Source: Granulicella sp. (GTDB lineage: Bacteria; Acidobacteriota; Terriglobia; Terriglobales; Acidobacteriaceae). Taken from it: a stretch of 64,000 nt of DNA. The DNA is taken from NCBI GenBank assembly GCA_027452215.1, contig DAIDGQ010000045.1, positions 1 to 64,000 on the forward strand, given 5' to 3'. The notes beneath the pieces were generated by a model that searched no databases, had not been told where the DNA came from, and was given only the letters and a program-made list of their open reading frames with translations. Shown one piece after another: positions 1-64,000 of the stretch. The first letter of the stretch is position 1. Each line of letters opens with the position of its first letter. Made by a program: the position numbers and the translations under genes.

Positions 1-2
1 CG

Positions 3-1106
3 GGCTACTGGGCCTGGGGCTATGGAGGCTACTACTGGGTTCCAGGCGCCTGGTGCCCGCCCCCTTACTACGGTGCCCTTTGGACGCCTCCCTATTGGGG
101 CTACTACGGCGGCCGCTACGGCTTCAATCGCGGCTATTGGGGCCCCCACGTCGGCTACTATGGCGGTATCGACTACGGCTTCGGCTACATCGGCATCGGC
201 TTCTTCGGTGGCTACTGGCAAGGCAATAACTTCTACTACAACCGCGCCGTCACCAACGTCGGACGCGGTGGCCACGACTACAACCGCGAAGTCGTCTACG
301 ACAACCGCCACTACGATGGCCGCCCCTCAGACCACATCAGCTATAACGGAGGCCGCGGCGGAATCAACGTCCAGCCCAGACCCTCCGAGCTCGCAGCCCG
401 CCGCGAACCCCACACCGCTCCCCTCGCCGAACAGCACCAGCTAGCGCAATCCGCAGCCCAGAACAAGCAGCAGTTCTACTCCGCCAACCGCGGCCGCCCA
501 GCCCAGCCCGTAGCCCAGCGTCCACTGGTCACCGGCCGCCCCATCGCCGCTCCTCCCACCGCCGTCCGCCAACTCCAGCAACGTCAGCAACCGCAAGTGC
601 AACAACAGCAGCGCCAGCAGCAAACGCCGCAGCAACAACAACTACAGCAACGCCAGCAACAACAGCAGCGTCAGCAGCAAACGCCGCAGCAACAACAGCA
701 AACCCAACAGCAACAGCGCCAGCAGCAGACTCCGCAGCAACAACAACTACAGCAACGCCAGCAACAGCAGGTCCAGCAACAGCAGCAGGTCCAACAGCGT
801 CAACAACAACAGCGTCAGCAACAAGCACCCCAGCAACAGGTGCAGCAACAGCAACTCCAGCAGCGCCAGCAGCAAGCGCAACAGCAGCAACAACTACAGC
901 AACGCCAACAACAGCAGGTCCAGCAGCAGCAACGCCAACAACAGCAAGTCCAGCAGCAACAGCGCCAACAGCAGCAGGTCCAGCAGCAGCAGCGCCAGCC
1001 CGTACAGCAGCGTCCGCAAGCTGGTCCCCGGCCCAGCCCTCAACCCGCTCCCCGCCAGCAACCCGCCCCACCCGCTCCCAACAGAGACAACGGACACCCC
1101 AACTAG
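3..1106 (+). CDS. YXWGXW-repeat, glutamine-rich envelope protein (5' partial)
   Basis: The open frame enters at the left edge and ends at a TAG at 1104-1106, so the start and any signal peptide lie outside the window. The N-terminal part seen is full of Trp/Tyr/Gly/Pro motifs (GYWAWGYGGYYWVPGAW, TPPYWGYYGG, RGYWGPHVGYYGG), the signature of YXWGXW-repeat proteins, which are usually exported. A basic, less repetitive middle leads into about 150 residues of nearly pure Gln interrupted by Arg, Pro, Val, Leu and Thr, coded by mixed CAG and CAA, then a Pro-rich tail. The track ORF at 597-1106 is only the 3' part of this frame; the 22-444 and 529-1125 ORFs are shadows. Function unknown; a cell-surface structural or adhesive role is a guess. 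Confidence 0.8.
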   Translation, partial: GYWAWGYGGYYWVPGAWCPPPYYGALWTPPYWGYYGGRYGFNRGYWGPHVGYYGGIDYGFGYIGIGFFGGYWQGNNFYYNRAVTNVGRGGHDYNREVVYDNRHYDGRPSDHISYNGGRGGINVQPRPSELAARREPHTAPLAEQHQLAQSAAQNKQQFYSANRGRPAQPVAQRPLVTGRPIAAPPTAVRQLQQRQQPQVQQQQRQQQTPQQQQLQQRQQQQQRQQQTPQQQQQTQQQQRQQQTPQQQQLQQRQQQQVQQQQQVQQRQQQQRQQQAPQQQVQQQQLQQRQQQAQQQQQLQQRQQQQVQQQQRQQQQVQQQQRQQQQVQQQQRQPVQQRPQAGPRPSPQPAPRQQPAPPAPNRDNGHPN

Positions 1107-1127
1107 TCAACGCCGCCTCTTCCACAA

Positions 1128-1158
1128 CAAAGGGCTCGCCATCTCGGCGAGCCCTTTG
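1128..1158. terminator. Bidirectional hairpin terminator
   Basis: Perfect 13-bp stem CAAAGGGCTCGCC / GGCGAGCCCTTTG with a 5-nt loop, between the convergent ends of the Gln-rich gene (+) and the Nramp gene (-). The stem base carries A and T runs on both strands, so it could serve both genes. Confidence 0.85.
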
Positions 1159-1171
1159 TCATCCAACCCCC

Positions 1172-2578
1172 TCAGCCCATCGCCATCTGCACCAGCAGCA
1201 CTACATTCAACCCCACAATAATCGTGGCCACCGCCCACCCCGCCACCCGCATCCGTGGAGCACTGGCAAACTTCCCCATCACCGCCGCGCGATTCGTCAA
1301 CAGCAGCAAAGGAATCAGCGCCGCCGGCAGCGTAAAGCTCAGCAGCACCTGCGATCCAATCAATATCTTCAGCGGATCCCATCCAATCCCGATCACCACC
1401 AGCGCAGGAATCACCGTAATCATCCGCCTGAGAAAAATTGGAAACTTGATATCCAGAAAACCCTCAATAATTACCTGCCCCGCCATCACCCCCACCGTCG
1501 AACTCGACAGCCCCGAGCACAGTAGCGCCACCGCAAACACCACCGCCGCTCCCCGTCCCAGCAGCGGCCCCAGCGTCCGGTACGCATCCTGAATCGTCGG
1601 CGACGCACCCGGCCCCTGAAACAGCGCCACCGCCGCCATCACAATCATCGCCGAGTTAATCAGCCACGCCCCGTTCATCGCGAAGAACACATCCACCAGC
1701 TCAAACCGAAGATACTGGCTCATGATCTTCGACTTCGGAAGCCCACTATCCGGCGACAGCTCATTCAATCGCGGCTGCACCAGCGCCGAGTGCAGATAGA
1801 TCACATGCGGCATCACCGTCGCGCCAAGCATCCCCACCGCCGCATACACGCTCCCCCGCAGCGCTGCCGAACTATGCGTGTCGAACGTCGGCAATATCGT
1901 CGCCACAAACGCTCGGTGCCAATCCGGATGCACCAGGAAAACCTCAAACCCATAGCTCAATCCAATGATCCCGACAAACGCCATGATCCCGCGCTCCAGC
2001 CACTGAAACCCCGCCAGATCCAGCGCCAGAATCGCAAACACCGCCACCGTAGAAATCCCCGCCGACACCATCATCGACCCCGTCAGCGTCAACCCATGCG
2101 CCATCAGCGCCGGCCCAATCAGCAGGTCCAACCCCAGCGCCGCGCCCAGAAACTCCGCCATGTCTGTCGCCACCGCCGACACCTCGGCGCACCCCCACAA
2201 AAGCACCACCATCGGCCGCGAAAAATGCTTCCTGCAACTCTGCGGCAGCGTCAGCCCCGTCACAATCCCCAGCTTCGCCGACAGATACTGAATCACAATC
2301 GCCATCACATTCGACCACAGCAGCACCCACAGCAGCCGATAGCCAAACTGGCTCCCACCCAGAATGTTTGTCGCAAAATTTCCCGGATCGATATACGCCA
2401 CCGACGCCACAAACGCCGGCCCAAAGTAGCTCCACACCTGGTCGCTGCGAAACGCACTCCGCCCCTTCCCCCCAGGCGTCGACAACTGCAGCAGCGCCGG
2501 ACTCGCCGCCGCAACAGCCGCTGGTGAGAGATTCGCCTCTCGCTCAGCGTCCGTAACATGGAAGGGTTCCTCAGGCAT
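1172..2578 (-). CDS. mntH: Nramp-family divalent metal (Mn2+/Fe2+) transporter
   Basis: A 468-residue polytopic inner-membrane protein of the Nramp family, expected to import Mn2+ or Fe2+ with protons. The TM1 metal-site motif DPGN is at residues 64-67 and the TM6 motif with A253 and M256 (ATVMPH) is present, so the canonical D-N-A-M metal-binding set is intact. This argues against an Mg2+ or Al3+ variant. A hydrophilic N-terminal tail of about 45 residues precedes TM1. There is no Shine-Dalgarno before the ATG; instead a TATACT box ends 8 nt upstream, inside a palindrome (see 2579-2595). It is a single gene with its own terminator. The symbol is by family similarity only. Confidence 0.9.
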   Translation of the reverse strand: MPEEPFHVTDAEREANLSPAAVAAASPALLQLSTPGGKGRSAFRSDQVWSYFGPAFVASVAYIDPGNFATNILGGSQFGYRLLWVLLWSNVMAIVIQYLSAKLGIVTGLTLPQSCRKHFSRPMVVLLWGCAEVSAVATDMAEFLGAALGLDLLIGPALMAHGLTLTGSMMVSAGISTVAVFAILALDLAGFQWLERGIMAFVGIIGLSYGFEVFLVHPDWHRAFVATILPTFDTHSSAALRGSVYAAVGMLGATVMPHVIYLHSALVQPRLNELSPDSGLPKSKIMSQYLRFELVDVFFAMNGAWLINSAMIVMAAVALFQGPGASPTIQDAYRTLGPLLGRGAAVVFAVALLCSGLSSSTVGVMAGQVIIEGFLDIKFPIFLRRMITVIPALVVIGIGWDPLKILIGSQVLLSFTLPAALIPLLLLTNRAAVMGKFASAPRMRVAGWAVATIIVGLNVVLLVQMAMG

Positions 2579-2595
2579 CTCTATCTAGTATAGAG
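2579..2595 (-). promoter_or_regulatory. Palindrome overlapping the -10 of the Nramp gene
   Basis: CTCTAT-CTAGT-ATAGAG is an inverted repeat with perfect 6-bp arms, directly abutting the Nramp start codon. Read on the minus strand it contains TATACT, a near-consensus -10, ending 8 nt before the ATG, which would give a leaderless or nearly leaderless mRNA. A repressor (for example a metal-responsive one) bound here would block the promoter. No good -35 is visible. The operator role is inferred. Confidence 0.5.
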
Positions 2596-2690
2596 CGCCC
2601 CGTTTTTCAGCGGACTCTCCACCAGACTTCGAGCCCGCCCCCCAGCGGCGAAGCACCTCCTTCGCCCCGCCGCTTCCTCTCCCACCCGCG

Positions 2691-3014
2691 CTACTTCAAA
2701 AACACGCTCTTGCCCGCATCATTCGACGACACCTGCATCAACTCCTGCCCGTTCACCTTCGTGTCGGTTTCGCAATAAACACGCACGACACTGCCAACCG
2801 GTGCATACACGTGAAGGATTGAGTCATACCGAATCTTGTACCGCACGTCGCCAATCAGCACCTCGCGATCCTGCGCTGTATAGTTGACGAACGTCAGGAA
2901 TACCACCTGCGCCTTCGCATGATGCATAGCGCTGGCCGGGTTCGTATACATGGGGGTTGCGGCAACCGCGCTAACAGGCGCAGCCAAGGCTAGAGCAAGA
3001 AAAAGTGAACGCAT
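2691..3014 (-). CDS. Small exported protein of unknown function
   Basis: Start chosen at the internal ATG at 3014 (MRSLFLALALAAPVSAVAA), not the ORF-track start at 3098, because it gives a clean signal peptide and has GGAGAG a few bases upstream. The product is 107 residues: a cleavable signal peptide of about 19 residues, then a small mature domain with alternating hydrophobic strands and one Cys (VRVYCETD). I do not recognise the family. It follows dut in the same direction, but the 170-bp gap suggests its own promoter. The 112 bp between its stop and the Nramp start contain an imperfect GC-rich stem (GCGGCGAAG and partner) that may act as a terminator. Confidence 0.65.
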   Translation of the reverse strand: MRSLFLALALAAPVSAVAATPMYTNPASAMHHAKAQVVFLTFVNYTAQDREVLIGDVRYKIRYDSILHVYAPVGSVVRVYCETDTKVNGQELMQVSSNDAGKSVFLK

Positions 3015-3184
3015 CGGCGTCTCTCCATACCACTGAAATTGAGAGAATCTCTGCCATGGTTCAGAGAAGCTCTTAGTGAATAGAGTTACGCGCGCCACAT
3101 TGCATCGGTTCCAACAAAATGTTGAGATTCAGTGAATCCGCAGATTCACTCAAAATCAACGCAAGGCCCACTCACAACCCCCGC

Positions 3185-3631
3185 CTATACTCCCGTCGAC
3201 CCAAACCCCGCCACCCCTCGCACCGTCTCCGCCAGCATATCCGTCTCTTCAAACACCGCCTGGATCCGTTCCACAATCCGCAACTGCGCAATCCGATGTC
3301 CCGGCGCAACCATCTGCGGCTCACTCGTCAAATTCGTCAGCACGATCTTCAACTCCCCGCGATACCCCGGATCGATCACGCCCGCCAACGTCGTAATCCC
3401 GCGCACCGCCAGCCCCGATCTGTCCTCCACCAGCGCCCCATGCGTCGACGGCAACTCCATCGCCAACCCCGTCCTCACCGCCTGCGTCGATCCCGGCTGC
3501 CCCACCGGAGCCAGCGTCGCCGCCTCCGCAGCAAACAAGTCCGCCGCCAAATCCCCATAAGCTCCCGCATGCGCATACCGCGGCATCTGCGCCGAAGCCA
3601 CCAACCGCTGCACCAATATCGTAGGTCCCAT
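3185..3631 (-). CDS. dut: dUTP diphosphatase (dUTPase)
   Basis: Hydrolyses dUTP to dUMP and pyrophosphate, keeping uracil out of DNA and feeding dTMP synthesis. All trimeric dUTPase motifs are visible: AGAYGDLAADL (motif 1), DRSGLAVRGI (motif 2), GVIDPGYRGELKIVLTN (motif 3), APGHRIAQLRI (motif 4) and the C-terminal RGVAGFGSTG phosphate-binding arm (motif 5). The 148-residue length is normal. I chose ATG 3631 (MGPTILVQRLV) over the ORF-track start at 3691 because the extra 20 codons are just translated intergenic repeat, and because AGGAG sits about 10 nt before 3631. It is the last gene of a minus-strand run after two glycosyltransferases and an epimerase. Confidence 0.95.
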   Translation of the reverse strand: MGPTILVQRLVASAQMPRYAHAGAYGDLAADLFAAEAATLAPVGQPGSTQAVRTGLAMELPSTHGALVEDRSGLAVRGITTLAGVIDPGYRGELKIVLTNLTSEPQMVAPGHRIAQLRIVERIQAVFEETDMLAETVRGVAGFGSTGV

Positions 3632-3644
3632 CTTCAACGCTCTC

Positions 3645-3675
3645 CTAATCCCTAATCCCTGTCCCCTAATCCCTG
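3645..3675 (-). repeat. 31-nt intercistronic GGGATTA-type repeat
   Basis: On the minus strand this reads as tandem GGGATTA units (AGGGATTAGGGATTAG core). It fills the gap between the epimerase stop and dut. The end nearest dut merges into the AGGAG that serves as the dut Shine-Dalgarno. Near-identical copies occur at 9524-9554 and 17662-17692, with a shorter copy at 27923-27946. Confidence 0.85.
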
Positions 3676-3678
3676 CTT

Positions 3679-4740
3679 CTAAGACATCCACTTCAACAAC
3701 CGAATAATCCCCATTGGCGCCGCCTTCGAATGTGCCGACACATCCGTCCGCGCATGAATCGCTCTCCGGTTCTCGCTGTAGTACGAAAACGCGCGCAGCA
3801 TCATCTCCTCATTCGTCAGCGTCGGCCTCCATCCCAGCTCCTCACGAATCCTCCGCGTATCAAATACAAAACTCTCCGCAATCATCCGGTAGTGATACGG
3901 CCCCAGCGGTGACACTCCCATCCTATGCGCCAACTGCATCAGTGCCACCGTCATCCTGCGCGGCAGCGAAGCCACCCGCGACTTACTCCCTGCCGCCCGA
4001 ATCACACCTTCATACATCGTCCGCATCGTCGGCACTTCATCAGAACCAATATGAAATAAATTCGACTCCTCATACTTCAAACAAAGCAAGCAAGCCGTAG
4101 CCAGATCCTGCGCATAAATAAATTGGTAGCGGCTTGACCCATCCCCTACCACCCAAACTTTTTTCCCATCCTCAATAAACTCAAACAGGATCGCCAGCAG
4201 TCCCAACCGCCCGCTATCAATAATCGTCGGACACCGCAGGGTCACCACGCGCAACTCCGGATGCTTCTCCCGCAACAACTCCAACTCGCGCTCACCCTGC
4301 AGCTTCGATCGCCCATACAACTCCACCGGCGCCGGGACATCCTCCTCCGTCACCGGCCTCCCAAACCCTTCGGCCCACAGACAGTTCGACGAAATATTCA
4401 CCAACCGCGTAACCCCCGCGGCCACCGCGGCCTCTGCCACCAACCGCGTGCCATCCACATTGCTGGTCCACAGCAATGTTTCATCCTTCACGTCATGTGC
4501 CAACATCGCGGCGCAATGAAACACCGCCTCAAACTTGTGCTCTGCAAACGTCTTTGCCAGCAGCGTCGTATCCCGAATATCTCCCTGGATACTCGTCAGC
4601 GCTGGATCCCCATCTTCGTCCCGCACCAAATCAATATTCGTCACGGCGAACCCCTCCGCCAGCAGCCGACGTTTCAACACGCCGCCAAAAAATCCCGACG
4701 CTCCTGTCACCAAAACTTCACGCCTCTGCATCGCCTGCAC
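3679..4740 (-). CDS. NAD-dependent epimerase/dehydratase (extended SDR)
   Basis: A 353-residue extended short-chain dehydrogenase. The N-terminal Rossmann glycine motif is GASGFFGG, an acidic dinucleotide-binding region follows (NIDLVRDEDGD), and the catalytic Tyr-Lys pair lies in LYGRSKLQGE after the serine stretch VNISSNC. This fits nucleotide-sugar or steroid-type epimerases and dehydratases; the substrate cannot be read from sequence. The track start is a GTG at 4740; an ATG three codons in (4731) is an alternative. Only 6 bp separate it from the upstream glycosyltransferase stop, and that junction is itself a tandem repeat (4739-4769). The context suggests a role in envelope glycan or glycolipid synthesis. 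Confidence 0.85.
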   Translation of the reverse strand: MQAMQRREVLVTGASGFFGGVLKRRLLAEGFAVTNIDLVRDEDGDPALTSIQGDIRDTTLLAKTFAEHKFEAVFHCAAMLAHDVKDETLLWTSNVDGTRLVAEAAVAAGVTRLVNISSNCLWAEGFGRPVTEEDVPAPVELYGRSKLQGERELELLREKHPELRVVTLRCPTIIDSGRLGLLAILFEFIEDGKKVWVVGDGSSRYQFIYAQDLATACLLCLKYEESNLFHIGSDEVPTMRTMYEGVIRAAGSKSRVASLPRRMTVALMQLAHRMGVSPLGPYHYRMIAESFVFDTRRIREELGWRPTLTNEEMMLRAFSYYSENRRAIHARTDVSAHSKAAPMGIIRLLKWMS

Positions 4741-4769
4741 TATCCTCTACCCTCTATCCTCTACCCTCT
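4739..4769 (-). repeat. Variant intercistronic tandem repeat (AGGGTAGAGGATAG x2)
   Basis: Two tandem 14-mers, AGGGTAGAGGATAG on the minus strand, span the last codons and TAG stop of the glycosyltransferase and run up to the GTG of the epimerase, placing GAGG next to that start. The length and position match the GGGATTA-type repeats although the unit differs. Confidence 0.7.
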
Positions 4770-6105
4770 GCGTTTCTGCAGACCGGAAAAGCACCACGGC
4801 GAGCACCGCAATCAGCGGCTCCATCGGGTGCCGAAACCGCGGCTGAACCGTCACCAGATAGTACGGCAACGGCAGCAGCAAAAAGATCAGCACAAACAAC
4901 CCTGCACCCTCCACACGCCTCCGTACCATCAGCGCAAGCCCAAGCAACCCGCACGCACTCAAAAAGCAATAGCTCAACTGCCGCAAATACTCCTGCACCG
5001 GCTTCCCATTCGCTGGATGCGGCGTCCCATCCCAGAAAAACAGAAACCGGTCCAGTGTCCACTTCGCAGTCTTCCACGGCCGCGCGCTAATCCGTTCCTT
5101 AGCCTGATCGCCGCGCATCTTCGCAAACCTCACCTCACCCATCCGAACAAACTCCTTGAACTCCGGATCGCCCGTCCACAGCGGCAAGGTCGTCCCCCAA
5201 GGAAACCCGTCGTTCCGGTCCAGCGTTGACTCATATAGCTCCACTCCAAAGTTATCCCGCGTCGGCACAAACGCATGCAGCACGCGCTCATTCCGAATCA
5301 CCCACGGAGCCAACACCACGGCAAACATCACGCACGTCAACGCCGCTCCCACTAACGTCGGCAACGAAATCCGCCACTGCCGCAACTCCGGCCACGCCAC
5401 CCAAACCATCATCCCCGGCAAGCACAACAGCAGCGAAGCATTCGACAGCGCAATCAACCCCCACGACATTCCCAGCGCCGCCCACAAAATCCACGCTCTA
5501 CCTGATCCCTCGTCCCTAATCCCTGATCCCTGCGTCTCCGCCCTCATCCGCAACGCCACCACCATCGCCCACGAAAACAAACACACCGTCAGCGACATCT
5601 CCCAGATCCAATGCACCGCATACTGCAGCGCCGCCGGATACACCGCCCACATCCAAGCCGACCACACCGCCACCGGAGCCCCATACGTCGCTCCCCTCCG
5701 AGCAATCCCACGAGCATCAAAACACCGCTCCGCAATCTCATACACCGCCGGCACCACCGCCGCCGACAACGCGCTATCCACCACCAGCAGTGCCAGCGCC
5801 GCGCCCCGCGAGTACACCCCAAACACCCTAAACGCCGCCGCCATCAGCAGCGGGTACAGCGGTGGCAACCACGCCGTCGGCCCCGACACCCCATTGAAAG
5901 GATTCCCATACCCATGCCCCGTCGCCACCGACCGCGCAATCCGTCCCGCCTCAAATCCAAAATTAAAGTTCGCCTGGTCCGTCCGAACCCTGTACATATG
6001 CCCCACCAGGATCACCGCCACACGCAGCCCGAACGCCACCCAGAAAATCATCCACGGCGCTCTGTACCACCTCCCACCATCGCCAACCTCCAATCGTCTC
6101 TCCAC
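4747..6105 (-). CDS. Polytopic glycosyltransferase (GT39/ArnT-like)
   Basis: About 452 residues with many hydrophobic segments, resembling dolichyl-/polyprenyl-phosphate-sugar:acceptor glycosyltransferases. Seen: a first TM (WMIFWVAFGLRVAVILVG), an acidic/aromatic periplasmic loop (RTDQANFNFGFEAGRIARS), further TMs, and a periplasmic C-terminal part. I chose GTG 6105, which overlaps the upstream stop as TAGTG, with GAGGGAG about 9 nt before; the ORF-track start at 6240 lies deep in the upstream gene. The overlap implies translational coupling. The sequence TQGSGIRDEGSGR near residues 192-202 is coded by an in-frame copy of the GGGATTA repeat. The last residues (RVEDRG) are coded by the 4739-4769 repeat. 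Acceptor and sugar are unknown. Confidence 0.8.
   Translation of the reverse strand: MERRLEVGDGGRWYRAPWMIFWVAFGLRVAVILVGHMYRVRTDQANFNFGFEAGRIARSVATGHGYGNPFNGVSGPTAWLPPLYPLLMAAAFRVFGVYSRGAALALLVVDSALSAAVVPAVYEIAERCFDARGIARRGATYGAPVAVWSAWMWAVYPAALQYAVHWIWEMSLTVCLFSWAMVVALRMRAETQGSGIRDEGSGRAWILWAALGMSWGLIALSNASLLLCLPGMMVWVAWPELRQWRISLPTLVGAALTCVMFAVVLAPWVIRNERVLHAFVPTRDNFGVELYESTLDRNDGFPWGTTLPLWTGDPEFKEFVRMGEVRFAKMRGDQAKERISARPWKTAKWTLDRFLFFWDGTPHPANGKPVQEYLRQLSYCFLSACGLLGLALMVRRRVEGAGLFVLIFLLLPLPYYLVTVQPRFRHPMEPLIAVLAVVLFRSAETQRVEDRG
5501..5532 (-). repeat. GGGATTA-type repeat inside a coding sequence
   Basis: The minus strand reads CAGGGATCAGGGATTAGGG and continues in the same pattern. It is a degenerate copy of the intercistronic repeat, lying in frame in the glycosyltransferase gene, where it encodes a Gly/Ser/Asp-rich linker without a stop because one TTA has become TCA. 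Confidence 0.75.
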
Positions 6106-7706
6106 TACGGCCGCTCCCTCACATAAAGACGATACGAGTTCTGTTCCACCGGATGCCTCCACCAAGCAATTCGGTGCGGAGGCGTCCGCTGCTCCACCAG
6201 CCTGTACTTCGTCCGCAACAGCTCCGCAAACTCTGGCCACCGCAGCGGCAGCTCCCAGCTATGCCCCAGCGAAAAACACTCCTGATCCGTCACCACCATC
6301 ACCTCCGGAGGATTCGCCTCGATCGCCCTCCAGAACCCCTCGCGATACGCCTCACTCACCGGCGTCTGCGTCGGTTGAAACAAATAGCAGTCGTACAAAT
6401 ATCCAGTCGACTCCACCAGGTCCATGTTGTACAGCGTATTCAAACATCCCGACGTCATATCCACGCACTGCACCCGCCCATCCAGCCTCTCTCCGCCCAG
6501 CCTCGTCAGATCAGCCTGCAGCATCCGGTTGAACTCCTGATTCCTCCAGTCATAATGCCCCGCAATCCAAGCCGACGACGGCACCAGCCACAGCGCTCCC
6601 CCCATCAATCCCGCCACCGCCGCCCACCGCATCCACCCCTTCGCCTCCAGCCCCGTCACCAGCAGCCAGCCACACAGCAGCGCCAGAAACGCCTCCGTCG
6701 GATACCGGTGATACGGAAAACCCTTCCCCTGCATTACATACGACGCAGCCCCCAGCACTACTCCCGCCATCAGCAACCGCCCCCACCACGCCCTCCACGG
6801 CCTTCCCACCACAAACAGCGGCACCGTCGGAACCGCCACCACCAGCAGCAGCGTCGGAAAGCTCCCCACCACCAGCGTCGCCAGCGGCCTCCGTCCCAAT
6901 GACGCGTGATACGTCACCAGCCCCCGGTTCGCCGCCACAAAATCCCGCAGCGCCCCATGCACCATCAGCCATCGCGCCGTCACCGCCATCGGAATCGCGA
7001 ACCCCGCCACCGCTCCCACCAGGTACCGCACCCACTTCCTCTTCAACGACCAGACCCGGCCCGCCATCAACCCCGCAAACACCACCGCAAACAGCAGCCC
7101 CGACGGCTTCACCAACGTAGCCCCACCCGCGAACATCCCAAACACCACCGCCGCCCACACGCTCCGTCGCCGCACCGCGTAGAACAGAAACGCGCAAGCC
7201 ACCAGCAGCAGCGTGGTCATCATCAAGTCGCGCTGCCCGCTATTGGCCGGCCCATCCCGCAGATGAATCGCCGCAAACATCGCCCCCGCAAACAGCCCGA
7301 TCAGCCAGTCCACCGGCCACGCGATCACCACCATAGCCGCCACGCAGGTTGCCATCAGCCCAAAATCGAACGCCCTCCACCCCACTGCCCCCGGCCCCAG
7401 CAGGTGGATCGCCCCCCACTGCAGCGCATATGTCCCCGGCATGTTGATGTCCACAATATCCCGGTACGGCATCTTCCCGTGATCCATCAGCAGCACCACA
7501 TAGTGCATCAGAGGAGCATCGCCCACCACCGGCCAATGCCGCGTCCCCAACGCCCCTCCCACCAGCGACACCACCAGCGCCGCCGTCGCCACCCACCTAA
7601 CCACTTCCAGCGTCAGCCTCCCAAACCCACGCCTCGGCTCCCGGTCGCCGGCAACAGTAGCCTCCGGCCCTCCAACATCCCCTCGCTGAGGCAAAGATTC
7701 GTTCAT
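6105..7706 (-). CDS. Polytopic glycosyltransferase (GT39-like)
   Basis: The start is placed at ATG 7706 (MNESLPQRGD); the 688-residue track ORF runs through the rplU promoter and leader into rplU in antisense and is too long. The 533-residue product has a hydrophilic N-terminus, a first TM (WVATAALVVSLVGGALG), a periplasmic loop with GDAPLMHYVVLLMDHGKMPYRDIVD, typical of GT39-type enzymes that transfer sugars from polyprenyl-phosphate donors, about ten further TMs, and a soluble C-terminal domain. It is the first gene of the minus-strand run toward dut and diverges from rplU. Its stop overlaps the next gene's GTG. Sugar and acceptor are unknown; protein O-glycosylation or lipid glycosylation are both possible. 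Confidence 0.8.
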   Translation of the reverse strand: MNESLPQRGDVGGPEATVAGDREPRRGFGRLTLEVVRWVATAALVVSLVGGALGTRHWPVVGDAPLMHYVVLLMDHGKMPYRDIVDINMPGTYALQWGAIHLLGPGAVGWRAFDFGLMATCVAAMVVIAWPVDWLIGLFAGAMFAAIHLRDGPANSGQRDLMMTTLLLVACAFLFYAVRRRSVWAAVVFGMFAGGATLVKPSGLLFAVVFAGLMAGRVWSLKRKWVRYLVGAVAGFAIPMAVTARWLMVHGALRDFVAANRGLVTYHASLGRRPLATLVVGSFPTLLLVVAVPTVPLFVVGRPWRAWWGRLLMAGVVLGAASYVMQGKGFPYHRYPTEAFLALLCGWLLVTGLEAKGWMRWAAVAGLMGGALWLVPSSAWIAGHYDWRNQEFNRMLQADLTRLGGERLDGRVQCVDMTSGCLNTLYNMDLVESTGYLYDCYLFQPTQTPVSEAYREGFWRAIEANPPEVMVVTDQECFSLGHSWELPLRWPEFAELLRTKYRLVEQRTPPHRIAWWRHPVEQNSYRLYVRERP

Positions 7707-7763
7707 CGTTCGGCTTCGCGTCTCCTGCCGCGCGTCCCATTCTAACGATTCAGCACCCAACCA

Positions 7764-7793
7764 TTGACCCCAGCCCCACTTTCCCGGTAAACT
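7764..7793 (+). promoter_or_regulatory. Promoter of rplU with a long 5' leader
   Basis: TTGACC (7764-7769), an 18-bp spacer and TAAACT (7788-7793) form a sigma-70-like promoter pointing at rplU. The predicted leader is about 170 nt. It contains a GCAGC/GCTGC hairpin (about 7847-7866) and a GC-rich stretch followed by a run of six T before the gene, so ribosomal-protein autoregulation or attenuation is possible but unproven. The 7707-7968 gap holds nothing else recognisable. Confidence 0.55.
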
Positions 7794-7968
7794 CTTATAG
7801 TTTGGCAAAGCAGTGGGACGTTTCCAGCTGCATGGGTCTGAAGCGGTGCAGCGTACGTCAAGCTGCTGTCTCGCTCTCCGGCCGGGCAGGCCCCCAACCA
7901 GGACATTTTTTGCACAGAAAATAGAGGCAGAGCGTGGCTTTCCGCGCCCTGCCGTGAGGTTCCAAGCT

Positions 7969-8301
7969 ATGTACGCAGTCATCAAAACCGGTGGTAAGCA
8001 ATACCGCGTCGCTCCCGGCGACACCGTCCGCATCGAGAAGGCCGAGCACCAAGACGGCGCCATCGAGTTCTCCGAAATCGTCGCCGTCTCCCTCAACGAG
8101 GGCAAGTTCGAGTCTGACCTCTCCGAAGCCAAAGTCGTGGCCGAGGTCGTCAGCGAAGGCCGCGGCGACAAGATCCTCGTCTTCCATTACAAGCGCAAGA
8201 AGCAGTACAAGAAGCTCCAGGGCCATCGCCAGAGCTTCGTCGAAGTCAAGATCAAAGAGATCTTCGTCGGCAACTTCAGCTACAACGCCGACACCAAGTA
8301 A
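7969..8301 (+). CDS. rplU: 50S ribosomal protein L21
   Basis: The 110-residue product begins MYAVIKTGGKQYRV and contains FHYKRKKQYKKLQGHRQ, the hallmark basic segment of bacterial L21, which binds 23S rRNA in the large subunit. I use ATG 7969 rather than the ORF-track start at 7813, which would translate the leader. The Shine-Dalgarno is weak (GAGG about 10 nt upstream). It is followed 233 bp later by rpmA, the usual L21-L27 pair, but with an unusually long, hairpin-rich gap instead of tight packing. Confidence 0.98.
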   Translation: MYAVIKTGGKQYRVAPGDTVRIEKAEHQDGAIEFSEIVAVSLNEGKFESDLSEAKVVAEVVSEGRGDKILVFHYKRKKQYKKLQGHRQSFVEVKIKEIFVGNFSYNADTK

Positions 8302-8361
8302 CCGCTCCTGGGCTCAGGCTTTGGCCTTACGGTAAGTTCGACCGTCTGCTCTTCGGATTAG

Positions 8362-8481
8362 GTTCGGGCTTTAGCCCGAACACAACGATCCACCCCACCG
8401 ATGGGGCTTTAGCCCCGGAAGCGGGTAACAAGTTTCAAGAGGGTGAACGCCAGCCCTCGGTTTTGAAAAGGGCTTCGGCCC
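8362..8481. repeat. Cluster of short hairpins between rplU and rpmA
   Basis: The intergenic region has three compact stem-loops: GTTCGGGC-TTTA-GCCCGAAC (8362-8381), GGGGC-TTTA-GCCCC (8403-8416) and GGGC-TTCG-GCCC (8470-8481). The first two share a GGGC-TTTA-GCCC core, like a REP-type element. A GCCGTCCGCGCAGGAC dispersed repeat follows at 8500-8515, just before rpmA. Confidence 0.7.
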
Positions 8482-8534
8482 CTGCACCATAAAGTTCCCG
8501 CCGTCCGCGCAGGACGCCTGAAAGAGACACAACA

Positions 8535-8804
8535 ATGGCACATAAAAAAGGTCTAGGTAGCTCCAAGAACGGGCGCGATTCAAACGCCCAGCGACTCGGC
8601 ATCAAGCGCGGCGACGGCGAAACCGTCACCGGCGGCAGCATCCTCGTTCGCCAGCGCGGAACACCGCACAAGGCCGGCCTCAACGTCGGCCGCGGCTCCG
8701 ACGACACCCTCTACGCCAAGGTCTCCGGCGTCGTAAAGTTCCAGAACAAGGGCCAGCAGGGCCGCTTCGTCAACATCATCGCCACCGAAGCCGTCTCCGC
8801 CTAA
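8535..8804 (+). CDS. rpmA: 50S ribosomal protein L27
   Basis: 89 residues beginning [20 protein letters not shown], the canonical L27 N-terminus that reaches the peptidyl-transferase centre, with the conserved [16 protein letters not shown] core. There is no N-terminal cleavable extension of the Firmicutes kind. AAAGAG precedes the ATG. It pairs with rplU upstream and ends before a clear terminator. Confidence 0.98.
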
Positions 8805-8827
8805 CCCCCATCACCTCCGCACCACAA

Positions 8828-8851
8828 AAAGCCCTGCGCCAGCAGGGCTTT
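8828..8851. terminator. Terminator between rpmA and the flavin reductase gene
   Basis: Stem AAAGCCCTGC / GCAGGGCTTT with a 4-nt loop, preceded by an A-run and ending in TTT, between two convergent genes. It probably terminates both. Confidence 0.85.
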
Positions 8852-8857
8852 CGTGCG

Positions 8858-9514
8858 TCAGTCCTTGCTCTCCAGCGGCCAACTCAGCCGCTCAATCGAA
8901 AATGTATCCCGCGTCGTGCAGTACCCTCCCCCGCCATGCATTCTCCCAATCAGCCTTAGCTGCGACGGGTCAATATGCAGCCGCTCCAGATCCTCAAACG
9001 CATTCGCCCGCACGTGCACATACACCACCTTCGCCAGCACAATCGTGCTTGACCCGCCCGGCTCAATCACCTGGTACAGCCTGCACTCCAGCGCCACCGG
9101 CGACCGCTCGATCCGCGGCACATCCACCACCGCGCACTTCGCCAGCTTCAGCCCCGCCAACCGCGTCTCGTCGGTTCCCCGGGGAGCATTCGTAGCCGTC
9201 ACATTCATCGCCTCGGCCAGGTCCTCCGGCACCAGGTTCACCACAAACTCTCCATGCTCACGAATATTAGTGAGTGTGTCTTTCTTCTCCCGATCCGGAG
9301 CCTTCGAAAACCCAATCGCCACCAGCGGAGGGTCCGCCGAAAGAATATTGAAGAACGAAAACGGTGCCGCATTCACCCCGCCCGCCTCATCCTTCGACAC
9401 CACCCACGCAATCGGCCGCGGCAAAATCACCGACGCCAGCAGCTTATACGTATCCGGCTTCGACATCGCCGCCAGTTCAAAGTGCGCAAACCCATCCAAC
9501 CCAGCCTCAAACAT
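8858..9514 (-). CDS. Flavin reductase-like FMN-binding protein
   Basis: 218 residues matching the flavin-reductase-like split-barrel family: PRPIAWVVSKDEAGGVNAAPFSFFN near the N-terminus (FMN-binding region) and GEFVVNLVPEDLAEAMN further in. Such proteins bind FMN and often reduce flavin with NAD(P)H for a partner monooxygenase; no partner is visible here. ATG 9514 is supported by AGGAG six nt upstream, which is formed where the GGGATTA repeat ends. It lies 16 bp after the MBL-fold gene, so the two are probably cotranscribed. Confidence 0.85.
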   Translation of the reverse strand: MFEAGLDGFAHFELAAMSKPDTYKLLASVILPRPIAWVVSKDEAGGVNAAPFSFFNILSADPPLVAIGFSKAPDREKKDTLTNIREHGEFVVNLVPEDLAEAMNVTATNAPRGTDETRLAGLKLAKCAVVDVPRIERSPVALECRLYQVIEPGGSSTIVLAKVVYVHVRANAFEDLERLHIDPSQLRLIGRMHGGGGYCTTRDTFSIERLSWPLESKD

Positions 9515-9523
9515 CTCGATCTC

Positions 9524-9554
9524 CTAATCCCTAATCCCTGTTCCCTAATCCCTG
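9524..9554 (-). repeat. 31-nt intercistronic GGGATTA-type repeat
   Basis: Nearly identical to 3645-3675 and 17662-17692. It provides the last codons (QGLGNRD) and the TAG stop (9531-9533) of the upstream MBL-fold gene and abuts the AGGAG of the downstream flavin reductase gene. Confidence 0.85.
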
Positions 9555-10514
9555 CAGTACAGGCTTATCCTTCTCATTCCACTCCACCAACGCCGCCGGG
9601 ACCTGGTGATCATGCGGAAACAGCACCAGCCACCGCTCCGGAATCGCCCTCGCCAGAAACCTCTTCCTCTGCTCAATGCAAGTCAGCGGATACAGGTCAT
9701 AGCCCATCACCCACGTCGGGTCCAGATGATTGTGCGTAGGAAACAAATCCCCGATATAGCAAGCCCGCTCCGTCGCTCCCCCATGCGACCGCGCCTCGAG
9801 ATGCACCCCCAGCATCGTCGCCGTATGTCCCGGAAACTCCTCCACCCACACCCCCGGCGCAATCTCCATACTCGTCTCAATCCGCACCGGCGGCAAAATA
9901 TCCGGCCCCCGCAAACGCTCATCTTCAGCCGTGAACCCGCCCTTGCCCCCCGGATCGATCAGCGTCAGCTGCCCGTTCGCAATCAGAGGATCATAGTTCG
10001 GAGCCAGATAGCTCACCCGGTCGCGTTCCAACTGCAGCCGCCCATGCTCCAACTCTCCCGCCGCGGCAAAATATCGCGCGTTCGGAAACGTAGGCCGCAC
10101 CACCCCATCCTCTCCCAGCGTCGTATTCCACCCGCAATGATCGAAGTGGAGATGCGTATTCACTACATGCGTCACCTCTTCCGCACGCACGCCCGCAGCC
10201 GCCAGAGAAGCCGGAAGCCGCTCCTCATTCTGAAAGATCTCGCGCATCTTCGCTGTCAGTTTGTTCCCAATCCCGGTCTCAATCAGCACCACCGCCGACC
10301 CGGTCCGCACCACCACCGTATTCAGCCCCAGCAAAATCCGGTTTTCCTCGTCCGCAGGCGCCCGCTTCTCCCACATCGGCTTCGGCACAACGCCAAACAT
10401 CGCTCCGCCGTCGAGCAGAAAGCTCCCATCGCTGCACACCGTCAGCTCAAGATCGCCCAGCGCCCGCCGCGCTCGCACAAGTTCCCCATCACTCTTCGTG
10501 TACGCCGGATGCAT
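9531..10514 (-). CDS. MBL-fold metallo-hydrolase
   Basis: 327 residues of the metallo-beta-lactamase fold: the zinc motif THLHFDHCG (HxHxDH), a further metal-ligand His in EEFPGHTATM, the Asp of YIGDLFPTHNH and a C-terminal FPHDHQ. It resembles the AHL-lactonase/quinoprotein-relay-like hydrolases; the true substrate is unknown. I chose ATG 10514, which has TACACT exactly 6 nt upstream (leaderless arrangement); the track start at 10565 is a TTG. The last seven residues are coded by the intercistronic repeat, so the C-terminus has probably been altered by repeat insertion. Likely operon with the flavin reductase gene downstream. Confidence 0.85.
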   Translation of the reverse strand: MHPAYTKSDGELVRARRALGDLELTVCSDGSFLLDGGAMFGVVPKPMWEKRAPADEENRILLGLNTVVVRTGSAVVLIETGIGNKLTAKMREIFQNEERLPASLAAAGVRAEEVTHVVNTHLHFDHCGWNTTLGEDGVVRPTFPNARYFAAAGELEHGRLQLERDRVSYLAPNYDPLIANGQLTLIDPGGKGGFTAEDERLRGPDILPPVRIETSMEIAPGVWVEEFPGHTATMLGVHLEARSHGGATERACYIGDLFPTHNHLDPTWVMGYDLYPLTCIEQRKRFLARAIPERWLVLFPHDHQVPAALVEWNEKDKPVLQGLGNRD

Positions 10515-10520
10515 GTTGCG

Positions 10521-10526
10521 AGTGTA
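10521..10526 (-). promoter_or_regulatory. Putative -10 (TACACT) for a leaderless MBL-fold mRNA
   Basis: On the minus strand TACACT-CGCAAC-ATG: the box ends 6 nt before the start codon and no Shine-Dalgarno is present. The same arrangement recurs before several other genes in the window. Confidence 0.45.
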
Positions 10527-10586
10527 CGTTGCCGCAACCCTCCGCGCCCAGTCCCTCGCTGCCAAGCCAGCCCTACGCCGCCAGCC

Positions 10587-11120
10587 CTACGCCCGCGAAA
10601 CCTCTGCGCTCACGGATAGCCGCTCCGCCGAAAGATCGCCTTCCGTCATCAGCAACACAGGGCTCTCCGCAATCATCCCCATCGTCGCCGCCGAAGAAGT
10701 CGATGGCACCGCCTCTGCTGACGGCTCCCGATACGCTCCATCCATCGCCGCCACCGCTGCCGCCACCTGCGCCGCAGACGAATCCAGATTCGCCGCCGCC
10801 GAAACTCCCGACGGGACCCGCTTCATCTGGAAACACGACCGACACAGCACCGGCCTGCCCTGCGTCGGCTTGAACGGCACCGTCGTCTCAATCCCGCAAG
10901 CCGAACACTCTGTCCGCGTCTCGGTTCGCGAAAACGGAAGCGTCGCCGCTCCATTAGGGTTCGCCGAACGTCCCAGGCCTGCGCGCTTCGCCTTACACAG
11001 CTTGCACCGCTTTGGGTCGTTCTTGAACTGCTTGTCGTAGAAGAAAAGTTGCTCCCCGGCAGTAAACACAAACTCGTTATTACAGTCGGAGCACTTCAGA
11101 TACCGATCGACAAATTGCAT
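10587..11120 (-). CDS. Zinc-ribbon protein
   Basis: 177 residues. The N-terminus has paired cysteines (LKCSDCNNEF, RCKLCKAKRAG), as in the small probable zinc-binding domain family found in bacteria; a third and fourth pair (ECSACGIETTVPF, LCRSCFQMKR) form a second ribbon. The C-terminal 75 residues are Ala/Ser-rich with no clear motif. Zn2+ binding is strongly suggested; nucleic-acid or protein binding cannot be decided. ATG 11120 has GAGG upstream. Gene order on the minus strand is rpsU, this gene, MBL-fold, flavin reductase. Confidence 0.75.
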   Translation of the reverse strand: MQFVDRYLKCSDCNNEFVFTAGEQLFFYDKQFKNDPKRCKLCKAKRAGLGRSANPNGAATLPFSRTETRTECSACGIETTVPFKPTQGRPVLCRSCFQMKRVPSGVSAAANLDSSAAQVAAAVAAMDGAYREPSAEAVPSTSSAATMGMIAESPVLLMTEGDLSAERLSVSAEVSRA

Positions 11121-11275
11121 TGCGCCCTCTCCCTTGTCCTCGGGATAAGGATGAATCGCAACCCGTTCGTCTCTATTATTCAGTCGGTTGTTGCGTTCAA
11201 ACCTGGTCGTACGGTCCTACGGGCCCGACTTCCCCCGCCTGTTCTCTCATTCACCGGAACATTTGGCGGCCGAAT

Positions 11276-11312
11276 GGGGGAGGAAACGCTGGCAACCAGC
11301 ATCCCCTCCCCC
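11276..11312. other. Two-tier hairpin in the rpsU/zinc-ribbon gap
   Basis: GGGGGAGG (11276-11283) pairs with CCTCCCCC (11305-11312), enclosing a second stem GCTGG/CCAGC with a CAA loop. It lies in the 310-bp gap 11121-11430, which has no other recognisable feature. There is no T-run, so it is not a classical terminator; it may be an mRNA processing or stability structure downstream of rpsU. Confidence 0.5.
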
Positions 11313-11430
11313 CTCGGTCTTCATCGTCGACCGCTCAGAGCGTTCTTCCCGCCCCTCGCGTCAATTCACTGCGATCAAATCAATGCGGCTCGTTACGAAC
11401 GGAACCAATCCAGCTCGATACGTACCTGGG

Positions 11431-11628
11431 TTAGTCCTGCTCTTTACGAACCTTCTTGCGGTTGCGCTTGCGTGCGAGTGCTTCCTTCACGCGTTTCTTT
11501 TCGCCTGGTTTCAGGTAAAAGGAGTGGCGCTTGACCTCTTTGATAATGTCCTCCGTCTGAACCTTCCGCTTGAAACGACGAAGAGCATTCTCCAAAGGCT
11601 CGCCTTCTTGAACACGAACTTCTGCCAA
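11431..11628 (-). CDS. rpsU: 30S ribosomal protein S21
   Basis: The product (M)AEVRVQEGEPLENALRRFKR and onward is a clear S21, 65 residues, with the usual basic C-terminus (ARKRNRKKVRKEQD). I place the start at TTG 11628 rather than the track ATG at 11655: GGGAGGTG, a near-perfect Shine-Dalgarno, lies 9 nt before the TTG, and the family normally starts right at this AEVxVQ segment. The nine residues added by the upstream ATG would be the translated ribosome-binding site. A rare start codon on a ribosomal protein gene may limit its output. Confidence 0.93.
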   Translation of the reverse strand: MAEVRVQEGEPLENALRRFKRKVQTEDIIKEVKRHSFYLKPGEKKRVKEALARKRNRKKVRKEQD

Positions 11629-12092
11629 GATTGAATACACCTCCCAACCTGCCATAATGGCGATCTCTTAAGCATATCCCTCCTTTCGCCGTTTGGTGTA
11701 CAAAAAATCGATAAAGTCCCTAAATTTCCCACCTGGCCTCTCCGCCCAACTCCCACCGCCCAGGCGAATCCGCTACATCCTCTCTTCCGGCAGGTCCAGC
11801 AGCAACCTCCGTCCTCTCGACCGACGCCAAACAGCTCCCGCGTCTAGCGCAGCGCAGAGACCCCTGGACTCCGGCCGCCCGCGCGATGAACTACACCGAT
11901 TGGAAAGAGGCTTTGCCGCGCTCCCCCACGCCAACCGGCCAACCCCCGACCCAACTCCCCCCAACTCGCGCAGCACCCACACCAAGCCCCCAACATCCGC
12001 CCAGCACCCACGCCAAGCCTCCCACCCTCCGCGCAGGACCGCGAAGCCCCTCGCCGTCCGCGCAGGACCGCAGGACGACCTACACTATCCTC
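11629..12092. other. Intergenic region with dispersed-repeat fragments
   Basis: 464 bp between rpsU and the gamma carbonic anhydrase gene with no convincing ORF. It holds GCAGAGACCCCTGGACTCC (related to the GAGAGACCCCTG modules at 25.5 and 27.2 kb) and two neighbouring copies of the CCGCGCAGGAC motif (about 12026-12040 and 12053-12068). The rpsU promoter must also lie here. TACACT at 12081-12086 ends 6 nt before the next ATG. Confidence 0.6.
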
Positions 12093-12605
12093 ATGATTCG
12101 TCCCTTCCGCGGCCTCACCCCCACCATCGCCTCCGGCTGCTACATCGACCCCTCCGCCCAGGTCATCGGCGACGTCCACCTCGGCCCCCAATCCTCCGTC
12201 TGGATGAACGCCGTCCTCCGCGGCGACGTCCACAGCATACGCATGGGCTCCCGCAGCAACGTACAGGACTGCGCCGTGCTTCACGGCCAGCGCAACCTCT
12301 ACCCCGTCATCATCGGAGACGGCTGCACCATCGGCCACAACGCCACCGTCCACGGCTGCACCCTCGAAGACGACGTCCTCATCGGCATCGGTGCCATCGT
12401 CCTTAACGGAGCCCACATCGGTGCCGGCACCATCATCGCCGCCGGAGCCCTCGTCCCCGAGCGAACCACCATCCCTCCCAACTCCCTCGTCACCGGAGTC
12501 CCCGGCCGCATCCGCCGCACCCTCCTCCCCGCCGACCTCGACCTGATCCGCCTCTACGCCAACAACTACCTCGACTACACCCGCCACTACCTCGCCGAAT
12601 CCTAG
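12093..12605 (+). CDS. Gamma-class carbonic anhydrase-like hexapeptide protein
   Basis: 170 residues of left-handed beta-helix made from hexapeptide turns (for example VIGDVHLG, VVIIGD-type and VLIGIGAIVLNGA). The metal-site pattern of gamma carbonic anhydrases/YrdA-type proteins is present: VLRGDVHSIRMGSRSNVQD, LHG and CTIGHNATVHGC. These trimers bind Zn2+ or Fe2+ between subunits and may hydrate CO2; many relatives have low or unknown activity. The ORF-track start at 11886 would translate repeats, so ATG 12093 is used; it has a TACACT box 6 nt upstream and no Shine-Dalgarno. Confidence 0.88.
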   Translation: MIRPFRGLTPTIASGCYIDPSAQVIGDVHLGPQSSVWMNAVLRGDVHSIRMGSRSNVQDCAVLHGQRNLYPVIIGDGCTIGHNATVHGCTLEDDVLIGIGAIVLNGAHIGAGTIIAAGALVPERTTIPPNSLVTGVPGRIRRTLLPADLDLIRLYANNYLDYTRHYLAES

Positions 12606-12644
12606 CCACACTTCGCGCCCGTTATCTGCTATACACCTAGGATC

Positions 12645-15600
12645 ATGAAAATCAGGGTTTCGGCGCTCCTTATCGCCTCTCTCGTCGCATTAGGCTCCGG
12701 AACAGCGCGCGCCCAAAAGCAGATCCCCTCCCACCCTGCACCTCCGCCAAACGTACCCGACTACGCAGGGGAGTCCTTCGTCTTCGAACAGCTCAACCGC
12801 ATCTATCGCTACGCCGCCGACGGCACCGGCTCCAAGGAAATCTCCGGAGTCATCGCCATCCACAACCAGGCCGCCGTCAAAGCCCTCAGCATCATCCCCT
12901 TCGACTTCGCCTCCAGCTCCGAACACATCGAAATCGACTACGTCCGCGTTCGCCACGCCGACGGCTCCATCGTCTCCACCCCGGCCACTGATGCCCAGGA
13001 GCTCCCCACCGATGTCACCCGCCAGGCTCCCTTCTACAGCGACCTCAAGCAGGAGCAAGTTCCCGTTCGCAGCCTCCAGCCCGGTGACCACCTCGAGTAC
13101 AAACTCCGTATCGTGCGCACCAAGCCCGAGTCCACCGGACACCTCTGGGGCAGCGAAAGCTTCTTCCTCCCCTCTTCCGGAGCCGTCGTCCTCTCCGAAT
13201 CCGTCGAACTCCACGTCTCCAAAACCTCCTTCGTCCAGGTCTGGAGCCCGAAGTACAAGTCCACCCTCACCGAAACCCCCGACGAGCGCATCTACCAGTG
13301 GCACAGCGCCCAACTCGTCCCCGTCGCCGGCAAAGACAAAAACGCTCTCCTCCTCCTCGACAAAAATCCCTCGCTCGGCACCAGCGACGATCCCAAACTC
13401 CCCGACATCGCCTGGACCAACTTCCACTCCTGGGCCGAGGTCGGTGCCTGGTATCGCAGCCTCGAGGCCTCCCGCACCGATCCCGACGACGATATCCGCG
13501 CCCGCGTCCGCACCCTCACCGCCGGCAAATCCACCGACGACGCCAGGGCTCGCGCCATCTATGACTTCGTTGGCTCCCAGGTCCGCTACATCGGCGTAGC
13601 CTTCGGCATCGGCCGCTATCAACCCCACTCCGCCGCCGATGTCCTCAGCAACCAGTACGGCGACTGCAAAGACAAAACCACCCTCCTCATCTCCATGTTC
13701 TCCGCCGCCAACATCCCCTCCGACGCCGTCCTAATCGGCGCCGGAGTCCCCTTCAACGAAGCCGTTCCCTCCCCCGGCTCCTTCAACCACGTTATCAACC
13801 TCGCCCACATCGAAGGCAAGCCCGTCTGGCTTGACTCCACCCCCGAAGTCGCGCCCTACCGTCTCCTCATGTCCGCGATTCGCGGCAAGAAAGCCCTCGT
13901 CATCCCGGCCTCCGGCGAAGCCCACATCGAAACCACCCCAACCGATCCACCCTTCCCCTCCAAAATCGACTTCAACGCCACGGGCACTCTCGACGACAAA
14001 GGAACCTCCCACTCTCATTTCGTCATGGATCTTCGCGGGGAGGACGAAGTCAGCTACCGCCAGGCCGTTCGCTCTGTCTCCCCCGCCCAGTGGGATCAGC
14101 TCATGCAGAACGTCTCTCAGGCCATGAGCTTCGCAGGCAAGGTCACCAACACCCAGTTCTCCAAGCCCGACGACACCACCACGCCCTTCGACATCGCCTA
14201 CGACTACCAGCGCGACAAAGGCGGCGACTGGGACAATCTTCGCATCCTCGCCCAGCTTCCTCCCGCTGGCCTCGGCGACGTCGACGAAAAAGATCCTCCC
14301 GTCACCCCCATCGAACTCGGCGAACCCCACGTCGAAATCGATCACGCCGAAATGACCCTCCCAAAGGGTTGGCAAGCCGATCTCCCACCCGCCATCCACG
14401 CCAAGGCAGCCTTCGCCACCCTCGACGTCACCTACAAATTCGCAAACGGCGTCTTCACCACCGACCGCCGTATCGAGATCCTCAAGAGGAACATCCCCGC
14501 CTCCGACTGGCACGCCTACCACCAGTGGATTACCGACGCCAAGCTCAACAGCGAAAACTACATCCAACTCACCTCCGCTTCCGCTAACAACGAAGCCGGG
14601 CATATCCCCTCTTACACGGAATCGAATCCGCAGGTCTTCGAACTCATGCGCCAGGCCCAGGAGTCCATCAACAGAAGAGACCTCGTCAAGGCTCGGCAGC
14701 AGTACCAACAAATCAAGGCTCTCAGCCCACAGGCCCCCTTTGTGTCAGCACAACTTGGCGGCATCGCCCTTGCCAACGGCAATTCCGACGAGGCCATCGC
14801 AGACTACAAACAGGAACTGCAAGAGCATCCCGACGAGGTCAACGTCTACTTTGCCACGTCTGCGATGTATGCCTCTCTCAAAAGACCCGCTGACGCCATC
14901 ACAACCATGCAGACCGCGTTCGCCCGCTTTCCCAGCAACACCAGCGTCTCCCTCTATCTCGCCAGTCTTATGGACGCCGCAGCCGACTACAGCGCCGAGG
15001 AGAACGTCCTGCGTCGTGCGTCTCTTGCCGCCCCCGGCAGTGCCAACATCAAAATGCAACTCGGCACCACTCTCCTCCATGAAGGCGAAAAGGACGAAGG
15101 TGAAGCTCTCCTTCGCGATATCGCCACCTCCAGTCAGGACGCCGGTCAACTCAACAACGCCGCCTATGAACTAGCCAATGCCTCCCTCGATCTCCCTCTC
15201 GCCGAGACCGCCTCCCGCCGCTCCCTCGACCTCCTCGATCAAGCCACCAATAACGGCGAAACCGGCCCCAAAGCTCTCGGCCGCACCTCACTCCTCGTCT
15301 CAGCATGGGACACCCTGGGCTGGATCCTCTTTCGCGAAGACAAGATCGCCGAAGCCGAACCCTGGGTCCGCGCCGCATGGCGCAATGGCAACTCCGCTGA
15401 GGCCGGTTACCACCTCGCCGTCATCCTCGAGAAGGAAAACCACCCCACCCAGGCCCTCGCCCAGATTGAATTGGCCGCAAGTGGTGAGCGCGGAACCGAC
15501 GCCCTCAACGTCGAACTCCTCATCAACACCGAGCGGGAAAAGTTGCGCCAGGCAGGAGCCGTCACCCCCGTCAAAGACGCTCGCCTCGCCCTTCAGGATC

Positions 15601-15881
15601 AACGCACCTACAGCCTTCCCCGCGGAGACGTGAGGACCAAAGGTCAAGGATGGGCCACCGTCGAACTCGAAGTCACACCGCAAGCCACCACCGGCTTTCG
15701 CATCGTCCAGGGCGACGACTCTCTCCAACCCCTCGCCAACGCCGTCGAACACCTCAAGCTTGACCTGCAGCTCCCCTCCGAAAGCCACGCAAAACTCCTC
15801 CGTCGAGGAGTCATCAGCTGCCATACCAACACCACCTGCCAGCTCGTCCTCACCTCCACCGAAAACACCTCCACCCCCTAA
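12645..15881 (+). CDS. Exported DUF3857 / transglutaminase-like / TPR protein
   Basis: 1078 residues. A signal peptide (about 1-23, ending GTARAQ) leads to a DUF3857 beta-domain (about 55-240), then a transglutaminase-like domain with the Cys341 motif QYGDCKDKT and the His and Asp partners in SFNHVINLAH and VWLDSTPE, so the Cys-His-Asp triad looks intact. A long linker is followed by TPR-like helices (about 650-960) and a C-terminal beta segment. This architecture is common in Acidobacteriota and Bacteroidota; substrates are unknown. Periplasmic or surface location is inferred. It starts 39 bp after the carbonic anhydrase gene; AGGA is only 2 nt from the ATG, but TATACA lies nearby, so the translation signal is unclear. 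Confidence 0.87.
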   Translation: MKIRVSALLIASLVALGSGTARAQKQIPSHPAPPPNVPDYAGESFVFEQLNRIYRYAADGTGSKEISGVIAIHNQAAVKALSIIPFDFASSSEHIEIDYVRVRHADGSIVSTPATDAQELPTDVTRQAPFYSDLKQEQVPVRSLQPGDHLEYKLRIVRTKPESTGHLWGSESFFLPSSGAVVLSESVELHVSKTSFVQVWSPKYKSTLTETPDERIYQWHSAQLVPVAGKDKNALLLLDKNPSLGTSDDPKLPDIAWTNFHSWAEVGAWYRSLEASRTDPDDDIRARVRTLTAGKSTDDARARAIYDFVGSQVRYIGVAFGIGRYQPHSAADVLSNQYGDCKDKTTLLISMFSAANIPSDAVLIGAGVPFNEAVPSPGSFNHVINLAHIEGKPVWLDSTPEVAPYRLLMSAIRGKKALVIPASGEAHIETTPTDPPFPSKIDFNATGTLDDKGTSHSHFVMDLRGEDEVSYRQAVRSVSPAQWDQLMQNVSQAMSFAGKVTNTQFSKPDDTTTPFDIAYDYQRDKGGDWDNLRILAQLPPAGLGDVDEKDPPVTPIELGEPHVEIDHAEMTLPKGWQADLPPAIHAKAAFATLDVTYKFANGVFTTDRRIEILKRNIPASDWHAYHQWITDAKLNSENYIQLTSASANNEAGHIPSYTESNPQVFELMRQAQESINRRDLVKARQQYQQIKALSPQAPFVSAQLGGIALANGNSDEAIADYKQELQEHPDEVNVYFATSAMYASLKRPADAITTMQTAFARFPSNTSVSLYLASLMDAAADYSAEENVLRRASLAAPGSANIKMQLGTTLLHEGEKDEGEALLRDIATSSQDAGQLNNAAYELANASLDLPLAETASRRSLDLLDQATNNGETGPKALGRTSLLVSAWDTLGWILFREDKIAEAEPWVRAAWRNGNSAEAGYHLAVILEKENHPTQALAQIELAASGERGTDALNVELLINTEREKLRQAGAVTPVKDARLALQDQRTYSLPRGDVRTKGQGWATVELEVTPQATTGFRIVQGDDSLQPLANAVEHLKLDLQLPSESHAKLLRRGVISCHTNTTCQLVLTSTENTSTP

Positions 15882-15900
15882 CCATCTCCACCCCAGCCAC

Positions 15901-15928
15901 GCGAGGCCTCCCGCCGTCCGCGCAGGAC
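15901..15928 (+). repeat. Dispersed repeat (GCCGTCCGCGCAGGAC family)
   Basis: Contains GCCGTCCGCGCAGGAC preceded by GCGAGGCCTCCC, a 28-bp block also found at 18509-18536. Shorter versions lie at 8500-8515 and 12053-12068. It sits just after the DUF3857 gene in the 398-bp gap 15882-16279. Confidence 0.75.
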
Positions 15929-16061
15929 CGCAGGACCTGTCAAGCCCCCCGTCCACCCCGAAACATACAAAACCCCTGCCAACACTACCGATAAATCTTC
16001 CCAAAACCTGGCATAGTTCCCCCACCCAACTCGCTACACTTGAAGTAGGGTCCAGACACAA

Positions 16062-16093
16062 AAAGCTGCACCGGCAACAGCCGTTGCAGCTTT
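16062..16093. terminator. Long hairpin, probable terminator
   Basis: AAAGCTGCA ... TGCAGCTTT enclosing CGGC-AACA-GCCG makes a long, nearly uninterrupted stem. It lies between the convergent DUF3857 (+) and small exported protein (-) genes. The rest of the gap (16094-16279) is unusually AT-rich, with no ORF found. Confidence 0.65.
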
Positions 16094-16279
16094 CACATTT
16101 AAGCCCTTAACTTCAACCAAATGAATATTATACGAATAACCCTTTTAGAATGAGGCGTTTGAAAGCAGCCTTTACCGGTCAACCAGCACATTCAAAAGGA
16201 CTTCGCTAGCCAAAAGTGAAAGCAGGGGGGAGGGGGGTGAGGCCCGCTTCATCCGGCCTCACCACCCCAACCCGCACCC

Positions 16280-16561
16280 TTACGACGGAGCCTTCTCCGA
16301 CTGGTCCATCGCCTTGGTGTCATGCTTCTGCGCCTTCAGACGATCCTTCTCCGCCTTCTGCTCCTGCTTCTGCGCCTTCTTCTGGGCCTTCAGCTGGTCA
16401 TGCGTCAACGGCATCGTCTTCTCTGTAGTCGTTGTCGTCGTCTGTCTCTGCCCGGTTGGCGTCTGCGTCGTCGTAGTCTGTTGCTCCTGCGTCTGTTGCG
16501 CGACAGCCATCATCGGCAGCGCCATGCTGGCAGCCAGGGCTGCTATACAAATTGCTCTCAT
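16280..16561 (-). CDS. Small exported Gln/Thr/Lys-rich protein
   Basis: 93 residues starting at ATG 16561 (AAGGAG six nt upstream; the track start one codon earlier is a TTG). A signal peptide (MRAICIAALAASMALPMMAVAQ) is followed by a low-complexity Gln/Thr segment (QQTQEQQTTTTQTPTGQRQ) and a highly charged helix (AQKKAQKQEQKAEKDRLKAQK) that may form a coiled coil. No family recognised. It lies downstream of the ECF sigma/anti-sigma pair in the same direction, so it could be in that regulon, which is speculation. Confidence 0.7.
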   Translation of the reverse strand: MRAICIAALAASMALPMMAVAQQTQEQQTTTTQTPTGQRQTTTTTTEKTMPLTHDQLKAQKKAQKQEQKAEKDRLKAQKHDTKAMDQSEKAPS

Positions 16562-16654
16562 CAAGTACTCCTTCGGCGCAGAAGCGCCATATCAGCGTGG
16601 TTCGATGCCCCATCCACCCCACCGCGATGCTCGCCCCTGACCTCCCGTCAGCCC

Positions 16655-16987
16655 CTAAGCATCATTCCGACGCATCGCCAGCCACGTCGCCACCCCTGCC
16701 AGCTCAGCCAGCATCAGCATCTCCAAATCGAACGTCAGGCTCGCAAAGCTAGGCTGCGTATGCGGAGCCACCCAGCACAGCCCTACAATCAGCCCCGCCA
16801 CCGCCGCCGTCGCGGCAATCCTCCCCACACTCCACCGAGCCCGCACCTGCGGCCGCGCCGGCAGCGAAGCCCGCACCCGGGCAGCAAAGTCCTCCGGCAC
16901 CACCACCGCCGGCTGCCGCTCCAGCGCCAGTGTAATCGCCTCCTCCATCGCCAAATCATCCTTCATCTCATCACCCCTGTTCGTCAT
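16655..16987 (-). CDS. Putative membrane anti-sigma factor
   Basis: 110 residues. The first 50 are soluble and acidic/basic mixed (MKDDLAMEEAITLALERQPAVVVPEDFAARVRASLP), followed by a TM (IAATAAVAGLIVGLCWVA) and a second hydrophobic stretch (LMLAELAGVATWLA). There is no zinc HxxxCxxC motif, so it is not a classical ZAS anti-sigma. The ATGA overlap with the ECF sigma gene and the size make an anti-sigma role likely, but this is by position. ATG at residue 8 is an alternative start. Confidence 0.6.
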   Translation of the reverse strand: MTNRGDEMKDDLAMEEAITLALERQPAVVVPEDFAARVRASLPARPQVRARWSVGRIAATAAVAGLIVGLCWVAPHTQPSFASLTFDLEMLMLAELAGVATWLAMRRNDA

Positions 16988-17646
16988 AAGCCACCCACAG
17001 CCACCTGCCGTCTCGAAGCCACATCAATCTCTCGACTCTCTTCCGCTCTCGGCACCGTCTCGCTCTTCACTCTCGCCGCCCGTGAAGGACCGCGCAGCGC
17101 CTCCGATAGCCGTTTGCGGCCGCGATGCAGATGCGTCCTCACCGTATTGATCGGCAAGCCCAGCGCCGCCGCAATGCCCTCATAGCTGCACTCCTCCTGA
17201 TGGTAGAGCACCAGCACCGTTCGCTCCATCTCCGGCAGCGAGGCCATCGCGGCTTCCACCGCAGCCTGCACCTCCGCATCGCCCATCAGCTGCTCCGGGT
17301 TCCGGGCATGCTCCTGCAGCTCATCCCCACGAAGGCTCTCAATCCAACCAGCCTCCGCGTCTTCCTCCACCGCCGCCGGTCCAGCGGCAATCACCGCTCG
17401 CTCCTTGCGTCGCCGCTTCCACTCATCCTGAGCCACATTCACCACAATCCGATACAGATACGTCGACAAAGCCGACTCCCCACGAAACTCCGGCAGCGCC
17501 CTGTACAGCCGCAGAAACACCTCCTGCGCCATATCCTCCACCTGCGGTCCCGACCCCGTCAGTCGCGTGAGCGTACGAAACACCAACCCCTGATGCTCCC
17601 GCACCAGCGCCTCAAACCTCTCCGGCGATGTCAGATCACCGCGCAT
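16984..17646 (-). CDS. ECF RNA polymerase sigma factor
   Basis: 220 residues. Region 2 (FEALVREHQGLVFRTLTRLTG, then DMAQEVFLRLYRALPEFRG, with the -10-binding segment STYLYRIVVNVAQDEWKRRRK) and region 4 (SLPEMERTVLVLYHQEECSYEGIAAALGLPINTVRTHLHRGRKRL) are both complete, typical of ECF sigma factors that switch on an envelope or stress regulon. The 40 residues after region 4 are basic and of unclear role. The stop overlaps the putative anti-sigma gene by ATGA, indicating translational coupling. Upstream lies a full 31-nt GGGATTA repeat instead of an obvious autoregulated promoter. Confidence 0.92.
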   Translation of the reverse strand: MRGDLTSPERFEALVREHQGLVFRTLTRLTGSGPQVEDMAQEVFLRLYRALPEFRGESALSTYLYRIVVNVAQDEWKRRRKERAVIAAGPAAVEEDAEAGWIESLRGDELQEHARNPEQLMGDAEVQAAVEAAMASLPEMERTVLVLYHQEECSYEGIAAALGLPINTVRTHLHRGRKRLSEALRGPSRAARVKSETVPRAEESREIDVASRRQVAVGGL

Positions 17647-17661
17647 CCCGCCCTTGCCCTT

Positions 17662-17692
17662 CTAATCCCTAATCCCTGTTCCCTAATCCCTG
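17662..17692 (-). repeat. 31-nt GGGATTA-type repeat upstream of the ECF sigma gene
   Basis: Same sequence as 9524-9554. Here no co-directional gene lies upstream (the next gene is divergent), so this copy would fall in the 5' UTR or promoter region of the sigma factor gene. Confidence 0.85.
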
Positions 17693-17828
17693 TTCTTCTG
17701 CCCCTCAGACTTCATCCTCCTCCAAAAGTTTCACAAGCGCACCTGAAACTTTCGCCCGCCCTCTCAGTCGAAGCCCCACAGAAACCATCGCTGCCAGCGC
17801 CACCCGCCGCAGCCTCAAGGAGATCACC

Positions 17829-18317
17829 ATGTTCATCGAATCCATGTCCGGCCTCGGCGACGCAGCCAACAGCCCCTTCATCGTCCCCGTCGCTGGCTGC
17901 CTCATGATCCTCGGCATCGTCGCCGTCACCAGCTGGTCCAACTCCCGCACCCGCGAGATGGAAAGCCAGGAGCGTCTCGCCGCCATCGCCAAAGGCCTCG
18001 TCCCTCCTCCCACCGCAGCCGAGCTCGCCCTCACCCAGACACCTCGTCCCACCTCCAACGCCTTCCGCCGCCGCGCCAACATCCGCCTCGCCGGCATCAT
18101 CCTCGTCTCCTCCGCCGTCGCTGTCGCCCTCTTCTTCACCATCCTCTGGGCCGTCATCGGCGTCCGCGAGATCCTCTCCGGAGTCGCCTGCGCCCTCATC
18201 CCTCTCGGCATCGGCGCCGGCCTCCTCATCGACGCCCGCATCCAGACCCGCGAGATTGAAGACGCCAACCTCACCGCCGACGCCGCCGTCTCGAAGTCCC
18301 ACCCCTTCAACGCCTAA
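17829..18317 (+). CDS. DUF6249-like inner-membrane protein
   Basis: 162 residues with an N-terminal TM (FIVPVAGCLMILGIVAVTSW), a soluble segment with RTREMESQERLAAIAKGLVPP, and two more TMs (LAGIILVSSAVAVALFFTILWAVIG and LSGVACALIPLGIGAGLLID). The short motif ERLAAIAKGL before an uncharged stretch is typical of DUF6249/PspC-neighbour-like membrane proteins near ECF sigma genes. Function unknown. AAGGAG sits seven nt before the ATG. It diverges from the ECF sigma gene, sharing a 180-bp intergenic region. Confidence 0.7.
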   Translation: MFIESMSGLGDAANSPFIVPVAGCLMILGIVAVTSWSNSRTREMESQERLAAIAKGLVPPPTAAELALTQTPRPTSNAFRRRANIRLAGIILVSSAVAVALFFTILWAVIGVREILSGVACALIPLGIGAGLLIDARIQTREIEDANLTADAAVSKSHPFNA

Positions 18318-18368
18318 ACCCCAAAATCCCGGGGCATTCCTGCCCGTGCCCTTGCTCTCACCGGATGC

Positions 18369-18404
18369 CCCATTCATCACGCGGCTTCAAGCGTGATGAG
18401 TGGG
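18369..18404. repeat. REP-like hairpin (CCCATTCAT type)
   Basis: CCCATTCATCACGC pairs with GCGTGATGAGTGGG across an 8-nt loop (14-bp stem, one wobble). A related hairpin with the same GCCCCATTCAT head is at 27095-27126, so this looks like a dispersed palindromic element that may also act as terminator for the DUF6249 gene. Confidence 0.65.
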
Positions 18405-18508
18405 CTCCACGCTGCCGCAGAACCGGACCCCGAGCGAGCGTTCTTTGCTCGCACGGGAAGTCAAGCTGGAGTGAAGCCGCACCGCCCACGCGCCCAACGC
18501 CCAGCCGC

Positions 18509-18536
18509 GCGAGGCCTCCCGCCGTCCGCGCAGGAC
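18509..18536 (+). repeat. Dispersed repeat (GCCGTCCGCGCAGGAC family)
   Basis: The 28-bp block GCGAGGCCTCCC plus GCCGTCCGCGCAGGAC is identical to 15901-15928 and ends 10 bp before the hisS start codon, so it must lie within the hisS promoter region. Confidence 0.75.
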
Positions 18537-18546
18537 GATAGACTGT

Positions 18547-20235
18547 ATGTCTATGACCGAAAGCAATAACCCTGCGCCGAAGGCCAAGAAAACCCCGGCC
18601 CGCCCCACCCTCAAGGCCGTCCGCGGAACCCGCGACCTCCTCCCCGACCAGACCCCGCTCTGGAACCACGTCGAGGCCACCGCCCGCTCCGTCTTCAGCC
18701 GCTACGGCTTCGGAGAAATCCGCACACCCATCTTCGAGTCCACCGAACTCTTCGCCCGCGGAGTAGGCGAAGAAACCGACATCGTCAGCAAAGAAATGTT
18801 CACCTGGGAAGATGGTGAACGCTTCGATAAGCAGGCACTCTCCGACAAATGGGTTCAGAAGAATTCAACAAGAGTCTTCAACCGCGAGGATCATTACTAC
18901 ACAGGAAGAGATTTCGTCGACCTCGCAGTGGATACATTCCAGGAAGACGGATTCGAACTCGTGAATTTCGCCTCAAAGAGCGATGATCTGATCTTGGCCT
19001 CTTTGGAGCAGGCGCTCCAAGACGCACGAACTGCCGTCTCGAGTACGGGGAATAGGTTTTACGGGAAGAAAGGCATTGCGCGCCTTGTGCTCCCATCCCC
19101 AGTCCCAGGCAAGGACGAAGAAAGTCCACGTCCCGATCTGCGGATTGAATATTTGCACGGCAGCTTTACTAAATCCTCCCAGTCCCTCACCCTTCGCCCA
19201 GAATCCACCGCAGGCGTAGTTCGCGCCTACATCGAGCACAAGCTCGGCGAAACCGGCCAGCTCCAAAAGCTCTACTACATCGGCCCGCAGTTCCGCCGCG
19301 AGCGCCCTCAGCGCGGCCGCTATCGCCAGTTCTGGCAGATCGGCGCCGAGGTCATCGGCCCGCAATCCTCCGGCGCAGAATCTCCCCTCCGCGACGCCGA
19401 AGTCCTCGAGATGCTAGCCTCGCTCCTCAACGAGCTAGGCATCCGCGACTGGCGTCTTGAGCTCAACTCCGTCGGCAGCTCCGACGACCGCGTCCGCTAC
19501 AACGCCGCCCTCCGCGAAGCCCTCGCGGCCATCAAGCACCAGCTCTGCCCCGACAACCAGCGCCGCGCCGACACCAACCCCCTCCGCGTCCTCGACAGCA
19601 AGGACGAAGCGGACCAGGACCTCATCAACGCCCTCCCCAAAATCGCCGACTACCTCGGCCCCGAATCCAAGGCCCACTTCGCCCAGGTCCTCGCCGCCCT
19701 CGACGCCTGCAACGTCCCCTACCATCTCAACCCGCGCCTCGTCCGAGGCCTCGACTACTACACCCGCACCACCTTCGAGTTCACCGTTACCACCGGCCTC
19801 GGCACCCAGAACGCCCTCCTCGGCGGTGGCCGCTACGACGGCCTCAGCGAGATGCTGGGCGGCCCCAAAGCCCCCGGCATCGGCTTCGCCATCGGCGAAG
19901 ACCGCCTCATCCTAACCCTGCAAGCCCAGGCCGAGGCCGACAGCATCTCCACCGCCGCACCCAAGCTCGACGCCTACATCGCCCCTCTCGGCATCGCTCA
20001 GAACCCCGCCGCCCTGGCCCTGGCCCACGACCTCCGCGCCGCCGGCCTCAAGGTAGAAGTAGGCGACGGCACCTTCAAACTCCGCAAGTCCTTCGACACC
20101 GCCGACACCCTCGCCCGCCACATCATCCTCCTCGGCGAAGACGAAGCCGCCACCAACATCCTCACCGTAAAAACCTTCGCCACCGGTGAACAAACCAAAA
20201 TTCCGCGAGCAAAACTCGCCGAAGCTCTGACGTAG
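18547..20235 (+). CDS. hisS: Histidine--tRNA ligase with an internal insertion
   Basis: Charges tRNA-His with histidine. Class II features: motif 1 region (FSRYGFGEIRTPIFESTELFARG), motif 2 (YIGPQFRRERPQRGRYRQFWQ), the HisRS-specific histidine motifs LVRGLDYYTRTTFEF and LGGGRYDGL, motif 3 (GIGFAIGEDRL), then the C-terminal anticodon-binding domain. At 562 residues it is over 100 longer than the usual 420-430. The excess is a block at residues 91-211 inserted where KEMFTWEDGER should run into SLTLRPESTAGVVRA, just before motif 2. It stays in frame, so the enzyme is presumably active. TAGACT lies 2 nt before the first ATG and 8 nt before the in-frame ATG at 18553, which may be the real leaderless start. 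Confidence 0.95.
   Translation: MSMTESNNPAPKAKKTPARPTLKAVRGTRDLLPDQTPLWNHVEATARSVFSRYGFGEIRTPIFESTELFARGVGEETDIVSKEMFTWEDGERFDKQALSDKWVQKNSTRVFNREDHYYTGRDFVDLAVDTFQEDGFELVNFASKSDDLILASLEQALQDARTAVSSTGNRFYGKKGIARLVLPSPVPGKDEESPRPDLRIEYLHGSFTKSSQSLTLRPESTAGVVRAYIEHKLGETGQLQKLYYIGPQFRRERPQRGRYRQFWQIGAEVIGPQSSGAESPLRDAEVLEMLASLLNELGIRDWRLELNSVGSSDDRVRYNAALREALAAIKHQLCPDNQRRADTNPLRVLDSKDEADQDLINALPKIADYLGPESKAHFAQVLAALDACNVPYHLNPRLVRGLDYYTRTTFEFTVTTGLGTQNALLGGGRYDGLSEMLGGPKAPGIGFAIGEDRLILTLQAQAEADSISTAAPKLDAYIAPLGIAQNPAALALAHDLRAAGLKVEVGDGTFKLRKSFDTADTLARHIILLGEDEAATNILTVKTFATGEQTKIPRAKLAEALT
18817..19179 (+). other. In-frame ~121-codon low-GC insertion in hisS
   Basis: By hand count, the 240 bases at 18841-19080 have 120 G+C (50%), against 42 of 60 (70%) in the hisS line at 19501. 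Codon choice changes too (GGA, AGA, TTG, ACA, GAT appear). The encoded segment (STRVFNREDHYYTGRDF, VDTFQEDGFELVNFASKS, GKKGIARLVLPSPVPG) resembles nothing I know. TTCACC/GGTGAA forms a small inverted repeat at the left junction. Boundaries are estimated from where HisRS similarity stops and resumes. Confidence 0.75.
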
Positions 20236-20294
20236 ATTCGTAGTCAGCCCCCAAACTTCGTACAAGCGCCGCGGCAAACTACAATAGAGAGATT

Positions 20295-22175
20295 GTGACT
20301 CTCGACTTTCTAGGCACCCTCCAGCGCACGCATCTGTGCGGCGATCTGCGCAGCACCCACTCCGGCGAAACCATCACCCTCATGGGCTGGGTCAACCGCC
20401 GCCGCGACCACGGCAATCTCATCTTCCTCGACCTCCGCGACCGCTCCGGCATCACCCAGGTCGTCCTCGACAAGGAAGTCTCCCCCGACGCTCACGCCAA
20501 GGCCGAAGCCGCCCGTCCCGAGTACGTCATCGCCGTCACCGGAGTCCTCCGCAAGCGAGGCGAAGGCCTCGTCAATCCCAACATGCCCACCGGCGAAGTC
20601 GAGCTCGTCGCCCACTCGCTCCTCCTCCTCAACGACGCGAAGACGCCTCCCTTCTCGCCCGCCGAAGACGCCATCGGCAACGAAGAAGTCCGCCTCAAAT
20701 ATCGCTACATCGATCTCCGCCGCACCGAGATGCAGCACAACTTCGCTCTCCGCAGCCGCGTCGCCATGGCCATCCGCAACTACCTCGTCTCCCAGGGCTT
20801 CCTTGAGATCGAAACTCCCTTCATGACGCGCTCCACCCCTGAAGGCGCACGCGATTACCTCGTCCCCAGCCGCGTCCATCCCGGCCACTTCTACGCTCTC
20901 CCGCAGTCCCCGCAGATCTTCAAGCAGATCCTCATGGTCTCCGGCTTCGACCGCTACTTCCAGATCGCCCGCTGCTTCCGCGACGAAGACCTCCGCGCCG
21001 ACCGCCAGCCCGAGTTCACCCAGATCGACCTCGAAATCTCCTTCCCGCAGATGTCCACCATCTTCGCGGTAGCCGAAGGCTTCCTCCGCGCTGCCTTCTC
21101 CGCCGCCGGCATCGACCTCGGCACCGAGCCCTTCATCCAGATGACCTACGACCAGGCCATCACCCGCTACGGCATCGACAAGCCCGACATGCGCCTCCCC
21201 GCCATCGTCGACCTCTCCGCCACGCTCACCCCCGAACTCCGCGACACGCTCAAGATCGACCCCACGCTCCCCGTCCTCGGCTTCACCATCCCCAGCGTCG
21301 GCGAGCTCAGCGGCACCGCCCGCAAAGCCCTGCTCAGCGAAATCCGCGCCTTCTTCGGAGACTCCGGCCTCGACCTCCTCGACCTCACCCGCCTCCGCAC
21401 CAACGAGACCTTCGCTCCACTCGCCGAAGCCATCTCCGCCAAGCTCTCCCAGGAACTCCAGGCCTTTCACCAAGCGTCCCACAACCAGCAACCGACAACC
21501 AACAACCCCGCCTCAGACCTCGCCGTCGTCATCACCCCCAAGCCCGGCACACCCGCGCTCTGGAACTACGACCCCCAATGGATCTACAAGCGCGTCGGAG
21601 CACTCCGTCTCGATCTCGCCAAAAAATTCGCCGACAAGCACAAGCTCTTCGACCAGACCCACACCGCCGCCGACTTCAAATTCCTCTGGGTTACCGACTT
21701 CCCCATGTACGAGTGGAACGAAGAGACCAAGACCTGGGACGCCGCCCACCATCCCTTCACCTCCCCGCACGAGGAGGACATCCAGTCCGGCGCGCTGGTC
21801 AACGACAAGGGCTCCGTCCGCGCCCTCGCCTACGACATCGTCCTCAACGGCACCGAGCTCGGCTCCGGCTCCATCCGTATCCATCGCAAAGATGTCCAGT
21901 CCGAAATCTTCCGGTCATTAGGCATGACGGATGAAGAAGCCAAGGCCCGCTTCGGCTTCTTCCTCGACGCCCTCGAATACGGCACGCCCCCGCACGGCGG
22001 CATCGCCCTCGGCCTCGACCGCATCGTCATGATCCTCGCCGGCGCTCAGTCTCTGCGCGAAGTCATCGCCTTCCCCAAAACCGCCAAAGCCATCGACCTC
22101 ATGGTCGACGCGCCCACCACCGTCAGCGACCAGCAACTCCGAGAGCTCAGCCTAAGGACCGTCACCAGGAGCTAA
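20295..22175 (+). CDS. aspS: Aspartate--tRNA ligase (bacterial type)
   Basis: 626 residues: an N-terminal OB-fold anticodon domain (THSGETITLMGWVNRRRDHGNLIFLDLRDR), class II core with motif 2 (FQIARCFRDEDLRADRQPEFTQIDLE), a bacterial GAD-type insertion domain in the middle, and motif 3 (GGIALGLDRIVMILAG). Length is slightly above the usual 590. Residues 393-407 (QASHNQQPTTNNPAS) are an Asn/Gln/Thr-rich patch coded by a repetitive CAACC stretch, probably a repeat that slipped into a surface loop. GTG start at 20295; TACAAT lies 9 nt upstream and the Shine-Dalgarno is poor. Whether it is discriminating or also makes Asp-tRNA-Asn cannot be told without knowing about gatCAB. Confidence 0.95.
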   Translation: MTLDFLGTLQRTHLCGDLRSTHSGETITLMGWVNRRRDHGNLIFLDLRDRSGITQVVLDKEVSPDAHAKAEAARPEYVIAVTGVLRKRGEGLVNPNMPTGEVELVAHSLLLLNDAKTPPFSPAEDAIGNEEVRLKYRYIDLRRTEMQHNFALRSRVAMAIRNYLVSQGFLEIETPFMTRSTPEGARDYLVPSRVHPGHFYALPQSPQIFKQILMVSGFDRYFQIARCFRDEDLRADRQPEFTQIDLEISFPQMSTIFAVAEGFLRAAFSAAGIDLGTEPFIQMTYDQAITRYGIDKPDMRLPAIVDLSATLTPELRDTLKIDPTLPVLGFTIPSVGELSGTARKALLSEIRAFFGDSGLDLLDLTRLRTNETFAPLAEAISAKLSQELQAFHQASHNQQPTTNNPASDLAVVITPKPGTPALWNYDPQWIYKRVGALRLDLAKKFADKHKLFDQTHTAADFKFLWVTDFPMYEWNEETKTWDAAHHPFTSPHEEDIQSGALVNDKGSVRALAYDIVLNGTELGSGSIRIHRKDVQSEIFRSLGMTDEEAKARFGFFLDALEYGTPPHGGIALGLDRIVMILAGAQSLREVIAFPKTAKAIDLMVDAPTTVSDQQLRELSLRTVTRS

Positions 22176-22178
22176 CTC

Positions 22179-22574
22179 ATGCGCAGCCCCATGAAGTGGA
22201 CGATCTGGAACAGGGTGTACGTCGCCGCGTTCCTTCTCTACGGAGGACTCCTCTGGTTCGTCAGCACCACCGTATTTCTAGCCGCGATCAAGCAGCATGC
22301 CCGGCTCACGCTATCGGAGATCGTCCTCCAGTCCCTGATGACAATCTTCCTCCCCATCTCCATCCTCGGCATTTGGAAGCCATGGATCGCGAGCGTCCTG
22401 CTCCTCGCCGCCGCCGCCGCTGACCTCACGCTCGTTCTATTGATGCATATTCACAGCGCAGGCAACACGACTGGCATCTTCAATTCGAGCCTCCTCTTCC
22501 TCGGATTCCCGACACTCGCCACCGCGCTTCTCTACCAACTGCTCGCGCGAACAGCCTCGCCCGCGCGCACATAA
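22179..22574 (+). CDS. Small four-TM membrane protein of unknown function
   Basis: 131 residues with about four hydrophobic segments (VYVAAFLLYGGLLWFVSTTVFLAA, SLMTIFLPISILGIW, ASVLLLAAAAADLTLVLLM, SSLLFLGFPTLATALLYQLL). No motif recognised. The ATG is 3 nt after the aspS stop and has AGGAG inside the aspS end, so it is cotranscribed and probably translationally coupled with aspS. Confidence 0.7.
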   Translation: MRSPMKWTIWNRVYVAAFLLYGGLLWFVSTTVFLAAIKQHARLTLSEIVLQSLMTIFLPISILGIWKPWIASVLLLAAAAADLTLVLLMHIHSAGNTTGIFNSSLLFLGFPTLATALLYQLLARTASPART

Positions 22575-22583
22575 ACTACTCAC

Positions 22584-23033
22584 GTGGCCCTCGACCTTCA
22601 CCTCACGCGCATCCAGCACACCGGCCTCCCGGTCACCGACCTCGCCGCCTCCAAAGCCTTCTACGCTGGCCTCGGCTTCACCGACGTCATGGCCTCCACC
22701 TTCCCTCACCCCGACGGCACCGGCCACGTCTCCATGATGCAGTGCGGCGACATCGTCCTCGAGCTCTACGAACTCCCCTCCTCCGCTCTCGACGAAATCC
22801 GCTCCCGCACCAACGGCCACATCGACCACATCGCCTTCGACGTCCCCGACATCGACGCCACCTTCCGCACCCTCCACTCCGCCGGCTACACCCTCTGCGA
22901 GCCCACACCCGTCTTCCTCCCCTTCTGGACTCACGGCTGCAAGTACTTCAACATCCTCGGCCCCGACGGCGAACGCCTGGAGTTCAACCAGATCCTTGGA
23001 CCGCGCCCCGCCCCCAAAACACTGGATCTTTAG
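22584..23033 (+). CDS. VOC-family (glyoxalase-like) protein
   Basis: 149 residues with two beta-alpha-beta-beta-beta units of the vicinal-oxygen-chelate fold: RIQHTGLPVTDLAASKAFYAGLGF at the start and GHIDHIAFDVPDIDATFRTLH in the second half. His in QHTG, Glu in IVLELYEL, His in IDHIAFDV and Glu in GERLEFNQ are the likely metal ligands, as in lactoylglutathione lyase-like enzymes. The substrate is unknown. GTG start at 22584 with TAAACT 6 nt upstream, overlapping the previous gene's TAA, so it may have its own leaderless transcript. Confidence 0.85.
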   Translation: MALDLHLTRIQHTGLPVTDLAASKAFYAGLGFTDVMASTFPHPDGTGHVSMMQCGDIVLELYELPSSALDEIRSRTNGHIDHIAFDVPDIDATFRTLHSAGYTLCEPTPVFLPFWTHGCKYFNILGPDGERLEFNQILGPRPAPKTLDL

Positions 23034-23148
23034 GCCCGAGATAGCAGCTAGCAAGAGGCCAACAGCTAGTAGCTGCTCGGCGTGGCCCAAATCCGCGCAC
23101 GACGTTATCCCGTCCCCCACAAGACTCCCTCCGCTATATAGTGTTGCC

Positions 23149-25431
23149 ATGTTCGCAACCCGCCTCTTCTGCACAGCGACCCTCCTCGCTCTCGCGACCC
23201 TCACCATCTCCGCGCAAATCCCAGCCCAGACCACCGCGCCCGCCGAAGCTGTTCTCCGCCGCATCATGCCGGCCCTCGCCCCGCAGTTCCACCTCACCCT
23301 CCACCCCAACCAGCCCGACGCCTTCCACATCTCCGGAACCCGCGGCCACATCAACATCGACGCCGCCACCATCCCCACCCTCCTCTACGGCGTCAACTAC
23401 TACCTCAAATACACCGCCCATCTCCAGATCTCCACCAACGGCCAGCAGCTAGGCCCGGCCAACCTCATCCTCCCCGCCCCGTCCGCTCCCATCACCAAAC
23501 CAGCCCTCTACCAGACCCGCTACGCCCTCAACGAAAACGCCGACGGCTACACCGCTCCCTACTGGTCCGACGACCGCTGGCAGCACGAAATCGACATCCT
23601 CGCCCTCTCCGGCACCAACGCCATCCTCATCGAGCGAGGAGCCGACCTCGTCCTTTACCAGACCTTCCGCGACGCCGGCTACTCCGACCTCGCCATCCGC
23701 AACTGGATCACCCAGCCCGCCCACCAGAACTGGCAGCTCATGGGCAACATGTGCTGCTTCATCGAGCCCATCTCCTTAGACCTCCTGCACAAGCGCGCCG
23801 AGTCCGCCAAGCACCTCATCGCCATGCTCCGCTCCCTCGGCATCACCCCCGTCCTCCCCGGCTACTACGGCATCGTCCCCGCCGACTTCGCCACTCTCCA
23901 CCCCGGTGCCCACGTCATCACTCAGGGCGACTGGAACGGCTTCACCCGCCCCGGCTGGATCGATCCCCGCGACCCCAGCTTCGCCACCCTCGCCGCCAGC
24001 TTCTACCGCCATCAGCACGACCTCTTCGGCGACACCACCCTCTACGACATGGAGATCTTCCAGGAGGGCGGCGCCACCGGCGACGTCCCCGTAGGCCCCG
24101 CCGCCAAGCTCGTCCAGACCGCCCTCCTCACCGCCCACCCCAACGCCTCCTGGTTCCTCATGGCCTGGCAAAACAACCCCCTCCCCGCCCTCATCGACGC
24201 ACTCGACCCCCACCACCTCCTCATCGCCGACATCGAACAAGGCCGCATCCCCCGCAACAACCGCGACCAGCAATTCCACAACGTCCCCTGGCTCTACGGA
24301 GGCCTCTGGGAGTTCGGCGGCCGCACCTCCCTCGGAGCCCCCCTCTACGACTACGCCGTCCGCTTCCCCCAAATGGCCGCCCTCCCCGGCTCGCACATCG
24401 TAGGCACCGCCCTCTTCACCGAAGGCCTCGACACCAACCCCTTCGTTTTCGACCTCTACACCGAAATGGCCTGGCACCAACACCCCGTTGACCTCCCCAC
24501 CTGGACCAACGACTACGCCCTCCGCCGCTACGGCAGCCCCACCCACGACAACCAGCCCGACCCCCACGCCCAGCGGGCCTGGCAGATCCTCCTCCACACC
24601 GCCTACGGCTACCGCGCCGGCGACGGCACCGCCCTCGTACCCAACGACGCCGACGCTCCCCAGGACTCCCTCTTCAACGCCCAGCCCTCGCTCACCACCA
24701 CTCACGCCGGAACCTGGGCTCCCCACGGCGCGCACTACCCCCTCGCCGCCCTCGACCCCGCCCTCACCGAGCTCCTCCAGGTCGCCCCCTCCCTCCGCCA
24801 CACCTCCACCTACCAGTACGATCTAGTCGACGTAGCCCGGCAGGTCCTGTCCAACCAGGCCCGCCTCATGCTCCCCCAGATCAAAGCCGCCTACGACGCC
24901 CACGACCGCCCACGATTCCTCGCCCTCACCACCCAGTGGCTCCACCGCATGCAGCTCCTCGACAACCTCCTCCGCACCAACGAATTCTTCCTCCTCGGCC
25001 GCTGGCTCAGCTACGTCCCGCCCTGGGCCAGCTCCCCCGCCGAGCTAGCCCAGCTCAACTACGACGCCCGCTCCATCCTCACCACCTGGGGAGACCGCCA
25101 CGCCTCCGAAGCCGGCCTCCACGAGTACGCCAACCGCGACTACGCCGGCCTCACCGCCGACTACTACGCCCCCCGCTGGCGCCTCTACTTCAACTCCCTC
25201 CTCCCCACCCTCGACGCTAAGTCCTCCACCTCACCGGACACGCAGTCCCCTAGCGCACAATCCCCCCCCTCGCTGGACGCGCAATCCCCCATCGACTGGT
25301 ACGCCTTCGGAGACGCCTTCAACCGCCAAACCAAGCCCTACCCCTCCACCCCCATCGGCGACCCCTACACCGCTGCCGAAGCCATCGCCGAAGACCTCCA
25401 CCTAACCACCCCTCCACCCCCAGCCCACTAA
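23149..25431 (+). CDS. Exported alpha-N-acetylglucosaminidase (GH89)
   Basis: 760 residues, close to human NAGLU (743). Signal peptide (MFATRLFCTATLLALATLTISAQ), an N-terminal alpha/beta domain, a TIM barrel and a C-terminal all-helical domain. Both GH89 catalytic glutamates are visible: Glu306 in YDMEIFQEGG and Glu425 in GTALFTEGLDTNPFVFDL. NYYLKY and GNMCCFIEPISL also match the family. It releases terminal alpha-linked GlcNAc, for example from heparan-type or other glycans, in the periplasm or outside. ATG 23149 replaces the track start at 22996, which lies upstream of the promoter; TATAGT ends 6 nt before it. The acetyltransferase-like gene 421 bp downstream is functionally linked by family logic. 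Confidence 0.92.
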   Translation: MFATRLFCTATLLALATLTISAQIPAQTTAPAEAVLRRIMPALAPQFHLTLHPNQPDAFHISGTRGHINIDAATIPTLLYGVNYYLKYTAHLQISTNGQQLGPANLILPAPSAPITKPALYQTRYALNENADGYTAPYWSDDRWQHEIDILALSGTNAILIERGADLVLYQTFRDAGYSDLAIRNWITQPAHQNWQLMGNMCCFIEPISLDLLHKRAESAKHLIAMLRSLGITPVLPGYYGIVPADFATLHPGAHVITQGDWNGFTRPGWIDPRDPSFATLAASFYRHQHDLFGDTTLYDMEIFQEGGATGDVPVGPAAKLVQTALLTAHPNASWFLMAWQNNPLPALIDALDPHHLLIADIEQGRIPRNNRDQQFHNVPWLYGGLWEFGGRTSLGAPLYDYAVRFPQMAALPGSHIVGTALFTEGLDTNPFVFDLYTEMAWHQHPVDLPTWTNDYALRRYGSPTHDNQPDPHAQRAWQILLHTAYGYRAGDGTALVPNDADAPQDSLFNAQPSLTTTHAGTWAPHGAHYPLAALDPALTELLQVAPSLRHTSTYQYDLVDVARQVLSNQARLMLPQIKAAYDAHDRPRFLALTTQWLHRMQLLDNLLRTNEFFLLGRWLSYVPPWASSPAELAQLNYDARSILTTWGDRHASEAGLHEYANRDYAGLTADYYAPRWRLYFNSLLPTLDAKSSTSPDTQSPSAQSPPSLDAQSPIDWYAFGDAFNRQTKPYPSTPIGDPYTAAEAIAEDLHLTTPPPPAH

Positions 25432-25469
25432 CCCCGCAACCATGTCGCTCTCTCTAGCCCCGATACAAC

Positions 25470-25800
25470 CGCGTCATCTCGACCGAAGCCAATCAGTCCC
25501 CTCGTTTGGCGCAGCCGAGAGACCCCTGTATTTGCCATTGCAGTTGCAGTTGCAGTTGCAATTGCCCTTGCAGTTGCCTTTTGCTTTTGCTTTTGCTTTT
25601 GCTTTTGCTTTTGCTTTTGCTTTTGCTTTTGCTTTTGCTTTTGCCTTTGCCTTTGCCTTTGCCTTTGCCTTTGCCTTTGTCGTTGTAAGTCTTTCGCCGT
25701 CATCCTAGAGCGAAGCGAAGGACCCCCGCATTGGCCGTTGCCGTTGCTGTTGCCGTTGCTAGAAGCTAGAACCTAACAGCTAACAGCTAACAGCTAGCAC
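25470..25800 (+). repeat. Composite repeat module, copy A (with hexamer array)
   Basis: In order: a GACCGAAGCC element, GAGAGACCCCTGTATTTG, TTGCAG/TTTTGC/CTTTGC hexamers, GAGCGAAGCGAAGGACCCCC, CCGTTGC units and AGCTAACAGCTAAC repeats. The same order and orientation recur at 27148-27341. It fills the 421-bp gap between the GH89 and acetyltransferase-like genes. The ORFs called here (QRQRQRQ-type and LLLLLL-type) are repeat translations, not genes. Confidence 0.8.
25579..25680 (+). repeat. Hexanucleotide microsatellite (TTTTGC)11 (CTTTGC)5
   Basis: Eleven uninterrupted TTTTGC units (25579-25644), then five CTTTGC units and one CTTTGT. Upstream, TTGCAG-like units form a degenerate prelude from about 25533. 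A perfect array this long is expected to vary by slippage. Confidence 0.92.
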
Positions 25801-25852
25801 TTAAACCCAAAACCCCTGCTATAACAATCCCATCCCATCAAAGGCCGCGCCC

Positions 25853-27046
25853 ATGTCCGAAGCCGTTCTCCCCACCCTCGAACGAACCGCCACCATCCCC
25901 GCCCTCCACCGCTGGCTCTCCGTCGACGTCCTCCGCGGCCTCACCATCGGCTTCATGATCATGGTCAACAACAACGGCGGTGGCAACGACGCCTACTGGG
26001 CCATGAAGCACACCGACTGGAACGGCTTCACCCCCACCGACCTCGTATTCCCCACCTTCCTCTTCCTCATCGGCATCTCCACCGTCTTCTCCACCGCCGC
26101 TCGCCTCGCCAAAGGAGCCACCCGCTCCTCGCTCCTCGCCCACACCTTCCGCCGGGCCGTCATCCTCTTCCTCCTCGGCCTCCTCGTCAACAGCTTCCCC
26201 TTCTTCCGCCTCCACACCCTCCGCATCTACGGAGTCCTCCCCCGCATCGCCGCCTGCTACTTCCTCATCGCTCTCCTCTACCTCGCCACACCCTCCTGGA
26301 AGACCATCGCCGCCGTCGCCGCCGCCTGCCTCCTCGGCTACTGGATCCTCATGCGCTTCGTCCCGGTCCCCGGCTACGGCGTCCCCACCCACGGCGTCCC
26401 TCTCCTCGACCGCGACGGCAACCTCACCGCCTGGCTCGACCGCCAGATCTTCCCCGCCTCCCATCTCTACGAACGAACCCGCGATCCCGAGGGCCTGCTC
26501 AGCACCCTCCCCGCCCTCGCCACCGCCCTCTTCGGCATGCTCACCGGAATCTGGCTCCGCACCACCCGCAGCATCGCCCAGAAGGCCAAAGGAATCGCCT
26601 TCGCCGGCCTCCTCTCCCTCGCCTCCGCCGGCCTCTGGAACCTCACCTTCCCCATTAACAAGAAGCTCTGGACCAGCTCCTACGTCCTCTACGCCGCCGG
26701 CTGGAGCCTCCTCCTCCTCGCCCTCTCCATCTGGTTAGTCGACATCCTCGGTGCCCCCAAATCCGGCGCCCGCTCCGACGCCGCCGCCCGCCGCACCTTC
26801 ATGCCCCTCCTCGTCTTCGGCACGAACGCCATCGCCGCCTACGTCTTCTCCGAGCTCCTCCCCGGAGCCCTCGACCTCTACCGCCCCATCCCCAAACTCC
26901 TCCTCACCCGCCGCCTCTACCTCGACCTTCTGCACCTCATCCCCTACGCCCCCCTCGCCTCGATGATCTACTCCATCCTCTTCGTCACGGTCTGCTGGCT
27001 AGCCATCTACCAGCTCTACCGCCGCCGCATCTTCCTCAAAATCTGA
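25853..27046 (+). CDS. Heparan-alpha-glucosaminide N-acetyltransferase-like membrane protein
   Basis: 397 residues, around ten TMs. The N-terminal SVDVLRGLTIGFMIMVNN and KHTDWNGFTPTDLVFPTFLFLIGIS match the HGSNAT/DUF5009 family; His53 in KHTDWNG aligns with the conserved luminal active-site His of human HGSNAT, as I recall the family. HGSNAT carries acetyl groups from cytosolic acetyl-CoA across the membrane onto terminal alpha-glucosamine. In a bacterium this would act at the periplasmic face. The neighbour upstream is GH89, the enzyme that removes the acetylated product. AAAGG lies about 8 nt before the ATG. The same composite repeat lies on both sides. Confidence 0.85.
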   Translation: MSEAVLPTLERTATIPALHRWLSVDVLRGLTIGFMIMVNNNGGGNDAYWAMKHTDWNGFTPTDLVFPTFLFLIGISTVFSTAARLAKGATRSSLLAHTFRRAVILFLLGLLVNSFPFFRLHTLRIYGVLPRIAACYFLIALLYLATPSWKTIAAVAAACLLGYWILMRFVPVPGYGVPTHGVPLLDRDGNLTAWLDRQIFPASHLYERTRDPEGLLSTLPALATALFGMLTGIWLRTTRSIAQKAKGIAFAGLLSLASAGLWNLTFPINKKLWTSSYVLYAAGWSLLLLALSIWLVDILGAPKSGARSDAAARRTFMPLLVFGTNAIAAYVFSELLPGALDLYRPIPKLLLTRRLYLDLLHLIPYAPLASMIYSILFVTVCWLAIYQLYRRRIFLKI

Positions 27047-27094
27047 CCCCACCCATCCCCACCCTCTCCCCAACGAGCACGCACACTCCGGGTG

Positions 27095-27126
27095 CCCCAT
27101 TCATGGCGCTCTTGCCATGGGTGGGG
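27095..27126. repeat. REP-like hairpin (CCCATTCAT type)
   Basis: CCCCATTCATGGC pairs with GCCATGGGTGGGG (two wobbles) over a 6-nt loop. It shares the GCCCCATTCAT head with 18369-18404 and sits 48 bp after the acetyltransferase-like gene, so it could also end its mRNA. Confidence 0.65.
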
Positions 27127-27147
27127 TAGCAAATCCTCCATCACCGC

Positions 27148-27341
27148 CGCATCAAGACCGAAGCCGCGCACCTTCATGCGCGGCGCAGCGGAGAGACCCC
27201 TGTATTTGCTTTTGCCGTTGCCCTTGCCCTTGCCCTTGCAAGTTTTTCGCCGTCATGCTGAGCGAAGCGAAGGACCCCCGCATCGGCTCTTGCCTTTGCC
27301 GTTGCTCTAGCTAGAAGCTAGAAGCTAAAAGCTAGCAGCTA
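27148..27341 (+). repeat. Composite repeat module, copy B
   Basis: Same order and orientation as copy A at 25470-25800, but the hexamer part is short (TTTTGCCGTTGCCCTTGC). Contains GAGAGACCCCTGTATTTG, GAGCGAAGCGAAGGACCCCC and AGAAGCTAGAAGCTAA. Together with copy A it brackets the acetyltransferase-like gene as direct repeats. The 27047-27375 gap holds nothing else. Confidence 0.8.
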
Positions 27342-27375
27342 AGCGCGAAAACCCCAGCAATCCCAACCCCAAACT

Positions 27376-27909
27376 CTACCCCAGCCCGATCCCCCGTCCC
27401 CACCCCTGCAGCATCGCCTTCGGAACCCCCTCCGCCAGGTCCCGCATAAACTTGTGCAGCTCCCAGCACGTAAACACCGCCATCAGCAGCGCCACAGCCG
27501 ACTCACCCAGCGCCACCGGCAAATCCCTCCCCAGCGACTTCGCCCAGTACATCCTCACCCGGTACCCTCCATACGTCCCAATCAGCGCTCCCACCACCCC
27601 AAAGATCACTCCTCCGGCCACCGGCTCAATCACCGCATGCGCCGCAATCGCCCCCACCAGCGCTCCAAACGAAAGTCTCGCCGCCACCAGCAACGGAGCC
27701 GTCCGGCTCGGAGTCGTCGGCAGCGTATCCCCGTAATACTCCCCCGCCGCCAGCACCGTAAACACAATCACCGACACCAGCGACCCCGTCCACAACGCCC
27801 ATCCCGTCTGCGGCAGCCACTGCATCCACGCGAACCAGCACAACACCGCCATCGCAGTCATCGTCCGCATCCCAACCGTAATCCCCAGCAACACAAACCA
27901 AAGTATCAA
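27376..27909 (-). CDS. DUF4126-like membrane protein
   Basis: 177 residues with about four TMs (ILWFVLLGITVGMRTMTAMAVLCW, LVSVIVFTVLAAGEYYGDTLP, GGVIFGVVGALIGTYGGY, VALLMAVFTCW). GMRTMTAMAV near the N-terminus and EYYGDTLPTTPSRT resemble DUF4126 proteins, whose function is unknown. The start is TTG 27909, with AAGGAAA seven nt upstream. It follows the S10 peptidase gene across a short GGGATTA repeat, so the two are probably cotranscribed. Confidence 0.72.
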   Translation of the reverse strand: MILWFVLLGITVGMRTMTAMAVLCWFAWMQWLPQTGWALWTGSLVSVIVFTVLAAGEYYGDTLPTTPSRTAPLLVAARLSFGALVGAIAAHAVIEPVAGGVIFGVVGALIGTYGGYRVRMYWAKSLGRDLPVALGESAVALLMAVFTCWELHKFMRDLAEGVPKAMLQGWGRGIGLG

Positions 27910-27922
27910 GCGAATTTCCTTT

Positions 27923-27946
27923 CTAATCCCTAACCCCTAATCCCTG
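27923..27946 (-). repeat. Shorter intercistronic GGGATTA-type repeat
   Basis: Minus strand: CAGGGATTAGGGGTTAGGGA and on, between the TGA of the S10 peptidase (27949-27951) and the TTG start of the DUF4126 gene. Same orientation relative to genes as the other copies. Confidence 0.8.
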
Positions 27947-27948
27947 CC

Positions 27949-29532
27949 TCAATGCGTCTTCACCATCGCCTCTGCCAGCGAGTGCAATCCGTCCTCATTC
28001 CCCGCCCTGGTATAGAACATATGCCCTCCCGGAAACTCATGCACCGACACCTGCCCCGCCAGCTTTGCCGGAAGCTCATTCTGCGTCAGCACCGACCCCA
28101 TAAACGGGCACGACAAGTCATTCCATCCATGCACAATTAGCACATTCAGCTTAGGATCCGCCGCCACCGCCTCGCGAAGATCGCTCACCGCTCCCTGCCG
28201 CAGCGCCGGCCCCTGCCGGTCCCACAGCCTGCCCACGTCATACGACAGAGCATAGTACCGCGCCTCCGTCTTCCACCCCACCGTGTTCGTAATAAAGTTC
28301 ACCATCGCCGTCGTCGTCGGAGCAATAATGCTCTCTAAAATCGGGTCATTCGACTCCTGCTCCGGAGAGTAAGGAAATGGGTCCGGCAGCGTCACATTCG
28401 AGTCATACACCGATCCAATCTCGCCCTTCTCCCTGTGCACCTCCCGCAGGTACGCTCCCGTCTCCAGCCTCCCACCCGAGTACCGCACAAACATCGGGTC
28501 CAGCCCCGTCATCTCCGTCACCTTCGAGATCATCCCGTCCGTCGCCGCCTTATCCGCCGGCCCCTTGATCAGCGCCGTCGCATACTCTCCCTCCGTATAC
28601 CCAATCACGTCCCGCATCGCCGCGTCCGTCAGCTTCCCCTCCGCCTCCAGGTGCGCCGCCGTAATCGACGGCAGCGTAATCATCCACGGCACCGGAGACA
28701 GATTCCCATCTCCAAAACTCGGGTTCAGATAAGGACTCACCAGCACCACGCCATTCATCGCCACGCCAATCTGCGACTGCAGATAATGCGTCATCCTCGG
28801 AACCCGGTACCCTCCATAGCTCTCGCCCATCAGGTACTTCTTATCCAGCATCCGGTCATTCTTCACCAGCCACTTGTAGATCACCAGCGACAGGTACTGC
28901 ACATCCTCCGTCGGAGCATAAAACAGCTTCTTGGCCTCCGCCTCATCCACCAGAGCCTTCGAAAATCCCGTCCCGATCGGATCGATAAACACCTCATCGG
29001 TAAAGTCCAGCCACGTCCCCGGATTATCCGTCAGCGTCGCCGGATCGCTCGCCGAATCGCCCGCATTCGCAAACGAAATATGCTTCGGCCCCACCGCTCC
29101 CAGGTTCAAATACACACTCGAAGCCCCCGGCCCTCCATTCACCGCAAACATCACCGGCCGGTCTGCCTCCCCCTTCTCTTTATCGACGACGTAGGCCGTA
29201 TACATTACGTCGCCCGTCGGCTTGCCCATCGCATCCTTCAGATGGATCGTCCCCACCGTAGCCGTATAGTGCAGCGTCTTCCCATGCACCGTAATCGTCT
29301 GCGCAATCGACTTGTCCTCAGGCAATCCCGCAGGAGCAGTCTCCGCCTTCCCCGCCCCCTTCGCCTCGGGCTTGGCATCCCCCTTCGCCTCGCCACTCTT
29401 CGCCGCATCACTCTTCGCCGCATCGGCAGCAACGGCGGGCTTCTCTCCCCGCCCTCCACGCTGCGATAGCGCAGCCACAGGAACACTCAGCAACAAAAGG
29501 GCAGGAACAACACGTCGCAAGATCATACGCAT
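27949..29532 (-). CDS. Exported S10 serine carboxypeptidase-like protein
   Basis: 527 residues from ATG 29532, chosen because GGAGGT lies six nt upstream (the track start is 13 codons earlier). Signal peptide (ILRRVVPALLLLSVPVAALSQ), then an Ala/Lys/Glu-rich linker (about 31-65), then an alpha/beta-hydrolase with S10 landmarks: VNGGPGASS (oxyanion region), Ser238 in MGESYGG, Asp in IVHGWNDLSCPF and His in FPGGHMFY. These enzymes trim C-terminal residues from peptides, usually at acidic pH. A second S10 protein is encoded at 40686-42350. It likely supports breakdown of external peptides in the periplasm. Confidence 0.9.
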   Translation of the reverse strand: MRMILRRVVPALLLLSVPVAALSQRGGRGEKPAVAADAAKSDAAKSGEAKGDAKPEAKGAGKAETAPAGLPEDKSIAQTITVHGKTLHYTATVGTIHLKDAMGKPTGDVMYTAYVVDKEKGEADRPVMFAVNGGPGASSVYLNLGAVGPKHISFANAGDSASDPATLTDNPGTWLDFTDEVFIDPIGTGFSKALVDEAEAKKLFYAPTEDVQYLSLVIYKWLVKNDRMLDKKYLMGESYGGYRVPRMTHYLQSQIGVAMNGVVLVSPYLNPSFGDGNLSPVPWMITLPSITAAHLEAEGKLTDAAMRDVIGYTEGEYATALIKGPADKAATDGMISKVTEMTGLDPMFVRYSGGRLETGAYLREVHREKGEIGSVYDSNVTLPDPFPYSPEQESNDPILESIIAPTTTAMVNFITNTVGWKTEARYYALSYDVGRLWDRQGPALRQGAVSDLREAVAADPKLNVLIVHGWNDLSCPFMGSVLTQNELPAKLAGQVSVHEFPGGHMFYTRAGNEDGLHSLAEAMVKTH

Positions 29533-29735
29533 TACTCTACCTCCTGCACCCCTCCTCAAGCCATCCCACACCCCACCTTCGTCCTTCGCGCTTCAGTCCA
29601 TCACTGCCACGCTGTCTAGACCGAAGCTCTCCAGACCGAAGCGAAGTCCCGCAGCGAGTCGGCGCGCAAGTGGCCGCTGCTCCGGTCAAGCGTACGCTAC
29701 CACCGCCGAATTGAAGTGACCCACCAAGGAGCAGC
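29533..29735. other. Junction where strand composition reverses
   Basis: 203 bp between the S10 peptidase and Ig/NHL lipoprotein genes, no ORF. It holds paired AGACCGAAGC elements (about 29622-29650). Left of it the plus strand is C-rich whatever the gene direction (line 29401: 14 G, 29 C by hand); right of it G-rich (line 29821: 29 G, 10 C). I saw no DnaA-box cluster. Confidence 0.65.
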
Positions 29736-32700
29736 TTACGGGGCGGTGGGGACAGGCTGGAGTGGAGTGAGCGTCGGTGCAGCGAGGCCGAAGAACATGG
29801 TGATGGCGTAGACATTTTGATTGGAGACCCAAAGGTTGCCGGAGCGGTCGGGAGCGATGCTGAAGGGGGCGTTGAGGGAGGCGTCGAGACCGAAGCCCCC
29901 GACAGAGTAGACGCCAGTGGACGGAGACAGGGCGGTGGCGGAAGAGGCAGAGCTGTTCCCTGCGATCTCCGTGATAGAGGCAGAAGCAAAGTTGGTGAAC
30001 CAGGCGTTCTGGGCGGCGTCGACGGCAACCATCGCCGGATGGTTGATGCCACCCGTGACGACGTTCGTATAAAGAATGGTCCCGTCAGGCGCGATATCAG
30101 CAAAGGAACCCTCGCTGGACGAAGAGGACGATGAGGCGCCCCCCAGATAATCGGCTACCCAGACATTCCCCAGCGCATCGGTGGCAACACCGTTGGAGAG
30201 CTGGCAGCAGTTGGGATTGCTGAGGAGCTGGCCATTGGGGAAGGTCGGAGTGGGGGCGGAGATGTGAGCGACCGTATTGCCTCCCGGGAGCCAGAAGCCA
30301 TGCTGTGCGTCAATCGCAATAGCGACCGGAACCAGGGCGAGCCCCTGGCTGAGACCGAGATTGGCGGAGACGAGCGCGGCGGTTGGGGAGTAGACGGTGG
30401 CGGAGGGAGGGCCGGTGTTGACGATGAAGATGTTACCGTTCGTATCGGCGGCAACGGCGTCGGGAAAGTTGATGTTTGTGGTGTAGCCGGTGGGCTGGGG
30501 AGAGACGCCGATCTGGCTGGAGCGGGCGCCGTAGAACTCCACGACGTTGCCGCTGCCGCCTCCGCCGTAGCCATTCTGGTTCGTGATCCAGATGTTGTCG
30601 GAGGGGTCGATGGCGATTCCGTTTTCCTGAATGATCTCGGTGTGGTCGGTGGCACCATAGCCGGTGGCGCTGAGGGGAGTTCCCTGGGCGTTGAAGGCGG
30701 AGATCGGGCCAGCCTGATTGGCTACCCAGACGTTGTTAAGGCTGTCAACGGCAAGCGCGGTGGGGGAGGAAAGACCGCCTCCAGTAACGGTGAGAGACAT
30801 GGTCCAGTCGTTAGGGGACTGAAGTAGAGTGGTGGCGAAGGGTGGCGTCGCGGGGAGGGTGGCGAAGACGGCGGCGACGTTCTGGCCGGGGTGTTTGACG
30901 ATGTTGAGGGCGGCGGTGAAGACGTCGGAGGGTGCGGTGCCTCCTGACGGGGTGGCGGCGGTGAAGAGCGGGTTGCAGGTGGAGCCACTGGCTGAGGAGG
31001 CGCACGAGTTGAGCGCGTCAGCGAGGGCGTTGAGCTTGCCGGCTTCGATGGATAAGGTGGCGGGGAGGGTGGCGACGGTGCCGTTGGCGGGGTTGGCGAG
31101 GAGAGCGGCGTCGAGGAAGGCGTTGGTGATTCCGAGGATGTTGGTGGACGTGGCCCCGATGCTGGTGGCAGAGGAGGTGAAGGGGGAGAGCGCCCAGGCG
31201 GCGGCGGCGGTGGTGAGCTCGTTGAGGGTGAAGAAGGGGGTGGTGGCGAGGTTAGTGCAGGGGCCGACGGCGGCGACCAGGACGATCGCGGGGTTTCCGC
31301 TGGTGGAGGTGGTGGAGGTGCTTCCTCCGGTGGCGACGAGGTAGACCTGGTTGCTTCCGGAGGGGATGGGCTGGCCGGAGCTGCTCTGGCCGCAGGTGTA
31401 GTTTCCGGCGAGGTTGAACATGCCAATGGTATCGGTGACGACGGGGGCGACAAGCATGGGCGTGGCGGCAGAGCCGTTGCCGGTGCTACCGACTGTGTAG
31501 AGCTGGATGGTCGCGCCGGACACGGGCTGCTGACCGCTGAGGACCTGACCCTGGAAGACGACGGCGGTGACGGAGAGGGAGAGGGTGGCGGTGGCCTTGT
31601 TGCCGTTGGCGTCCGTGACCTGGACGGTGAACGGGACGGAGGACTCTCCGGCGGTGGGGGTTCCGGTGATGGCTCCGGCGGGAGTGAGGGTGAGGCCGAC
31701 GGCGCTGAGGCCAGTTCCGGAGGTGACAGTCCAGGTGTAGCCGGAGCCGCTGCCGCCCGTGGCGGCGAGGGTGGCGGTGTAGGGGGTTCCCTCAGTTCCG
31801 GAGGGAAGCGAGGTGGTGGTGACGGAGAGAGCGGGAACGATGGTGAGGGTGAGGCTGGCGGTGGCGGTGTCGTTCTGGGAGTCTGTGACCTGCACGGTGA
31901 AGGTGGCGGTTCCGGCGACGGGGGTGGCTGCGGAGAGGACTCCTGCGCTGGAGAGGGTGAGGCCGAGGGAGGAGAGGCTGGAGGCTCCGCTGGTGACGGC
32001 CCAGGTGTAGCCGGTTCCGCTGCCGGAGCTGGCGGTGAGGGTCTGCGAGTAGGCCGCTCCGACGATTCCGGGGGGAAGGCTGGCGGTGGTGATGGTGAGG
32101 ACGGGATAGAGGATGGTGAGGGAGAGGGTTGCGGAGGCCGTGTTTCCGGCGCCGTCGGTGACCTTGACGGTGAGCGGCGAGGAGGTCTCCTCGGTGGTGG
32201 GAGTGCCGGTGATGGCTCCTGCGGGTGAGAGGGTGAGGCCGACGGCGCTGAGGGCGGTTCCGGAGGTGACGCTCCAGGTGTAGCCGGAGCCGCTTCCTCC
32301 GGTTGCCGAGAGCGCGGAGGCGTAGGCGATTCCGACGGTGCCGTTGGGAAGCGTGGTGGTGGCAACGGTGAGGGCCGGATAGGCGATGGTGAGAGCGAGG
32401 GTGGCGGCGGCCTGGTCTCCGAAGCTGTCGGTGACGGTGACGGTGAAGCGGGAGGCGGTCTCGGCGGAGGTGGGGGTTCCGGCGATGGCTCCGGAGGGTG
32501 AGAGGGTGAGGCCCGCGGCGCTGAGAGCGGTCCCGGAGGTGACGGCCCAGGTGTAGCCGGTTCCCGTTCCTCCGGTGGCGGTGAGCGTGGTGGCATAGGA
32601 GGTTCCTACGGTGCCGGCGGGGAGGGTCGTCGCGGTAGTAATGGAGAGTTGGGGATAGACGACGGCGAGGGTGTAGGTGGCGCTGGAGGTGAGCGCGGGG

Positions 32701-33359
32701 GAGCCAGAGTCGGTGAGGGTGGCGGTGAAGATGACGTTGCCAGCTGCAGTCGGCGAGCCCGAGAGGACTCCGGTGGTGGGGCTGAGGGTGAGGCCGGCGG
32801 GGAGGGTTCCCTGCGTGATGGACCAGGTGTACGGAGCGATGCCACCGGCTCCGGCGAGGGTGGTGGAATAGGGCGTGCCGAGGACGGCTCCGGGGAGAGC
32901 TCCGGGAGCGGTGGCGATGGAGAGATTGGCCGCAATGTTGAGCGTGAGGACCCTGGTGAGGCTGGGGCTGGCGATGGACGCGACCGTGAGGGTGACGGCG
33001 AAGGGAGTTGCGACGGTGGCGGGAGCGGTGTAGGTGACGGCGGTGGTCGAGGAGTGGGTGAGGCTTCCGCAGGAGGTGGCGCAGGTGGCACCGGTGAGGG
33101 TCCAGGTGACTCCGGCGCTGTTGGCGTCGTTGACGACGGAGGCGGTGTAGGTGACGGAGTCGCCGGGATCGATGGTGGAGGCGGTGGGGCCCAGGAGGGT
33201 GATGGAGGTGGGAGTGATGTTGGCGGTGGAGGAGCCTCCGCAGCCGAGGAGAGAGGCGATGAGTGTGACGGTGAGGCCAGCCAGGACAGCCGGTTTGCGG
33301 AGGGCAGCGGAAGGAGTGCTGCGGATGAGGAGGGTGCTCCACACGGAACGAAGACGCAA
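29736..33359 (-). CDS. Large Ig-like / NHL-propeller lipoprotein
   Basis: 1207 residues from a TTG start (AGAGG about six nt upstream). A lipobox at the end of the signal peptide (LIASLLGCGG) marks a lipoprotein. After an N-terminal Ig-like domain come five or six putative-Ig repeats with the recurring GTPYSTTLAGAGG...YTWSIT...LPAGLTLSP...GTPT signature, then a middle region, then an NHL-like propeller with repeated IAIDPSDNIWITNQNG and VAVDAAQNAWFTNF blades. It is probably on the outer membrane or cell surface; ligand unknown. The repetitive DNA makes this region assembly-sensitive. It is paralogous in its C-terminal half to 38163-40547. Confidence 0.85.
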   Translation of the reverse strand: MRLRSVWSTLLIRSTPSAALRKPAVLAGLTVTLIASLLGCGGSSTANITPTSITLLGPTASTIDPGDSVTYTASVVNDANSAGVTWTLTGATCATSCGSLTHSSTTAVTYTAPATVATPFAVTLTVASIASPSLTRVLTLNIAANLSIATAPGALPGAVLGTPYSTTLAGAGGIAPYTWSITQGTLPAGLTLSPTTGVLSGSPTAAGNVIFTATLTDSGSPALTSSATYTLAVVYPQLSITTATTLPAGTVGTSYATTLTATGGTGTGYTWAVTSGTALSAAGLTLSPSGAIAGTPTSAETASRFTVTVTDSFGDQAAATLALTIAYPALTVATTTLPNGTVGIAYASALSATGGSGSGYTWSVTSGTALSAVGLTLSPAGAITGTPTTEETSSPLTVKVTDGAGNTASATLSLTILYPVLTITTASLPPGIVGAAYSQTLTASSGSGTGYTWAVTSGASSLSSLGLTLSSAGVLSAATPVAGTATFTVQVTDSQNDTATASLTLTIVPALSVTTTSLPSGTEGTPYTATLAATGGSGSGYTWTVTSGTGLSAVGLTLTPAGAITGTPTAGESSVPFTVQVTDANGNKATATLSLSVTAVVFQGQVLSGQQPVSGATIQLYTVGSTGNGSAATPMLVAPVVTDTIGMFNLAGNYTCGQSSSGQPIPSGSNQVYLVATGGSTSTTSTSGNPAIVLVAAVGPCTNLATTPFFTLNELTTAAAAWALSPFTSSATSIGATSTNILGITNAFLDAALLANPANGTVATLPATLSIEAGKLNALADALNSCASSASGSTCNPLFTAATPSGGTAPSDVFTAALNIVKHPGQNVAAVFATLPATPPFATTLLQSPNDWTMSLTVTGGGLSSPTALAVDSLNNVWVANQAGPISAFNAQGTPLSATGYGATDHTEIIQENGIAIDPSDNIWITNQNGYGGGGSGNVVEFYGARSSQIGVSPQPTGYTTNINFPDAVAADTNGNIFIVNTGPPSATVYSPTAALVSANLGLSQGLALVPVAIAIDAQHGFWLPGGNTVAHISAPTPTFPNGQLLSNPNCCQLSNGVATDALGNVWVADYLGGASSSSSSSEGSFADIAPDGTILYTNVVTGGINHPAMVAVDAAQNAWFTNFASASITEIAGNSSASSATALSPSTGVYSVGGFGLDASLNAPFSIAPDRSGNLWVSNQNVYAITMFFGLAAPTLTPLQPVPTAP

Positions 33360-33430
33360 GGCTGGCCTCTGGAGTAAAAAATGATGGATATCGCCGTAAT
33401 TCTACGCTAGAGGTGGGAGGGAAGCTGAGG

Positions 33431-35158
33431 TTAGTGGGCCTCCAGCTCGATTTTGCCCATGAGCCTGGGTGGGCGCTTGAGCAGCACGACCAGGGGAATG
33501 AGGGCGGCGAGCATGTAGGCGAACATGCGGTACTGGTCCATGTACGCGAGGAGCTCGGCCTGGCGCTGGACCTGTCCGTAGAGCAGGGCGAGGCCGGCGT
33601 AGGCGTTGTCGGACGCGGAGCCGCTGGAGGCGAGGGAGCCGTGGACGACCGCGAGGCCGGCGGCGGCCCGTGCGGCGAGAGGGTTGGAGGCGTTGATGTG
33701 CGCTCCGAGATAGGCCTGGTGGGTCTGGGCGGCTCGCTCGAGGAAGGTGCTGGAGATGGCGATGCCGATGCTTCCTCCTTCGTTGCGGACGAGGGCGTAG
33801 ATTCCGGCAGCGTTGCTGCTCTGGTCGGTGGGGAGAAAGCGGAACATGATTGTACTGAGCGGTACAGTTGTCATGCCGAGGCCGAGGATCTGCACAACAC
33901 GGGGCCAAATGAGGTTGGACTCGGCCATGTCGAGGTTGCCGAGGGAGAGCCACCAGGTGCCGAGGGCGATGGTGGTGATTCCGGCGGCGATCATGCGGCG
34001 GGCGTCGAAACCTCGGCTGAGGGCCCAGCCGACGAGCGGAACTTCGATCATGGTGACCAGGCCGGCGGGAGAGACGGCGATTCCGGCGGCGGTGGCCGAG
34101 TAGCCCATGAGCAGCTGCATGAACTGCGGAAGGAGGAAGGTGGTGGCGTAGAGAGCGGTGTAGACGCCGAGCACGATGGTGCAGCAAATGAGGAAGTTGC
34201 GCTCCTTGAGGAGGCGGAGGTTGACGACGGGGTCCTTGACGTAGAGCTCCCAGACGACGGCTCCGGAGAGGGCGACGAGGGCGATGGCGGCGCTCCAGGC
34301 GATGAAGGTGGAGCCGAGCCAGTCGAGCTCCTGGCCCTTGTCGAGGACGATTTCGAGGGAGGCGAGGCCGATGGCGATGAGGGCGAGGCCAGTGCCGTCA
34401 ATGCGCAGCTTTTTGCCCTTCATGGCGAGACGCTTGGCGGTGAGGGCGATGGGATCGACCAGCACCATGCGGGTGAAGAAGGCGCAGGCGATGCCAACGG
34501 GGATGTTGATGTAGAAGATCCAGCGCCAGGAGTAGTTGTCGGTGATCCAGCCGCCGAGGGTGGGGCCGAGGACGGGAGCGCAGAGGATGGCGACGGTGTA
34601 GACGGCCATGGCCATGCCACGTTTGTTGCCGGGGAAGGCGTCGGCGAGGATGGCCTGGACGGAGGGCTGGAGGCCTCCTCCGGCGAGGCCCTGCATGACG
34701 CGGAAGACAACCAGCAGGCCGAGCGTAGGGGCCAGGCCGCAGAGCGCGGAGAAGACCGTGAACATCACGACTGAGATGAGATAGAAGTTTTTGCGGCCGA
34801 TAACCGAGGAGATCCAGCCGCTGATGGGCAGGATGATCGCGTTGGCGACGAGGTAGCTGGTGAGGACCCAGGTGCTTTCGTCCTGCGAGGCGGAGAGCGA
34901 ACCGGCGATGTGGGGGAGAGCGACGTTGGCGATGGAGGTGTCGAGGACCTCCATGAAGGTTCCCATGGTGACGACGAGGGCGATGATCCAGGGGTTGAAG
35001 ACTCTGGGTGCGGGGGCGTGCGCGGTGGCTGTTGCGAGAGGTTCGCCGGGCTCGAATTCGGAGGCGCTGGGGGCGAGGGAGGACTCGGCGCGGTCGAGGG
35101 ATTGCTCGAGGCCTTGTGGTTCGATCTCCGGTTCTTCGAGGACTGACCCGCCGGTCAT
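33431..35158 (-). CDS. MFS drug efflux transporter, DHA2 (EmrB/QacA) type
   Basis: 575 residues with about 14 TMs. DHA2 features: an N-terminal hydrophilic tail of about 50 residues, LDTSIANVALPHIAGSL at TM1, STWVLTSYLVANAIILPISGW, IGRKNFYL (motif A) and VAILCAPVLGPTLGGWITDNYSWRWIFYINIPVG (motif C and the following conserved turn). Such pumps expel lipophilic compounds by proton antiport. No EmrA-like membrane-fusion partner is next to it. AAGGAG lies about 8 nt before the ATG. It diverges from a TetR gene and shares an 81-bp region with overlapping palindromes, so repression by that TetR is likely. Confidence 0.9.
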   Translation of the reverse strand: MTGGSVLEEPEIEPQGLEQSLDRAESSLAPSASEFEPGEPLATATAHAPAPRVFNPWIIALVVTMGTFMEVLDTSIANVALPHIAGSLSASQDESTWVLTSYLVANAIILPISGWISSVIGRKNFYLISVVMFTVFSALCGLAPTLGLLVVFRVMQGLAGGGLQPSVQAILADAFPGNKRGMAMAVYTVAILCAPVLGPTLGGWITDNYSWRWIFYINIPVGIACAFFTRMVLVDPIALTAKRLAMKGKKLRIDGTGLALIAIGLASLEIVLDKGQELDWLGSTFIAWSAAIALVALSGAVVWELYVKDPVVNLRLLKERNFLICCTIVLGVYTALYATTFLLPQFMQLLMGYSATAAGIAVSPAGLVTMIEVPLVGWALSRGFDARRMIAAGITTIALGTWWLSLGNLDMAESNLIWPRVVQILGLGMTTVPLSTIMFRFLPTDQSSNAAGIYALVRNEGGSIGIAISSTFLERAAQTHQAYLGAHINASNPLAARAAAGLAVVHGSLASSGSASDNAYAGLALLYGQVQRQAELLAYMDQYRMFAYMLAALIPLVVLLKRPPRLMGKIELEAH

Positions 35159-35178
35159 AGTTATGACTCCTTGGTCAT
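35154..35178. promoter_or_regulatory. Overlapping palindromes at the MFS gene start (putative TetR operator)
   Basis: GTCATA-GT-TATGAC (35154-35167) is a perfect palindrome that includes the MFS start codon; ATGAC-TCCTTG-GTCAT (35163-35178) is a second one that includes its Shine-Dalgarno. Together they give three alternating GTCAT/ATGAC half-sites, which suits a dimeric TetR regulator. Confidence 0.5.
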
Positions 35179-35239
35179 TGGATCAGGAAAAGGCTCTGCG
35201 GGATTCAGCCGGGGCGAGAAAACGTGCTAGTTTGATTGC

Positions 35240-35887
35240 GTGAAGGCTATTGCCGCAAATCGGGCACCAACTCGGACGCCAACCCGTAAACAGGTGCTGA
35301 CCGATATGCGGCGCCAGGAGATTCTTGCGGCTGCGATCAAGGTGTTTGGAAAGAAAGGGTTTGCGGCGACCTGCGTGGGGGATGTGGCCGACGCGGCGAA
35401 GATTGCCAAGGGAACGGTGTATCTGTACTTCGAGTCGAAGGAGGAGATTTATGCGACGGCGGTGCAGCTGGCTGTCGCGCAGTTGCAGGAGGTGGCGGCG
35501 GAACGGATTCGGCTGGTGAGTGGGGTGAGGGAGCGGCTGGCCGTCGCGATCGCGGTGCGGATGGAGTTCTGGCACGAGCAGCTGAATCTGTACCGGCTGC
35601 TGCTGACGGTGGGGAGGGAGGCTCGGCACAAGCGCCAGACGAACGAGGTGCTGCGGTCGGGGCATGGGCATTTTCTGCGGATTCTGGAGGAGGGAGCGGC
35701 CGCCGGGGAGCTCGAGCCTCGGGACTTCGACACGGTTGCGTGGGCGATTCTGGATATGATTCGCGGGTGCAATGAGCGGAGGATGGATCACCTGACGGAG
35801 CGCACTCCGCAGCAGGATGCGGAGACGATTACGGCGTTCGCGCTGCAGCAGCTGGGGCTCTCCAAGGAGAGCCCGGGCAGGCGCTAG
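35240..35887 (+). CDS. TetR-family transcriptional regulator
   Basis: 215 residues. The DNA-binding helix-turn-helix spans about residues 25-70: RRQEILAAAIKVFGKKGFAATCVGDVADAAKIAKGTVYLYFESKEEIY is a textbook TetR N-terminus. The C-terminal ligand domain is helical and not specific. GTG start at 35240, with TAGTTT ending 6 nt upstream and no Shine-Dalgarno, so it may be leaderless. It diverges from the MFS pump, its probable target. Its TAG stop overlaps the opposite-strand stop of the S9 peptidase gene within one CTAG. Confidence 0.93.
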   Translation: MKAIAANRAPTRTPTRKQVLTDMRRQEILAAAIKVFGKKGFAATCVGDVADAAKIAKGTVYLYFESKEEIYATAVQLAVAQLQEVAAERIRLVSGVRERLAVAIAVRMEFWHEQLNLYRLLLTVGREARHKRQTNEVLRSGHGHFLRILEEGAAAGELEPRDFDTVAWAILDMIRGCNERRMDHLTERTPQQDAETITAFALQQLGLSKESPGRR

Positions 35888-38061
35888 TTGGGCATTAGTT
35901 TGCGGGTGAGGTAGATGTAGGTGAGGGCCCAGGTGTTGGCTTGCTCCTGGAGGTTGGCTCCGGCGGCGTGGCCTCCTTCGATGATTTCGTCGTAGTAGAA
36001 GGGGTCGTGGAACTCCTCCATCTTGGCGGCGAATTTGCGGGCGTGCTGGGGGCCGACGCGGTCGTCCTTGGTGGTGGTGAAGATGAGCGGCTCGGGGTAT
36101 TGGACTCCGGGCTTGAGCTGGTTGTAGGGAGAGATTCCGGCGAGGAACTCACGCTCTGCGGGGACGGAGACAGAACCGTATTCGCCGACCCAGCTGGCTC
36201 CGGCGGCGATGTGCTCGAAGCGCAGCATGTCGAGGAGCGGGACCTGGATGACGATGGCGTTCCAGAGGTCGGGGTGCTGGGTCATCTCGACTCCCATGAG
36301 GAGGCCGCCGTTGGAGCCTCCCATGATGCCGAGGTGCTGGGGCGACGTGATCTTGCGGGCGATAAGATCTTCTCCGACGGCGGCGAAGTCGTCGTAGATT
36401 CGCTGGCGGTGGGTCTTGAGGCCGGCCTCGTGCCAGGCGGGGCCGAACTCCCCTCCTCCTCGGATATTGGCGAGGACGTAGGTACCTCCGTGCTCGAGCC
36501 AGAGCTTGCCGATGTTGGCGGAGTAGGCGGGCGTCTCGGAGACCTGGAAGCCGCCGTAGGCATTGAGTAGAACGGGGTTGGCGGCGTTGAGCTGCATGTC
36601 CTTCGGATGGACGATGAAGTAGGGGATCTTGGTACCGTCTTTGGAGGTGGCTTCGTACTGCTCGACGACGTCCTTGGAGGCGTCGAAGCGGGCGGGCTCA
36701 GTCTTTTCGAGGGTGAGGGTGGTGGCGACCGCGTCGCCGAGATAGAGCGAGGAGGGGGTGAGGAAGCCGGTGATGCCGAGGAAGAAGTTGTCGTCGGTGG
36801 AGCTGGTGGAGACAATGTCGACGCTGACGCTTTCAGGGACCGGGAGCTGCTTGCGGGACCATCCAGCGAGGCCGGGAGTGTAGATGTAAGCGCGGCCCTG
36901 GACGTGATTGAGCGTGGTGAGGAGGAGGCGCGAACGGGTGATGGCGGTGTCCTGAAGGAACTCGGTCGCGGTAGGCTCGAAGACGATGGAGGGCTTGAGG
37001 CTGGATGGATTTTTGAGGACGTCGGAGAGCTTCATCTCGAGCAGCGAGCCCTGCTTGTAGGTGATGAGCTGGCCTTCGGGCTTCCAGTCTTCGTCGAGGG
37101 TGAGGAGGACGCGGCCGTCGATGAGGCCGGAGATGTTGGACTTGGCGGGGATATTGAGCTGTTTGGGACCGTTGGGGGTGAGGACGAAGGTCTGGCTTTC
37201 GAAGAACGTGACGCCACGAACGAAGAGGGTGAGGGAGTGATTTTTGGCGTCGTGGAGAGTGCGGCCTCCGGCGCTGATGTCAGTGTCTTTGCCGCGGAAG
37301 ATCTCCTTTGCGGAGTCGAGCGGAGTTCCCCTCTTCCATAGCTTGACGATGAACGGGTAGCCGGAGGTGGTCATGCTGCCCGGGCCCCAGTCGCGCGAGA
37401 CGATGAGGGTGTCTTTGTCGAGCCAGCTGACCTCCTGCTTGCTGTGCGGGAGGGTGAAGCCGGCTTCGACAAACTTGCCAGATTTGAGATCGAACTCGCG
37501 CTGGGTATCAGCGTCCTCGCCGCCGGCGGAGAGGACGACCATGCAGTAGCGGTCGCCGGGATAGAGGCAGTCGACGCCGTGGGCGACCCACTTGACGTTG
37601 TCCTGCCTGCCGAGCGCGTCATAGTCGAGAACGGTTTGCCAGGCGGGCTGGGGAGTCAGGTAGCTGGCGAGGGATGTCTTGCGGAAGATGCCGTTGACGT
37701 GGTCGGCGTCTCGCCACAGGTTGTAGATTTCGCCACCGATCTGCTCGGGGGTGGGGAGGCGGTCCGGGGCCTGGGCGATCTTGAGAGCGTCGGCGTGGTA
37801 GGCGGCGTAGCGGGGATCGGCTTCGAGGACTTTCAGAGAACGGGCGTCCTCCGCTTTGACCCAGTCCATGGAGCGGGCGCTGGAGACGTCTTCGAGCCAG
37901 AGGTATTTGTCGGAGGAGGAGGAGGTGCCGGAGTCGGGGGTGTCGGCGGAGTGGGTGGCTGGCTGCTGGGCGGCGGCTCGAGGGGCAGGAGTGAGGGCGG
38001 CGAGGAACAGTGCGGCGAACAGCGGTGCGGGCGAGGAACGGAAACCCTTCAACATCTTCAC
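35884..38061 (-). CDS. Exported prolyl oligopeptidase (S9A)
   Basis: 725 residues. Signal peptide (about 1-31, ending APRAAAQ), an N-terminal seven-bladed propeller starting at YLWLEDVSSARSMDWVKAED (typical for S9A), and a C-terminal alpha/beta-hydrolase with the nucleophile motif GIMGGSNGGLL, the Asp in TTKDDRVGPQHARK and the His in IIEGGHAAG. S9A enzymes cut after proline in short peptides. RGGGEFGPAWHEAG and YGGFQVSETPAYS are also family-typical. Converges with tetR, sharing a CTAG; GGAG precedes the ATG. One of five exported peptidase-like proteins in this window. Confidence 0.92.
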   Translation of the reverse strand: MKMLKGFRSSPAPLFAALFLAALTPAPRAAAQQPATHSADTPDSGTSSSSDKYLWLEDVSSARSMDWVKAEDARSLKVLEADPRYAAYHADALKIAQAPDRLPTPEQIGGEIYNLWRDADHVNGIFRKTSLASYLTPQPAWQTVLDYDALGRQDNVKWVAHGVDCLYPGDRYCMVVLSAGGEDADTQREFDLKSGKFVEAGFTLPHSKQEVSWLDKDTLIVSRDWGPGSMTTSGYPFIVKLWKRGTPLDSAKEIFRGKDTDISAGGRTLHDAKNHSLTLFVRGVTFFESQTFVLTPNGPKQLNIPAKSNISGLIDGRVLLTLDEDWKPEGQLITYKQGSLLEMKLSDVLKNPSSLKPSIVFEPTATEFLQDTAITRSRLLLTTLNHVQGRAYIYTPGLAGWSRKQLPVPESVSVDIVSTSSTDDNFFLGITGFLTPSSLYLGDAVATTLTLEKTEPARFDASKDVVEQYEATSKDGTKIPYFIVHPKDMQLNAANPVLLNAYGGFQVSETPAYSANIGKLWLEHGGTYVLANIRGGGEFGPAWHEAGLKTHRQRIYDDFAAVGEDLIARKITSPQHLGIMGGSNGGLLMGVEMTQHPDLWNAIVIQVPLLDMLRFEHIAAGASWVGEYGSVSVPAEREFLAGISPYNQLKPGVQYPEPLIFTTTKDDRVGPQHARKFAAKMEEFHDPFYYDEIIEGGHAAGANLQEQANTWALTYIYLTRKLMPN

Positions 38062-38162
38062 ACTCCGGGAGGCCTTGCGGCGTCTGACGCTACTGTATCG
38101 CGGATGGACGGAGCCGAGGGAGCTCGTGCTGAAGTTTCCGGGTTCGGGGGGGGGGCGTGGCC

Positions 38163-40547
38163 TCAGGGGCGCTGGCCGGGCTGGAGGGCTGAGAGGGGGG
38201 TAACGGTGGGGGCCGCAACCCCGATGATTTCGGTGACGGAGTTGGAGGACTGGTTGGGGATCCAGACGTCGCCAGAGGCGTCCACGGCGAGGAAAGAAGG
38301 ATTGTTGAGTATGCCTCGCTGATAGCCGTAGTACCCGGTGATGGGGGCTCCGGAGCTGTTGAACTCCGAGAGAGCATAGGAGTTACCGGAGTTGGTGATC
38401 CATAGGTCATTGTTGCCATCGATGGCTATCCAGGTCGGATACGAGAGGCCACCTACGCTATAGCCACCGTAGCCATTGGCCTGACCTGACGGTGTAAACG
38501 CGGCGACATAGCCGATGAGCTGCAGAGCGACCCAGCCATTGCCATTTCGGTCGATTGCGATGTTCCCGGGCGCAAACAACTGGTTGCTATAGCTAAACGT
38601 GGCAGCACCCCCGGGGTTCGATACACGGCATCCGGAATTGGCAGAGTTGGCCGTCGCCCAGATGTAGCCGCTCGGATCGATGGCGATCTGCGAGACGCCC
38701 GCCAGACAGTTGTTGCTGATGGAAGTGTTGAACGAGACGATCGGAGCCGACGTGGCAGAGTTGTTGAACTTCCGCACGCTGGATGACCCTCCGCCGTAGC
38801 CACCATAGTAGCCGCCATAGCCGAATCCACCATAGCCACCGCCGTCGGTGACATACACGTAACCATTGCTATCGACAGCCACGGAGGTCGGGGAGTTCAT
38901 CTGCGGGGAGGTCCAGGGAGACCCGCTCACCGCGCCGAGGCTGCTGGTATAGGCGTACAGGGCGTTTGAGTTTCCCGCCGTGACGAAGATGTTGTCGCCG
39001 GAATCGATGGCAACCGAGTTGAAACCGCTGCCTCCAGTGGCGCTGGTGGCGAGGACGGCTCCCGCGGGCGAGAGCTTGGTGATGTAACCGGACGTGGAGT
39101 TGGTCGGGACGAGCGCGTTGCCGAGGCTGTCGATGGCAATGCTGCCGGGAGAGGGGATGTTGTTATAGCGGATCGCGACGGTAAAGTCGGTGGGCCTGGA
39201 AGTGAGCGCAGGAGAGAACGGAACAATGCCCCCGGGAAGGTCCCAGAGTTTGAGGACGTTCGTTGCTCCGGGGTTCTTGGAGATGTAGATCAGAGCGGTC
39301 GCGGTGTCTTTGGGCTTGGTGCCGCCGGGAGTTCCGTTACTTGTGGCGGAGCCAAAGAGGGTATTGCAGGTGGCGGAGGAGGCAGAGGCAGTGTTGGGAG
39401 AGTCGACGCAGGAAGCGAGAATGTTGGCGAGGGTGTCAAGCTCAGCCTGGGGGACGGTGCCGTTGCCGGCGGGCGTGATCTCGTTGGCGATCTGGCCTTC
39501 TCCGGCGTGCTGGGGGCCCAGCGGAGCTCCCTGAATGTTATAGAGGCTGGCCGCATTAAGCGTGGCATTCTGTAGGCCGATAAGATTAGTGGCTGAGCTT
39601 CCGACATGCAGGGCGTCCGAGGCGAAGCCGGACATCGCATAGCCGAATGCCACGGTCGAGACCTCGTTGACGTAGACGTACGCAATGGCGCTAGGACCGG
39701 TAGCAAAGTTTCCAACCTCGGGGCAAAGGCCGAGCATCGCGAGGTTGACGATGGAAGGATTGGTCACTCCTACCGAGATGGCCGATCCCGCCTGGGTATC
39801 AGCTCCGCTGCCGGGTGCGATGGGCGTGGAGATCACGAAGGTCGAGGCGGTGGGAGTCGCGAGGACGGTCTGCGTGGTGCCATTCAGGGTGGACCACTTG
39901 CCGCCCAGGCTGGAACTCGTGAACTGGACGCTCTGCCCGGTGTAGAGCTGGTTGGCGGCGGTAAACGTGTAGGTCGAGATGCCGCTCGAAGAGGTGGAGG
40001 AGATGGCCGTGATGGTTAGAGGGAAGCTGACGTTGGGAGAGCCTCCCGCGGTGTAGAAGTAGACGGGGTCACCGACGTCGCAGGTGTAATCTCCGGTGAC
40101 ATTGAAGCCTCCGGAGGCGTCGGAGGTCATGTAGTAGAGACCGTAGGTGGGGCTGCCGGGAACGAGATCCTGAGTGACGGGATAGGTGGAGCTGGTGGCA
40201 GTGGAGGAGGCCGAAAGCAGGGACTTTGCCATGGTGGCATAGCCGGTGGAGGAGGTTCCTGAGGCGGTGGCCTCGAGCAGAAAGACGTGCGAGGCCACGA
40301 TGGGGGCGTGACCTCCGAAGACGCTGCCGCGAAGGTGTCCAATGGAGGCCTGTGCGGGCGTAGGTGGAAAGCGGACTCCGGCCATGCCAGAGCAGCCGCT
40401 CAGAATCAAAGCGGCGGCGGTGAGCGCGAAGGTGAGGACTACGGAGAAGGCTTGGATGACGACCCCCATGATTGGCGCGGTGAGACTCAGCCTGGCTGCG
40501 CGGTGTCTCGGTGACAAGCAGTAGGGCAGGCACGGTGCGTGAGGCAC
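38163..40547 (-). CDS. NHL-propeller lipoprotein, paralogue of 29736-33359
   Basis: About 794 residues from GTG 40547; an ATG at 40469 is possible, but the longer form has the basic N-region expected for a signal peptide. The lipobox is ALILSGCSG. A middle region (NEVSTVAFGYAMSGFASDA, SATNLIGLQNA, ANILASCVDSPN) parallels the other lipoprotein (NELTTAAAAWALSPF, STNILGITNA, ADALNSCASS), and an NHL-like propeller follows (IAIDSLGNALVPTN, VAVDSNGYVYVTDG, IAIDPSGYIWATAN). A Gly/Tyr-rich loop (GGYGGFGYGGYYGGYGGG) protrudes from one blade. Unlike its paralogue it lacks the Ig repeat array. Function unknown; surface location inferred. Confidence 0.82.
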   Translation of the reverse strand: MPHAPCLPYCLSPRHRAARLSLTAPIMGVVIQAFSVVLTFALTAAALILSGCSGMAGVRFPPTPAQASIGHLRGSVFGGHAPIVASHVFLLEATASGTSSTGYATMAKSLLSASSTATSSTYPVTQDLVPGSPTYGLYYMTSDASGGFNVTGDYTCDVGDPVYFYTAGGSPNVSFPLTITAISSTSSSGISTYTFTAANQLYTGQSVQFTSSSLGGKWSTLNGTTQTVLATPTASTFVISTPIAPGSGADTQAGSAISVGVTNPSIVNLAMLGLCPEVGNFATGPSAIAYVYVNEVSTVAFGYAMSGFASDALHVGSSATNLIGLQNATLNAASLYNIQGAPLGPQHAGEGQIANEITPAGNGTVPQAELDTLANILASCVDSPNTASASSATCNTLFGSATSNGTPGGTKPKDTATALIYISKNPGATNVLKLWDLPGGIVPFSPALTSRPTDFTVAIRYNNIPSPGSIAIDSLGNALVPTNSTSGYITKLSPAGAVLATSATGGSGFNSVAIDSGDNIFVTAGNSNALYAYTSSLGAVSGSPWTSPQMNSPTSVAVDSNGYVYVTDGGGYGGFGYGGYYGGYGGGSSSVRKFNNSATSAPIVSFNTSISNNCLAGVSQIAIDPSGYIWATANSANSGCRVSNPGGAATFSYSNQLFAPGNIAIDRNGNGWVALQLIGYVAAFTPSGQANGYGGYSVGGLSYPTWIAIDGNNDLWITNSGNSYALSEFNSSGAPITGYYGYQRGILNNPSFLAVDASGDVWIPNQSSNSVTEIIGVAAPTVTPLSALQPGQRP

Positions 40548-40637
40548 GGTGACAGCGACTGGACACTATGGGAGGTATCGGCAGATGGGACTGGGAACTT
40601 TAGCCTGTGGAGATATTAGGAGGGGAGAAACGAGCCT

Positions 40638-40661
40638 GGGCCGGGCAGTGTTGCCCGGCCC
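40638..40661 (-). terminator. Terminator of the second S10 peptidase gene
   Basis: GGGCCGGGCA-GTGT-TGCCCGGCCC, a perfect 10-bp GC stem, 24 bp after the minus-strand stop at 40686. There is no strong T-run, so termination may rely on the stem alone or on Rho. Confidence 0.7.
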
Positions 40662-40685
40662 TGACGGATGGTCATTCGTGGAGGG

Positions 40686-42350
40686 TTATTGACCTTTTTC
40701 GTTGTCGCGAATGAACTCGGCGGTGCGGTCGCGCAGGCCGGTGCGGGCCTCGGGGTTGACGTAGACCATGTGGCCGGTCTGGAAGAACTTGTAGGCGATG
40801 TTCTTCTGCAGGCTGGCGGGGATCGGAAGGTGCTTCATCTCGTACGTAGCTCCGAAGTAGAGGGTGCCGAGATCGAAGTAGCCACCCATGAGCAGGATGT
40901 GCATCTTCGGGTTGACCTTCATGGTGTAGGCGAGGTCGGCCTCGACGTTGGAGCTCGTTCCGGGCCAGCCACCTTCACCGCTGGGAGACTTGACGGCCAT
41001 GTCCCAGTTCCAGCCGCTCATGCGGGCGCTGGGCTCGTAGGTGAGGTTCTGGCCGAAGTTCAGGGTGGTGTGGGCGTAGGTGTTCATGGCGGACTGGATG
41101 GCGGACTCGATGGACTCGGTGAAGGGGTCGTAGTCGGTCTCGGAGTTCATGGGGTTCATGCTGGGGCCGTTCCAGCGGGAGTCCAGGCGGCCGGTTGTCT
41201 CGCCGGTGCTGCCGAGGAGGTCCTGGGCGAACTGCCCTCCCGTGAGACGAAGGTTCGCCTTAACCCACGTCGCGGCGGGGATTCCGGTGTAGCTCTCGAG
41301 CTTGGCGGCGACAGCAGCCTTTTTGGTTGCGTCGAGGTCGGCTCCCTGGAGGAGAGCGCTAGCGTAATCGCCGAGCGAGAACTGCTCGACCTCATGCAGC
41401 CAGGGTTCGAGTTGGGCGGGCTGGCCGGGGACCTTGTGGTGATACCACGCCGTGGCGGCAAAGCTGGGGAGCGCGAGATAGAAGCCGTTGTCGGTGCCGG
41501 GGTTGCCGTCCGAGCCGTCGGCGGAGTCGTCAAAGCTCAATATCTGGGAGAGGAAGACGACGCCGTTCAGATCGACGCCGTGGTGTTGCAGAGCGGCGGA
41601 GAGCGCGGCGTCGCGGGTGGTGCCGTAGCTCTCACCGAAGAGGAACCGCGGCGAGTTCCAGCGGTCGTACTTGGTGAGGAAGCGGCGGATGAAACGCTGG
41701 AAGGCGGCGGCGTCCTGATCGATGCCGTAGAAGGCCTTGTTGGCGTCCTTGCCCATGACGCGGCCGTAACCGGTGCCGGGGGCGTCGATGAAGACGAGGT
41801 CGGCGGTGTCGAGGAGAGTGTCCTCGTTGGGCACGATTTTGTAGGGGCCTCCGGCGGGATGGTCGAGGTCGGGGAGGACGACGCGGACGGGGCCGAAGCT
41901 GGCCATGCGCAGGTACATAGTGGCGGAGCCGGGACCTCCGTTGTAGATGAAGACGACGGGGCGGGTGGCGGCGTCGACGCCTTTGGCGAAGTAGGCGGTA
42001 TAGAACATGGTGGCGGTGGCGGGACGGTCCTCGGGCTTGGCGGGGAGCTCCACTCCGGAGTCGGGAAGGAGCTTGCCGTCGAGGCCGAGCATGGCGTCCT
42101 GCGCGTCGGTGGCTCCGACGGTGATGAGGCCGGCGACGGCTTTGTAGGCGATGGTCTTGCCTCCCGCGGTGACGGAGCCTTCAGTGACGGAGTCGGGCGT
42201 GGTCGCGACAGACTTGGGGGGCTCGGTGGCGGCGGTGGTCGTGGTAGTGGTGGTTTTGTCGGCGTGATGGTCCTGCGCGAGGGCGGAGGTGGCGAACAAA
42301 ACGGCGGCTGCTGAGAGACAAGTGAACGTGCGTCGAACCGGTGAAGACAT
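40686..42350 (-). CDS. Exported S10 serine carboxypeptidase-like protein
   Basis: 554 residues. Signal peptide (MSSPVRRTFTCLSAAAVLFATSALAQ), a Thr-rich linker (HHADKTTTTTTTAATEPP), then an S10 fold: IYNGGPGSATMYL, the nucleophile in FLFGESYGTTRDA, LLMGGYFDLGTLYF carrying the likely Asp, and FQTGHMVYVNPEA with the His. Related to but clearly distinct from the S10 protein at 27949. GGAG lies before the ATG. It is the last gene of a minus-strand stretch and ends in a strong hairpin. Confidence 0.9.
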   Translation of the reverse strand: MSSPVRRTFTCLSAAAVLFATSALAQDHHADKTTTTTTTAATEPPKSVATTPDSVTEGSVTAGGKTIAYKAVAGLITVGATDAQDAMLGLDGKLLPDSGVELPAKPEDRPATATMFYTAYFAKGVDAATRPVVFIYNGGPGSATMYLRMASFGPVRVVLPDLDHPAGGPYKIVPNEDTLLDTADLVFIDAPGTGYGRVMGKDANKAFYGIDQDAAAFQRFIRRFLTKYDRWNSPRFLFGESYGTTRDAALSAALQHHGVDLNGVVFLSQILSFDDSADGSDGNPGTDNGFYLALPSFAATAWYHHKVPGQPAQLEPWLHEVEQFSLGDYASALLQGADLDATKKAAVAAKLESYTGIPAATWVKANLRLTGGQFAQDLLGSTGETTGRLDSRWNGPSMNPMNSETDYDPFTESIESAIQSAMNTYAHTTLNFGQNLTYEPSARMSGWNWDMAVKSPSGEGGWPGTSSNVEADLAYTMKVNPKMHILLMGGYFDLGTLYFGATYEMKHLPIPASLQKNIAYKFFQTGHMVYVNPEARTGLRDRTAEFIRDNEKGQ

Positions 42351-42462
42351 GCTGACTCCAGTGCTGAAGATGTGAAAGGGATCCCAACGTTGCAGGAGTG
42401 CAGTATACCCGTTTGGCCGCGGGTGCTACTCTCATCTGCAAACTATTCAGGAGCCTCTTTCG

Positions 42463-44433
42463 ATGCGTTTCCATCGCAGCTTACCCGGAATTTTCCTGTC
42501 GCTTACAACGCTTGCGGTGGCTGGAGCACAGGCTCCGGCGCGGCACGCTTACACGGTGCATGACTGGGCTGCGTCGCGCAGCGCGGCTCCGGTGGCGGTG
42601 TCGCCGGAGGGTACGACGATTCTCTATCGCGTGGCGTATGGCGCGGAGAGTGGGCCGGGAGGACGCGAGTTCTGGTTCATTCATCCGGACGGCACGGGAG
42701 CGGTGAAGCTGACGCTGCCGGAGGGATTTTCGCCGGAGGGATTCATGCCGAGTGGCGGCGCTCTGTATGGCTCGTGGAAGGTGAATGGAGCTCCGCAGTT
42801 TGCGGTGTTTGCGATGAAGGGAGAGACGGCCGCGGCGGCTCCGATGACGCTGGTGGTGCTACCTCGCGGGGTGGACGGGATGCTGCCGTCGCCGGATGGA
42901 ACGCAGTTTGCGCTGCTGGCCGATCCTCGATTGCCGGATGCTCTGGACGCGACGAGGACGGTGATTGAGCCGGAGCAGACGAGTCTTTACGTGGTGCGTG
43001 CGGATGGCACGGGAGGAGCGTGGGCTTGCACGGCGGTGCATGACCTGGCGGGAGGCGAAGGCGCGCAGGGACTGCCGGTGGCGTGGTCTCCGGATGGAAC
43101 GGAGCTGGTGCTGCTGTCGAGCACGACGAAGATTGGCAACCACGAGATGCACTCGCAGCTTGATCTTTGCGCCGTGACTGCGGGTGCTGTGAGTGCGGGC
43201 TCGGCTGCAGGTGAGCTGCGGCATGTGGCGACGGTGGATAATTCGGTGTCGTCCGTGGTGTTTGCGGGAGCGGGGGAGATTGCGTTTCTGAGCACGGATG
43301 CTCCGACGCAGACGCCGGAGCATCTGTACTCCGTGGCGGCGAACGGCGGTGCGGTGACGGACCGGACTCCGCAGCTGGCGACGACGGCGAACGCGGTGGG
43401 CGCGGACGGGCACGGGAATATCTTCGTGGAGATCGCGCATGGTGTTCGCAATGAGGTGGACAGCTATCGCGATGGTAGATTGACGCTGGCGTATGCGTGG
43501 CCGGAGGGCGGTGTGGGCCTGCCGACTTCGTCGCCTTATAAAAATGCGGCGGCGCAGATGGCATTCGCCGTGAGTGATCCGACGCATACTGCGAATGTCG
43601 CTGTGGCGAGTGGGAGCGAGCTGCGGCGCATCACCAGCGAGGGGGAGAAGGCGCTCGAGCATGTGGAGCTGGGGCCGGTGCGCGTGGTGCATTGGAAGAG
43701 CAGGCAGGGCGTTGCGCTGGAGGGCATTGCTACGTTTCCTGCGGGGTATGTGGAGGGGAAAAAATATCCGTTCCTGGTGCTGCCGCATGGTGGCCCGGAG
43801 TCGAATGACCGGCTGGGGCTGGACCCGTTCGCGCGCAGCATTGCGGGGCTGGGGTACGTGGTGCTGCAGCCGGAGTACCGCGGGTCTACGGGATATGGCG
43901 ACGCGCATCTGGCCGCGATCTATCAGCACTTTGGCGATCGAGCGTATGAGGATGTGGACTCCGCGACCGACTTTGCGGTGGCGCAGGGGTGGGCCGATCC
44001 GCAGCGGCTGGCGATCTTTGGATGGAGCGCCGGAGGGTTTATGACGTCGTGGACGGTGACGCAGACGCACCGCTACAAGGCGGCGATTGAGGGCGCGGGC
44101 ATTACGGATTGGGGCTCGTTTATTTTTACGAGCGATGTGTATCAGACGGACTTCGACGCTCGGTGGCCGGAGGAAGATCCTGATGCGTTCACGAAGTTTT
44201 CTGCCGTGGACTTCGCGAAGAATGTGACGACGCCTCTGCTGATCCTGCATGGCGCTGCCGATGTGCGCGTGCCGACGTACCAGGGGCGAGAGTACTTCGA
44301 GGTGCTGGCGGCTCGCGGCAAGGTGACTCGGATGGTGACGTATCCGGGGTCGCCGCACTTCCCTTCCCTGTGGCAGCAGCGGATCAATGTGTTCGATGAG
44401 ATTGGCGCGTGGCTGGCGAAGTACAACCCATAA
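42463..44433 (+). CDS. Exported S9 family dipeptidyl/acylaminoacyl peptidase-like
   Basis: 656 residues. Signal peptide (MRFHRSLPGIFLSLTTLAVAGAQ), an N-terminal propeller with WD40-like tags (VAWSPDGTELVLLSS, MLPSPDGTQFALLAD), and a C-terminal hydrolase with Ser in IFGWSAGGFMTSW, Asp in LILHGAADVRVPTYQG and His in TYPGSPHFPSL. PHGGPESNDRLGLDPFARSIAGLGYVVLQPEYRGSTGYG is the classic S9C lead-in. It likely removes dipeptides or acylated residues from peptides. AGGAG is about 9 nt before the ATG. Convergent with the DUF885 gene 30 bp away. Confidence 0.9.
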   Translation: MRFHRSLPGIFLSLTTLAVAGAQAPARHAYTVHDWAASRSAAPVAVSPEGTTILYRVAYGAESGPGGREFWFIHPDGTGAVKLTLPEGFSPEGFMPSGGALYGSWKVNGAPQFAVFAMKGETAAAAPMTLVVLPRGVDGMLPSPDGTQFALLADPRLPDALDATRTVIEPEQTSLYVVRADGTGGAWACTAVHDLAGGEGAQGLPVAWSPDGTELVLLSSTTKIGNHEMHSQLDLCAVTAGAVSAGSAAGELRHVATVDNSVSSVVFAGAGEIAFLSTDAPTQTPEHLYSVAANGGAVTDRTPQLATTANAVGADGHGNIFVEIAHGVRNEVDSYRDGRLTLAYAWPEGGVGLPTSSPYKNAAAQMAFAVSDPTHTANVAVASGSELRRITSEGEKALEHVELGPVRVVHWKSRQGVALEGIATFPAGYVEGKKYPFLVLPHGGPESNDRLGLDPFARSIAGLGYVVLQPEYRGSTGYGDAHLAAIYQHFGDRAYEDVDSATDFAVAQGWADPQRLAIFGWSAGGFMTSWTVTQTHRYKAAIEGAGITDWGSFIFTSDVYQTDFDARWPEEDPDAFTKFSAVDFAKNVTTPLLILHGAADVRVPTYQGREYFEVLAARGKVTRMVTYPGSPHFPSLWQQRINVFDEIGAWLAKYNP

Positions 44434-44463
44434 CGCAAAGGCAAGCCCCGCGGCCAGGGAGCG

Positions 44464-46272
44464 TCATTTTTCCATGTCGGGGTAGGGGCCGATGCCGCCC
44501 TTGGCGATGAAGTCGTCGATGTGCTGGGTGAGGACGGGGAGGGGCACGCAGCCGAGCTCGAGGACGGCGTCGTGGAAGGCTCGGATGTTGAACCTCGGGC
44601 CGAGGGCGGCTTCGGCTTTGTGGCGCGCTTTGAGGATCGCCATCTCGCCGAGATAGTAGGAGAGCGCCTGACCGGGCCAGGAGATATAGCGGTCCACCTC
44701 GGTCTCGATTTCGTGGTCGGAGAGAGCGGTGTTTTCGCGGAGGTATTGTTGGGCCTGCTCGCGCGTCCAGCCCTGCGCGTGGACTCCGGTGTCGACGACG
44801 AGGCGTGCGGCGCGCCAGGCTTGATAGCTGAGCATGCCGAAGGTCTCGTAGGGCGTGTGGTAGATGCCCATCTCGGTGCCGAGACGTTCGCAGTAGAGCG
44901 CCCAGCCTTCTCCATACGCGGAGATGTAGGCGTTGCGGAACTTGGGTAGATGGCGGGCTTTGACGACCTCTTCGGCGATGGGCATCTGGAAGGCGTGGCC
45001 GGGCGCGGACTCGTGCAGCGTGAGCGCGGGAAGAGAGTAGAGGCCGCGCGCGGGGAGGTCGTAGGTGTTGACGAGATAGACTCCGGGGCCGCCGCGCGCG
45101 GAGGTGTAGAAGGGCGCGATCTCGTCGGGGACGGGCTTGATGCCGAAGCGGCGGCGAGGGAGATAGCCGAAGTAGTCGGAGGCGACGCCATCGAATTCTT
45201 TGGCGATGAAGGCGGCTCTCATGAGGAGGTCTTCGGGGGTCTTAGCATAGAACTGCGGGTCGGTGCGGAGGAAGCTGAGGAACTCGGGGAGCGCGCCCTT
45301 GAAGCCGCTCTGCTGCATGGCGGTGAGCATCTCGGCGTGGATGCTGGCCATTTCGCTGAGACCGATGGCGTGGATCTGATCGGGGGTGAGCGTGAGGGTG
45401 GTGAACTCGAGGATCTTGGACTGGTAGTAAGCCTTGCCGTTGGGGAGGGACTCGGCGGCGAGCGAGGTTTGGGCGTGGGGGATGTAGTCGTCGCGGAAGA
45501 AGGCGAGGAGGGCGGCGTAGGAGGGGATGACGTCGGCCTGGATGGCGGCCGCGGCCTCGGCGCGGAGTTTTTTCTGGTCGTCGGAGGGGATGCTGGCGGG
45601 CATCTTTTCGAAGGGCTTGAAGTAGACGGTGCTCTCTGGAGTTTTGGCGGTGGCGACGGGGACGAGCGAGGCGTCGCGGCCGGTGAGCGTGACCCTTGGA
45701 GGAGTGAAGCCGCGGGCGAGGCCGGCTTGCATGTTGGCGATGTTTTCGCGGAAGTAGCGAGGGATGTCGTGGAGCTGCGCGAGGTAGTTGGCGTAGTCCT
45801 GCTGGGTCTTGAAGGGGAGGCGGGTGACCTCTTCTTCGTCGGACCAGAAGGCGGAGTCGGAGTTGGCGGGGCGCTCGTATTCGCGGAAGGTCTGGGCGTT
45901 GATGAGGCTGATGAGCTGGGCTCGGAAGACCTGGTAGTTGATTCGCTCGGAGGGCGAGAGGGAGGAGGGTTGGAGCGCGTCGACCTGGCGGAGGACACCC
46001 TGCCAGTGGACGAGATCGGCCTGCTGGGTGGCGGCGTCGACGAAGGGCAGCTCGGCGAGAATCTTCTCGGGCTGATCTTCGTCGGGGGCCCCTCGCTGGG
46101 CTTTGCGCCAGGCGTCTTCGGCGGTGGTGATGGCGTTGAGGCGGCGGTCCTGCGTTGCGGAGTGCGGCGTGGTGGTGATGGGGTGCGGCGTGGCGGTGGC
46201 GGGCTGCTGCGCGGTCGCGGCGCTGAGGAGGCAGAGCATCGCCGCGGCACAGACGGAGTTGAACGGGGTCAC
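44464..46272 (-). CDS. Exported DUF885 family putative metallopeptidase
   Basis: 602 residues from GTG 46272 (AGGAG five nt upstream). Signal peptide (about 1-21), then the DUF885 fold. The key motif LHESAPGHAFQ (HExxxGH) is the presumed zinc site, with downstream YGEGWALYCERLG as the likely third ligand helix. DUF885 members are mostly uncharacterised; some relatives are carboxypeptidases. Its place next to exported S9 and S10 peptidases supports a peptide-degrading role. Otherwise standard length. Confidence 0.88.
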   Translation of the reverse strand: MTPFNSVCAAAMLCLLSAATAQQPATATPHPITTTPHSATQDRRLNAITTAEDAWRKAQRGAPDEDQPEKILAELPFVDAATQQADLVHWQGVLRQVDALQPSSLSPSERINYQVFRAQLISLINAQTFREYERPANSDSAFWSDEEEVTRLPFKTQQDYANYLAQLHDIPRYFRENIANMQAGLARGFTPPRVTLTGRDASLVPVATAKTPESTVYFKPFEKMPASIPSDDQKKLRAEAAAAIQADVIPSYAALLAFFRDDYIPHAQTSLAAESLPNGKAYYQSKILEFTTLTLTPDQIHAIGLSEMASIHAEMLTAMQQSGFKGALPEFLSFLRTDPQFYAKTPEDLLMRAAFIAKEFDGVASDYFGYLPRRRFGIKPVPDEIAPFYTSARGGPGVYLVNTYDLPARGLYSLPALTLHESAPGHAFQMPIAEEVVKARHLPKFRNAYISAYGEGWALYCERLGTEMGIYHTPYETFGMLSYQAWRAARLVVDTGVHAQGWTREQAQQYLRENTALSDHEIETEVDRYISWPGQALSYYLGEMAILKARHKAEAALGPRFNIRAFHDAVLELGCVPLPVLTQHIDDFIAKGGIGPYPDMEK

Positions 46273-46417
46273 GGAATCTCCTGCAACTACGAGGATGGAA
46301 CTACTGTACGGGATGACGCGTCCAATCAGGGAGTTGCCGCGTGTACATCGGTGCGCGCTAGACTGTTCGCTGCAGCTCGAAACGGTTTGCTGAGCTTAGA
46401 GACGTGGGAGAGATGGT

Positions 46418-47746
46418 ATGCGTGTTGGCCTGATGACCCGGGAGTATCCGCCGTATGTGTACGGCGGCGCAGGGGTGCATGTGGAGTATCTGTCGCGCGA
46501 GCTGGCGAAGACGATTGAGGTCGATGTGCATGCGTGGGGAGAGACTCCGGAGGCCGAGAGCCTGCGCGATCCGCAGCTTCCGCATGGAGCTCATCTGCAG
46601 ATTCACTTTGAGCAGCCGTGGCCGCTGATCTCGCATGGCACCGACGCGAAGTTCAAGGGAGCGCTGGAGGCGCTGTCGCTGAACCTGCTGCAGAATCTGC
46701 ACCTGGAGAAGCTGGACGTCATTCATACGCATACCTGGTATGTCGCGATGGCGGGGTTTCTGGCGAAGAAGCTGTATGGGATTCCGTTTGTGCTGACGAC
46801 GCATTCGCTGGAGCCGCTGCGGGCGTGGAAAGCCGAGCAGCTGGGCACGGGCTATGCGCTGAGTTCGTGGATGGAGCGGACGGCGATTCTGGATGCCGAC
46901 GCGATTGTGGCGGTGTCGAATGGAACGAAGGACGACATCGTGAAGGCGTATCCGGATGTGGATCCGAGCAGGATTCATGTGATCTATAACGGCATCGACC
47001 TGCAGCAGTATCAGTACACGGAAGACGTGAGCGCGCTGAAGAAATACGGCGTCGATACAGAGAAGCCGTACGTGCTGTTTGTGGGGAGGATTACTCGGCA
47101 GAAGGGCGTGACGCACCTGGTGGAGGCGATCCAGTATCTTCCTCCGGGGACCCAGATTGTGCTGTGCGCGGGAGCTCCGGATACCCCGGAGATTGCTACC
47201 GAGATGCGCGAGAAGGTAGAGGCCGTGCGAAGGTTCACGCCGGGAAGCCAGCGCGCGGTGGTGGAGAATTTTACGGCGGATGGAGGGCACTCCACCGCTA
47301 CCGGAGACCCGACGGGAACCGGGCATAACCTTGTCTGGATTGAGCAGATGGTGACCAAGGAAGAGGCGATTCAGCTGTACTCGCACTGTGCCGTGTTCTG
47401 CTGCCCGTCGGTGTATGAGCCGTTCGGGATTATCAATCTGGAGGCGATGGCGTGCAGAGCTCCGGTGGTCGCGAGCGCTACGGGAGGGATTCTGGAGGTC
47501 GTGGTGGAGGGCCAGACCGGTCACCTGGTGCCGTTCGAGGCGGATCCGGTGACGACGTTCCCGATGGATCCGGCACAGTTTGCGAAGGACCTCGCGAGGC
47601 GCATCACCGACCTGCTGAACGATCCGGAGAAGGCACAGCGAATGGGCGATGCGGGACGCAAGCGCGTCGAGGAGCACTTTTCGTGGACAGCGATTGCAGC
47701 TCAGACGATCGAGCTGTATGAGAGCCTGATCGCGAAACGAGCCTAG
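46418..47746 (+). CDS. GT4 glycosyltransferase, GlgA-type (actinobacterial glycogen synthase-like)
   Basis: 442 residues, GT-B fold. MTREYPPYVYGGAGVHVEYLSREL is typical of the actinobacterial-type GlgA/GlgM branch; the donor-binding motifs IYNGIDLQQYQ, LFVGRITRQKGVTHLVEA and PSVYEPFGIINLEAMAC (with the E-x7-E) follow. It would transfer glucose from a nucleotide or maltosyl-phosphate route into alpha-1,4-glucan. Relative to the family, an extra roughly 20-residue stretch (ENFTADGGHSTATGDPTGTG) sits before VWIEQMV. No glgB or glgC neighbours. GGGAG precedes the ATG. Its stop shares a CTAG with the opposite gene. Confidence 0.85.
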   Translation: MRVGLMTREYPPYVYGGAGVHVEYLSRELAKTIEVDVHAWGETPEAESLRDPQLPHGAHLQIHFEQPWPLISHGTDAKFKGALEALSLNLLQNLHLEKLDVIHTHTWYVAMAGFLAKKLYGIPFVLTTHSLEPLRAWKAEQLGTGYALSSWMERTAILDADAIVAVSNGTKDDIVKAYPDVDPSRIHVIYNGIDLQQYQYTEDVSALKKYGVDTEKPYVLFVGRITRQKGVTHLVEAIQYLPPGTQIVLCAGAPDTPEIATEMREKVEAVRRFTPGSQRAVVENFTADGGHSTATGDPTGTGHNLVWIEQMVTKEEAIQLYSHCAVFCCPSVYEPFGIINLEAMACRAPVVASATGGILEVVVEGQTGHLVPFEADPVTTFPMDPAQFAKDLARRITDLLNDPEKAQRMGDAGRKRVEEHFSWTAIAAQTIELYESLIAKRA

Positions 47747-47937
47747 GTGTGCGGGTGCGGAACGGTCGATAGATCGAGCGAGAGCACATAGATGGCGATA
47801 GCGGCGGCGATGAAGAGGACGCCTACCCAGAACTTCCAGTCCTTGTGAGCTCGCAGGTAGTAGGGCTTCTGCTGCTCGTGCGGATGGTGGGGGCCGGTGT
47901 CGTCGTGGCGATGGTCGGGGTGTTTACCTTCAGGCAT
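47743..47937 (-). CDS. Small single-TM protein, His-rich N-terminus
   Basis: 64 residues: a His/Asp-rich cytoplasmic start ([20 protein letters not shown]), then one TM ([19 protein letters not shown]) and a short tail. No family known to me; possibly metal-binding given seven or more His. GATAAT ends 6 nt before the ATG and no Shine-Dalgarno is present. Converges with the GlgA-like gene (stops in one CTAG) and diverges from transaldolase. Confidence 0.7.
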
Positions 47938-48053
47938 GACTTCATTATCTCTTCCCCGCGCAAGCTAAAGATGGTTCATTCTGCACAGGTTGCGAAGGGG
48001 TGCGGAACGGCGTTGGAGTTGGGCGGGTTTCCGTTGATGGATGGCGCGGGATT

Positions 48054-48059
48054 TATAAT
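48054..48059 (+). promoter_or_regulatory. -10 box (TATAAT) of the transaldolase gene
   Basis: A perfect TATAAT 49 nt before the tal ATG; the -35 region is not well conserved (CCGTTG at 17-bp spacing). Gives a short leader ending in TAGGAG. Confidence 0.5.
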
Positions 48060-48108
48060 TGAAGGTGTCGCGCACGGTGCGCCCACAACTGTTTGCATAG
48101 GAGCCTAT

Positions 48109-49107
48109 ATGGCGAATCTTTTAGATCAGCTCAAGTCCATGACTACCGTCGTCTCCGATACCGGCGACATCAACTCGATCAAGCAGTACAAGCCGACCGA
48201 TGCGACGACGAATCCTTCGCTGATTGCAGCGGCGGCGGGTATGCCGGAGTATCAGCACATTGTGGACGACGTGCTGCAGAGTGCTCGTGAGAAGGCTGGC
48301 GAGAACGCCTCCGACAAGGATGTCGCGGCGGCTGCGTTTAAGACGTTGGCGGTCGCCTTTGGCCGCAAGATTCTTGAGATCGTACCGGGCCGCGTGTCCA
48401 CCGAAGTCGATGCGCGCATGAGCTACGACACGGCGAAGACCATCGAACAGGCACACGACATCATCAAGCAGTATGAGGATGCCGGCATCTCGCGGGAGCG
48501 CGTGCTCATCAAGATCGCATCGACGTGGGAGGGCATTCAGGCTGCCGAGAAGCTCGAGACTGAGGGCATCCATTGCAACCTGACGCTGCTGTTCGGCCTG
48601 CACCAGGCGATTGCATGCGCCGAGGCCAAGGTGACGCTGATCTCGCCGTTCGTGGGACGAATTCTGGACTGGTACAAGAAGGACACGGGTAAGGACTACT
48701 CCGGTGCCGAAGATCCAGGCGTCAAGTCGGTCACGGAGATCTACCAGTACTACAAGAAGTTTGGCTATAAGACGGTGGTGATGGGAGCGAGCTTCCGCAA
48801 TATCGGCGAGATCACGGAGCTGGCTGGATGCGACCTGCTGACCATCGCTCCGAAGCTGTTGGATGAGCTGCAGAAGTCTGAGGGAACGCTGGAGCGCAAG
48901 CTCGATGCGTCGAAGGCTGCGTCGCTGTCGATTGAGAAGATCGTGGTGGATAAGGCCACGTTCGACAAGATGCACGCGGAGAACCGGATGGCGCACGACA
49001 AGCTGAAGGAAGGCATTGAAGGCTTCTCGAAGGCGCTGGAAGATCTGGAAGTATTGCTGGAGAAGCGCTTAGCCGAGCTGCCGAAGCCGCAGGCCGTGAA
49101 GTGGTAG
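48109..49107 (+). CDS. tal: Transaldolase
   Basis: 332 residues beginning [20 protein letters not shown]; the track ORF (47845) starts far upstream and is ignored. Class I aldolase-fold enzyme of the non-oxidative pentose phosphate pathway, moving a dihydroxyacetone unit between sedoheptulose-7-P and glyceraldehyde-3-P. Landmarks: [13 protein letters not shown], the Schiff-base Lys in [34 protein letters not shown] and [13 protein letters not shown]. Length fits the E. coli TalB type. TAGGAG lies close to the ATG. A perfect terminator follows. Confidence 0.97.
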
Positions 49108-49135
49108 AGCGTAAGGAGTAAGGAGTAGTGAATGG

Positions 49136-49163
49136 AAAGGCCGCCTCTTGCGAGGCGGCCTTT
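49136..49163. terminator. Terminator after tal
   Basis: AAAGGCCGCCTC-TTGC-GAGGCGGCCTTT, a perfect 12-bp stem flanked by A and T runs, between tal (+) and the GT2 gene (-), so likely bidirectional. Confidence 0.9.
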
Positions 49164-49189
49164 CTGTTGGTGCACTCGGTCGCTGAAGT

Positions 49190-50434
49190 CTAGCGGCGTT
49201 TGAGGCCGAGCAGGCTCAGGAAGAAGCTGGCGAAGCAGATCTCGGTGCCGAGCATGAGGCAGAGCATCGAGGGCAGAGTACGGCGCATCATCTGCACCGG
49301 AGGAAGTGGGCCGTAGCCTGCGTGCGACCAGGAGACGACCGACGACGCGGCGATGCCGACGCCGACCAGCACCATCAGGACGCCGACGATGAGGCCGGTT
49401 TCGAGGGTGACGTAGTGGAACCAGCGGTCGAAGCCTTCGTCCTCGGGGAGCAGGCCTTCGGTGATGGCAAAGACCTTGGCGGCGACGGCGAAGAAGACGA
49501 GCTGGAAGCCGAGCAGGACGGCGGCGGCGGCGTAGGCGAGGGTGTCGACGCCGAGATTCAGGTGGCCGAGCGGGCGCTCCGCCGGAAGCAGCCACGCCAT
49601 CAGGCCGAGGCCGACGAGCATGAGCGTGAGGCCAGGGTAGAGGAACAGCCAGCGCGGCGAGTACATGAGCAGGAAGCGGAGATGCCGCCAGCCGTCGCGC
49701 CAGGTCTTGAGGTGCGGTGGGCGGCTGCGCCCATCCTTCTGGAGGGTGGTGGGGACTTCGACGATTTTCTGGCCGAGCAGCGATGCTTTGACGACCATCT
49801 CGCTGGCGAACTCCATGCCGGTGGTGCGCAGGCCGAGGCGGGCGTAGGCGTCTTTGCTGAAGGCTCGCATGCCACAGTGGAAGTCGCCGATGGGAGCGTG
49901 GAACAGCTTGCGGCCGAGGAAGCTGAGCACGGGGTTGCCGAGGTAGCGATGCAGCGGCGGCATGGCCTTGGGGCCGATGCCACCTCGAAAGCGATTGCCC
50001 ATGACGAGGTCGGCGCCGGCTCGGAGCTGGGTGAGGAAGCGGGGGATGTGGGCGAATTCGTAGCTGTCGTCGGCGTCGCCCATGAGGACGTATTTGCCGT
50101 GCGCGGCGTTGATTCCAGCGTTGAGCGCGGCTCCGTAGCCGCGGACGGGCACGGGGATGACGCGAGCTCCATGGGCCAGGGCGATCTCCTGCGAGCCGTC
50201 AGTGGATCCGTTGTCGGCGATAACGACTTCGCCGGCGATGCCGCTGGCGGCGAGGGCGGCGAGGGCCTTATCGACGCAGACGGCGAGCGTCTCCGCCTCG
50301 TTCAGGCAGGGCATCACCACGGTCAGCTCGACGGGCGGGGTGTGGGCGGTGAGGGACTCCACGCCAGCGGCGGCGGACTCCATCCCAGCGGCTACGATGG
50401 TGCGACCTCGTACGTCCTCGGCGTCGGTACTCAA
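49190..50434 (-). CDS. GT2 glycosyltransferase with membrane domain (DPM-like)
   Basis: 414 residues. The N-terminal GT-A domain has ELTVVMPCLNEAETL, EVVIADNGSTDGSQ, the DXD-type YVLMGDADDSYEF and GDFHCGMRAFSKDA, which match polyprenyl-phosphate glycosyltransferases. The C-terminal third has about four TMs. Such enzymes load a sugar onto undecaprenyl phosphate, which GT39-type membrane enzymes then use. It sits 21 bp after a GT39-like gene in the same direction, so they are a likely donor-maker and user pair. Confidence 0.88.
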   Translation of the reverse strand: MSTDAEDVRGRTIVAAGMESAAAGVESLTAHTPPVELTVVMPCLNEAETLAVCVDKALAALAASGIAGEVVIADNGSTDGSQEIALAHGARVIPVPVRGYGAALNAGINAAHGKYVLMGDADDSYEFAHIPRFLTQLRAGADLVMGNRFRGGIGPKAMPPLHRYLGNPVLSFLGRKLFHAPIGDFHCGMRAFSKDAYARLGLRTTGMEFASEMVVKASLLGQKIVEVPTTLQKDGRSRPPHLKTWRDGWRHLRFLLMYSPRWLFLYPGLTLMLVGLGLMAWLLPAERPLGHLNLGVDTLAYAAAAVLLGFQLVFFAVAAKVFAITEGLLPEDEGFDRWFHYVTLETGLIVGVLMVLVGVGIAASSVVSWSHAGYGPLPPVQMMRRTLPSMLCLMLGTEICFASFFLSLLGLKRR

Positions 50435-50455
50435 TGCGTTTCTCCCCTGCCGCAG

Positions 50456-52303
50456 TTATGGCGCGGCGTCTCCTGTAGTGTCCCACGGCAGCGTCGCGGG
50501 CGTCGCGGGTGGTGGCTCTGGAATATTCAGCGGTAGAGCGTAAAGGTTTGATTCGCCGAGCCGGATCCAACCCTGCGAGGCGGGGGTCCGGCCAGTCATC
50601 TCGCCGGGATCGAAGGCGGCGACGAGAACTTTGGCACCCTGGGCCTTGAGCACGTTGTCGACCTGCTGGCGGTTGGGCAGGCCCTCGTACTCTGCGAGGA
50701 GGTGCCGTGCGTCGGGGTTGTAGACCTCGGTGAGGACACGGACGTTGGCGAGCCGCATCCAGTAGGGATCGTTGAGGCAGGCGATGGTTCCCATGCAGGC
50801 GATCTCGTCTCCGGAGGCGACGCCGAGGGCGTTGAGGGCCTTGGCCGCGCCGAAGATTTGCGGAGAGTACCAGGCAGCCGGGAGGCCCGCGCTGGACTGG
50901 CTGCGGCGCTCTTCGAGGGCGATGCGAAGGCTTTCGCCGAGGGCGAGGAAGGCCAGCAGCGCGACCATTGCGGTGGCGCTGCGGCGGAGCCACGGAGTGG
51001 CGGTGTCGGAGGCTGTTGACGGCGGCGGGGATTGCAGCGCGGCGAAGAGCGGCAGCATGATCAGCAGGTACGCCAGCGTGACATAGCGCTCTTCGATGTT
51101 GACGAGGCCGTAAATGAACCAGATCGCGAGGCCGAGCGCGAGGGGAGGCAGCCAGTAGGCTTTGTGCCGCCAGTCGCTAAAGCTGAAGCGGGCCCCCGAG
51201 ACCAGCAGCAGCGCCAGCAGAATCAGGGCTTCCGGATGATTGAGCACGTAGCGCAGGCTCAGGATGAGGTTGCGGATATCGCGGTGGATGAGGCGCTTCG
51301 CGTTGAAGATGGGGACGATGCGCTCGTGGAAGTAGGTGGGGTCAAACCACGCCGGGTAGGTTCCCCAGGGCTCAGCGCGATAGCTGTAGATGCCGGGGTG
51401 CGCGAGGAGCTGCTGCTCGGGATGAAGGAGGTGCACGTTGGCCGAGCCGAAGCTGCCAGTCATCCATGGCTCAAGGTGCATCTTGACGGTTCCGCTGACG
51501 TACCACGCGTAGTTGAGGGCACCGGAGTCGCCGAAGTCGAAGTGATGTTTCTGGCGGGAGAGCGCTGCGACGTACGGCCCCGCGACCGCTGCGAAGACCA
51601 CCAGCGCGAGAGCTCCCGCGGCGAGCACGCGGACGGGCTTGCGCCGCTGCAGCCACGCCTGGAAGAGCACCATCAGAGCGATGGTGAGCAGAGCGACGAC
51701 GAAGGCGAAGGACTTGGTGAGATACGCCAGGCCGAAGAAGAGGCCCATCAGCGGAGCGAAGAGGAGGCTCTCGGTCGCGAACGATTGCAGCAGCATCGCG
51801 AAGGCCGCGAGCATGAGGGTCTGGAGCAGAAGGTCGGGACGGATCTTGCCCATCGAGAGCTCCCGCTGCGAGGCGATGACCACGAGCGCGACACCGAGGA
51901 GCCGCAGCGCATTCAGGCCAAGAACCGGGGCGGCGCCGTCGTTCTGATCGGGGCTGGGGGACATGCGCGTGCGGAGTTTATCGAGGGCGGAGACGAAGGC
52001 CAGCATCGCTGCTACGGAGGCGAGGAAGATGACGAAGTTGAGCACGTAGTAGGCGTGCAGCTCGTTCATGCGCGCGACATGGAAGACGCTCTGCGCAAGC
52101 GCCAGGCAGGCGGGGTACAGTGGGTGCCAGTAGGCGTTGACGACGCCCGCCCAGTGCTGCGAGCGCATGAGGTCGGCGATATCCATGTAGGCCATCGCGT
52201 CGCCGTCGACCTGGTAGGGATCGAACTTCGTCGCGAGCCAGGTGATGGGAAGGAGCAGCGCGAGGTAGACCGCCAGGGCGCGGCGCAGGGTTTGCGATCT
52301 CAC
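50456..52303 (-). CDS. Polytopic glycosyltransferase (GT39/PMT-like)
   Basis: 615 residues with about ten TMs. After TM1 (AVYLALLLPITWLATKF) the first periplasmic loop has YQVDGDAMAYMDIADL, with acidic residues where GT39 enzymes keep the catalytic Asp. A C-terminal soluble domain follows (about 480 onward). It likely uses polyprenyl-phosphate sugars from the GT2 enzyme encoded just downstream. It lies after hslU in the same direction, separated by 125 bp of short tandem repeats, so it may be read through from hslVU. Acceptor unknown. Confidence 0.8.
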   Translation of the reverse strand: MRSQTLRRALAVYLALLLPITWLATKFDPYQVDGDAMAYMDIADLMRSQHWAGVVNAYWHPLYPACLALAQSVFHVARMNELHAYYVLNFVIFLASVAAMLAFVSALDKLRTRMSPSPDQNDGAAPVLGLNALRLLGVALVVIASQRELSMGKIRPDLLLQTLMLAAFAMLLQSFATESLLFAPLMGLFFGLAYLTKSFAFVVALLTIALMVLFQAWLQRRKPVRVLAAGALALVVFAAVAGPYVAALSRQKHHFDFGDSGALNYAWYVSGTVKMHLEPWMTGSFGSANVHLLHPEQQLLAHPGIYSYRAEPWGTYPAWFDPTYFHERIVPIFNAKRLIHRDIRNLILSLRYVLNHPEALILLALLLVSGARFSFSDWRHKAYWLPPLALGLAIWFIYGLVNIEERYVTLAYLLIMLPLFAALQSPPPSTASDTATPWLRRSATAMVALLAFLALGESLRIALEERRSQSSAGLPAAWYSPQIFGAAKALNALGVASGDEIACMGTIACLNDPYWMRLANVRVLTEVYNPDARHLLAEYEGLPNRQQVDNVLKAQGAKVLVAAFDPGEMTGRTPASQGWIRLGESNLYALPLNIPEPPPATPATLPWDTTGDAAP

Positions 52304-52393
52304 AGGAATCCTCGTTGCTTGCGGCTCGTCATCGGTGCGGTGGATGGGTCTCTTACAGGATATCGCGGCTGCGGGATTTCGCCGCGGCTACGG

Positions 52394-52433
52394 GATCGCG
52401 CTGCGGGCTACAGGATCGCGCTGCGGGCTACAG
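52394..52433. repeat. 20-bp tandem repeat touching the hslU stop
   Basis: Two exact copies of GGATCGCGCTGCGGGCTACA (52394-52413, 52414-52433), with more degenerate copies on both sides (from about 52358 to the hslU C-terminal codons). The hslU TAG stop lies in the last copy. Confidence 0.8.
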
Positions 52434-54137
52434 AATATAGCGGCTGAGGTCCTGGTTTTTGACGATGCCCGCTACCTGCCTCTGGACATACGCGCGATCG
52501 ATGATGAGGACTCGCTCAGTGGAGGGCTCGCCCGCAGCCGAGTGCACCGTTCGCTCGATGAGCGCGGGCACCTTGTCCGAGATGGGCGAGCCGCCGGCCT
52601 TGACGATGTCAGGAGCCTCGAAGCTGATCTCGTCGAGCACCTTTTCCATGATGGTGTGGAGGCGGCGGGCGCCGATGTTTTCGGTCGTCTCGTTGACCTG
52701 GAACGCGAAGCTGGCCATCTCCTCGAGGGCGTCGGGAGCGAACTCGATCCTGAGGCCCTCGGTCTCAAGCAGAGCGATGGCCTGCTTAGTGAGCGACGCT
52801 CGCGGCTCGGTGAGGATGCGCAGAAAATCTTCGACGGTGAGCGGCAGAAGTTCGACGCGGATAGGAAAGCGGCCCTGCAGCTCGGGGATGAGATCGCTGG
52901 GCTTGGACACATGAAATGCCCCAGCCGCGACGAACAGAATGTGGTCGGTCGCGACCATGCCGTACTTGGTGTTGACAGTGGTTCCCTCGACGATGGGGAG
53001 GATGTCGCGCTGCACTCCTTCGCGGCTGATGTCGGGGCCGTGGCCTCCCTCGCGCCCGGCGATTTTGTCGATCTCGTCGAGGAAGACGATGCCGGAATCT
53101 TCGACTCGCTCGACGGCGATGCGGACGACGTGGTCCATGTCGAGGAGGCGCGATTCTTCTTCCTGGGTGAGGTACTCGAAGGCGTCGACGACCTTCATGG
53201 GACGCTTGCGGGTGCGCTGTCCGAAGACGTTCGCGATCAGGTCCTTGATGCCGTTCTGGTCGATGTCCTCGGGCGAGTTGCTGAGGACTTCAATCTGTGG
53301 CTGGGCGCGGTCGCGGGTCTCGAGCTCGACCATGCGGTCGTCGAGCTTGCCTTCGCGAAATTCCAGCAGCAGGCGCTCGCGGTCGCGGGCTCGCTCGGCA
53401 TCGGTCTTCTCGTTCCGGGCGATGGCCTGCAGAATGGCGGGGGGCAGTACACTGCCTGTCGCTGCATCGCCTGCAGCCTGGTTCTTCGCGGGGTCCTGCG
53501 GGGTTGCGGACGGCTCTTCGCTGCTGCCGGTGGAGAAGGAGATCGAGGGTGCAGCCTTGCCTGAATCGAGCTTCGCTACGAGGGCAGCGTTGAGTTCGGC
53601 AGGTGTTTCGGCTTCTTTCTCCGTGGCGCCTTCGGTGGCGGGCGCGGTCGAGGAAGGACCATCGCCGGAGCCTACGCCCTGCGCCAGGAGGAGATCGATG
53701 AGGCGCTCTTCGGCGGCGAGCTCGGCGCGGTCTTCGACTTCGTCGAGCTTCTCGGCTCGCACCATGTCGATGGCGATGTCGACGAGGTCTCGCACGATCG
53801 ATTCGACGTCGCGGCCAACGTAGCCGACCTCGGTAAACTTGGACGCTTCGACCTTGAGGAACGGGGAGTTGGTGAGCTTCGCGAGCCGCCGGGCGATCTC
53901 GGTTTTGCCGACTCCGGTGGAGCCGATCATGAGGATGTTCTTGGGCATGATCTCTTCGGCGAGATCGGGAGGAAGCTTCTGGCGGCGGGTGCGATTGCGC
54001 AGAGCGACGGCGACGGCTCGCTTGGCCGCGGCCTGGCCGACGACATACTTGTCGAGCTCGGCGACGATCTCTCGCGGCGTCATCTCGTCGAGCGAGAGGG
54101 CCTGGTCTTCGGCGGTTCCTGGGAGATAAATGGCCAT
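52428..54137 (-). CDS. hslU: ATP-dependent protease ATPase subunit HslU, extended I-domain
   Basis: AAA+ unfoldase that feeds substrates to HslV. Walker A GSTGVGKT (72-79), Walker B IVFLDEIDK, sensor region and the C-terminal RYIL that docks into HslV are all present. 569 residues, versus about 443 in E. coli. Most of the excess is at about 155-250 in the I-domain: a Ser/Thr/Ala/Glu/Pro-rich, probably disordered stretch (GPSSTAPATEGATEKEAETP) between AEERLIDLLLAQ and the FREGKLDD helix. That region governs substrate engagement. It starts 3 bp after hslV's stop, so it is a clear hslVU operon. Confidence 0.96.
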   Translation of the reverse strand: MAIYLPGTAEDQALSLDEMTPREIVAELDKYVVGQAAAKRAVAVALRNRTRRQKLPPDLAEEIMPKNILMIGSTGVGKTEIARRLAKLTNSPFLKVEASKFTEVGYVGRDVESIVRDLVDIAIDMVRAEKLDEVEDRAELAAEERLIDLLLAQGVGSGDGPSSTAPATEGATEKEAETPAELNAALVAKLDSGKAAPSISFSTGSSEEPSATPQDPAKNQAAGDAATGSVLPPAILQAIARNEKTDAERARDRERLLLEFREGKLDDRMVELETRDRAQPQIEVLSNSPEDIDQNGIKDLIANVFGQRTRKRPMKVVDAFEYLTQEEESRLLDMDHVVRIAVERVEDSGIVFLDEIDKIAGREGGHGPDISREGVQRDILPIVEGTTVNTKYGMVATDHILFVAAGAFHVSKPSDLIPELQGRFPIRVELLPLTVEDFLRILTEPRASLTKQAIALLETEGLRIEFAPDALEEMASFAFQVNETTENIGARRLHTIMEKVLDEISFEAPDIVKAGGSPISDKVPALIERTVHSAAGEPSTERVLIIDRAYVQRQVAGIVKNQDLSRYIL

Positions 54138-54140
54138 CGA

Positions 54141-54782
54141 CTATTCCGCCTTCAGCTCTTCGATGGTGACGCTCTGGTTGGAGTAGATGCAGATCTCGGC
54201 GGCGATCTTCATGCTGCGTTCGACGATCTCGCGGGCGGACATCGGCGTGTTCTCCATGAGGGCGGTGGCGGCGGCGAGGGCGAAGCTTCCACCGGAGCCG
54301 ATGGTGGCGATGAGGCCGTCCACTTCCCCGGTCTGGCTGTCTCTCACGGCGTCGGGCTCGATGACGTCGCCGTCGCCGGACAGGAGAAACATCTGTTTCG
54401 CGTCGGCGACGATGAGCAGGGCCTGGAGCTGGCGGAGGAGCTTGACGGTGCGCCAGTCCTTGGCGAGTTCGACGGCGGAGCGGCCGAGGTTGCCACCGTA
54501 CTGCTCGAGCTTGGACTCAAAGCGAGTGAAGAGCGAGAAGGCATCGGCGGTGGAGCCAGCGAAGCCAGCAAGAATCTTGTCGTTGTAGAGGCGACGGATC
54601 TTCTTTGCGGAGTGCTTCATGACGGTCGAGCCGAGGGTTACCTGGCCATCGGCTGCCATGACCATCGCGTTGCCGCGACGCACGCAGATGACCGTAGTCG
54701 AGCGCACACGTCGTCCATCGGCAAGATCCAGCGGATGGCCGGCGGCCGTCTCCCGCAGCGTAGTTTTCTTCAGGGTTCGCAC
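54141..54782 (-). CDS. hslV: ATP-dependent protease proteolytic subunit HslV, N-terminally extended
   Basis: Threonine protease of the HslVU complex. The mature enzyme should begin at Thr29 in [51 protein letters not shown] is highly typical. The ORF begins with GTG 54782 and has 28 residues before Thr29, far more than the usual one to four. An in-frame GTG at 54707 would give just MRSTTV. I keep the long form since TATACT ends 5 nt before GTG 54782, consistent with a leaderless start. If right, the propeptide must be removed, as in proteasome beta-subunits. Confidence 0.93.
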
Positions 54783-54787
54783 ACTGC

Positions 54788-54793
54788 AGTATA
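54788..54793 (-). promoter_or_regulatory. -10 (TATACT) of the hslVU operon
   Basis: On the minus strand TATACT-GCAGT-GTG. Close to consensus, 5 nt from the hslV GTG; the -35 is weak. It supports a leaderless hslV mRNA, or a 75-nt leader if translation starts at 54707. Confidence 0.5.
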
Positions 54794-54918
54794 TCGCCGC
54801 GAGCCAAATCGGGAATCAGACTGGGAACCTTTGGCCGGCGGAACGCAGCGACACATCACCGCTGGCGGTTGCGCTGGGCTATGCTTTCACTAGCACTGCT
54901 CTTGTTTTACTGAGGCCC

Positions 54919-55404
54919 TTGAAACCGATTCTCCAGCTACTTACGCATGTAATTCACAACCCAAACTTCCGTGGCCAGGACCCGCGACTGATCGGCGGCA
55001 TTGCTGCGGGAGTGGCCGTGGTTGTGGGCGGAGTGTGGTGGTATATCGCTGCACACCGGCTGTCGGCGGAGGAGATTGAGCGCCGCCGCCGCGAGAGTCT
55101 TGCGCTGAACGGAAGGATCACGGACGGGGTGATTCTGGACGCACGGACGCTGGGCAATGAGGACAGCATCTCGCCCACGCCCGATGTGCTGGTCTATAGC
55201 TATAGCGTCGCGGGCCTGACGTATAACTGCGCTCAGGACGTGACGACGCTGGCCAATGAGGTGCTGGGTTTCCGCATCGACCAGCCCGTGCAGGTTCGCT
55301 ACGACCCTCGCAATGCGGGCAACAGCATTATCGTGTCGGAGACGTGGACGGGACTGTGGCTGCGGCCCTCAGGACGCCGCGACGGAACTACTTTATCGCG
55401 GTGA
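54919..55404 (+). CDS. DUF3592-like membrane-anchored protein
   Basis: About 161 residues if started at TTG 54919 (LKPILQLLTHVIHNPNF); the track start (54619) overlaps hslV in antisense and is wrong. One TM (LIGGIAAGVAVVVGGVWWYIA), then a soluble beta-domain with GRITDGVILDARTLG, VLVYSYSVAGLTYNC and QVRYDPRNAGNSIIVSETW, which resembles DUF3592 proteins. Function unknown. The exact start is uncertain, with only a weak GAGG nearby. The 264-bp region after it has no supported gene. Confidence 0.65.
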   Translation: MKPILQLLTHVIHNPNFRGQDPRLIGGIAAGVAVVVGGVWWYIAAHRLSAEEIERRRRESLALNGRITDGVILDARTLGNEDSISPTPDVLVYSYSVAGLTYNCAQDVTTLANEVLGFRIDQPVQVRYDPRNAGNSIIVSETWTGLWLRPSGRRDGTTLSR

Positions 55405-55668
55405 CAGGATCCAGGCGCTTGCCTGCCTTGCGCCCGGCGGCATCCACGATGACGCAAAGAGGAGAGTCCTCTCACAGCATGCGGAGGGTCGTCGCGTACG
55501 CGTTGTGAAGGGGCCCGCTGACCGCCCAAAAGCGGCCAATTGACGCGCACGCGACGTCTCCTGTGTACATCTGATGCCAACGCCCCGCACGGGGTAGGCC
55601 CACTGCTTGTGGAACTCCGGAAGCCGTTGCTGCGTCCAATGCGCATGAGCGAAAACTGTACGACCACG

Positions 55669-56658
55669 ATGACCACCGTTAACCTCGGCTCCACGGGAGC
55701 ACGCGTCTCTCCGCTGTGCCTGGGAATGATGACCTATGGCAGCAAGAAGTGGCGACAGTGGGTGCTGGAAGAGGGCGACGCGCGGCCGATTGTGCGGCGC
55801 GCGGTAGAGGCGGGAATCAACTTTTTCGATACCGCGGATATGTACTCAACCGGAGAGAGCGAGTGCCTTACAGGAAAGCTGCTGCGGGAGTTTCAGCCTC
55901 GCCGCGATGAGCTGGTGATAGCCACCAAGGTCTACAACCCGATGAGCGATTGCCCCAATGATCGCGGGCTCTCGCGCAAACATATCTTCGCGTCCATCGA
56001 TGCCAGCCTGAAGCGGCTGGGCGTGGAGTATGTGGACCTGTATCAGATTCACCGCTTCGATCCGCTGACTCCGATTGAGGAGACCTGCGAGGCGCTGCAT
56101 GACGTGGTGAAGGCCGGCAAGGCGCTATATCTCGGGGCGTCGAGCATGTATGCGTGGCAGTTCCAGAAGATGCTGCAGTTCCAGAAAGAGAACCGGCTGG
56201 CTCGCTTTGTGACGATGCAGAACCACTACAACCTGGTGTATCGCGAGGAAGAGCGCGAGATGATTCCGCTGTGCCTGGACCAGAAGATTGGCTGCATTCC
56301 GTGGAGCCCGCTGGCGAGAGGGTTCCTGACCGGCTCGCGCAAACGCGGCGATGGCAAGACGGAGACGCTGCGAGCCCGCACGGACGACTTCGGCCATGGC
56401 CTGTACTATCGCGATACCGACTTCGACGTCGTAGACCGCGTGATCGAGATCGCCGAGGCACGCAACGCCAAGCCCGCGCAGATCGCGCTGGCATGGATTC
56501 TGTCGAAGCCCGGGGTGACGGCTCCAATCTTTGGAGCGAGTAAGATCTATCAACTGGAGGACGCTCTGAAGGCTCTGCAGCTGAAGCTGACTACAGACGA
56601 GATTGCGCGCCTGGAAGCTCCGTATGAGGCTCACCCGGTGCTTGGCCACAGCTACTAG
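55669..56658 (+). CDS. Aldo/keto reductase
   Basis: 329 residues from ATG 55669 (MTTVNLGSTGARVSPLCLGMM); ATGs at 55639 and 55645 are in frame and possible, none having a good Shine-Dalgarno. TIM-barrel AKR with the catalytic tetrad Asp and Tyr (FFDTADMYSTGESE), Lys (LVIATKVYN) and His (LYQIHRFDPLTP). NADPH-binding C-terminal features include APIFGASKIYQLEDALKAL. YVDLYQIHRFD and GCIPWSPLARGFLTG resemble bacterial YajO/Tas-type reductases. The physiological substrate is not inferable. No operon partner is evident. Confidence 0.93.
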   Translation: MTTVNLGSTGARVSPLCLGMMTYGSKKWRQWVLEEGDARPIVRRAVEAGINFFDTADMYSTGESECLTGKLLREFQPRRDELVIATKVYNPMSDCPNDRGLSRKHIFASIDASLKRLGVEYVDLYQIHRFDPLTPIEETCEALHDVVKAGKALYLGASSMYAWQFQKMLQFQKENRLARFVTMQNHYNLVYREEEREMIPLCLDQKIGCIPWSPLARGFLTGSRKRGDGKTETLRARTDDFGHGLYYRDTDFDVVDRVIEIAEARNAKPAQIALAWILSKPGVTAPIFGASKIYQLEDALKALQLKLTTDEIARLEAPYEAHPVLGHSY

Positions 56659-56814
56659 AGCGGAAAAACTACCTGCCGCATAAACTTCAGTCGTTTGAGC
56701 GAGTTGCCGCATCCAATATCCGGATCCAGCGTCGTCAGGGAAACCGTTGCAGACTTCCATGCGATGCTGGTGCTGGTCTTTGACACGATGCTGGTGCGGA
56801 TACGAAAGAGCTTC

Positions 56815-57216
56815 ATGCAAACGCCGACGAGAACGCATCACCGCTGGAGGACAACGGCGATGCTGTGCGCCGCCGCGGGGCTGATGCTTGGCGCGGTCGG
56901 AGTCGCGCTGGGGTCGGGTCCGGCGCGAGCCCAGAAGATGCCGCAACCCTCCGTTCGTAGCCTCTCCGGAAGCATCCGGGACTCCGGACACGAGCCGATT
57001 CGCAACGCCGTCGTTGAGTTACGCAACACTAACACAGGCGTGGTGATTACCTACATCACAGACGAGAGCGGACGCTACAACTTCAAGCGTCTGGACGGCA
57101 ACGCGGACTATGAAGTGTGGGTGCTGTTCCGCGGCAATCGCTCCCCGACCCGCAGCATCAGCAAGTTCGATAGCCACATGGTGAAGGTCATCGACTTCAT
57201 TGTGCGCACCTACTGA
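56815..57216 (+). CDS. Exported carboxypeptidase-regulatory-like protein
   Basis: 133 residues from ATG 56815 (AAAGAG five to six nt upstream; the ORF-track start 40 codons earlier lacks this). Signal or anchor segment (TTAMLCAAAGLMLGAVGVALG), then a single transthyretin-like domain: RSLSGSIRDSGHEPIRNAVVELRN, TDESGRYNFKRLDGNADYEVWV. Such domains usually act as surface binding or stalk modules. One copy only, no catalytic part. Followed 56 bp later by a CPBP protease in the same direction. Confidence 0.78.
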   Translation: MQTPTRTHHRWRTTAMLCAAAGLMLGAVGVALGSGPARAQKMPQPSVRSLSGSIRDSGHEPIRNAVVELRNTNTGVVITYITDESGRYNFKRLDGNADYEVWVLFRGNRSPTRSISKFDSHMVKVIDFIVRTY

Positions 57217-57272
57217 GCGAGCGGAAGAAGCTGCGGCGGGCTTCGTGATACGGTAGCGATGACTTCCTTGCT

Positions 57273-58025
57273 ATGGCCATGTTCAAGCTGATTCTACTGC
57301 TCGCCCTGTGTCTCGCTACAGCGTGGCGGTTCGTTCGCAACGACTCCGCCGAATATGCTGCGTTCAAGAAGCTGACCCGCACCGCCGACCGGCAGCGGTG
57401 CTACGCGGGCTGGATCGTAAAGAGCTTCGGGTTCTTCTCCGGAGCAACGTTTTTCTGTCTCCTGACGCTGCAGCGGCTGCATGCCCTGCTACAGATGCCG
57501 GACGAATTTTCCCCGCTGACAGAGCGCCTGCAGAGCCTTGTGCCTGCCTCGCAGACTCCGGACAAGGGACTGATCGCCGGAGTGATCTGCGGAGCCTTGA
57601 TTGGCGGCGCGGCGCTGGGCCTCGTGGTGGCGAAGAAGTTCAAACTAAAGCCAGTGACCGTCGGAGACGTTGAGCCGCTGATGCCTCGCAGTGCGGCGGA
57701 GACCGGATGGACAACGCTGCTAGCGCTCAACGCTGGCTTCAGCGAAGAGGTCTTCTTCCGGCTGCTGCTGCCGTTGCTACTGGTGGGGTTGCTGCACAAT
57801 GCGCTATTGGCGTTTGCGCTGGCGACGGTGCTGTTCGGTCTGGTCCACTCCTACCAGGGAGCAGCGGGCGTTGCGGTGACGACGATCCTTGGCGCGGGCC
57901 TCGCGGGCCTCTACCTGTGGACTGGAAACCTTTGGATTGCGATCGCGGTCCATGCGGGGATTGACCTGCTCGGCCTGGTTGTTCGCCCAACGATTACGAG
58001 GATGCTGAGCCGCTCGTCCGCCTAG
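57273..58025 (+). CDS. CPBP-family intramembrane metalloprotease
   Basis: 250 residues with about seven TMs. The CAAX/CPBP motifs are clear: NAGFSEEVFFRLLLPLLL (EExxxR), ATVLFGLVHSYQG (FxxxH) and AIAVHAGIDLLGL. Members cleave or process prenylated proteins in eukaryotes; in bacteria roles include bacteriocin self-immunity and membrane-protein processing. No bacteriocin gene is nearby. The ATG has no strong Shine-Dalgarno. Confidence 0.88.
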   Translation: MAMFKLILLLALCLATAWRFVRNDSAEYAAFKKLTRTADRQRCYAGWIVKSFGFFSGATFFCLLTLQRLHALLQMPDEFSPLTERLQSLVPASQTPDKGLIAGVICGALIGGAALGLVVAKKFKLKPVTVGDVEPLMPRSAAETGWTTLLALNAGFSEEVFFRLLLPLLLVGLLHNALLAFALATVLFGLVHSYQGAAGVAVTTILGAGLAGLYLWTGNLWIAIAVHAGIDLLGLVVRPTITRMLSRSSA

Positions 58026-58052
58026 TCGACGGAACGCGGTAAACTCTCTGAG

Positions 58053-59009
58053 TTGACTACTTATCTCATCACCGGCGTGGCGGGCTTTATTGGCTCGCAC
58101 CTTGCGGACGCTCTGCTCGCACAAGGGCATGGCGTGCGTGGGCTGGATAACTTTGCCACCGGCAAGCGAGGCAACATTCCTGCTGGCGTGGACTTCATCG
58201 AAGCCGATCTAGCCAATGCTGACGCGGTTGCGAGCGCTTGCCTCGGAGTCGATGCGATTCTGCATGAGGGCGCGCTGCCGAGCGTTCCTCGCAGCGTGAA
58301 GGAGCCTCGGCCTAGCCACAACGCTAATCTCGACGGCACATTCAATCTGCTGGAAGGAGCGCGGGCAGCGGGGATCAGGCGTGTCATCTATGCTGCGTCG
58401 AGCTCGGCATATGGCAATCAGCCGGGCTTTCCTCGCGTCGAAACCATGACCCCGCAGCCGATCGCTCCGTACCCCGTGCAGAAGCTTGCGGGCGAGCTCT
58501 ATATGCAGAGCTACGCTCGCGTGTATGGCATGGAGACGGTGTGCCTTCGCTACTTCAATATCTTTGGGCCGAGGCAGGCTCCCGATTCGCCGTACTCCGG
58601 CGTGATCGCGAAGTGGGCGCTACAGATGCTCGAAGGCCAGCAGCCGACGATCCAGGGCGATGGCGAGCAGGGCCGCGACTTCACCTACATTGCCAACGCC
58701 GTGAGCGCGAATCTGCTGGCGCTGAACGCACCCGCGGGGAACGTTGCGGGCCGCGTCTTCAACGTAGCTTGCGGCGAGCGAATCTCGCTGAACGACACCT
58801 ACCGGCTGCTGGCGAAGATCACCGGGTACACCGGAGCTCCGGTCTACACCGAGCCGCGCGCAGGAGATATTCGCAACTCGCTGGCGGACATCTCTGCGGC
58901 GCGAGAGGCCTTCGGCTATGCTCCGGTGGTGAACTTCGAGACCGGGCTGGAGCGGACGGTGGAGTGGTGCCGCACGCAGAGTGCGGCCGCGGAGCTGCCT
59001 CGCGGATGA
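58053..59009 (+). CDS. UDP-N-acetylglucosamine 4-epimerase-like (WbpP/TviC type)
   Basis: 318 residues, extended SDR: GVAGFIGSHLADALL (NAD site), SVKEPRPSHNANLDGTFNLLEGARAAGIRRVIYAASSSAYG and the catalytic PYPVQKLAGE (YxxxK). SVKEP and the wording around RYFNIFGPRQAPDSPYSGVI are typical of enzymes acting on UDP-GlcNAc or its uronate. TTG start at 58053 with TAAACT 7 nt upstream, so it is probably leaderless. It overlaps the next gene by ATGA; that gene is a nucleotide-sugar 6-dehydrogenase, so together they likely make UDP-GalNAcA or a related uronate. Confidence 0.88.
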   Translation: MTTYLITGVAGFIGSHLADALLAQGHGVRGLDNFATGKRGNIPAGVDFIEADLANADAVASACLGVDAILHEGALPSVPRSVKEPRPSHNANLDGTFNLLEGARAAGIRRVIYAASSSAYGNQPGFPRVETMTPQPIAPYPVQKLAGELYMQSYARVYGMETVCLRYFNIFGPRQAPDSPYSGVIAKWALQMLEGQQPTIQGDGEQGRDFTYIANAVSANLLALNAPAGNVAGRVFNVACGERISLNDTYRLLAKITGYTGAPVYTEPRAGDIRNSLADISAAREAFGYAPVVNFETGLERTVEWCRTQSAAAELPRG

Positions 59010-60403
59010 GCCGACTTCTTCTTCTTTCAGAGTGGATCGAGCGGGTGGAATCGCGCGAGACCCGGGTCGCCATCATCGGGCTTGGCTACGTTGGCCTGCC
59101 GCTGGCGCTGCTGTTTGCGAAGGCCGGCTTCCAGGTGACGGGCTTCGACATCGACGCGGCCAAGGTCGCGATGCTCAATGAGGGCCGCTCGTATATTCAT
59201 CACATTGCGCCGGAGGATCTGGCTGCAGCGAGGTCGGCGGGATTTTCTGCGACGACGGACTTCGCGCGGTTACGCGAGTGCGACGCGGTGCTGCTCTGCG
59301 TTCCAACGCCGTTGAACGCGGACCACACGCCGGACATGAGTTATATCGAGGACACGGTTCGCGCATTGGCGCCGCATACCTTCGTCGGCCAGCTGATCGT
59401 GCTGGAGAGCACGACGTGGCCGGGAACGACGACCGAACTGGTTCTGCCGGAGCTCGAGCGGCTGGGCCCCGCGGGACTGCGCGTGATGCGCGCGGCTGGA
59501 ACCCTGAACAGCGCGGACGAGGTTGACCCTTCGGCCGCGGCTGATCTTCCTCAGCCTCTTACCGGAGCGATGCTGGCATTCTCTCCCGAGCGAGAAGATC
59601 CGGGCAACACGACGACTCCTCGCCACGCGGTTCCGAAGGTGATTGGAGGAATCGACCGGAGCGCCAGCGCGGCCGCCGCGGCGCTCTACGCCACCATCTT
59701 CGACCGCACCGTGATCGTCAGTTCAACCGAAGCGGCGGAGATGACCAAGCTGCTGGAAAATATCTATCGCGGCGTAAACATTGCGCTGGTCAATGAGTTG
59801 AAGCAGCTCTGCCTGGCGATGAAGATCGACATCTGGGAGGTGATCGACGCGGCGGCGACCAAGCCGTTCGGCTTCCAGGCGTTCTATCCCGGGCCGGGCA
59901 TCGGGGGGCACTGCATCCCGGTCGACCCCTTCTACCTGAGCTGGCGGGCGAGGCAGTTCGACCGGCCGACTCGCTTTATCGAGCTGGCGGGTGAGGTGAA
60001 TGAGGCGATGCCGTCGTTCGTGGTGCAGACCGTGGAGCGGGCGCTAGAGCGAGCCGGGACCGCCCTGCGGGGAGCGTCGGTGCTGCTGCTGGGCATCGCG
60101 TACAAAAGGGACGTGGATGACCTGCGCGAGTCGCCGGCGCTGACCATCTTCTCTCTGCTGCAGCAGGCGGGAGCAGCGGTGAGCTACAACGATCCGTTCT
60201 TCGCGGAGGTGGGAGCGGGCAGGCATTACTCGATCCAGGCTCACTCCACGGCGCTGGAGCGAGCGGGAGAGTTTGACTGCGTGCTGCTGGTCACGGACCA
60301 CTCGGCGTACGATATCGCGGCGCTGGTGGCGGCCAGCAAACTGTTTGTAGACACCCGGAATGCGACGCGCGGGATGACCTCGCGAAAGATTGTGCGGTGC
60401 TAA
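59006..60403 (+). CDS. UDP-N-acetyl-D-hexosamine 6-dehydrogenase (WbpA/TviB-like)
   Basis: 465 residues. Two-domain UDP-sugar dehydrogenase: RVAIIGLGYVGLPLALLFAKAGF (NAD site), FSPEREDPGN, the central EAAEMTKLLENIYRGVNIALVNEL and the catalytic GIGGHCIPVDPFYL (Cys). REDPGN and the EMxKLLEN pattern fit the UDP-GlcNAc 6-dehydrogenase branch rather than UDP-glucose dehydrogenase. An extra stretch (RAAGTLNSADEVDPSAAADLPQP) is inserted before MLAFSPERED. ATG 59006 overlaps the epimerase's TGA. With the epimerase it provides an amino-uronate for a surface polysaccharide. Confidence 0.9.
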   Translation: MSRLLLLSEWIERVESRETRVAIIGLGYVGLPLALLFAKAGFQVTGFDIDAAKVAMLNEGRSYIHHIAPEDLAAARSAGFSATTDFARLRECDAVLLCVPTPLNADHTPDMSYIEDTVRALAPHTFVGQLIVLESTTWPGTTTELVLPELERLGPAGLRVMRAAGTLNSADEVDPSAAADLPQPLTGAMLAFSPEREDPGNTTTPRHAVPKVIGGIDRSASAAAAALYATIFDRTVIVSSTEAAEMTKLLENIYRGVNIALVNELKQLCLAMKIDIWEVIDAAATKPFGFQAFYPGPGIGGHCIPVDPFYLSWRARQFDRPTRFIELAGEVNEAMPSFVVQTVERALERAGTALRGASVLLLGIAYKRDVDDLRESPALTIFSLLQQAGAAVSYNDPFFAEVGAGRHYSIQAHSTALERAGEFDCVLLVTDHSAYDIAALVAASKLFVDTRNATRGMTSRKIVRC

Positions 60404-60457
60404 GCCGCACTGCTGACGACTGACCAGGACTGCTACACTCTTCCACAACAGACAACT

Positions 60458-60494
60458 CTAAGAAAATTGTTGGCGTCCGGAGCATTTTTCTTAG
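60458..60494. other. AT-rich inverted repeat
   Basis: CTAAGAAAA and TTTTCTTAG are perfect 9-bp arms around a 19-nt centre, between the dehydrogenase and the BNR protein. Could be a weak terminator or a binding site. Confidence 0.5.
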
Positions 60495-60547
60495 AAACAA
60501 CTTCAGAATCCCCTATTCCCCTGCGCCTTTCATCCGATAAAGGCAGT

Positions 60548-63500
60548 ATGGACCAGGGCCCAACAACCGAATCTCTGGGTACCAGCTTGCCGCCGAGTCG
60601 TTTCGCGAGCCCCCATCTCCGGATCTCAAGCCCTGTGGCCACGCTTCACAGCCAACGCCCACGGCTGCTCGCAATCTGCGCAGTGGCCGCGGGCGCCATG
60701 CTGATCGCTGGACTGGCTCCACTCCAAGCTGAGCAGCCTCTCGGAGGCCAGAGTCCGGCTCCGCGAGCACAGGCCGCCGCCTATCCCCGGAGCACGGTGA
60801 ACCTGGGAGCTGGATGGCAGCCGCTGGGGCCAGCCTCCATCACCTCAGCAACCTACAACAACCTCACAGGGCGCGTCGCCGCCATTGCTCCCGACCTGAA
60901 CGACGCGAGCGGAAACACGGTGTACGTGGGCACCACGGGCGGTGGCGTGTGGAAGTCGACCAACGCCGCGGGAGGGCTGTCCTCGGCCAGCTTCGCTCCG
61001 CTCACGGACACGCTTCCGGTCTTCAGCGCGAACGCCGGAGCCAGCGCCACGCCGTCGCTGTCAATCGGCGCGATCGCAGTGCAGCCCAGCATAAATCCGA
61101 TTGTGCTGGCGGGCACGGGCGACCCCAATGGAGCGACCGACTCGTTCTACGGCGAAGGCCTGCTGCGCTCCGCCGACGGTGGGCTGACGTGGACGCTGAT
61201 CCAAAGCTCGCAGGACGGAGCCAACGGCAAGCACTCGTTCATCGGGCTGTCGACCGCGGCCATCGCCTTCAGCGGAGCGACGCCCTCGCTGGTGGTTGCG
61301 GCGTTCAGCACATCGCCGCAGTCGGCGATTGTGAATGCGGCTACCTCCGCGTCCATCCCCGGGCTCTATTACTCCACGGACTCCGGGCAGACCTGGCAGA
61401 TGGCGACGATCTACGACGGTGCGTCGGTCGTGCAGCAGCCGCAGCCGCTGGGCACCGGAGAGGTGGGCAACGCGGCGACGTCGGTGGTGTGGGACGCGCA
61501 GCGAGGAGAGTTTTTTGCGGCGGTCCGCTCGCACGGCTACTACTCTTCGCCCGACGGCGCCATCTGGACGCGACTGCTCGTGCAGCCCGGAACGAATCTC
61601 ACGACCGCGCTCTGCCCGGTAGGACCGAACGGCAAGGGCAGCCCGAACTGCCCCATCTTCCGCGGAACGCTGGCCGTGCAGCCAGCGACGGGCGACCTCT
61701 ACGCTCTCACCGTGGACATAAACGATGTTGACCAGGGGCTGTGGCAGGACCTGTGCTCCGCTGCGTCCAACGTCTGCTCCTCGCCTGCTCCTACCTTCGC
61801 TCATCGCATCGACAACGGGGCCCTGGAGACGGGAGGAGGCAGCACCGCGATTGCGCAGGGAAGCTATACGCTCGCGCTGAACGCCGCGCCGACAGCGGGG
61901 AACGGGACGCAGCTCTATGCCGGGACGGTGGACCTTTATAGCTGCGCGATGGCTGCGGGAGCTTCAACCTGCGTGCTGCGCAATACGACCAACGCGCTGG
62001 ACGGCTGTAACGCTCCCGCACAGGTCGCGGCGGCGCAACACGCGATTGCGACCGTGGCCCAAACGAGCGGAGTTCCGCTGGTATATGTGGGCAACGACGG
62101 AGGCCTGTGGCGATCGCTGGACGGCGTCGCGGAGACGGGCAGCGTCTGCTCGTCGAGCGACAGCTCTCACTTCGATAACCTGAACGGCGCTCTGGGCTCG
62201 GGAGGCTCGCTAGCGGAGGTCGTCGGGTTTGCGCAGGATCCCACGGCACCCAACACGCTGATCGCCGGACTGGGAGTGAACGGCTCGGCGGCGACCTCGA
62301 CGGCGATCTCAACGGCCCCGACCCTGAGCGCGTGGCCGCAGCTCTCAGCGGGCGAGGGAGGCTATCCGTCGATCGATCCGAATGCTCCGGTGAACTGGCT
62401 GGTCGCCATCGGTGCGGGCGTGAACCTGGTCGCGTGCCCGCTAGGGGGCAACTGCGTTGCCGGAGACTTCGTTCCTCCTGCAACGATCAGCGCGGCCCAG
62501 GTCAACGGAGATGCCGCCCTGCTCGATGCACCGACGCTGCTGGACCCTTCGCTGACCTCCAGCCTGATCATCGGGACGTGCCGCATCTGGCGTGGAGCAG
62601 CAGCGAGCAGCTCGACCTGGTCGAACGCAAACGCGATCAGCCCGGCGTTTGGCGGCGTCACGACGCCCTGCTCGCAATACAGTGCACTGATCCGCTCGGT
62701 CGCCGCAGGTGGCCCGAACATGGTGAGCGCCAATCTGCAGAACTCCGGCTCCAAGGTCCTCTATGCCGGGTTGGCCGGCTCGCTTGACGGAGGCAACAGC
62801 AAGGCTGGACACCTGTTCGTCACCACCTCCGCGAATACCGCGACGAGCTCCACTGCCTGGACCGACGCTGCGCTCGCTCCGGTGACCAACGACATCGCGG
62901 ACGCCCACGTCTTCAATCCAGGCCACTTCGATATCTCGTCCATCGCCGTCGATCCGCACGATGCGACAGGAGCGACCGTCTATGCGACGGTGATGGGCTT
63001 CGGCGTGCCGCATATCTATCGCTCCACCAACTTCGGAGGCAGCTGGCTGAACCTCAGCGCGAACCTTCCCAATGCTCCGGCGAATGCCGTCGTCGTGGAC
63101 CCGAACGACGCGAACACGGTCTACCTCGCAATGGACAGCGGAGTCTATGTGACCCAGGCCATCACCACGTGCCCCACGACCAACTGCTGGAGCGTGCTGG
63201 GCACGGTGTTGCCCAATGCTCCAGTCGTCGCCCTGGCAGCCGCGGCCAACCTGCCCACCGGCGACGGCCGCCGCGGCATGCTGCGGGCGGCCACCTACGG
63301 CCGCGGCCTGTGGCAGACTCCTCTGCTTACGGCGAGCGTTCCCACGCAACCGGCGATCAGCCTTTCGGCGAACAGCTTCAGCTTCGCGGCACAGCAGGTC
63401 GGGACGCAGTCAGCCTCGCAGACGCTCACTCTGACCAGCAACGGCAGCGGCCCCGTCACCTTCGGCACACCTGTAATTACGGGCGACTTCACGGAGACGG

Positions 63501-64000
63501 ACAACTGCGCCGGGCAGACCGTGGCGGTCAACTCCACCTGCACGTTCAACCTCGTGTTCGCTCCCACGGCCGTCGGAAGCCGCTCGGGCCTGCTCACAAT
63601 CTACGCCAACATTCCTGGCGGCCAGGCCACGGTGGCGCTCGACGGTACGGGCACAGCGGGAGCAGCCATTGTGCTCACGCCGCTCACGCTCGCCTTTCCA
63701 GCCACGCTGGTGAACCAGACATCTGCACGGCAGATCATCACGGTCGCGAACACCGGAGGAACGGCGGCGACGCTACAGGCTCCAGTCATCCTCGGCGAGC
63801 CCGCCGACTTTACCATCAACGCGAACACCTGCACCGCGACGCTTGCTCCCTCCACGGCCTGCTCGATCTCCATTGTCTTTTCGCCGACCGCCGCCGGAGC
63901 TCGCTCGGCAACCCTCTCCATCACCGACAACAGCGGGACTCCCTCCGCGGCGACGCAGACCGCGCAACTCTCCGGCACAGGCAACGCTCCGGCGACCGAC
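60548..64000 (+). CDS. Giant BNR-propeller / choice-of-anchor D protein (3' partial)
   Basis: Not in the ORF track because no stop falls in the window; the frame is open from ATG 60548 to the end (1151 codons). An N-terminal anchor (LLAICAVAAGAMLIAGLAPLQA) follows about 40 basic/hydrophilic residues. BNR/sortilin-like repeats dominate: LLRSADGGLTWTLI, LYYSTDSGQTWQMA, YYSSPDGAIWTRLL, IYRSTNFGGSWLNLS, with many Gly/Asn loops and scattered Cys. From about residue 936 come two choice-of-anchor-D (ASPM-SPD2-Hydin-like) domains (SFSFAAQQVGTQSASQTLTL, LTLAFPATLVNQTSARQIITV). Probably an exported surface protein; ligand unknown. ORFs at 60814, 61791 and 62441 are shadows. Confidence 0.85.
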   Translation, partial: MDQGPTTESLGTSLPPSRFASPHLRISSPVATLHSQRPRLLAICAVAAGAMLIAGLAPLQAEQPLGGQSPAPRAQAAAYPRSTVNLGAGWQPLGPASITSATYNNLTGRVAAIAPDLNDASGNTVYVGTTGGGVWKSTNAAGGLSSASFAPLTDTLPVFSANAGASATPSLSIGAIAVQPSINPIVLAGTGDPNGATDSFYGEGLLRSADGGLTWTLIQSSQDGANGKHSFIGLSTAAIAFSGATPSLVVAAFSTSPQSAIVNAATSASIPGLYYSTDSGQTWQMATIYDGASVVQQPQPLGTGEVGNAATSVVWDAQRGEFFAAVRSHGYYSSPDGAIWTRLLVQPGTNLTTALCPVGPNGKGSPNCPIFRGTLAVQPATGDLYALTVDINDVDQGLWQDLCSAASNVCSSPAPTFAHRIDNGALETGGGSTAIAQGSYTLALNAAPTAGNGTQLYAGTVDLYSCAMAAGASTCVLRNTTNALDGCNAPAQVAAAQHAIATVAQTSGVPLVYVGNDGGLWRSLDGVAETGSVCSSSDSSHFDNLNGALGSGGSLAEVVGFAQDPTAPNTLIAGLGVNGSAATSTAISTAPTLSAWPQLSAGEGGYPSIDPNAPVNWLVAIGAGVNLVACPLGGNCVAGDFVPPATISAAQVNGDAALLDAPTLLDPSLTSSLIIGTCRIWRGAAASSSTWSNANAISPAFGGVTTPCSQYSALIRSVAAGGPNMVSANLQNSGSKVLYAGLAGSLDGGNSKAGHLFVTTSANTATSSTAWTDAALAPVTNDIADAHVFNPGHFDISSIAVDPHDATGATVYATVMGFGVPHIYRSTNFGGSWLNLSANLPNAPANAVVVDPNDANTVYLAMDSGVYVTQAITTCPTTNCWSVLGTVLPNAPVVALAAAANLPTGDGRRGMLRAATYGRGLWQTPLLTASVPTQPAISLSANSFSFAAQQVGTQSASQTLTLTSNGSGPVTFGTPVITGDFTETDNCAGQTVAVNSTCTFNLVFAPTAVGSRSGLLTIYANIPGGQATVALDGTGTAGAAIVLTPLTLAFPATLVNQTSARQIITVANTGGTAATLQAPVILGEPADFTINANTCTATLAPSTACSISIVFSPTAAGARSATLSITDNSGTPSAATQTAQLSGTGNAPATD

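Follow-up and report, generated by a model that had tools for sequence, protein, structure and literature searches.

Heptamer tandem arrays at gene junctions of a Granulicella genome and their unit dialects among congeners

Introduction

Filamentous cyanobacteria carry STRR heptamers, which are likewise dispersed heptamer tandem arrays and to which the arrays analysed here are likened by description. Two further heptamer systems were reported in 2015. Rehm et al. (2015, PMC4692102) described quadruplex-forming heptamers, GGGAATC and GGGGA(C/T)T, from Xanthomonas and Nostoc, to which they could assign no function; MacGregor (2015, PMC4679880) described TAACTGA intergenic direct repeats in marine Beggiatoaceae, Cyanobacteria and Bacteroidetes, which overlap ribosome-binding positions and carry stops in all forward frames. 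A literature search for heptanucleotide repeats in Acidobacteria, with a coverage that stopped short of subscription journals, found none.

Here we analyse the heptamer arrays of a 64-kb stretch of DNA (the window) from the soil acidobacterium Granulicella sp., family Acidobacteriaceae, which is part of contig C45 of a 2.53-Mb assembly that is 59% complete, together with 52 arrays counted over a larger part of this genome. In the features tested, the Granulicella arrays belong to the class of Rehm et al. (PMC4692102), with quadruplex formation as predicted by an energy model: they are G3-tract heptamers with imperfect, heterogeneous units and a peak at four units, they are over-represented in non-coding DNA and closer to the 5' neighbouring ORF, they lie on the sense strand after stops or on the antisense strand before starts, and they form convergent inverted pairs. 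They differ from those repeats in their unit, which in these Acidobacteriota is AGGGAWY with TAG in most units; in strand, which here is tied strongly to local GC skew but showed no leading- or lagging-strand preference in the data of Rehm et al.; and in conservation, since congeners here are often without the array, whereas 90% of the repeats of Rehm et al. lie between the same ORFs in two species (PMC4692102).

With TAACTGA (PMC4679880) they have in common that they are short heptamer arrays, mostly intergenic and patchy over distant lineages, with stop codons in the unit and, in some cases, an overlap with the end of the upstream ORF and with expected ribosome-binding positions. TAACTGA is nearly invariant and not G-rich, in contrast to the AGGGAWY units, and stands a few nucleotides from start codons, facing them, whereas the arrays here begin at ORF ends, often separated from the next gene by tens of bases. 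Only 7 of 52 arrays have a sense start within the 25 bp that follow, and where TAACTGA (PMC4679880) places stops in all three forward frames, the Granulicella 31-mer keeps one sense frame free of stops (GGG ATT AGG GAA CAG GGA TTA GGG ATT).

Results

The original prediction had placed copies of a 31-nt intercistronic repeat, all in the same orientation relative to the downstream gene, at 3645, 9524, 17662 and 27923 of the window. We found four heptamer arrays of AGGGATT and AGGGAAC units at exactly these coordinates, all with the minus strand as the G-rich strand and all upstream of a minus-strand gene. Their minus-strand pattern is (C)AGGGATT-AGGGAAC-AGGGATT-AGGGATT-AG, and the identical copies at 9524 and 17662 read CAGGGATTAGGGAACAGGGATTAGGGATTAG (four units, ATT-AAC-ATT-ATT). 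The copy at 3645..3675 (minus strand; four units, ATT-GAC-ATT-ATT) differs from these two by one base, GGGGAC replacing GGGAAC; it lies between an epimerase gene and a dUTPase gene, with the epimerase stop (3679-3681) 4 bp ahead of it, and congeners G163, G165, G168, G169 and G174 have no AGGGATT array at this junction. The copy at 9524..9554 (minus strand) occupies the junction of an MBL-fold gene (9531-10514; Pfam Lactamase_B at 4e-15) and a flavin-reductase gene (8858-9514), the orthologous junction in congeners holding other spacers and a native Shine-Dalgarno (SD) sequence. The copy at 27923..27946 (minus strand; CAGGGATTAGGGGTTAGGGATTAG) has three units, ATT-GTT-ATT, one fewer than the others, and begins 3 bp after the stop of an S10-peptidase-like (serine carboxypeptidase-like) gene (27949-29532); its other neighbour encodes a protein of unknown function. 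A further, diverged four-unit array (5502..5532, minus strand), missed by the original prediction, falls within the called ORF 4747-6051 at a site whose length varies among congeners. A scan of the window against Rfam returned no match.

The called start of an ECF sigma-factor gene (16984-17646) is 16 bp downstream of the array at 17662..17692 (minus strand), whose TAG closes a 10-codon frame begun at an upstream ATG. In 17646-17725 (minus strand) we observed a conserved SD and ATG (GGAGGAGGATGAAGTCTGAGG) upstream of the sigma gene; the frame from this ATG continues into the sigma gene in G175 and is interrupted by a stop here, where the stop is the TAG of the array, and in G180. Given that the leader frame is cut in this way, re-initiation at 17646 may be how translation of the sigma factor begins.

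The repeat was counted over 1.14 Mb of this genome, which is about half of the assembly and was partly picked for containing arrays, as were the pieces of congeners; genes were called with a simple purpose-written caller. Fifty-two arrays were found, compared with 1, 0 and 0 in three Markov shuffles, so that the copies are not due to chance. The shuffles were used in place of a reversed-sequence control, which is of no use for a heptamer that is almost unchanged when read in reverse; a control search with the backwards pattern suffers from the same flaw. The arrays are made up chiefly of AGGGATT (132 units), AGGGAAC (34) and AGGGATC (15), and the number of units per array peaks at four (three units in 5 arrays, four in 22, five in 15, six in 3, eight in 4, nine in 1 and ten in 2), the lower flank of this peak not being independent of the detection threshold, which restricts arrays of fewer than three units. 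A sequence-agnostic scan of the intergenic tandem repeats of this genome gave period 7 (with 14) as dominant, with 30 arrays; period 6 accounted for 13 arrays, and periods 2-5, 8, 10 and 11 were not represented.

Neither random placement nor an equal frequency far from gene junctions describes these arrays: 37 of the 52 lie at gene junctions, though coding sequence makes up 83% of the DNA (binomial p about 1e-17), and 15 lie within called ORFs. At the junctions the placement is also polar: the median distance to the nearest ORF boundary is 6 bp for the 5' end of the G-rich strand and 60 bp for the 3' end. The 5' end was the nearer to an ORF in 30 arrays and the 3' end in 7 (p=2e-4), a polarity that 20,000 trials of random placement in the same gaps did not match. 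Fourteen arrays begin 3-9 bp past a sense stop, seven enclose the stop, and in another seven an antisense gene starts 3-11 bp from the 5' end. Where two arrays on opposite strands are paired, the pairs are convergent (6) and never divergent (0); one such pair, at C9:24738-24809, lies between a stop codon and the start codon that follows, and is predicted to form a hairpin of -59 kcal/mol (z -9.5).

An in-frame array was also observed at 19306-19347 of L062, in a tyrosine recombinase gene (L062:18898-19923; Phage_integrase 6.8e-37), where it precedes the catalytic domain and is translated as a GLGIREQGLG linker.

The strand shared by the copies of the window follows from regional base composition. 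Over the 52 arrays, the G strand of the array is the locally G-rich strand in 43/52 cases and the strand of the nearest gene in 31/52, and outside the arrays AGGG exceeds CCCT on the G-rich strand by 4:1 (810 vs 202). For the 38 arrays on whole or nearly whole contigs, the absolute GC skew is at least 0.2 at 32, compared with 48% of background positions.

The skew itself is extreme in this genome and sawtooth in shape. In the window, GC skew at third codon positions is about -0.7 over the first 29.5 kb irrespective of gene strand, turns to +0.7 within about 200 bp (29532-29736) between two codirectional genes, and then falls to zero by about 58 kb and becomes negative. A sawtooth of this shape, with a sharp rise and a slow fall about every 100 kb, is seen on contigs C9, C12, C22, C27 and C45, with G and T enriched on the same strand, as if there were many replication origins. 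Skew is strong in congeners G163, G166, G168, G174, G175 and G180 and weak in G164, G116, G165 and G169. The sawtooth may stem from replication, rearrangement or assembly.

The repeat had been proposed to supply stop codons and, as an element that defines a junction at either end, to be able to adjust the coupling of genes. At 9524 the array does end the MBL gene, whose frame CAG GGA TTA GGG AAC AGG GAT TAG gives seven residues and the stop, and its far end merges with the AGGAG preceding the ATG at 9514. A simple possible reason for this merging is that the same site in the array-free congeners G163 and G175 has a native TTAGGAG, one step from the TTAGGGA of the repeat. Elsewhere in the window the supply of stops did not hold, none of the other copies containing a called gene's stop: those near 3645 and 27923 precede the array by 3-4 bp. 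Nor is a device acting on both ends supported as a general function of the arrays, since the stop is enclosed in 7/52 and the SD overlapped in 2/52, stop and AGGAG lying together within the array at 9524 and C22:168703, while the next gene at the 37 junction arrays is codirectional in 20 and opposite in 17. As judged from sequence, a coupling effect is possible at single junctions such as 9524.

We also considered that the heptamers might be kept for stops in all frames, and rejected this given the open sense frame of the 31-mer and a stop-free dialect: the AGGGAAC unit is free of stops in all frames of both strands, and some AGGGAAC arrays of other Acidobacteriota still begin 4 bp after a stop.

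TAG leads the stop codons of the 533 called genes of this genome that have free 3' flanks (TAG 240, TAA 161, TGA 132), which is unusual for a genome of 63% GC and could be connected with the skew or with the gene caller.

The full G3-N1-7 quadruplex motif is present in 39/52 arrays. For four units the energy model gives -8.4 kcal/mol with a quadruplex and 0 without, and a three-layer RNA quadruplex is predicted for the 9524 array, so that folding into RNA quadruplexes is possible for four-unit arrays. In the 27923 copy there are three G-tracts only, and no quadruplex is predicted for it. When quadruplexes were left out of the model, RNA folding of the single arrays of the window gave nothing beyond shuffles (z -0.35 to 1.26).

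A second heptamer, TAGCTTC/GAAGCTA, resides in the same genome. It is not G-rich and forms 19 arrays, against 0 in a shuffle, which are intergenic, show a 5' bias (14/18, p=0.03) and form convergent pairs too. In the window it lies at 25755-25796 and 27307-27341, and its arrays in this genome (G000) include C45:25755, C45:66915, C9:76714/76808, C22:173470 and C33:6220/6428, among others.

Congeners use yet other units: GGGAATA/GGGAGTA in G168, GGAARTA and TAGAGGR in G166, and TAGAGNN in G163, the dialects of G163 and G166 being without G3 tracts. With four congeners pooled (G163, G164, G166 and G168), the 5' end is the closer to an ORF in 26/31 arrays. In other Acidobacteriota the main unit is AGGGAAC (G031, G349) or AGGGATC (G241, G274). 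The 5' bias is not universal in this test, being weak or absent in G274 and in rumen records, whose gene calls are poor. Arrays are patchy in occurrence and differ in pattern, being found in 15/28 genomes of the genus, 8/150 of the family and 14/197 of the phylum.

At orthologous junctions of congeners the array is absent or the junction is differently filled. The junction at C9:24738 holds an inverted pair of GGAARTA arrays in G166, that at C20:16471 a GGGAATA array and a matching inverted copy in G168, and that at C20:9590 TTAGTGG in G174. Junctions were re-used by different dialects at 3/10 array sites and 1/25 other sites (Fisher p=0.06), a count that excludes G164, whose pieces had been chosen for arrays; this excess of different heptamers at orthologous array junctions is only suggestive.

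The exact 31-mer was also seen in distant phyla, in rumen Selenomonadaceae / Clostridiales (L037, L039, L041, L044) and in Phycisphaerales (L040), and some rumen genomes have up to 354 matches to three AGGGAWY units, along with other heptamers such as CTAGTTC and AGTGGCT. A further dispersed, low-complexity intergenic repeat (L058:8060-8402) consists of GCAAGN-like hexamers near 'GCAGATTCCCTGCGGGAATGACAG'-like hairpins, with copies in G163, G175, G174 and G166 and dozens of occurrences in congeners.

Discussion

Two features of the arrays bear on how they arose. The unit order ATT-AAC-ATT-ATT recurs in 11 arrays, whereas 1.8 are expected when units are shuffled among arrays, which argues that the arrays share ancestry or were copied whole, as opposed to having grown independently. 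In addition, 40/52 arrays have a C immediately before their first AGGG, with RRG ahead of it, and a similar RRGC precedes the arrays of other dialects; a general GCAG motif after stops is absent away from arrays, so that the RRGC flank goes with the arrays.

On balance we favour, as somewhat the more probable account, a lineage-specific heptamer family RRGC-(AGGGAWY)n, usually of 4-5 units, that spread by copying and slippage and is tolerated at gene junctions. Whole-array copying plus slippage of units, with loss and gain at junctions, would account for the spread, and the arrays would persist where they are least harmful, within the few free bases of a junction. The supply of a stop and the merging with AGGAG would then be consequences of the landing site, by-products of a unit that contains TAG and of the resemblance of TTAGGGA to the native TTAGGAG. 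With four G-tracts, an array could fold as an RNA quadruplex right behind a ribosome that is terminating; whatever this might do to expression, it cannot be why the arrays sit where they do, since heptamers incapable of such folding are placed similarly. The tolerance part of this account has its difficulties. Fifteen of the 52 arrays lie in called ORFs, so that tolerance extends beyond junctions, and the tight 3-6 bp offset and 5' polarity are not explained by tolerance alone.

It is conceivable, if unlikely, that the arrays are a selected element in which a quadruplex, of RNA or DNA, folds from four G-tracts directly behind the stop and affects transcript ends, pausing or ribosome traffic. 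The peak of unit number at four, the prevalence of the full motif and the predicted stabilization are consistent with such an element, as is the report for related repeats of circular dichroism (CD) evidence and of more transcript ends at their sites (Rehm et al., PMC4692102). Yet the same authors saw no regulatory role, the 27923 copy has three tracts, and the co-resident TAGCTTC and the GGAARTA and TAGAGGR of a congener, which are unable to form a three-layer quadruplex, have the same placement, TAGCTTC and GGAARTA also forming convergent pairs.

Unlikely, too, is a mobile repeat, copied or templated, whose 5' head is fixed and for which a dedicated enzyme or parent element writes species-specific heptamers into junctions. 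It would accommodate the shared unit order, the RRGC flank across dialects, the genome-wide nature and patchy occurrence of the dialects, the six convergent pairs against no divergent one, and the different heptamers at some orthologous junctions. Against it, no linked gene is known, target-site duplication was not evident at the sites read, junction re-use reaches only p=0.06, and the units could also be homogenised by slippage and gene conversion. An extension of this idea, which we regard as improbable, would unite bacterial heptamer arrays in one system, copied or templated, whose 5' head (RRGC-AG) is fixed and whose 7-nt body can be exchanged, with species writing their own dialect at gene junctions and overwriting sites already occupied; if it were true, period 7 and polarity would be the point, and not the quadruplex or the stop codon.

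That the array is a translational device, setting stop codon and ribosome-binding site to tune the coupling of neighbouring genes, matches 9524 and C22:168703 and recalls the translational role proposed for TAACTGA heptamers overlapping ribosome-binding positions (MacGregor 2015, PMC4679880), but is highly improbable given the few arrays that enclose a stop, overlap an SD or face a nearby sense start, the opposite downstream gene in 17/37, the existence of stop-free dialects, and a shared orientation in the window that GC skew accounts for.

Any effect of the arrays on transcription or translation is, throughout, a matter of inference. What is new is the species-specific dialects of the unit, sometimes at orthologous junctions, together with the shared 5' flank RRGC. 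Both papers of 2015 dealt with heptamers in single lineages and linked them to quadruplexes or to translation, whereas Granulicella has several sequence-unrelated heptamers of comparable architecture, both inside a single genome and from congener to congener. What they share (period 7, the 5' end at an ORF, convergent pairs) is thereby separable from what is sequence-specific (G-tracts, stop codons), and the question of why bacterial intergenic repeats favour 7 bp becomes testable in culturable relatives.
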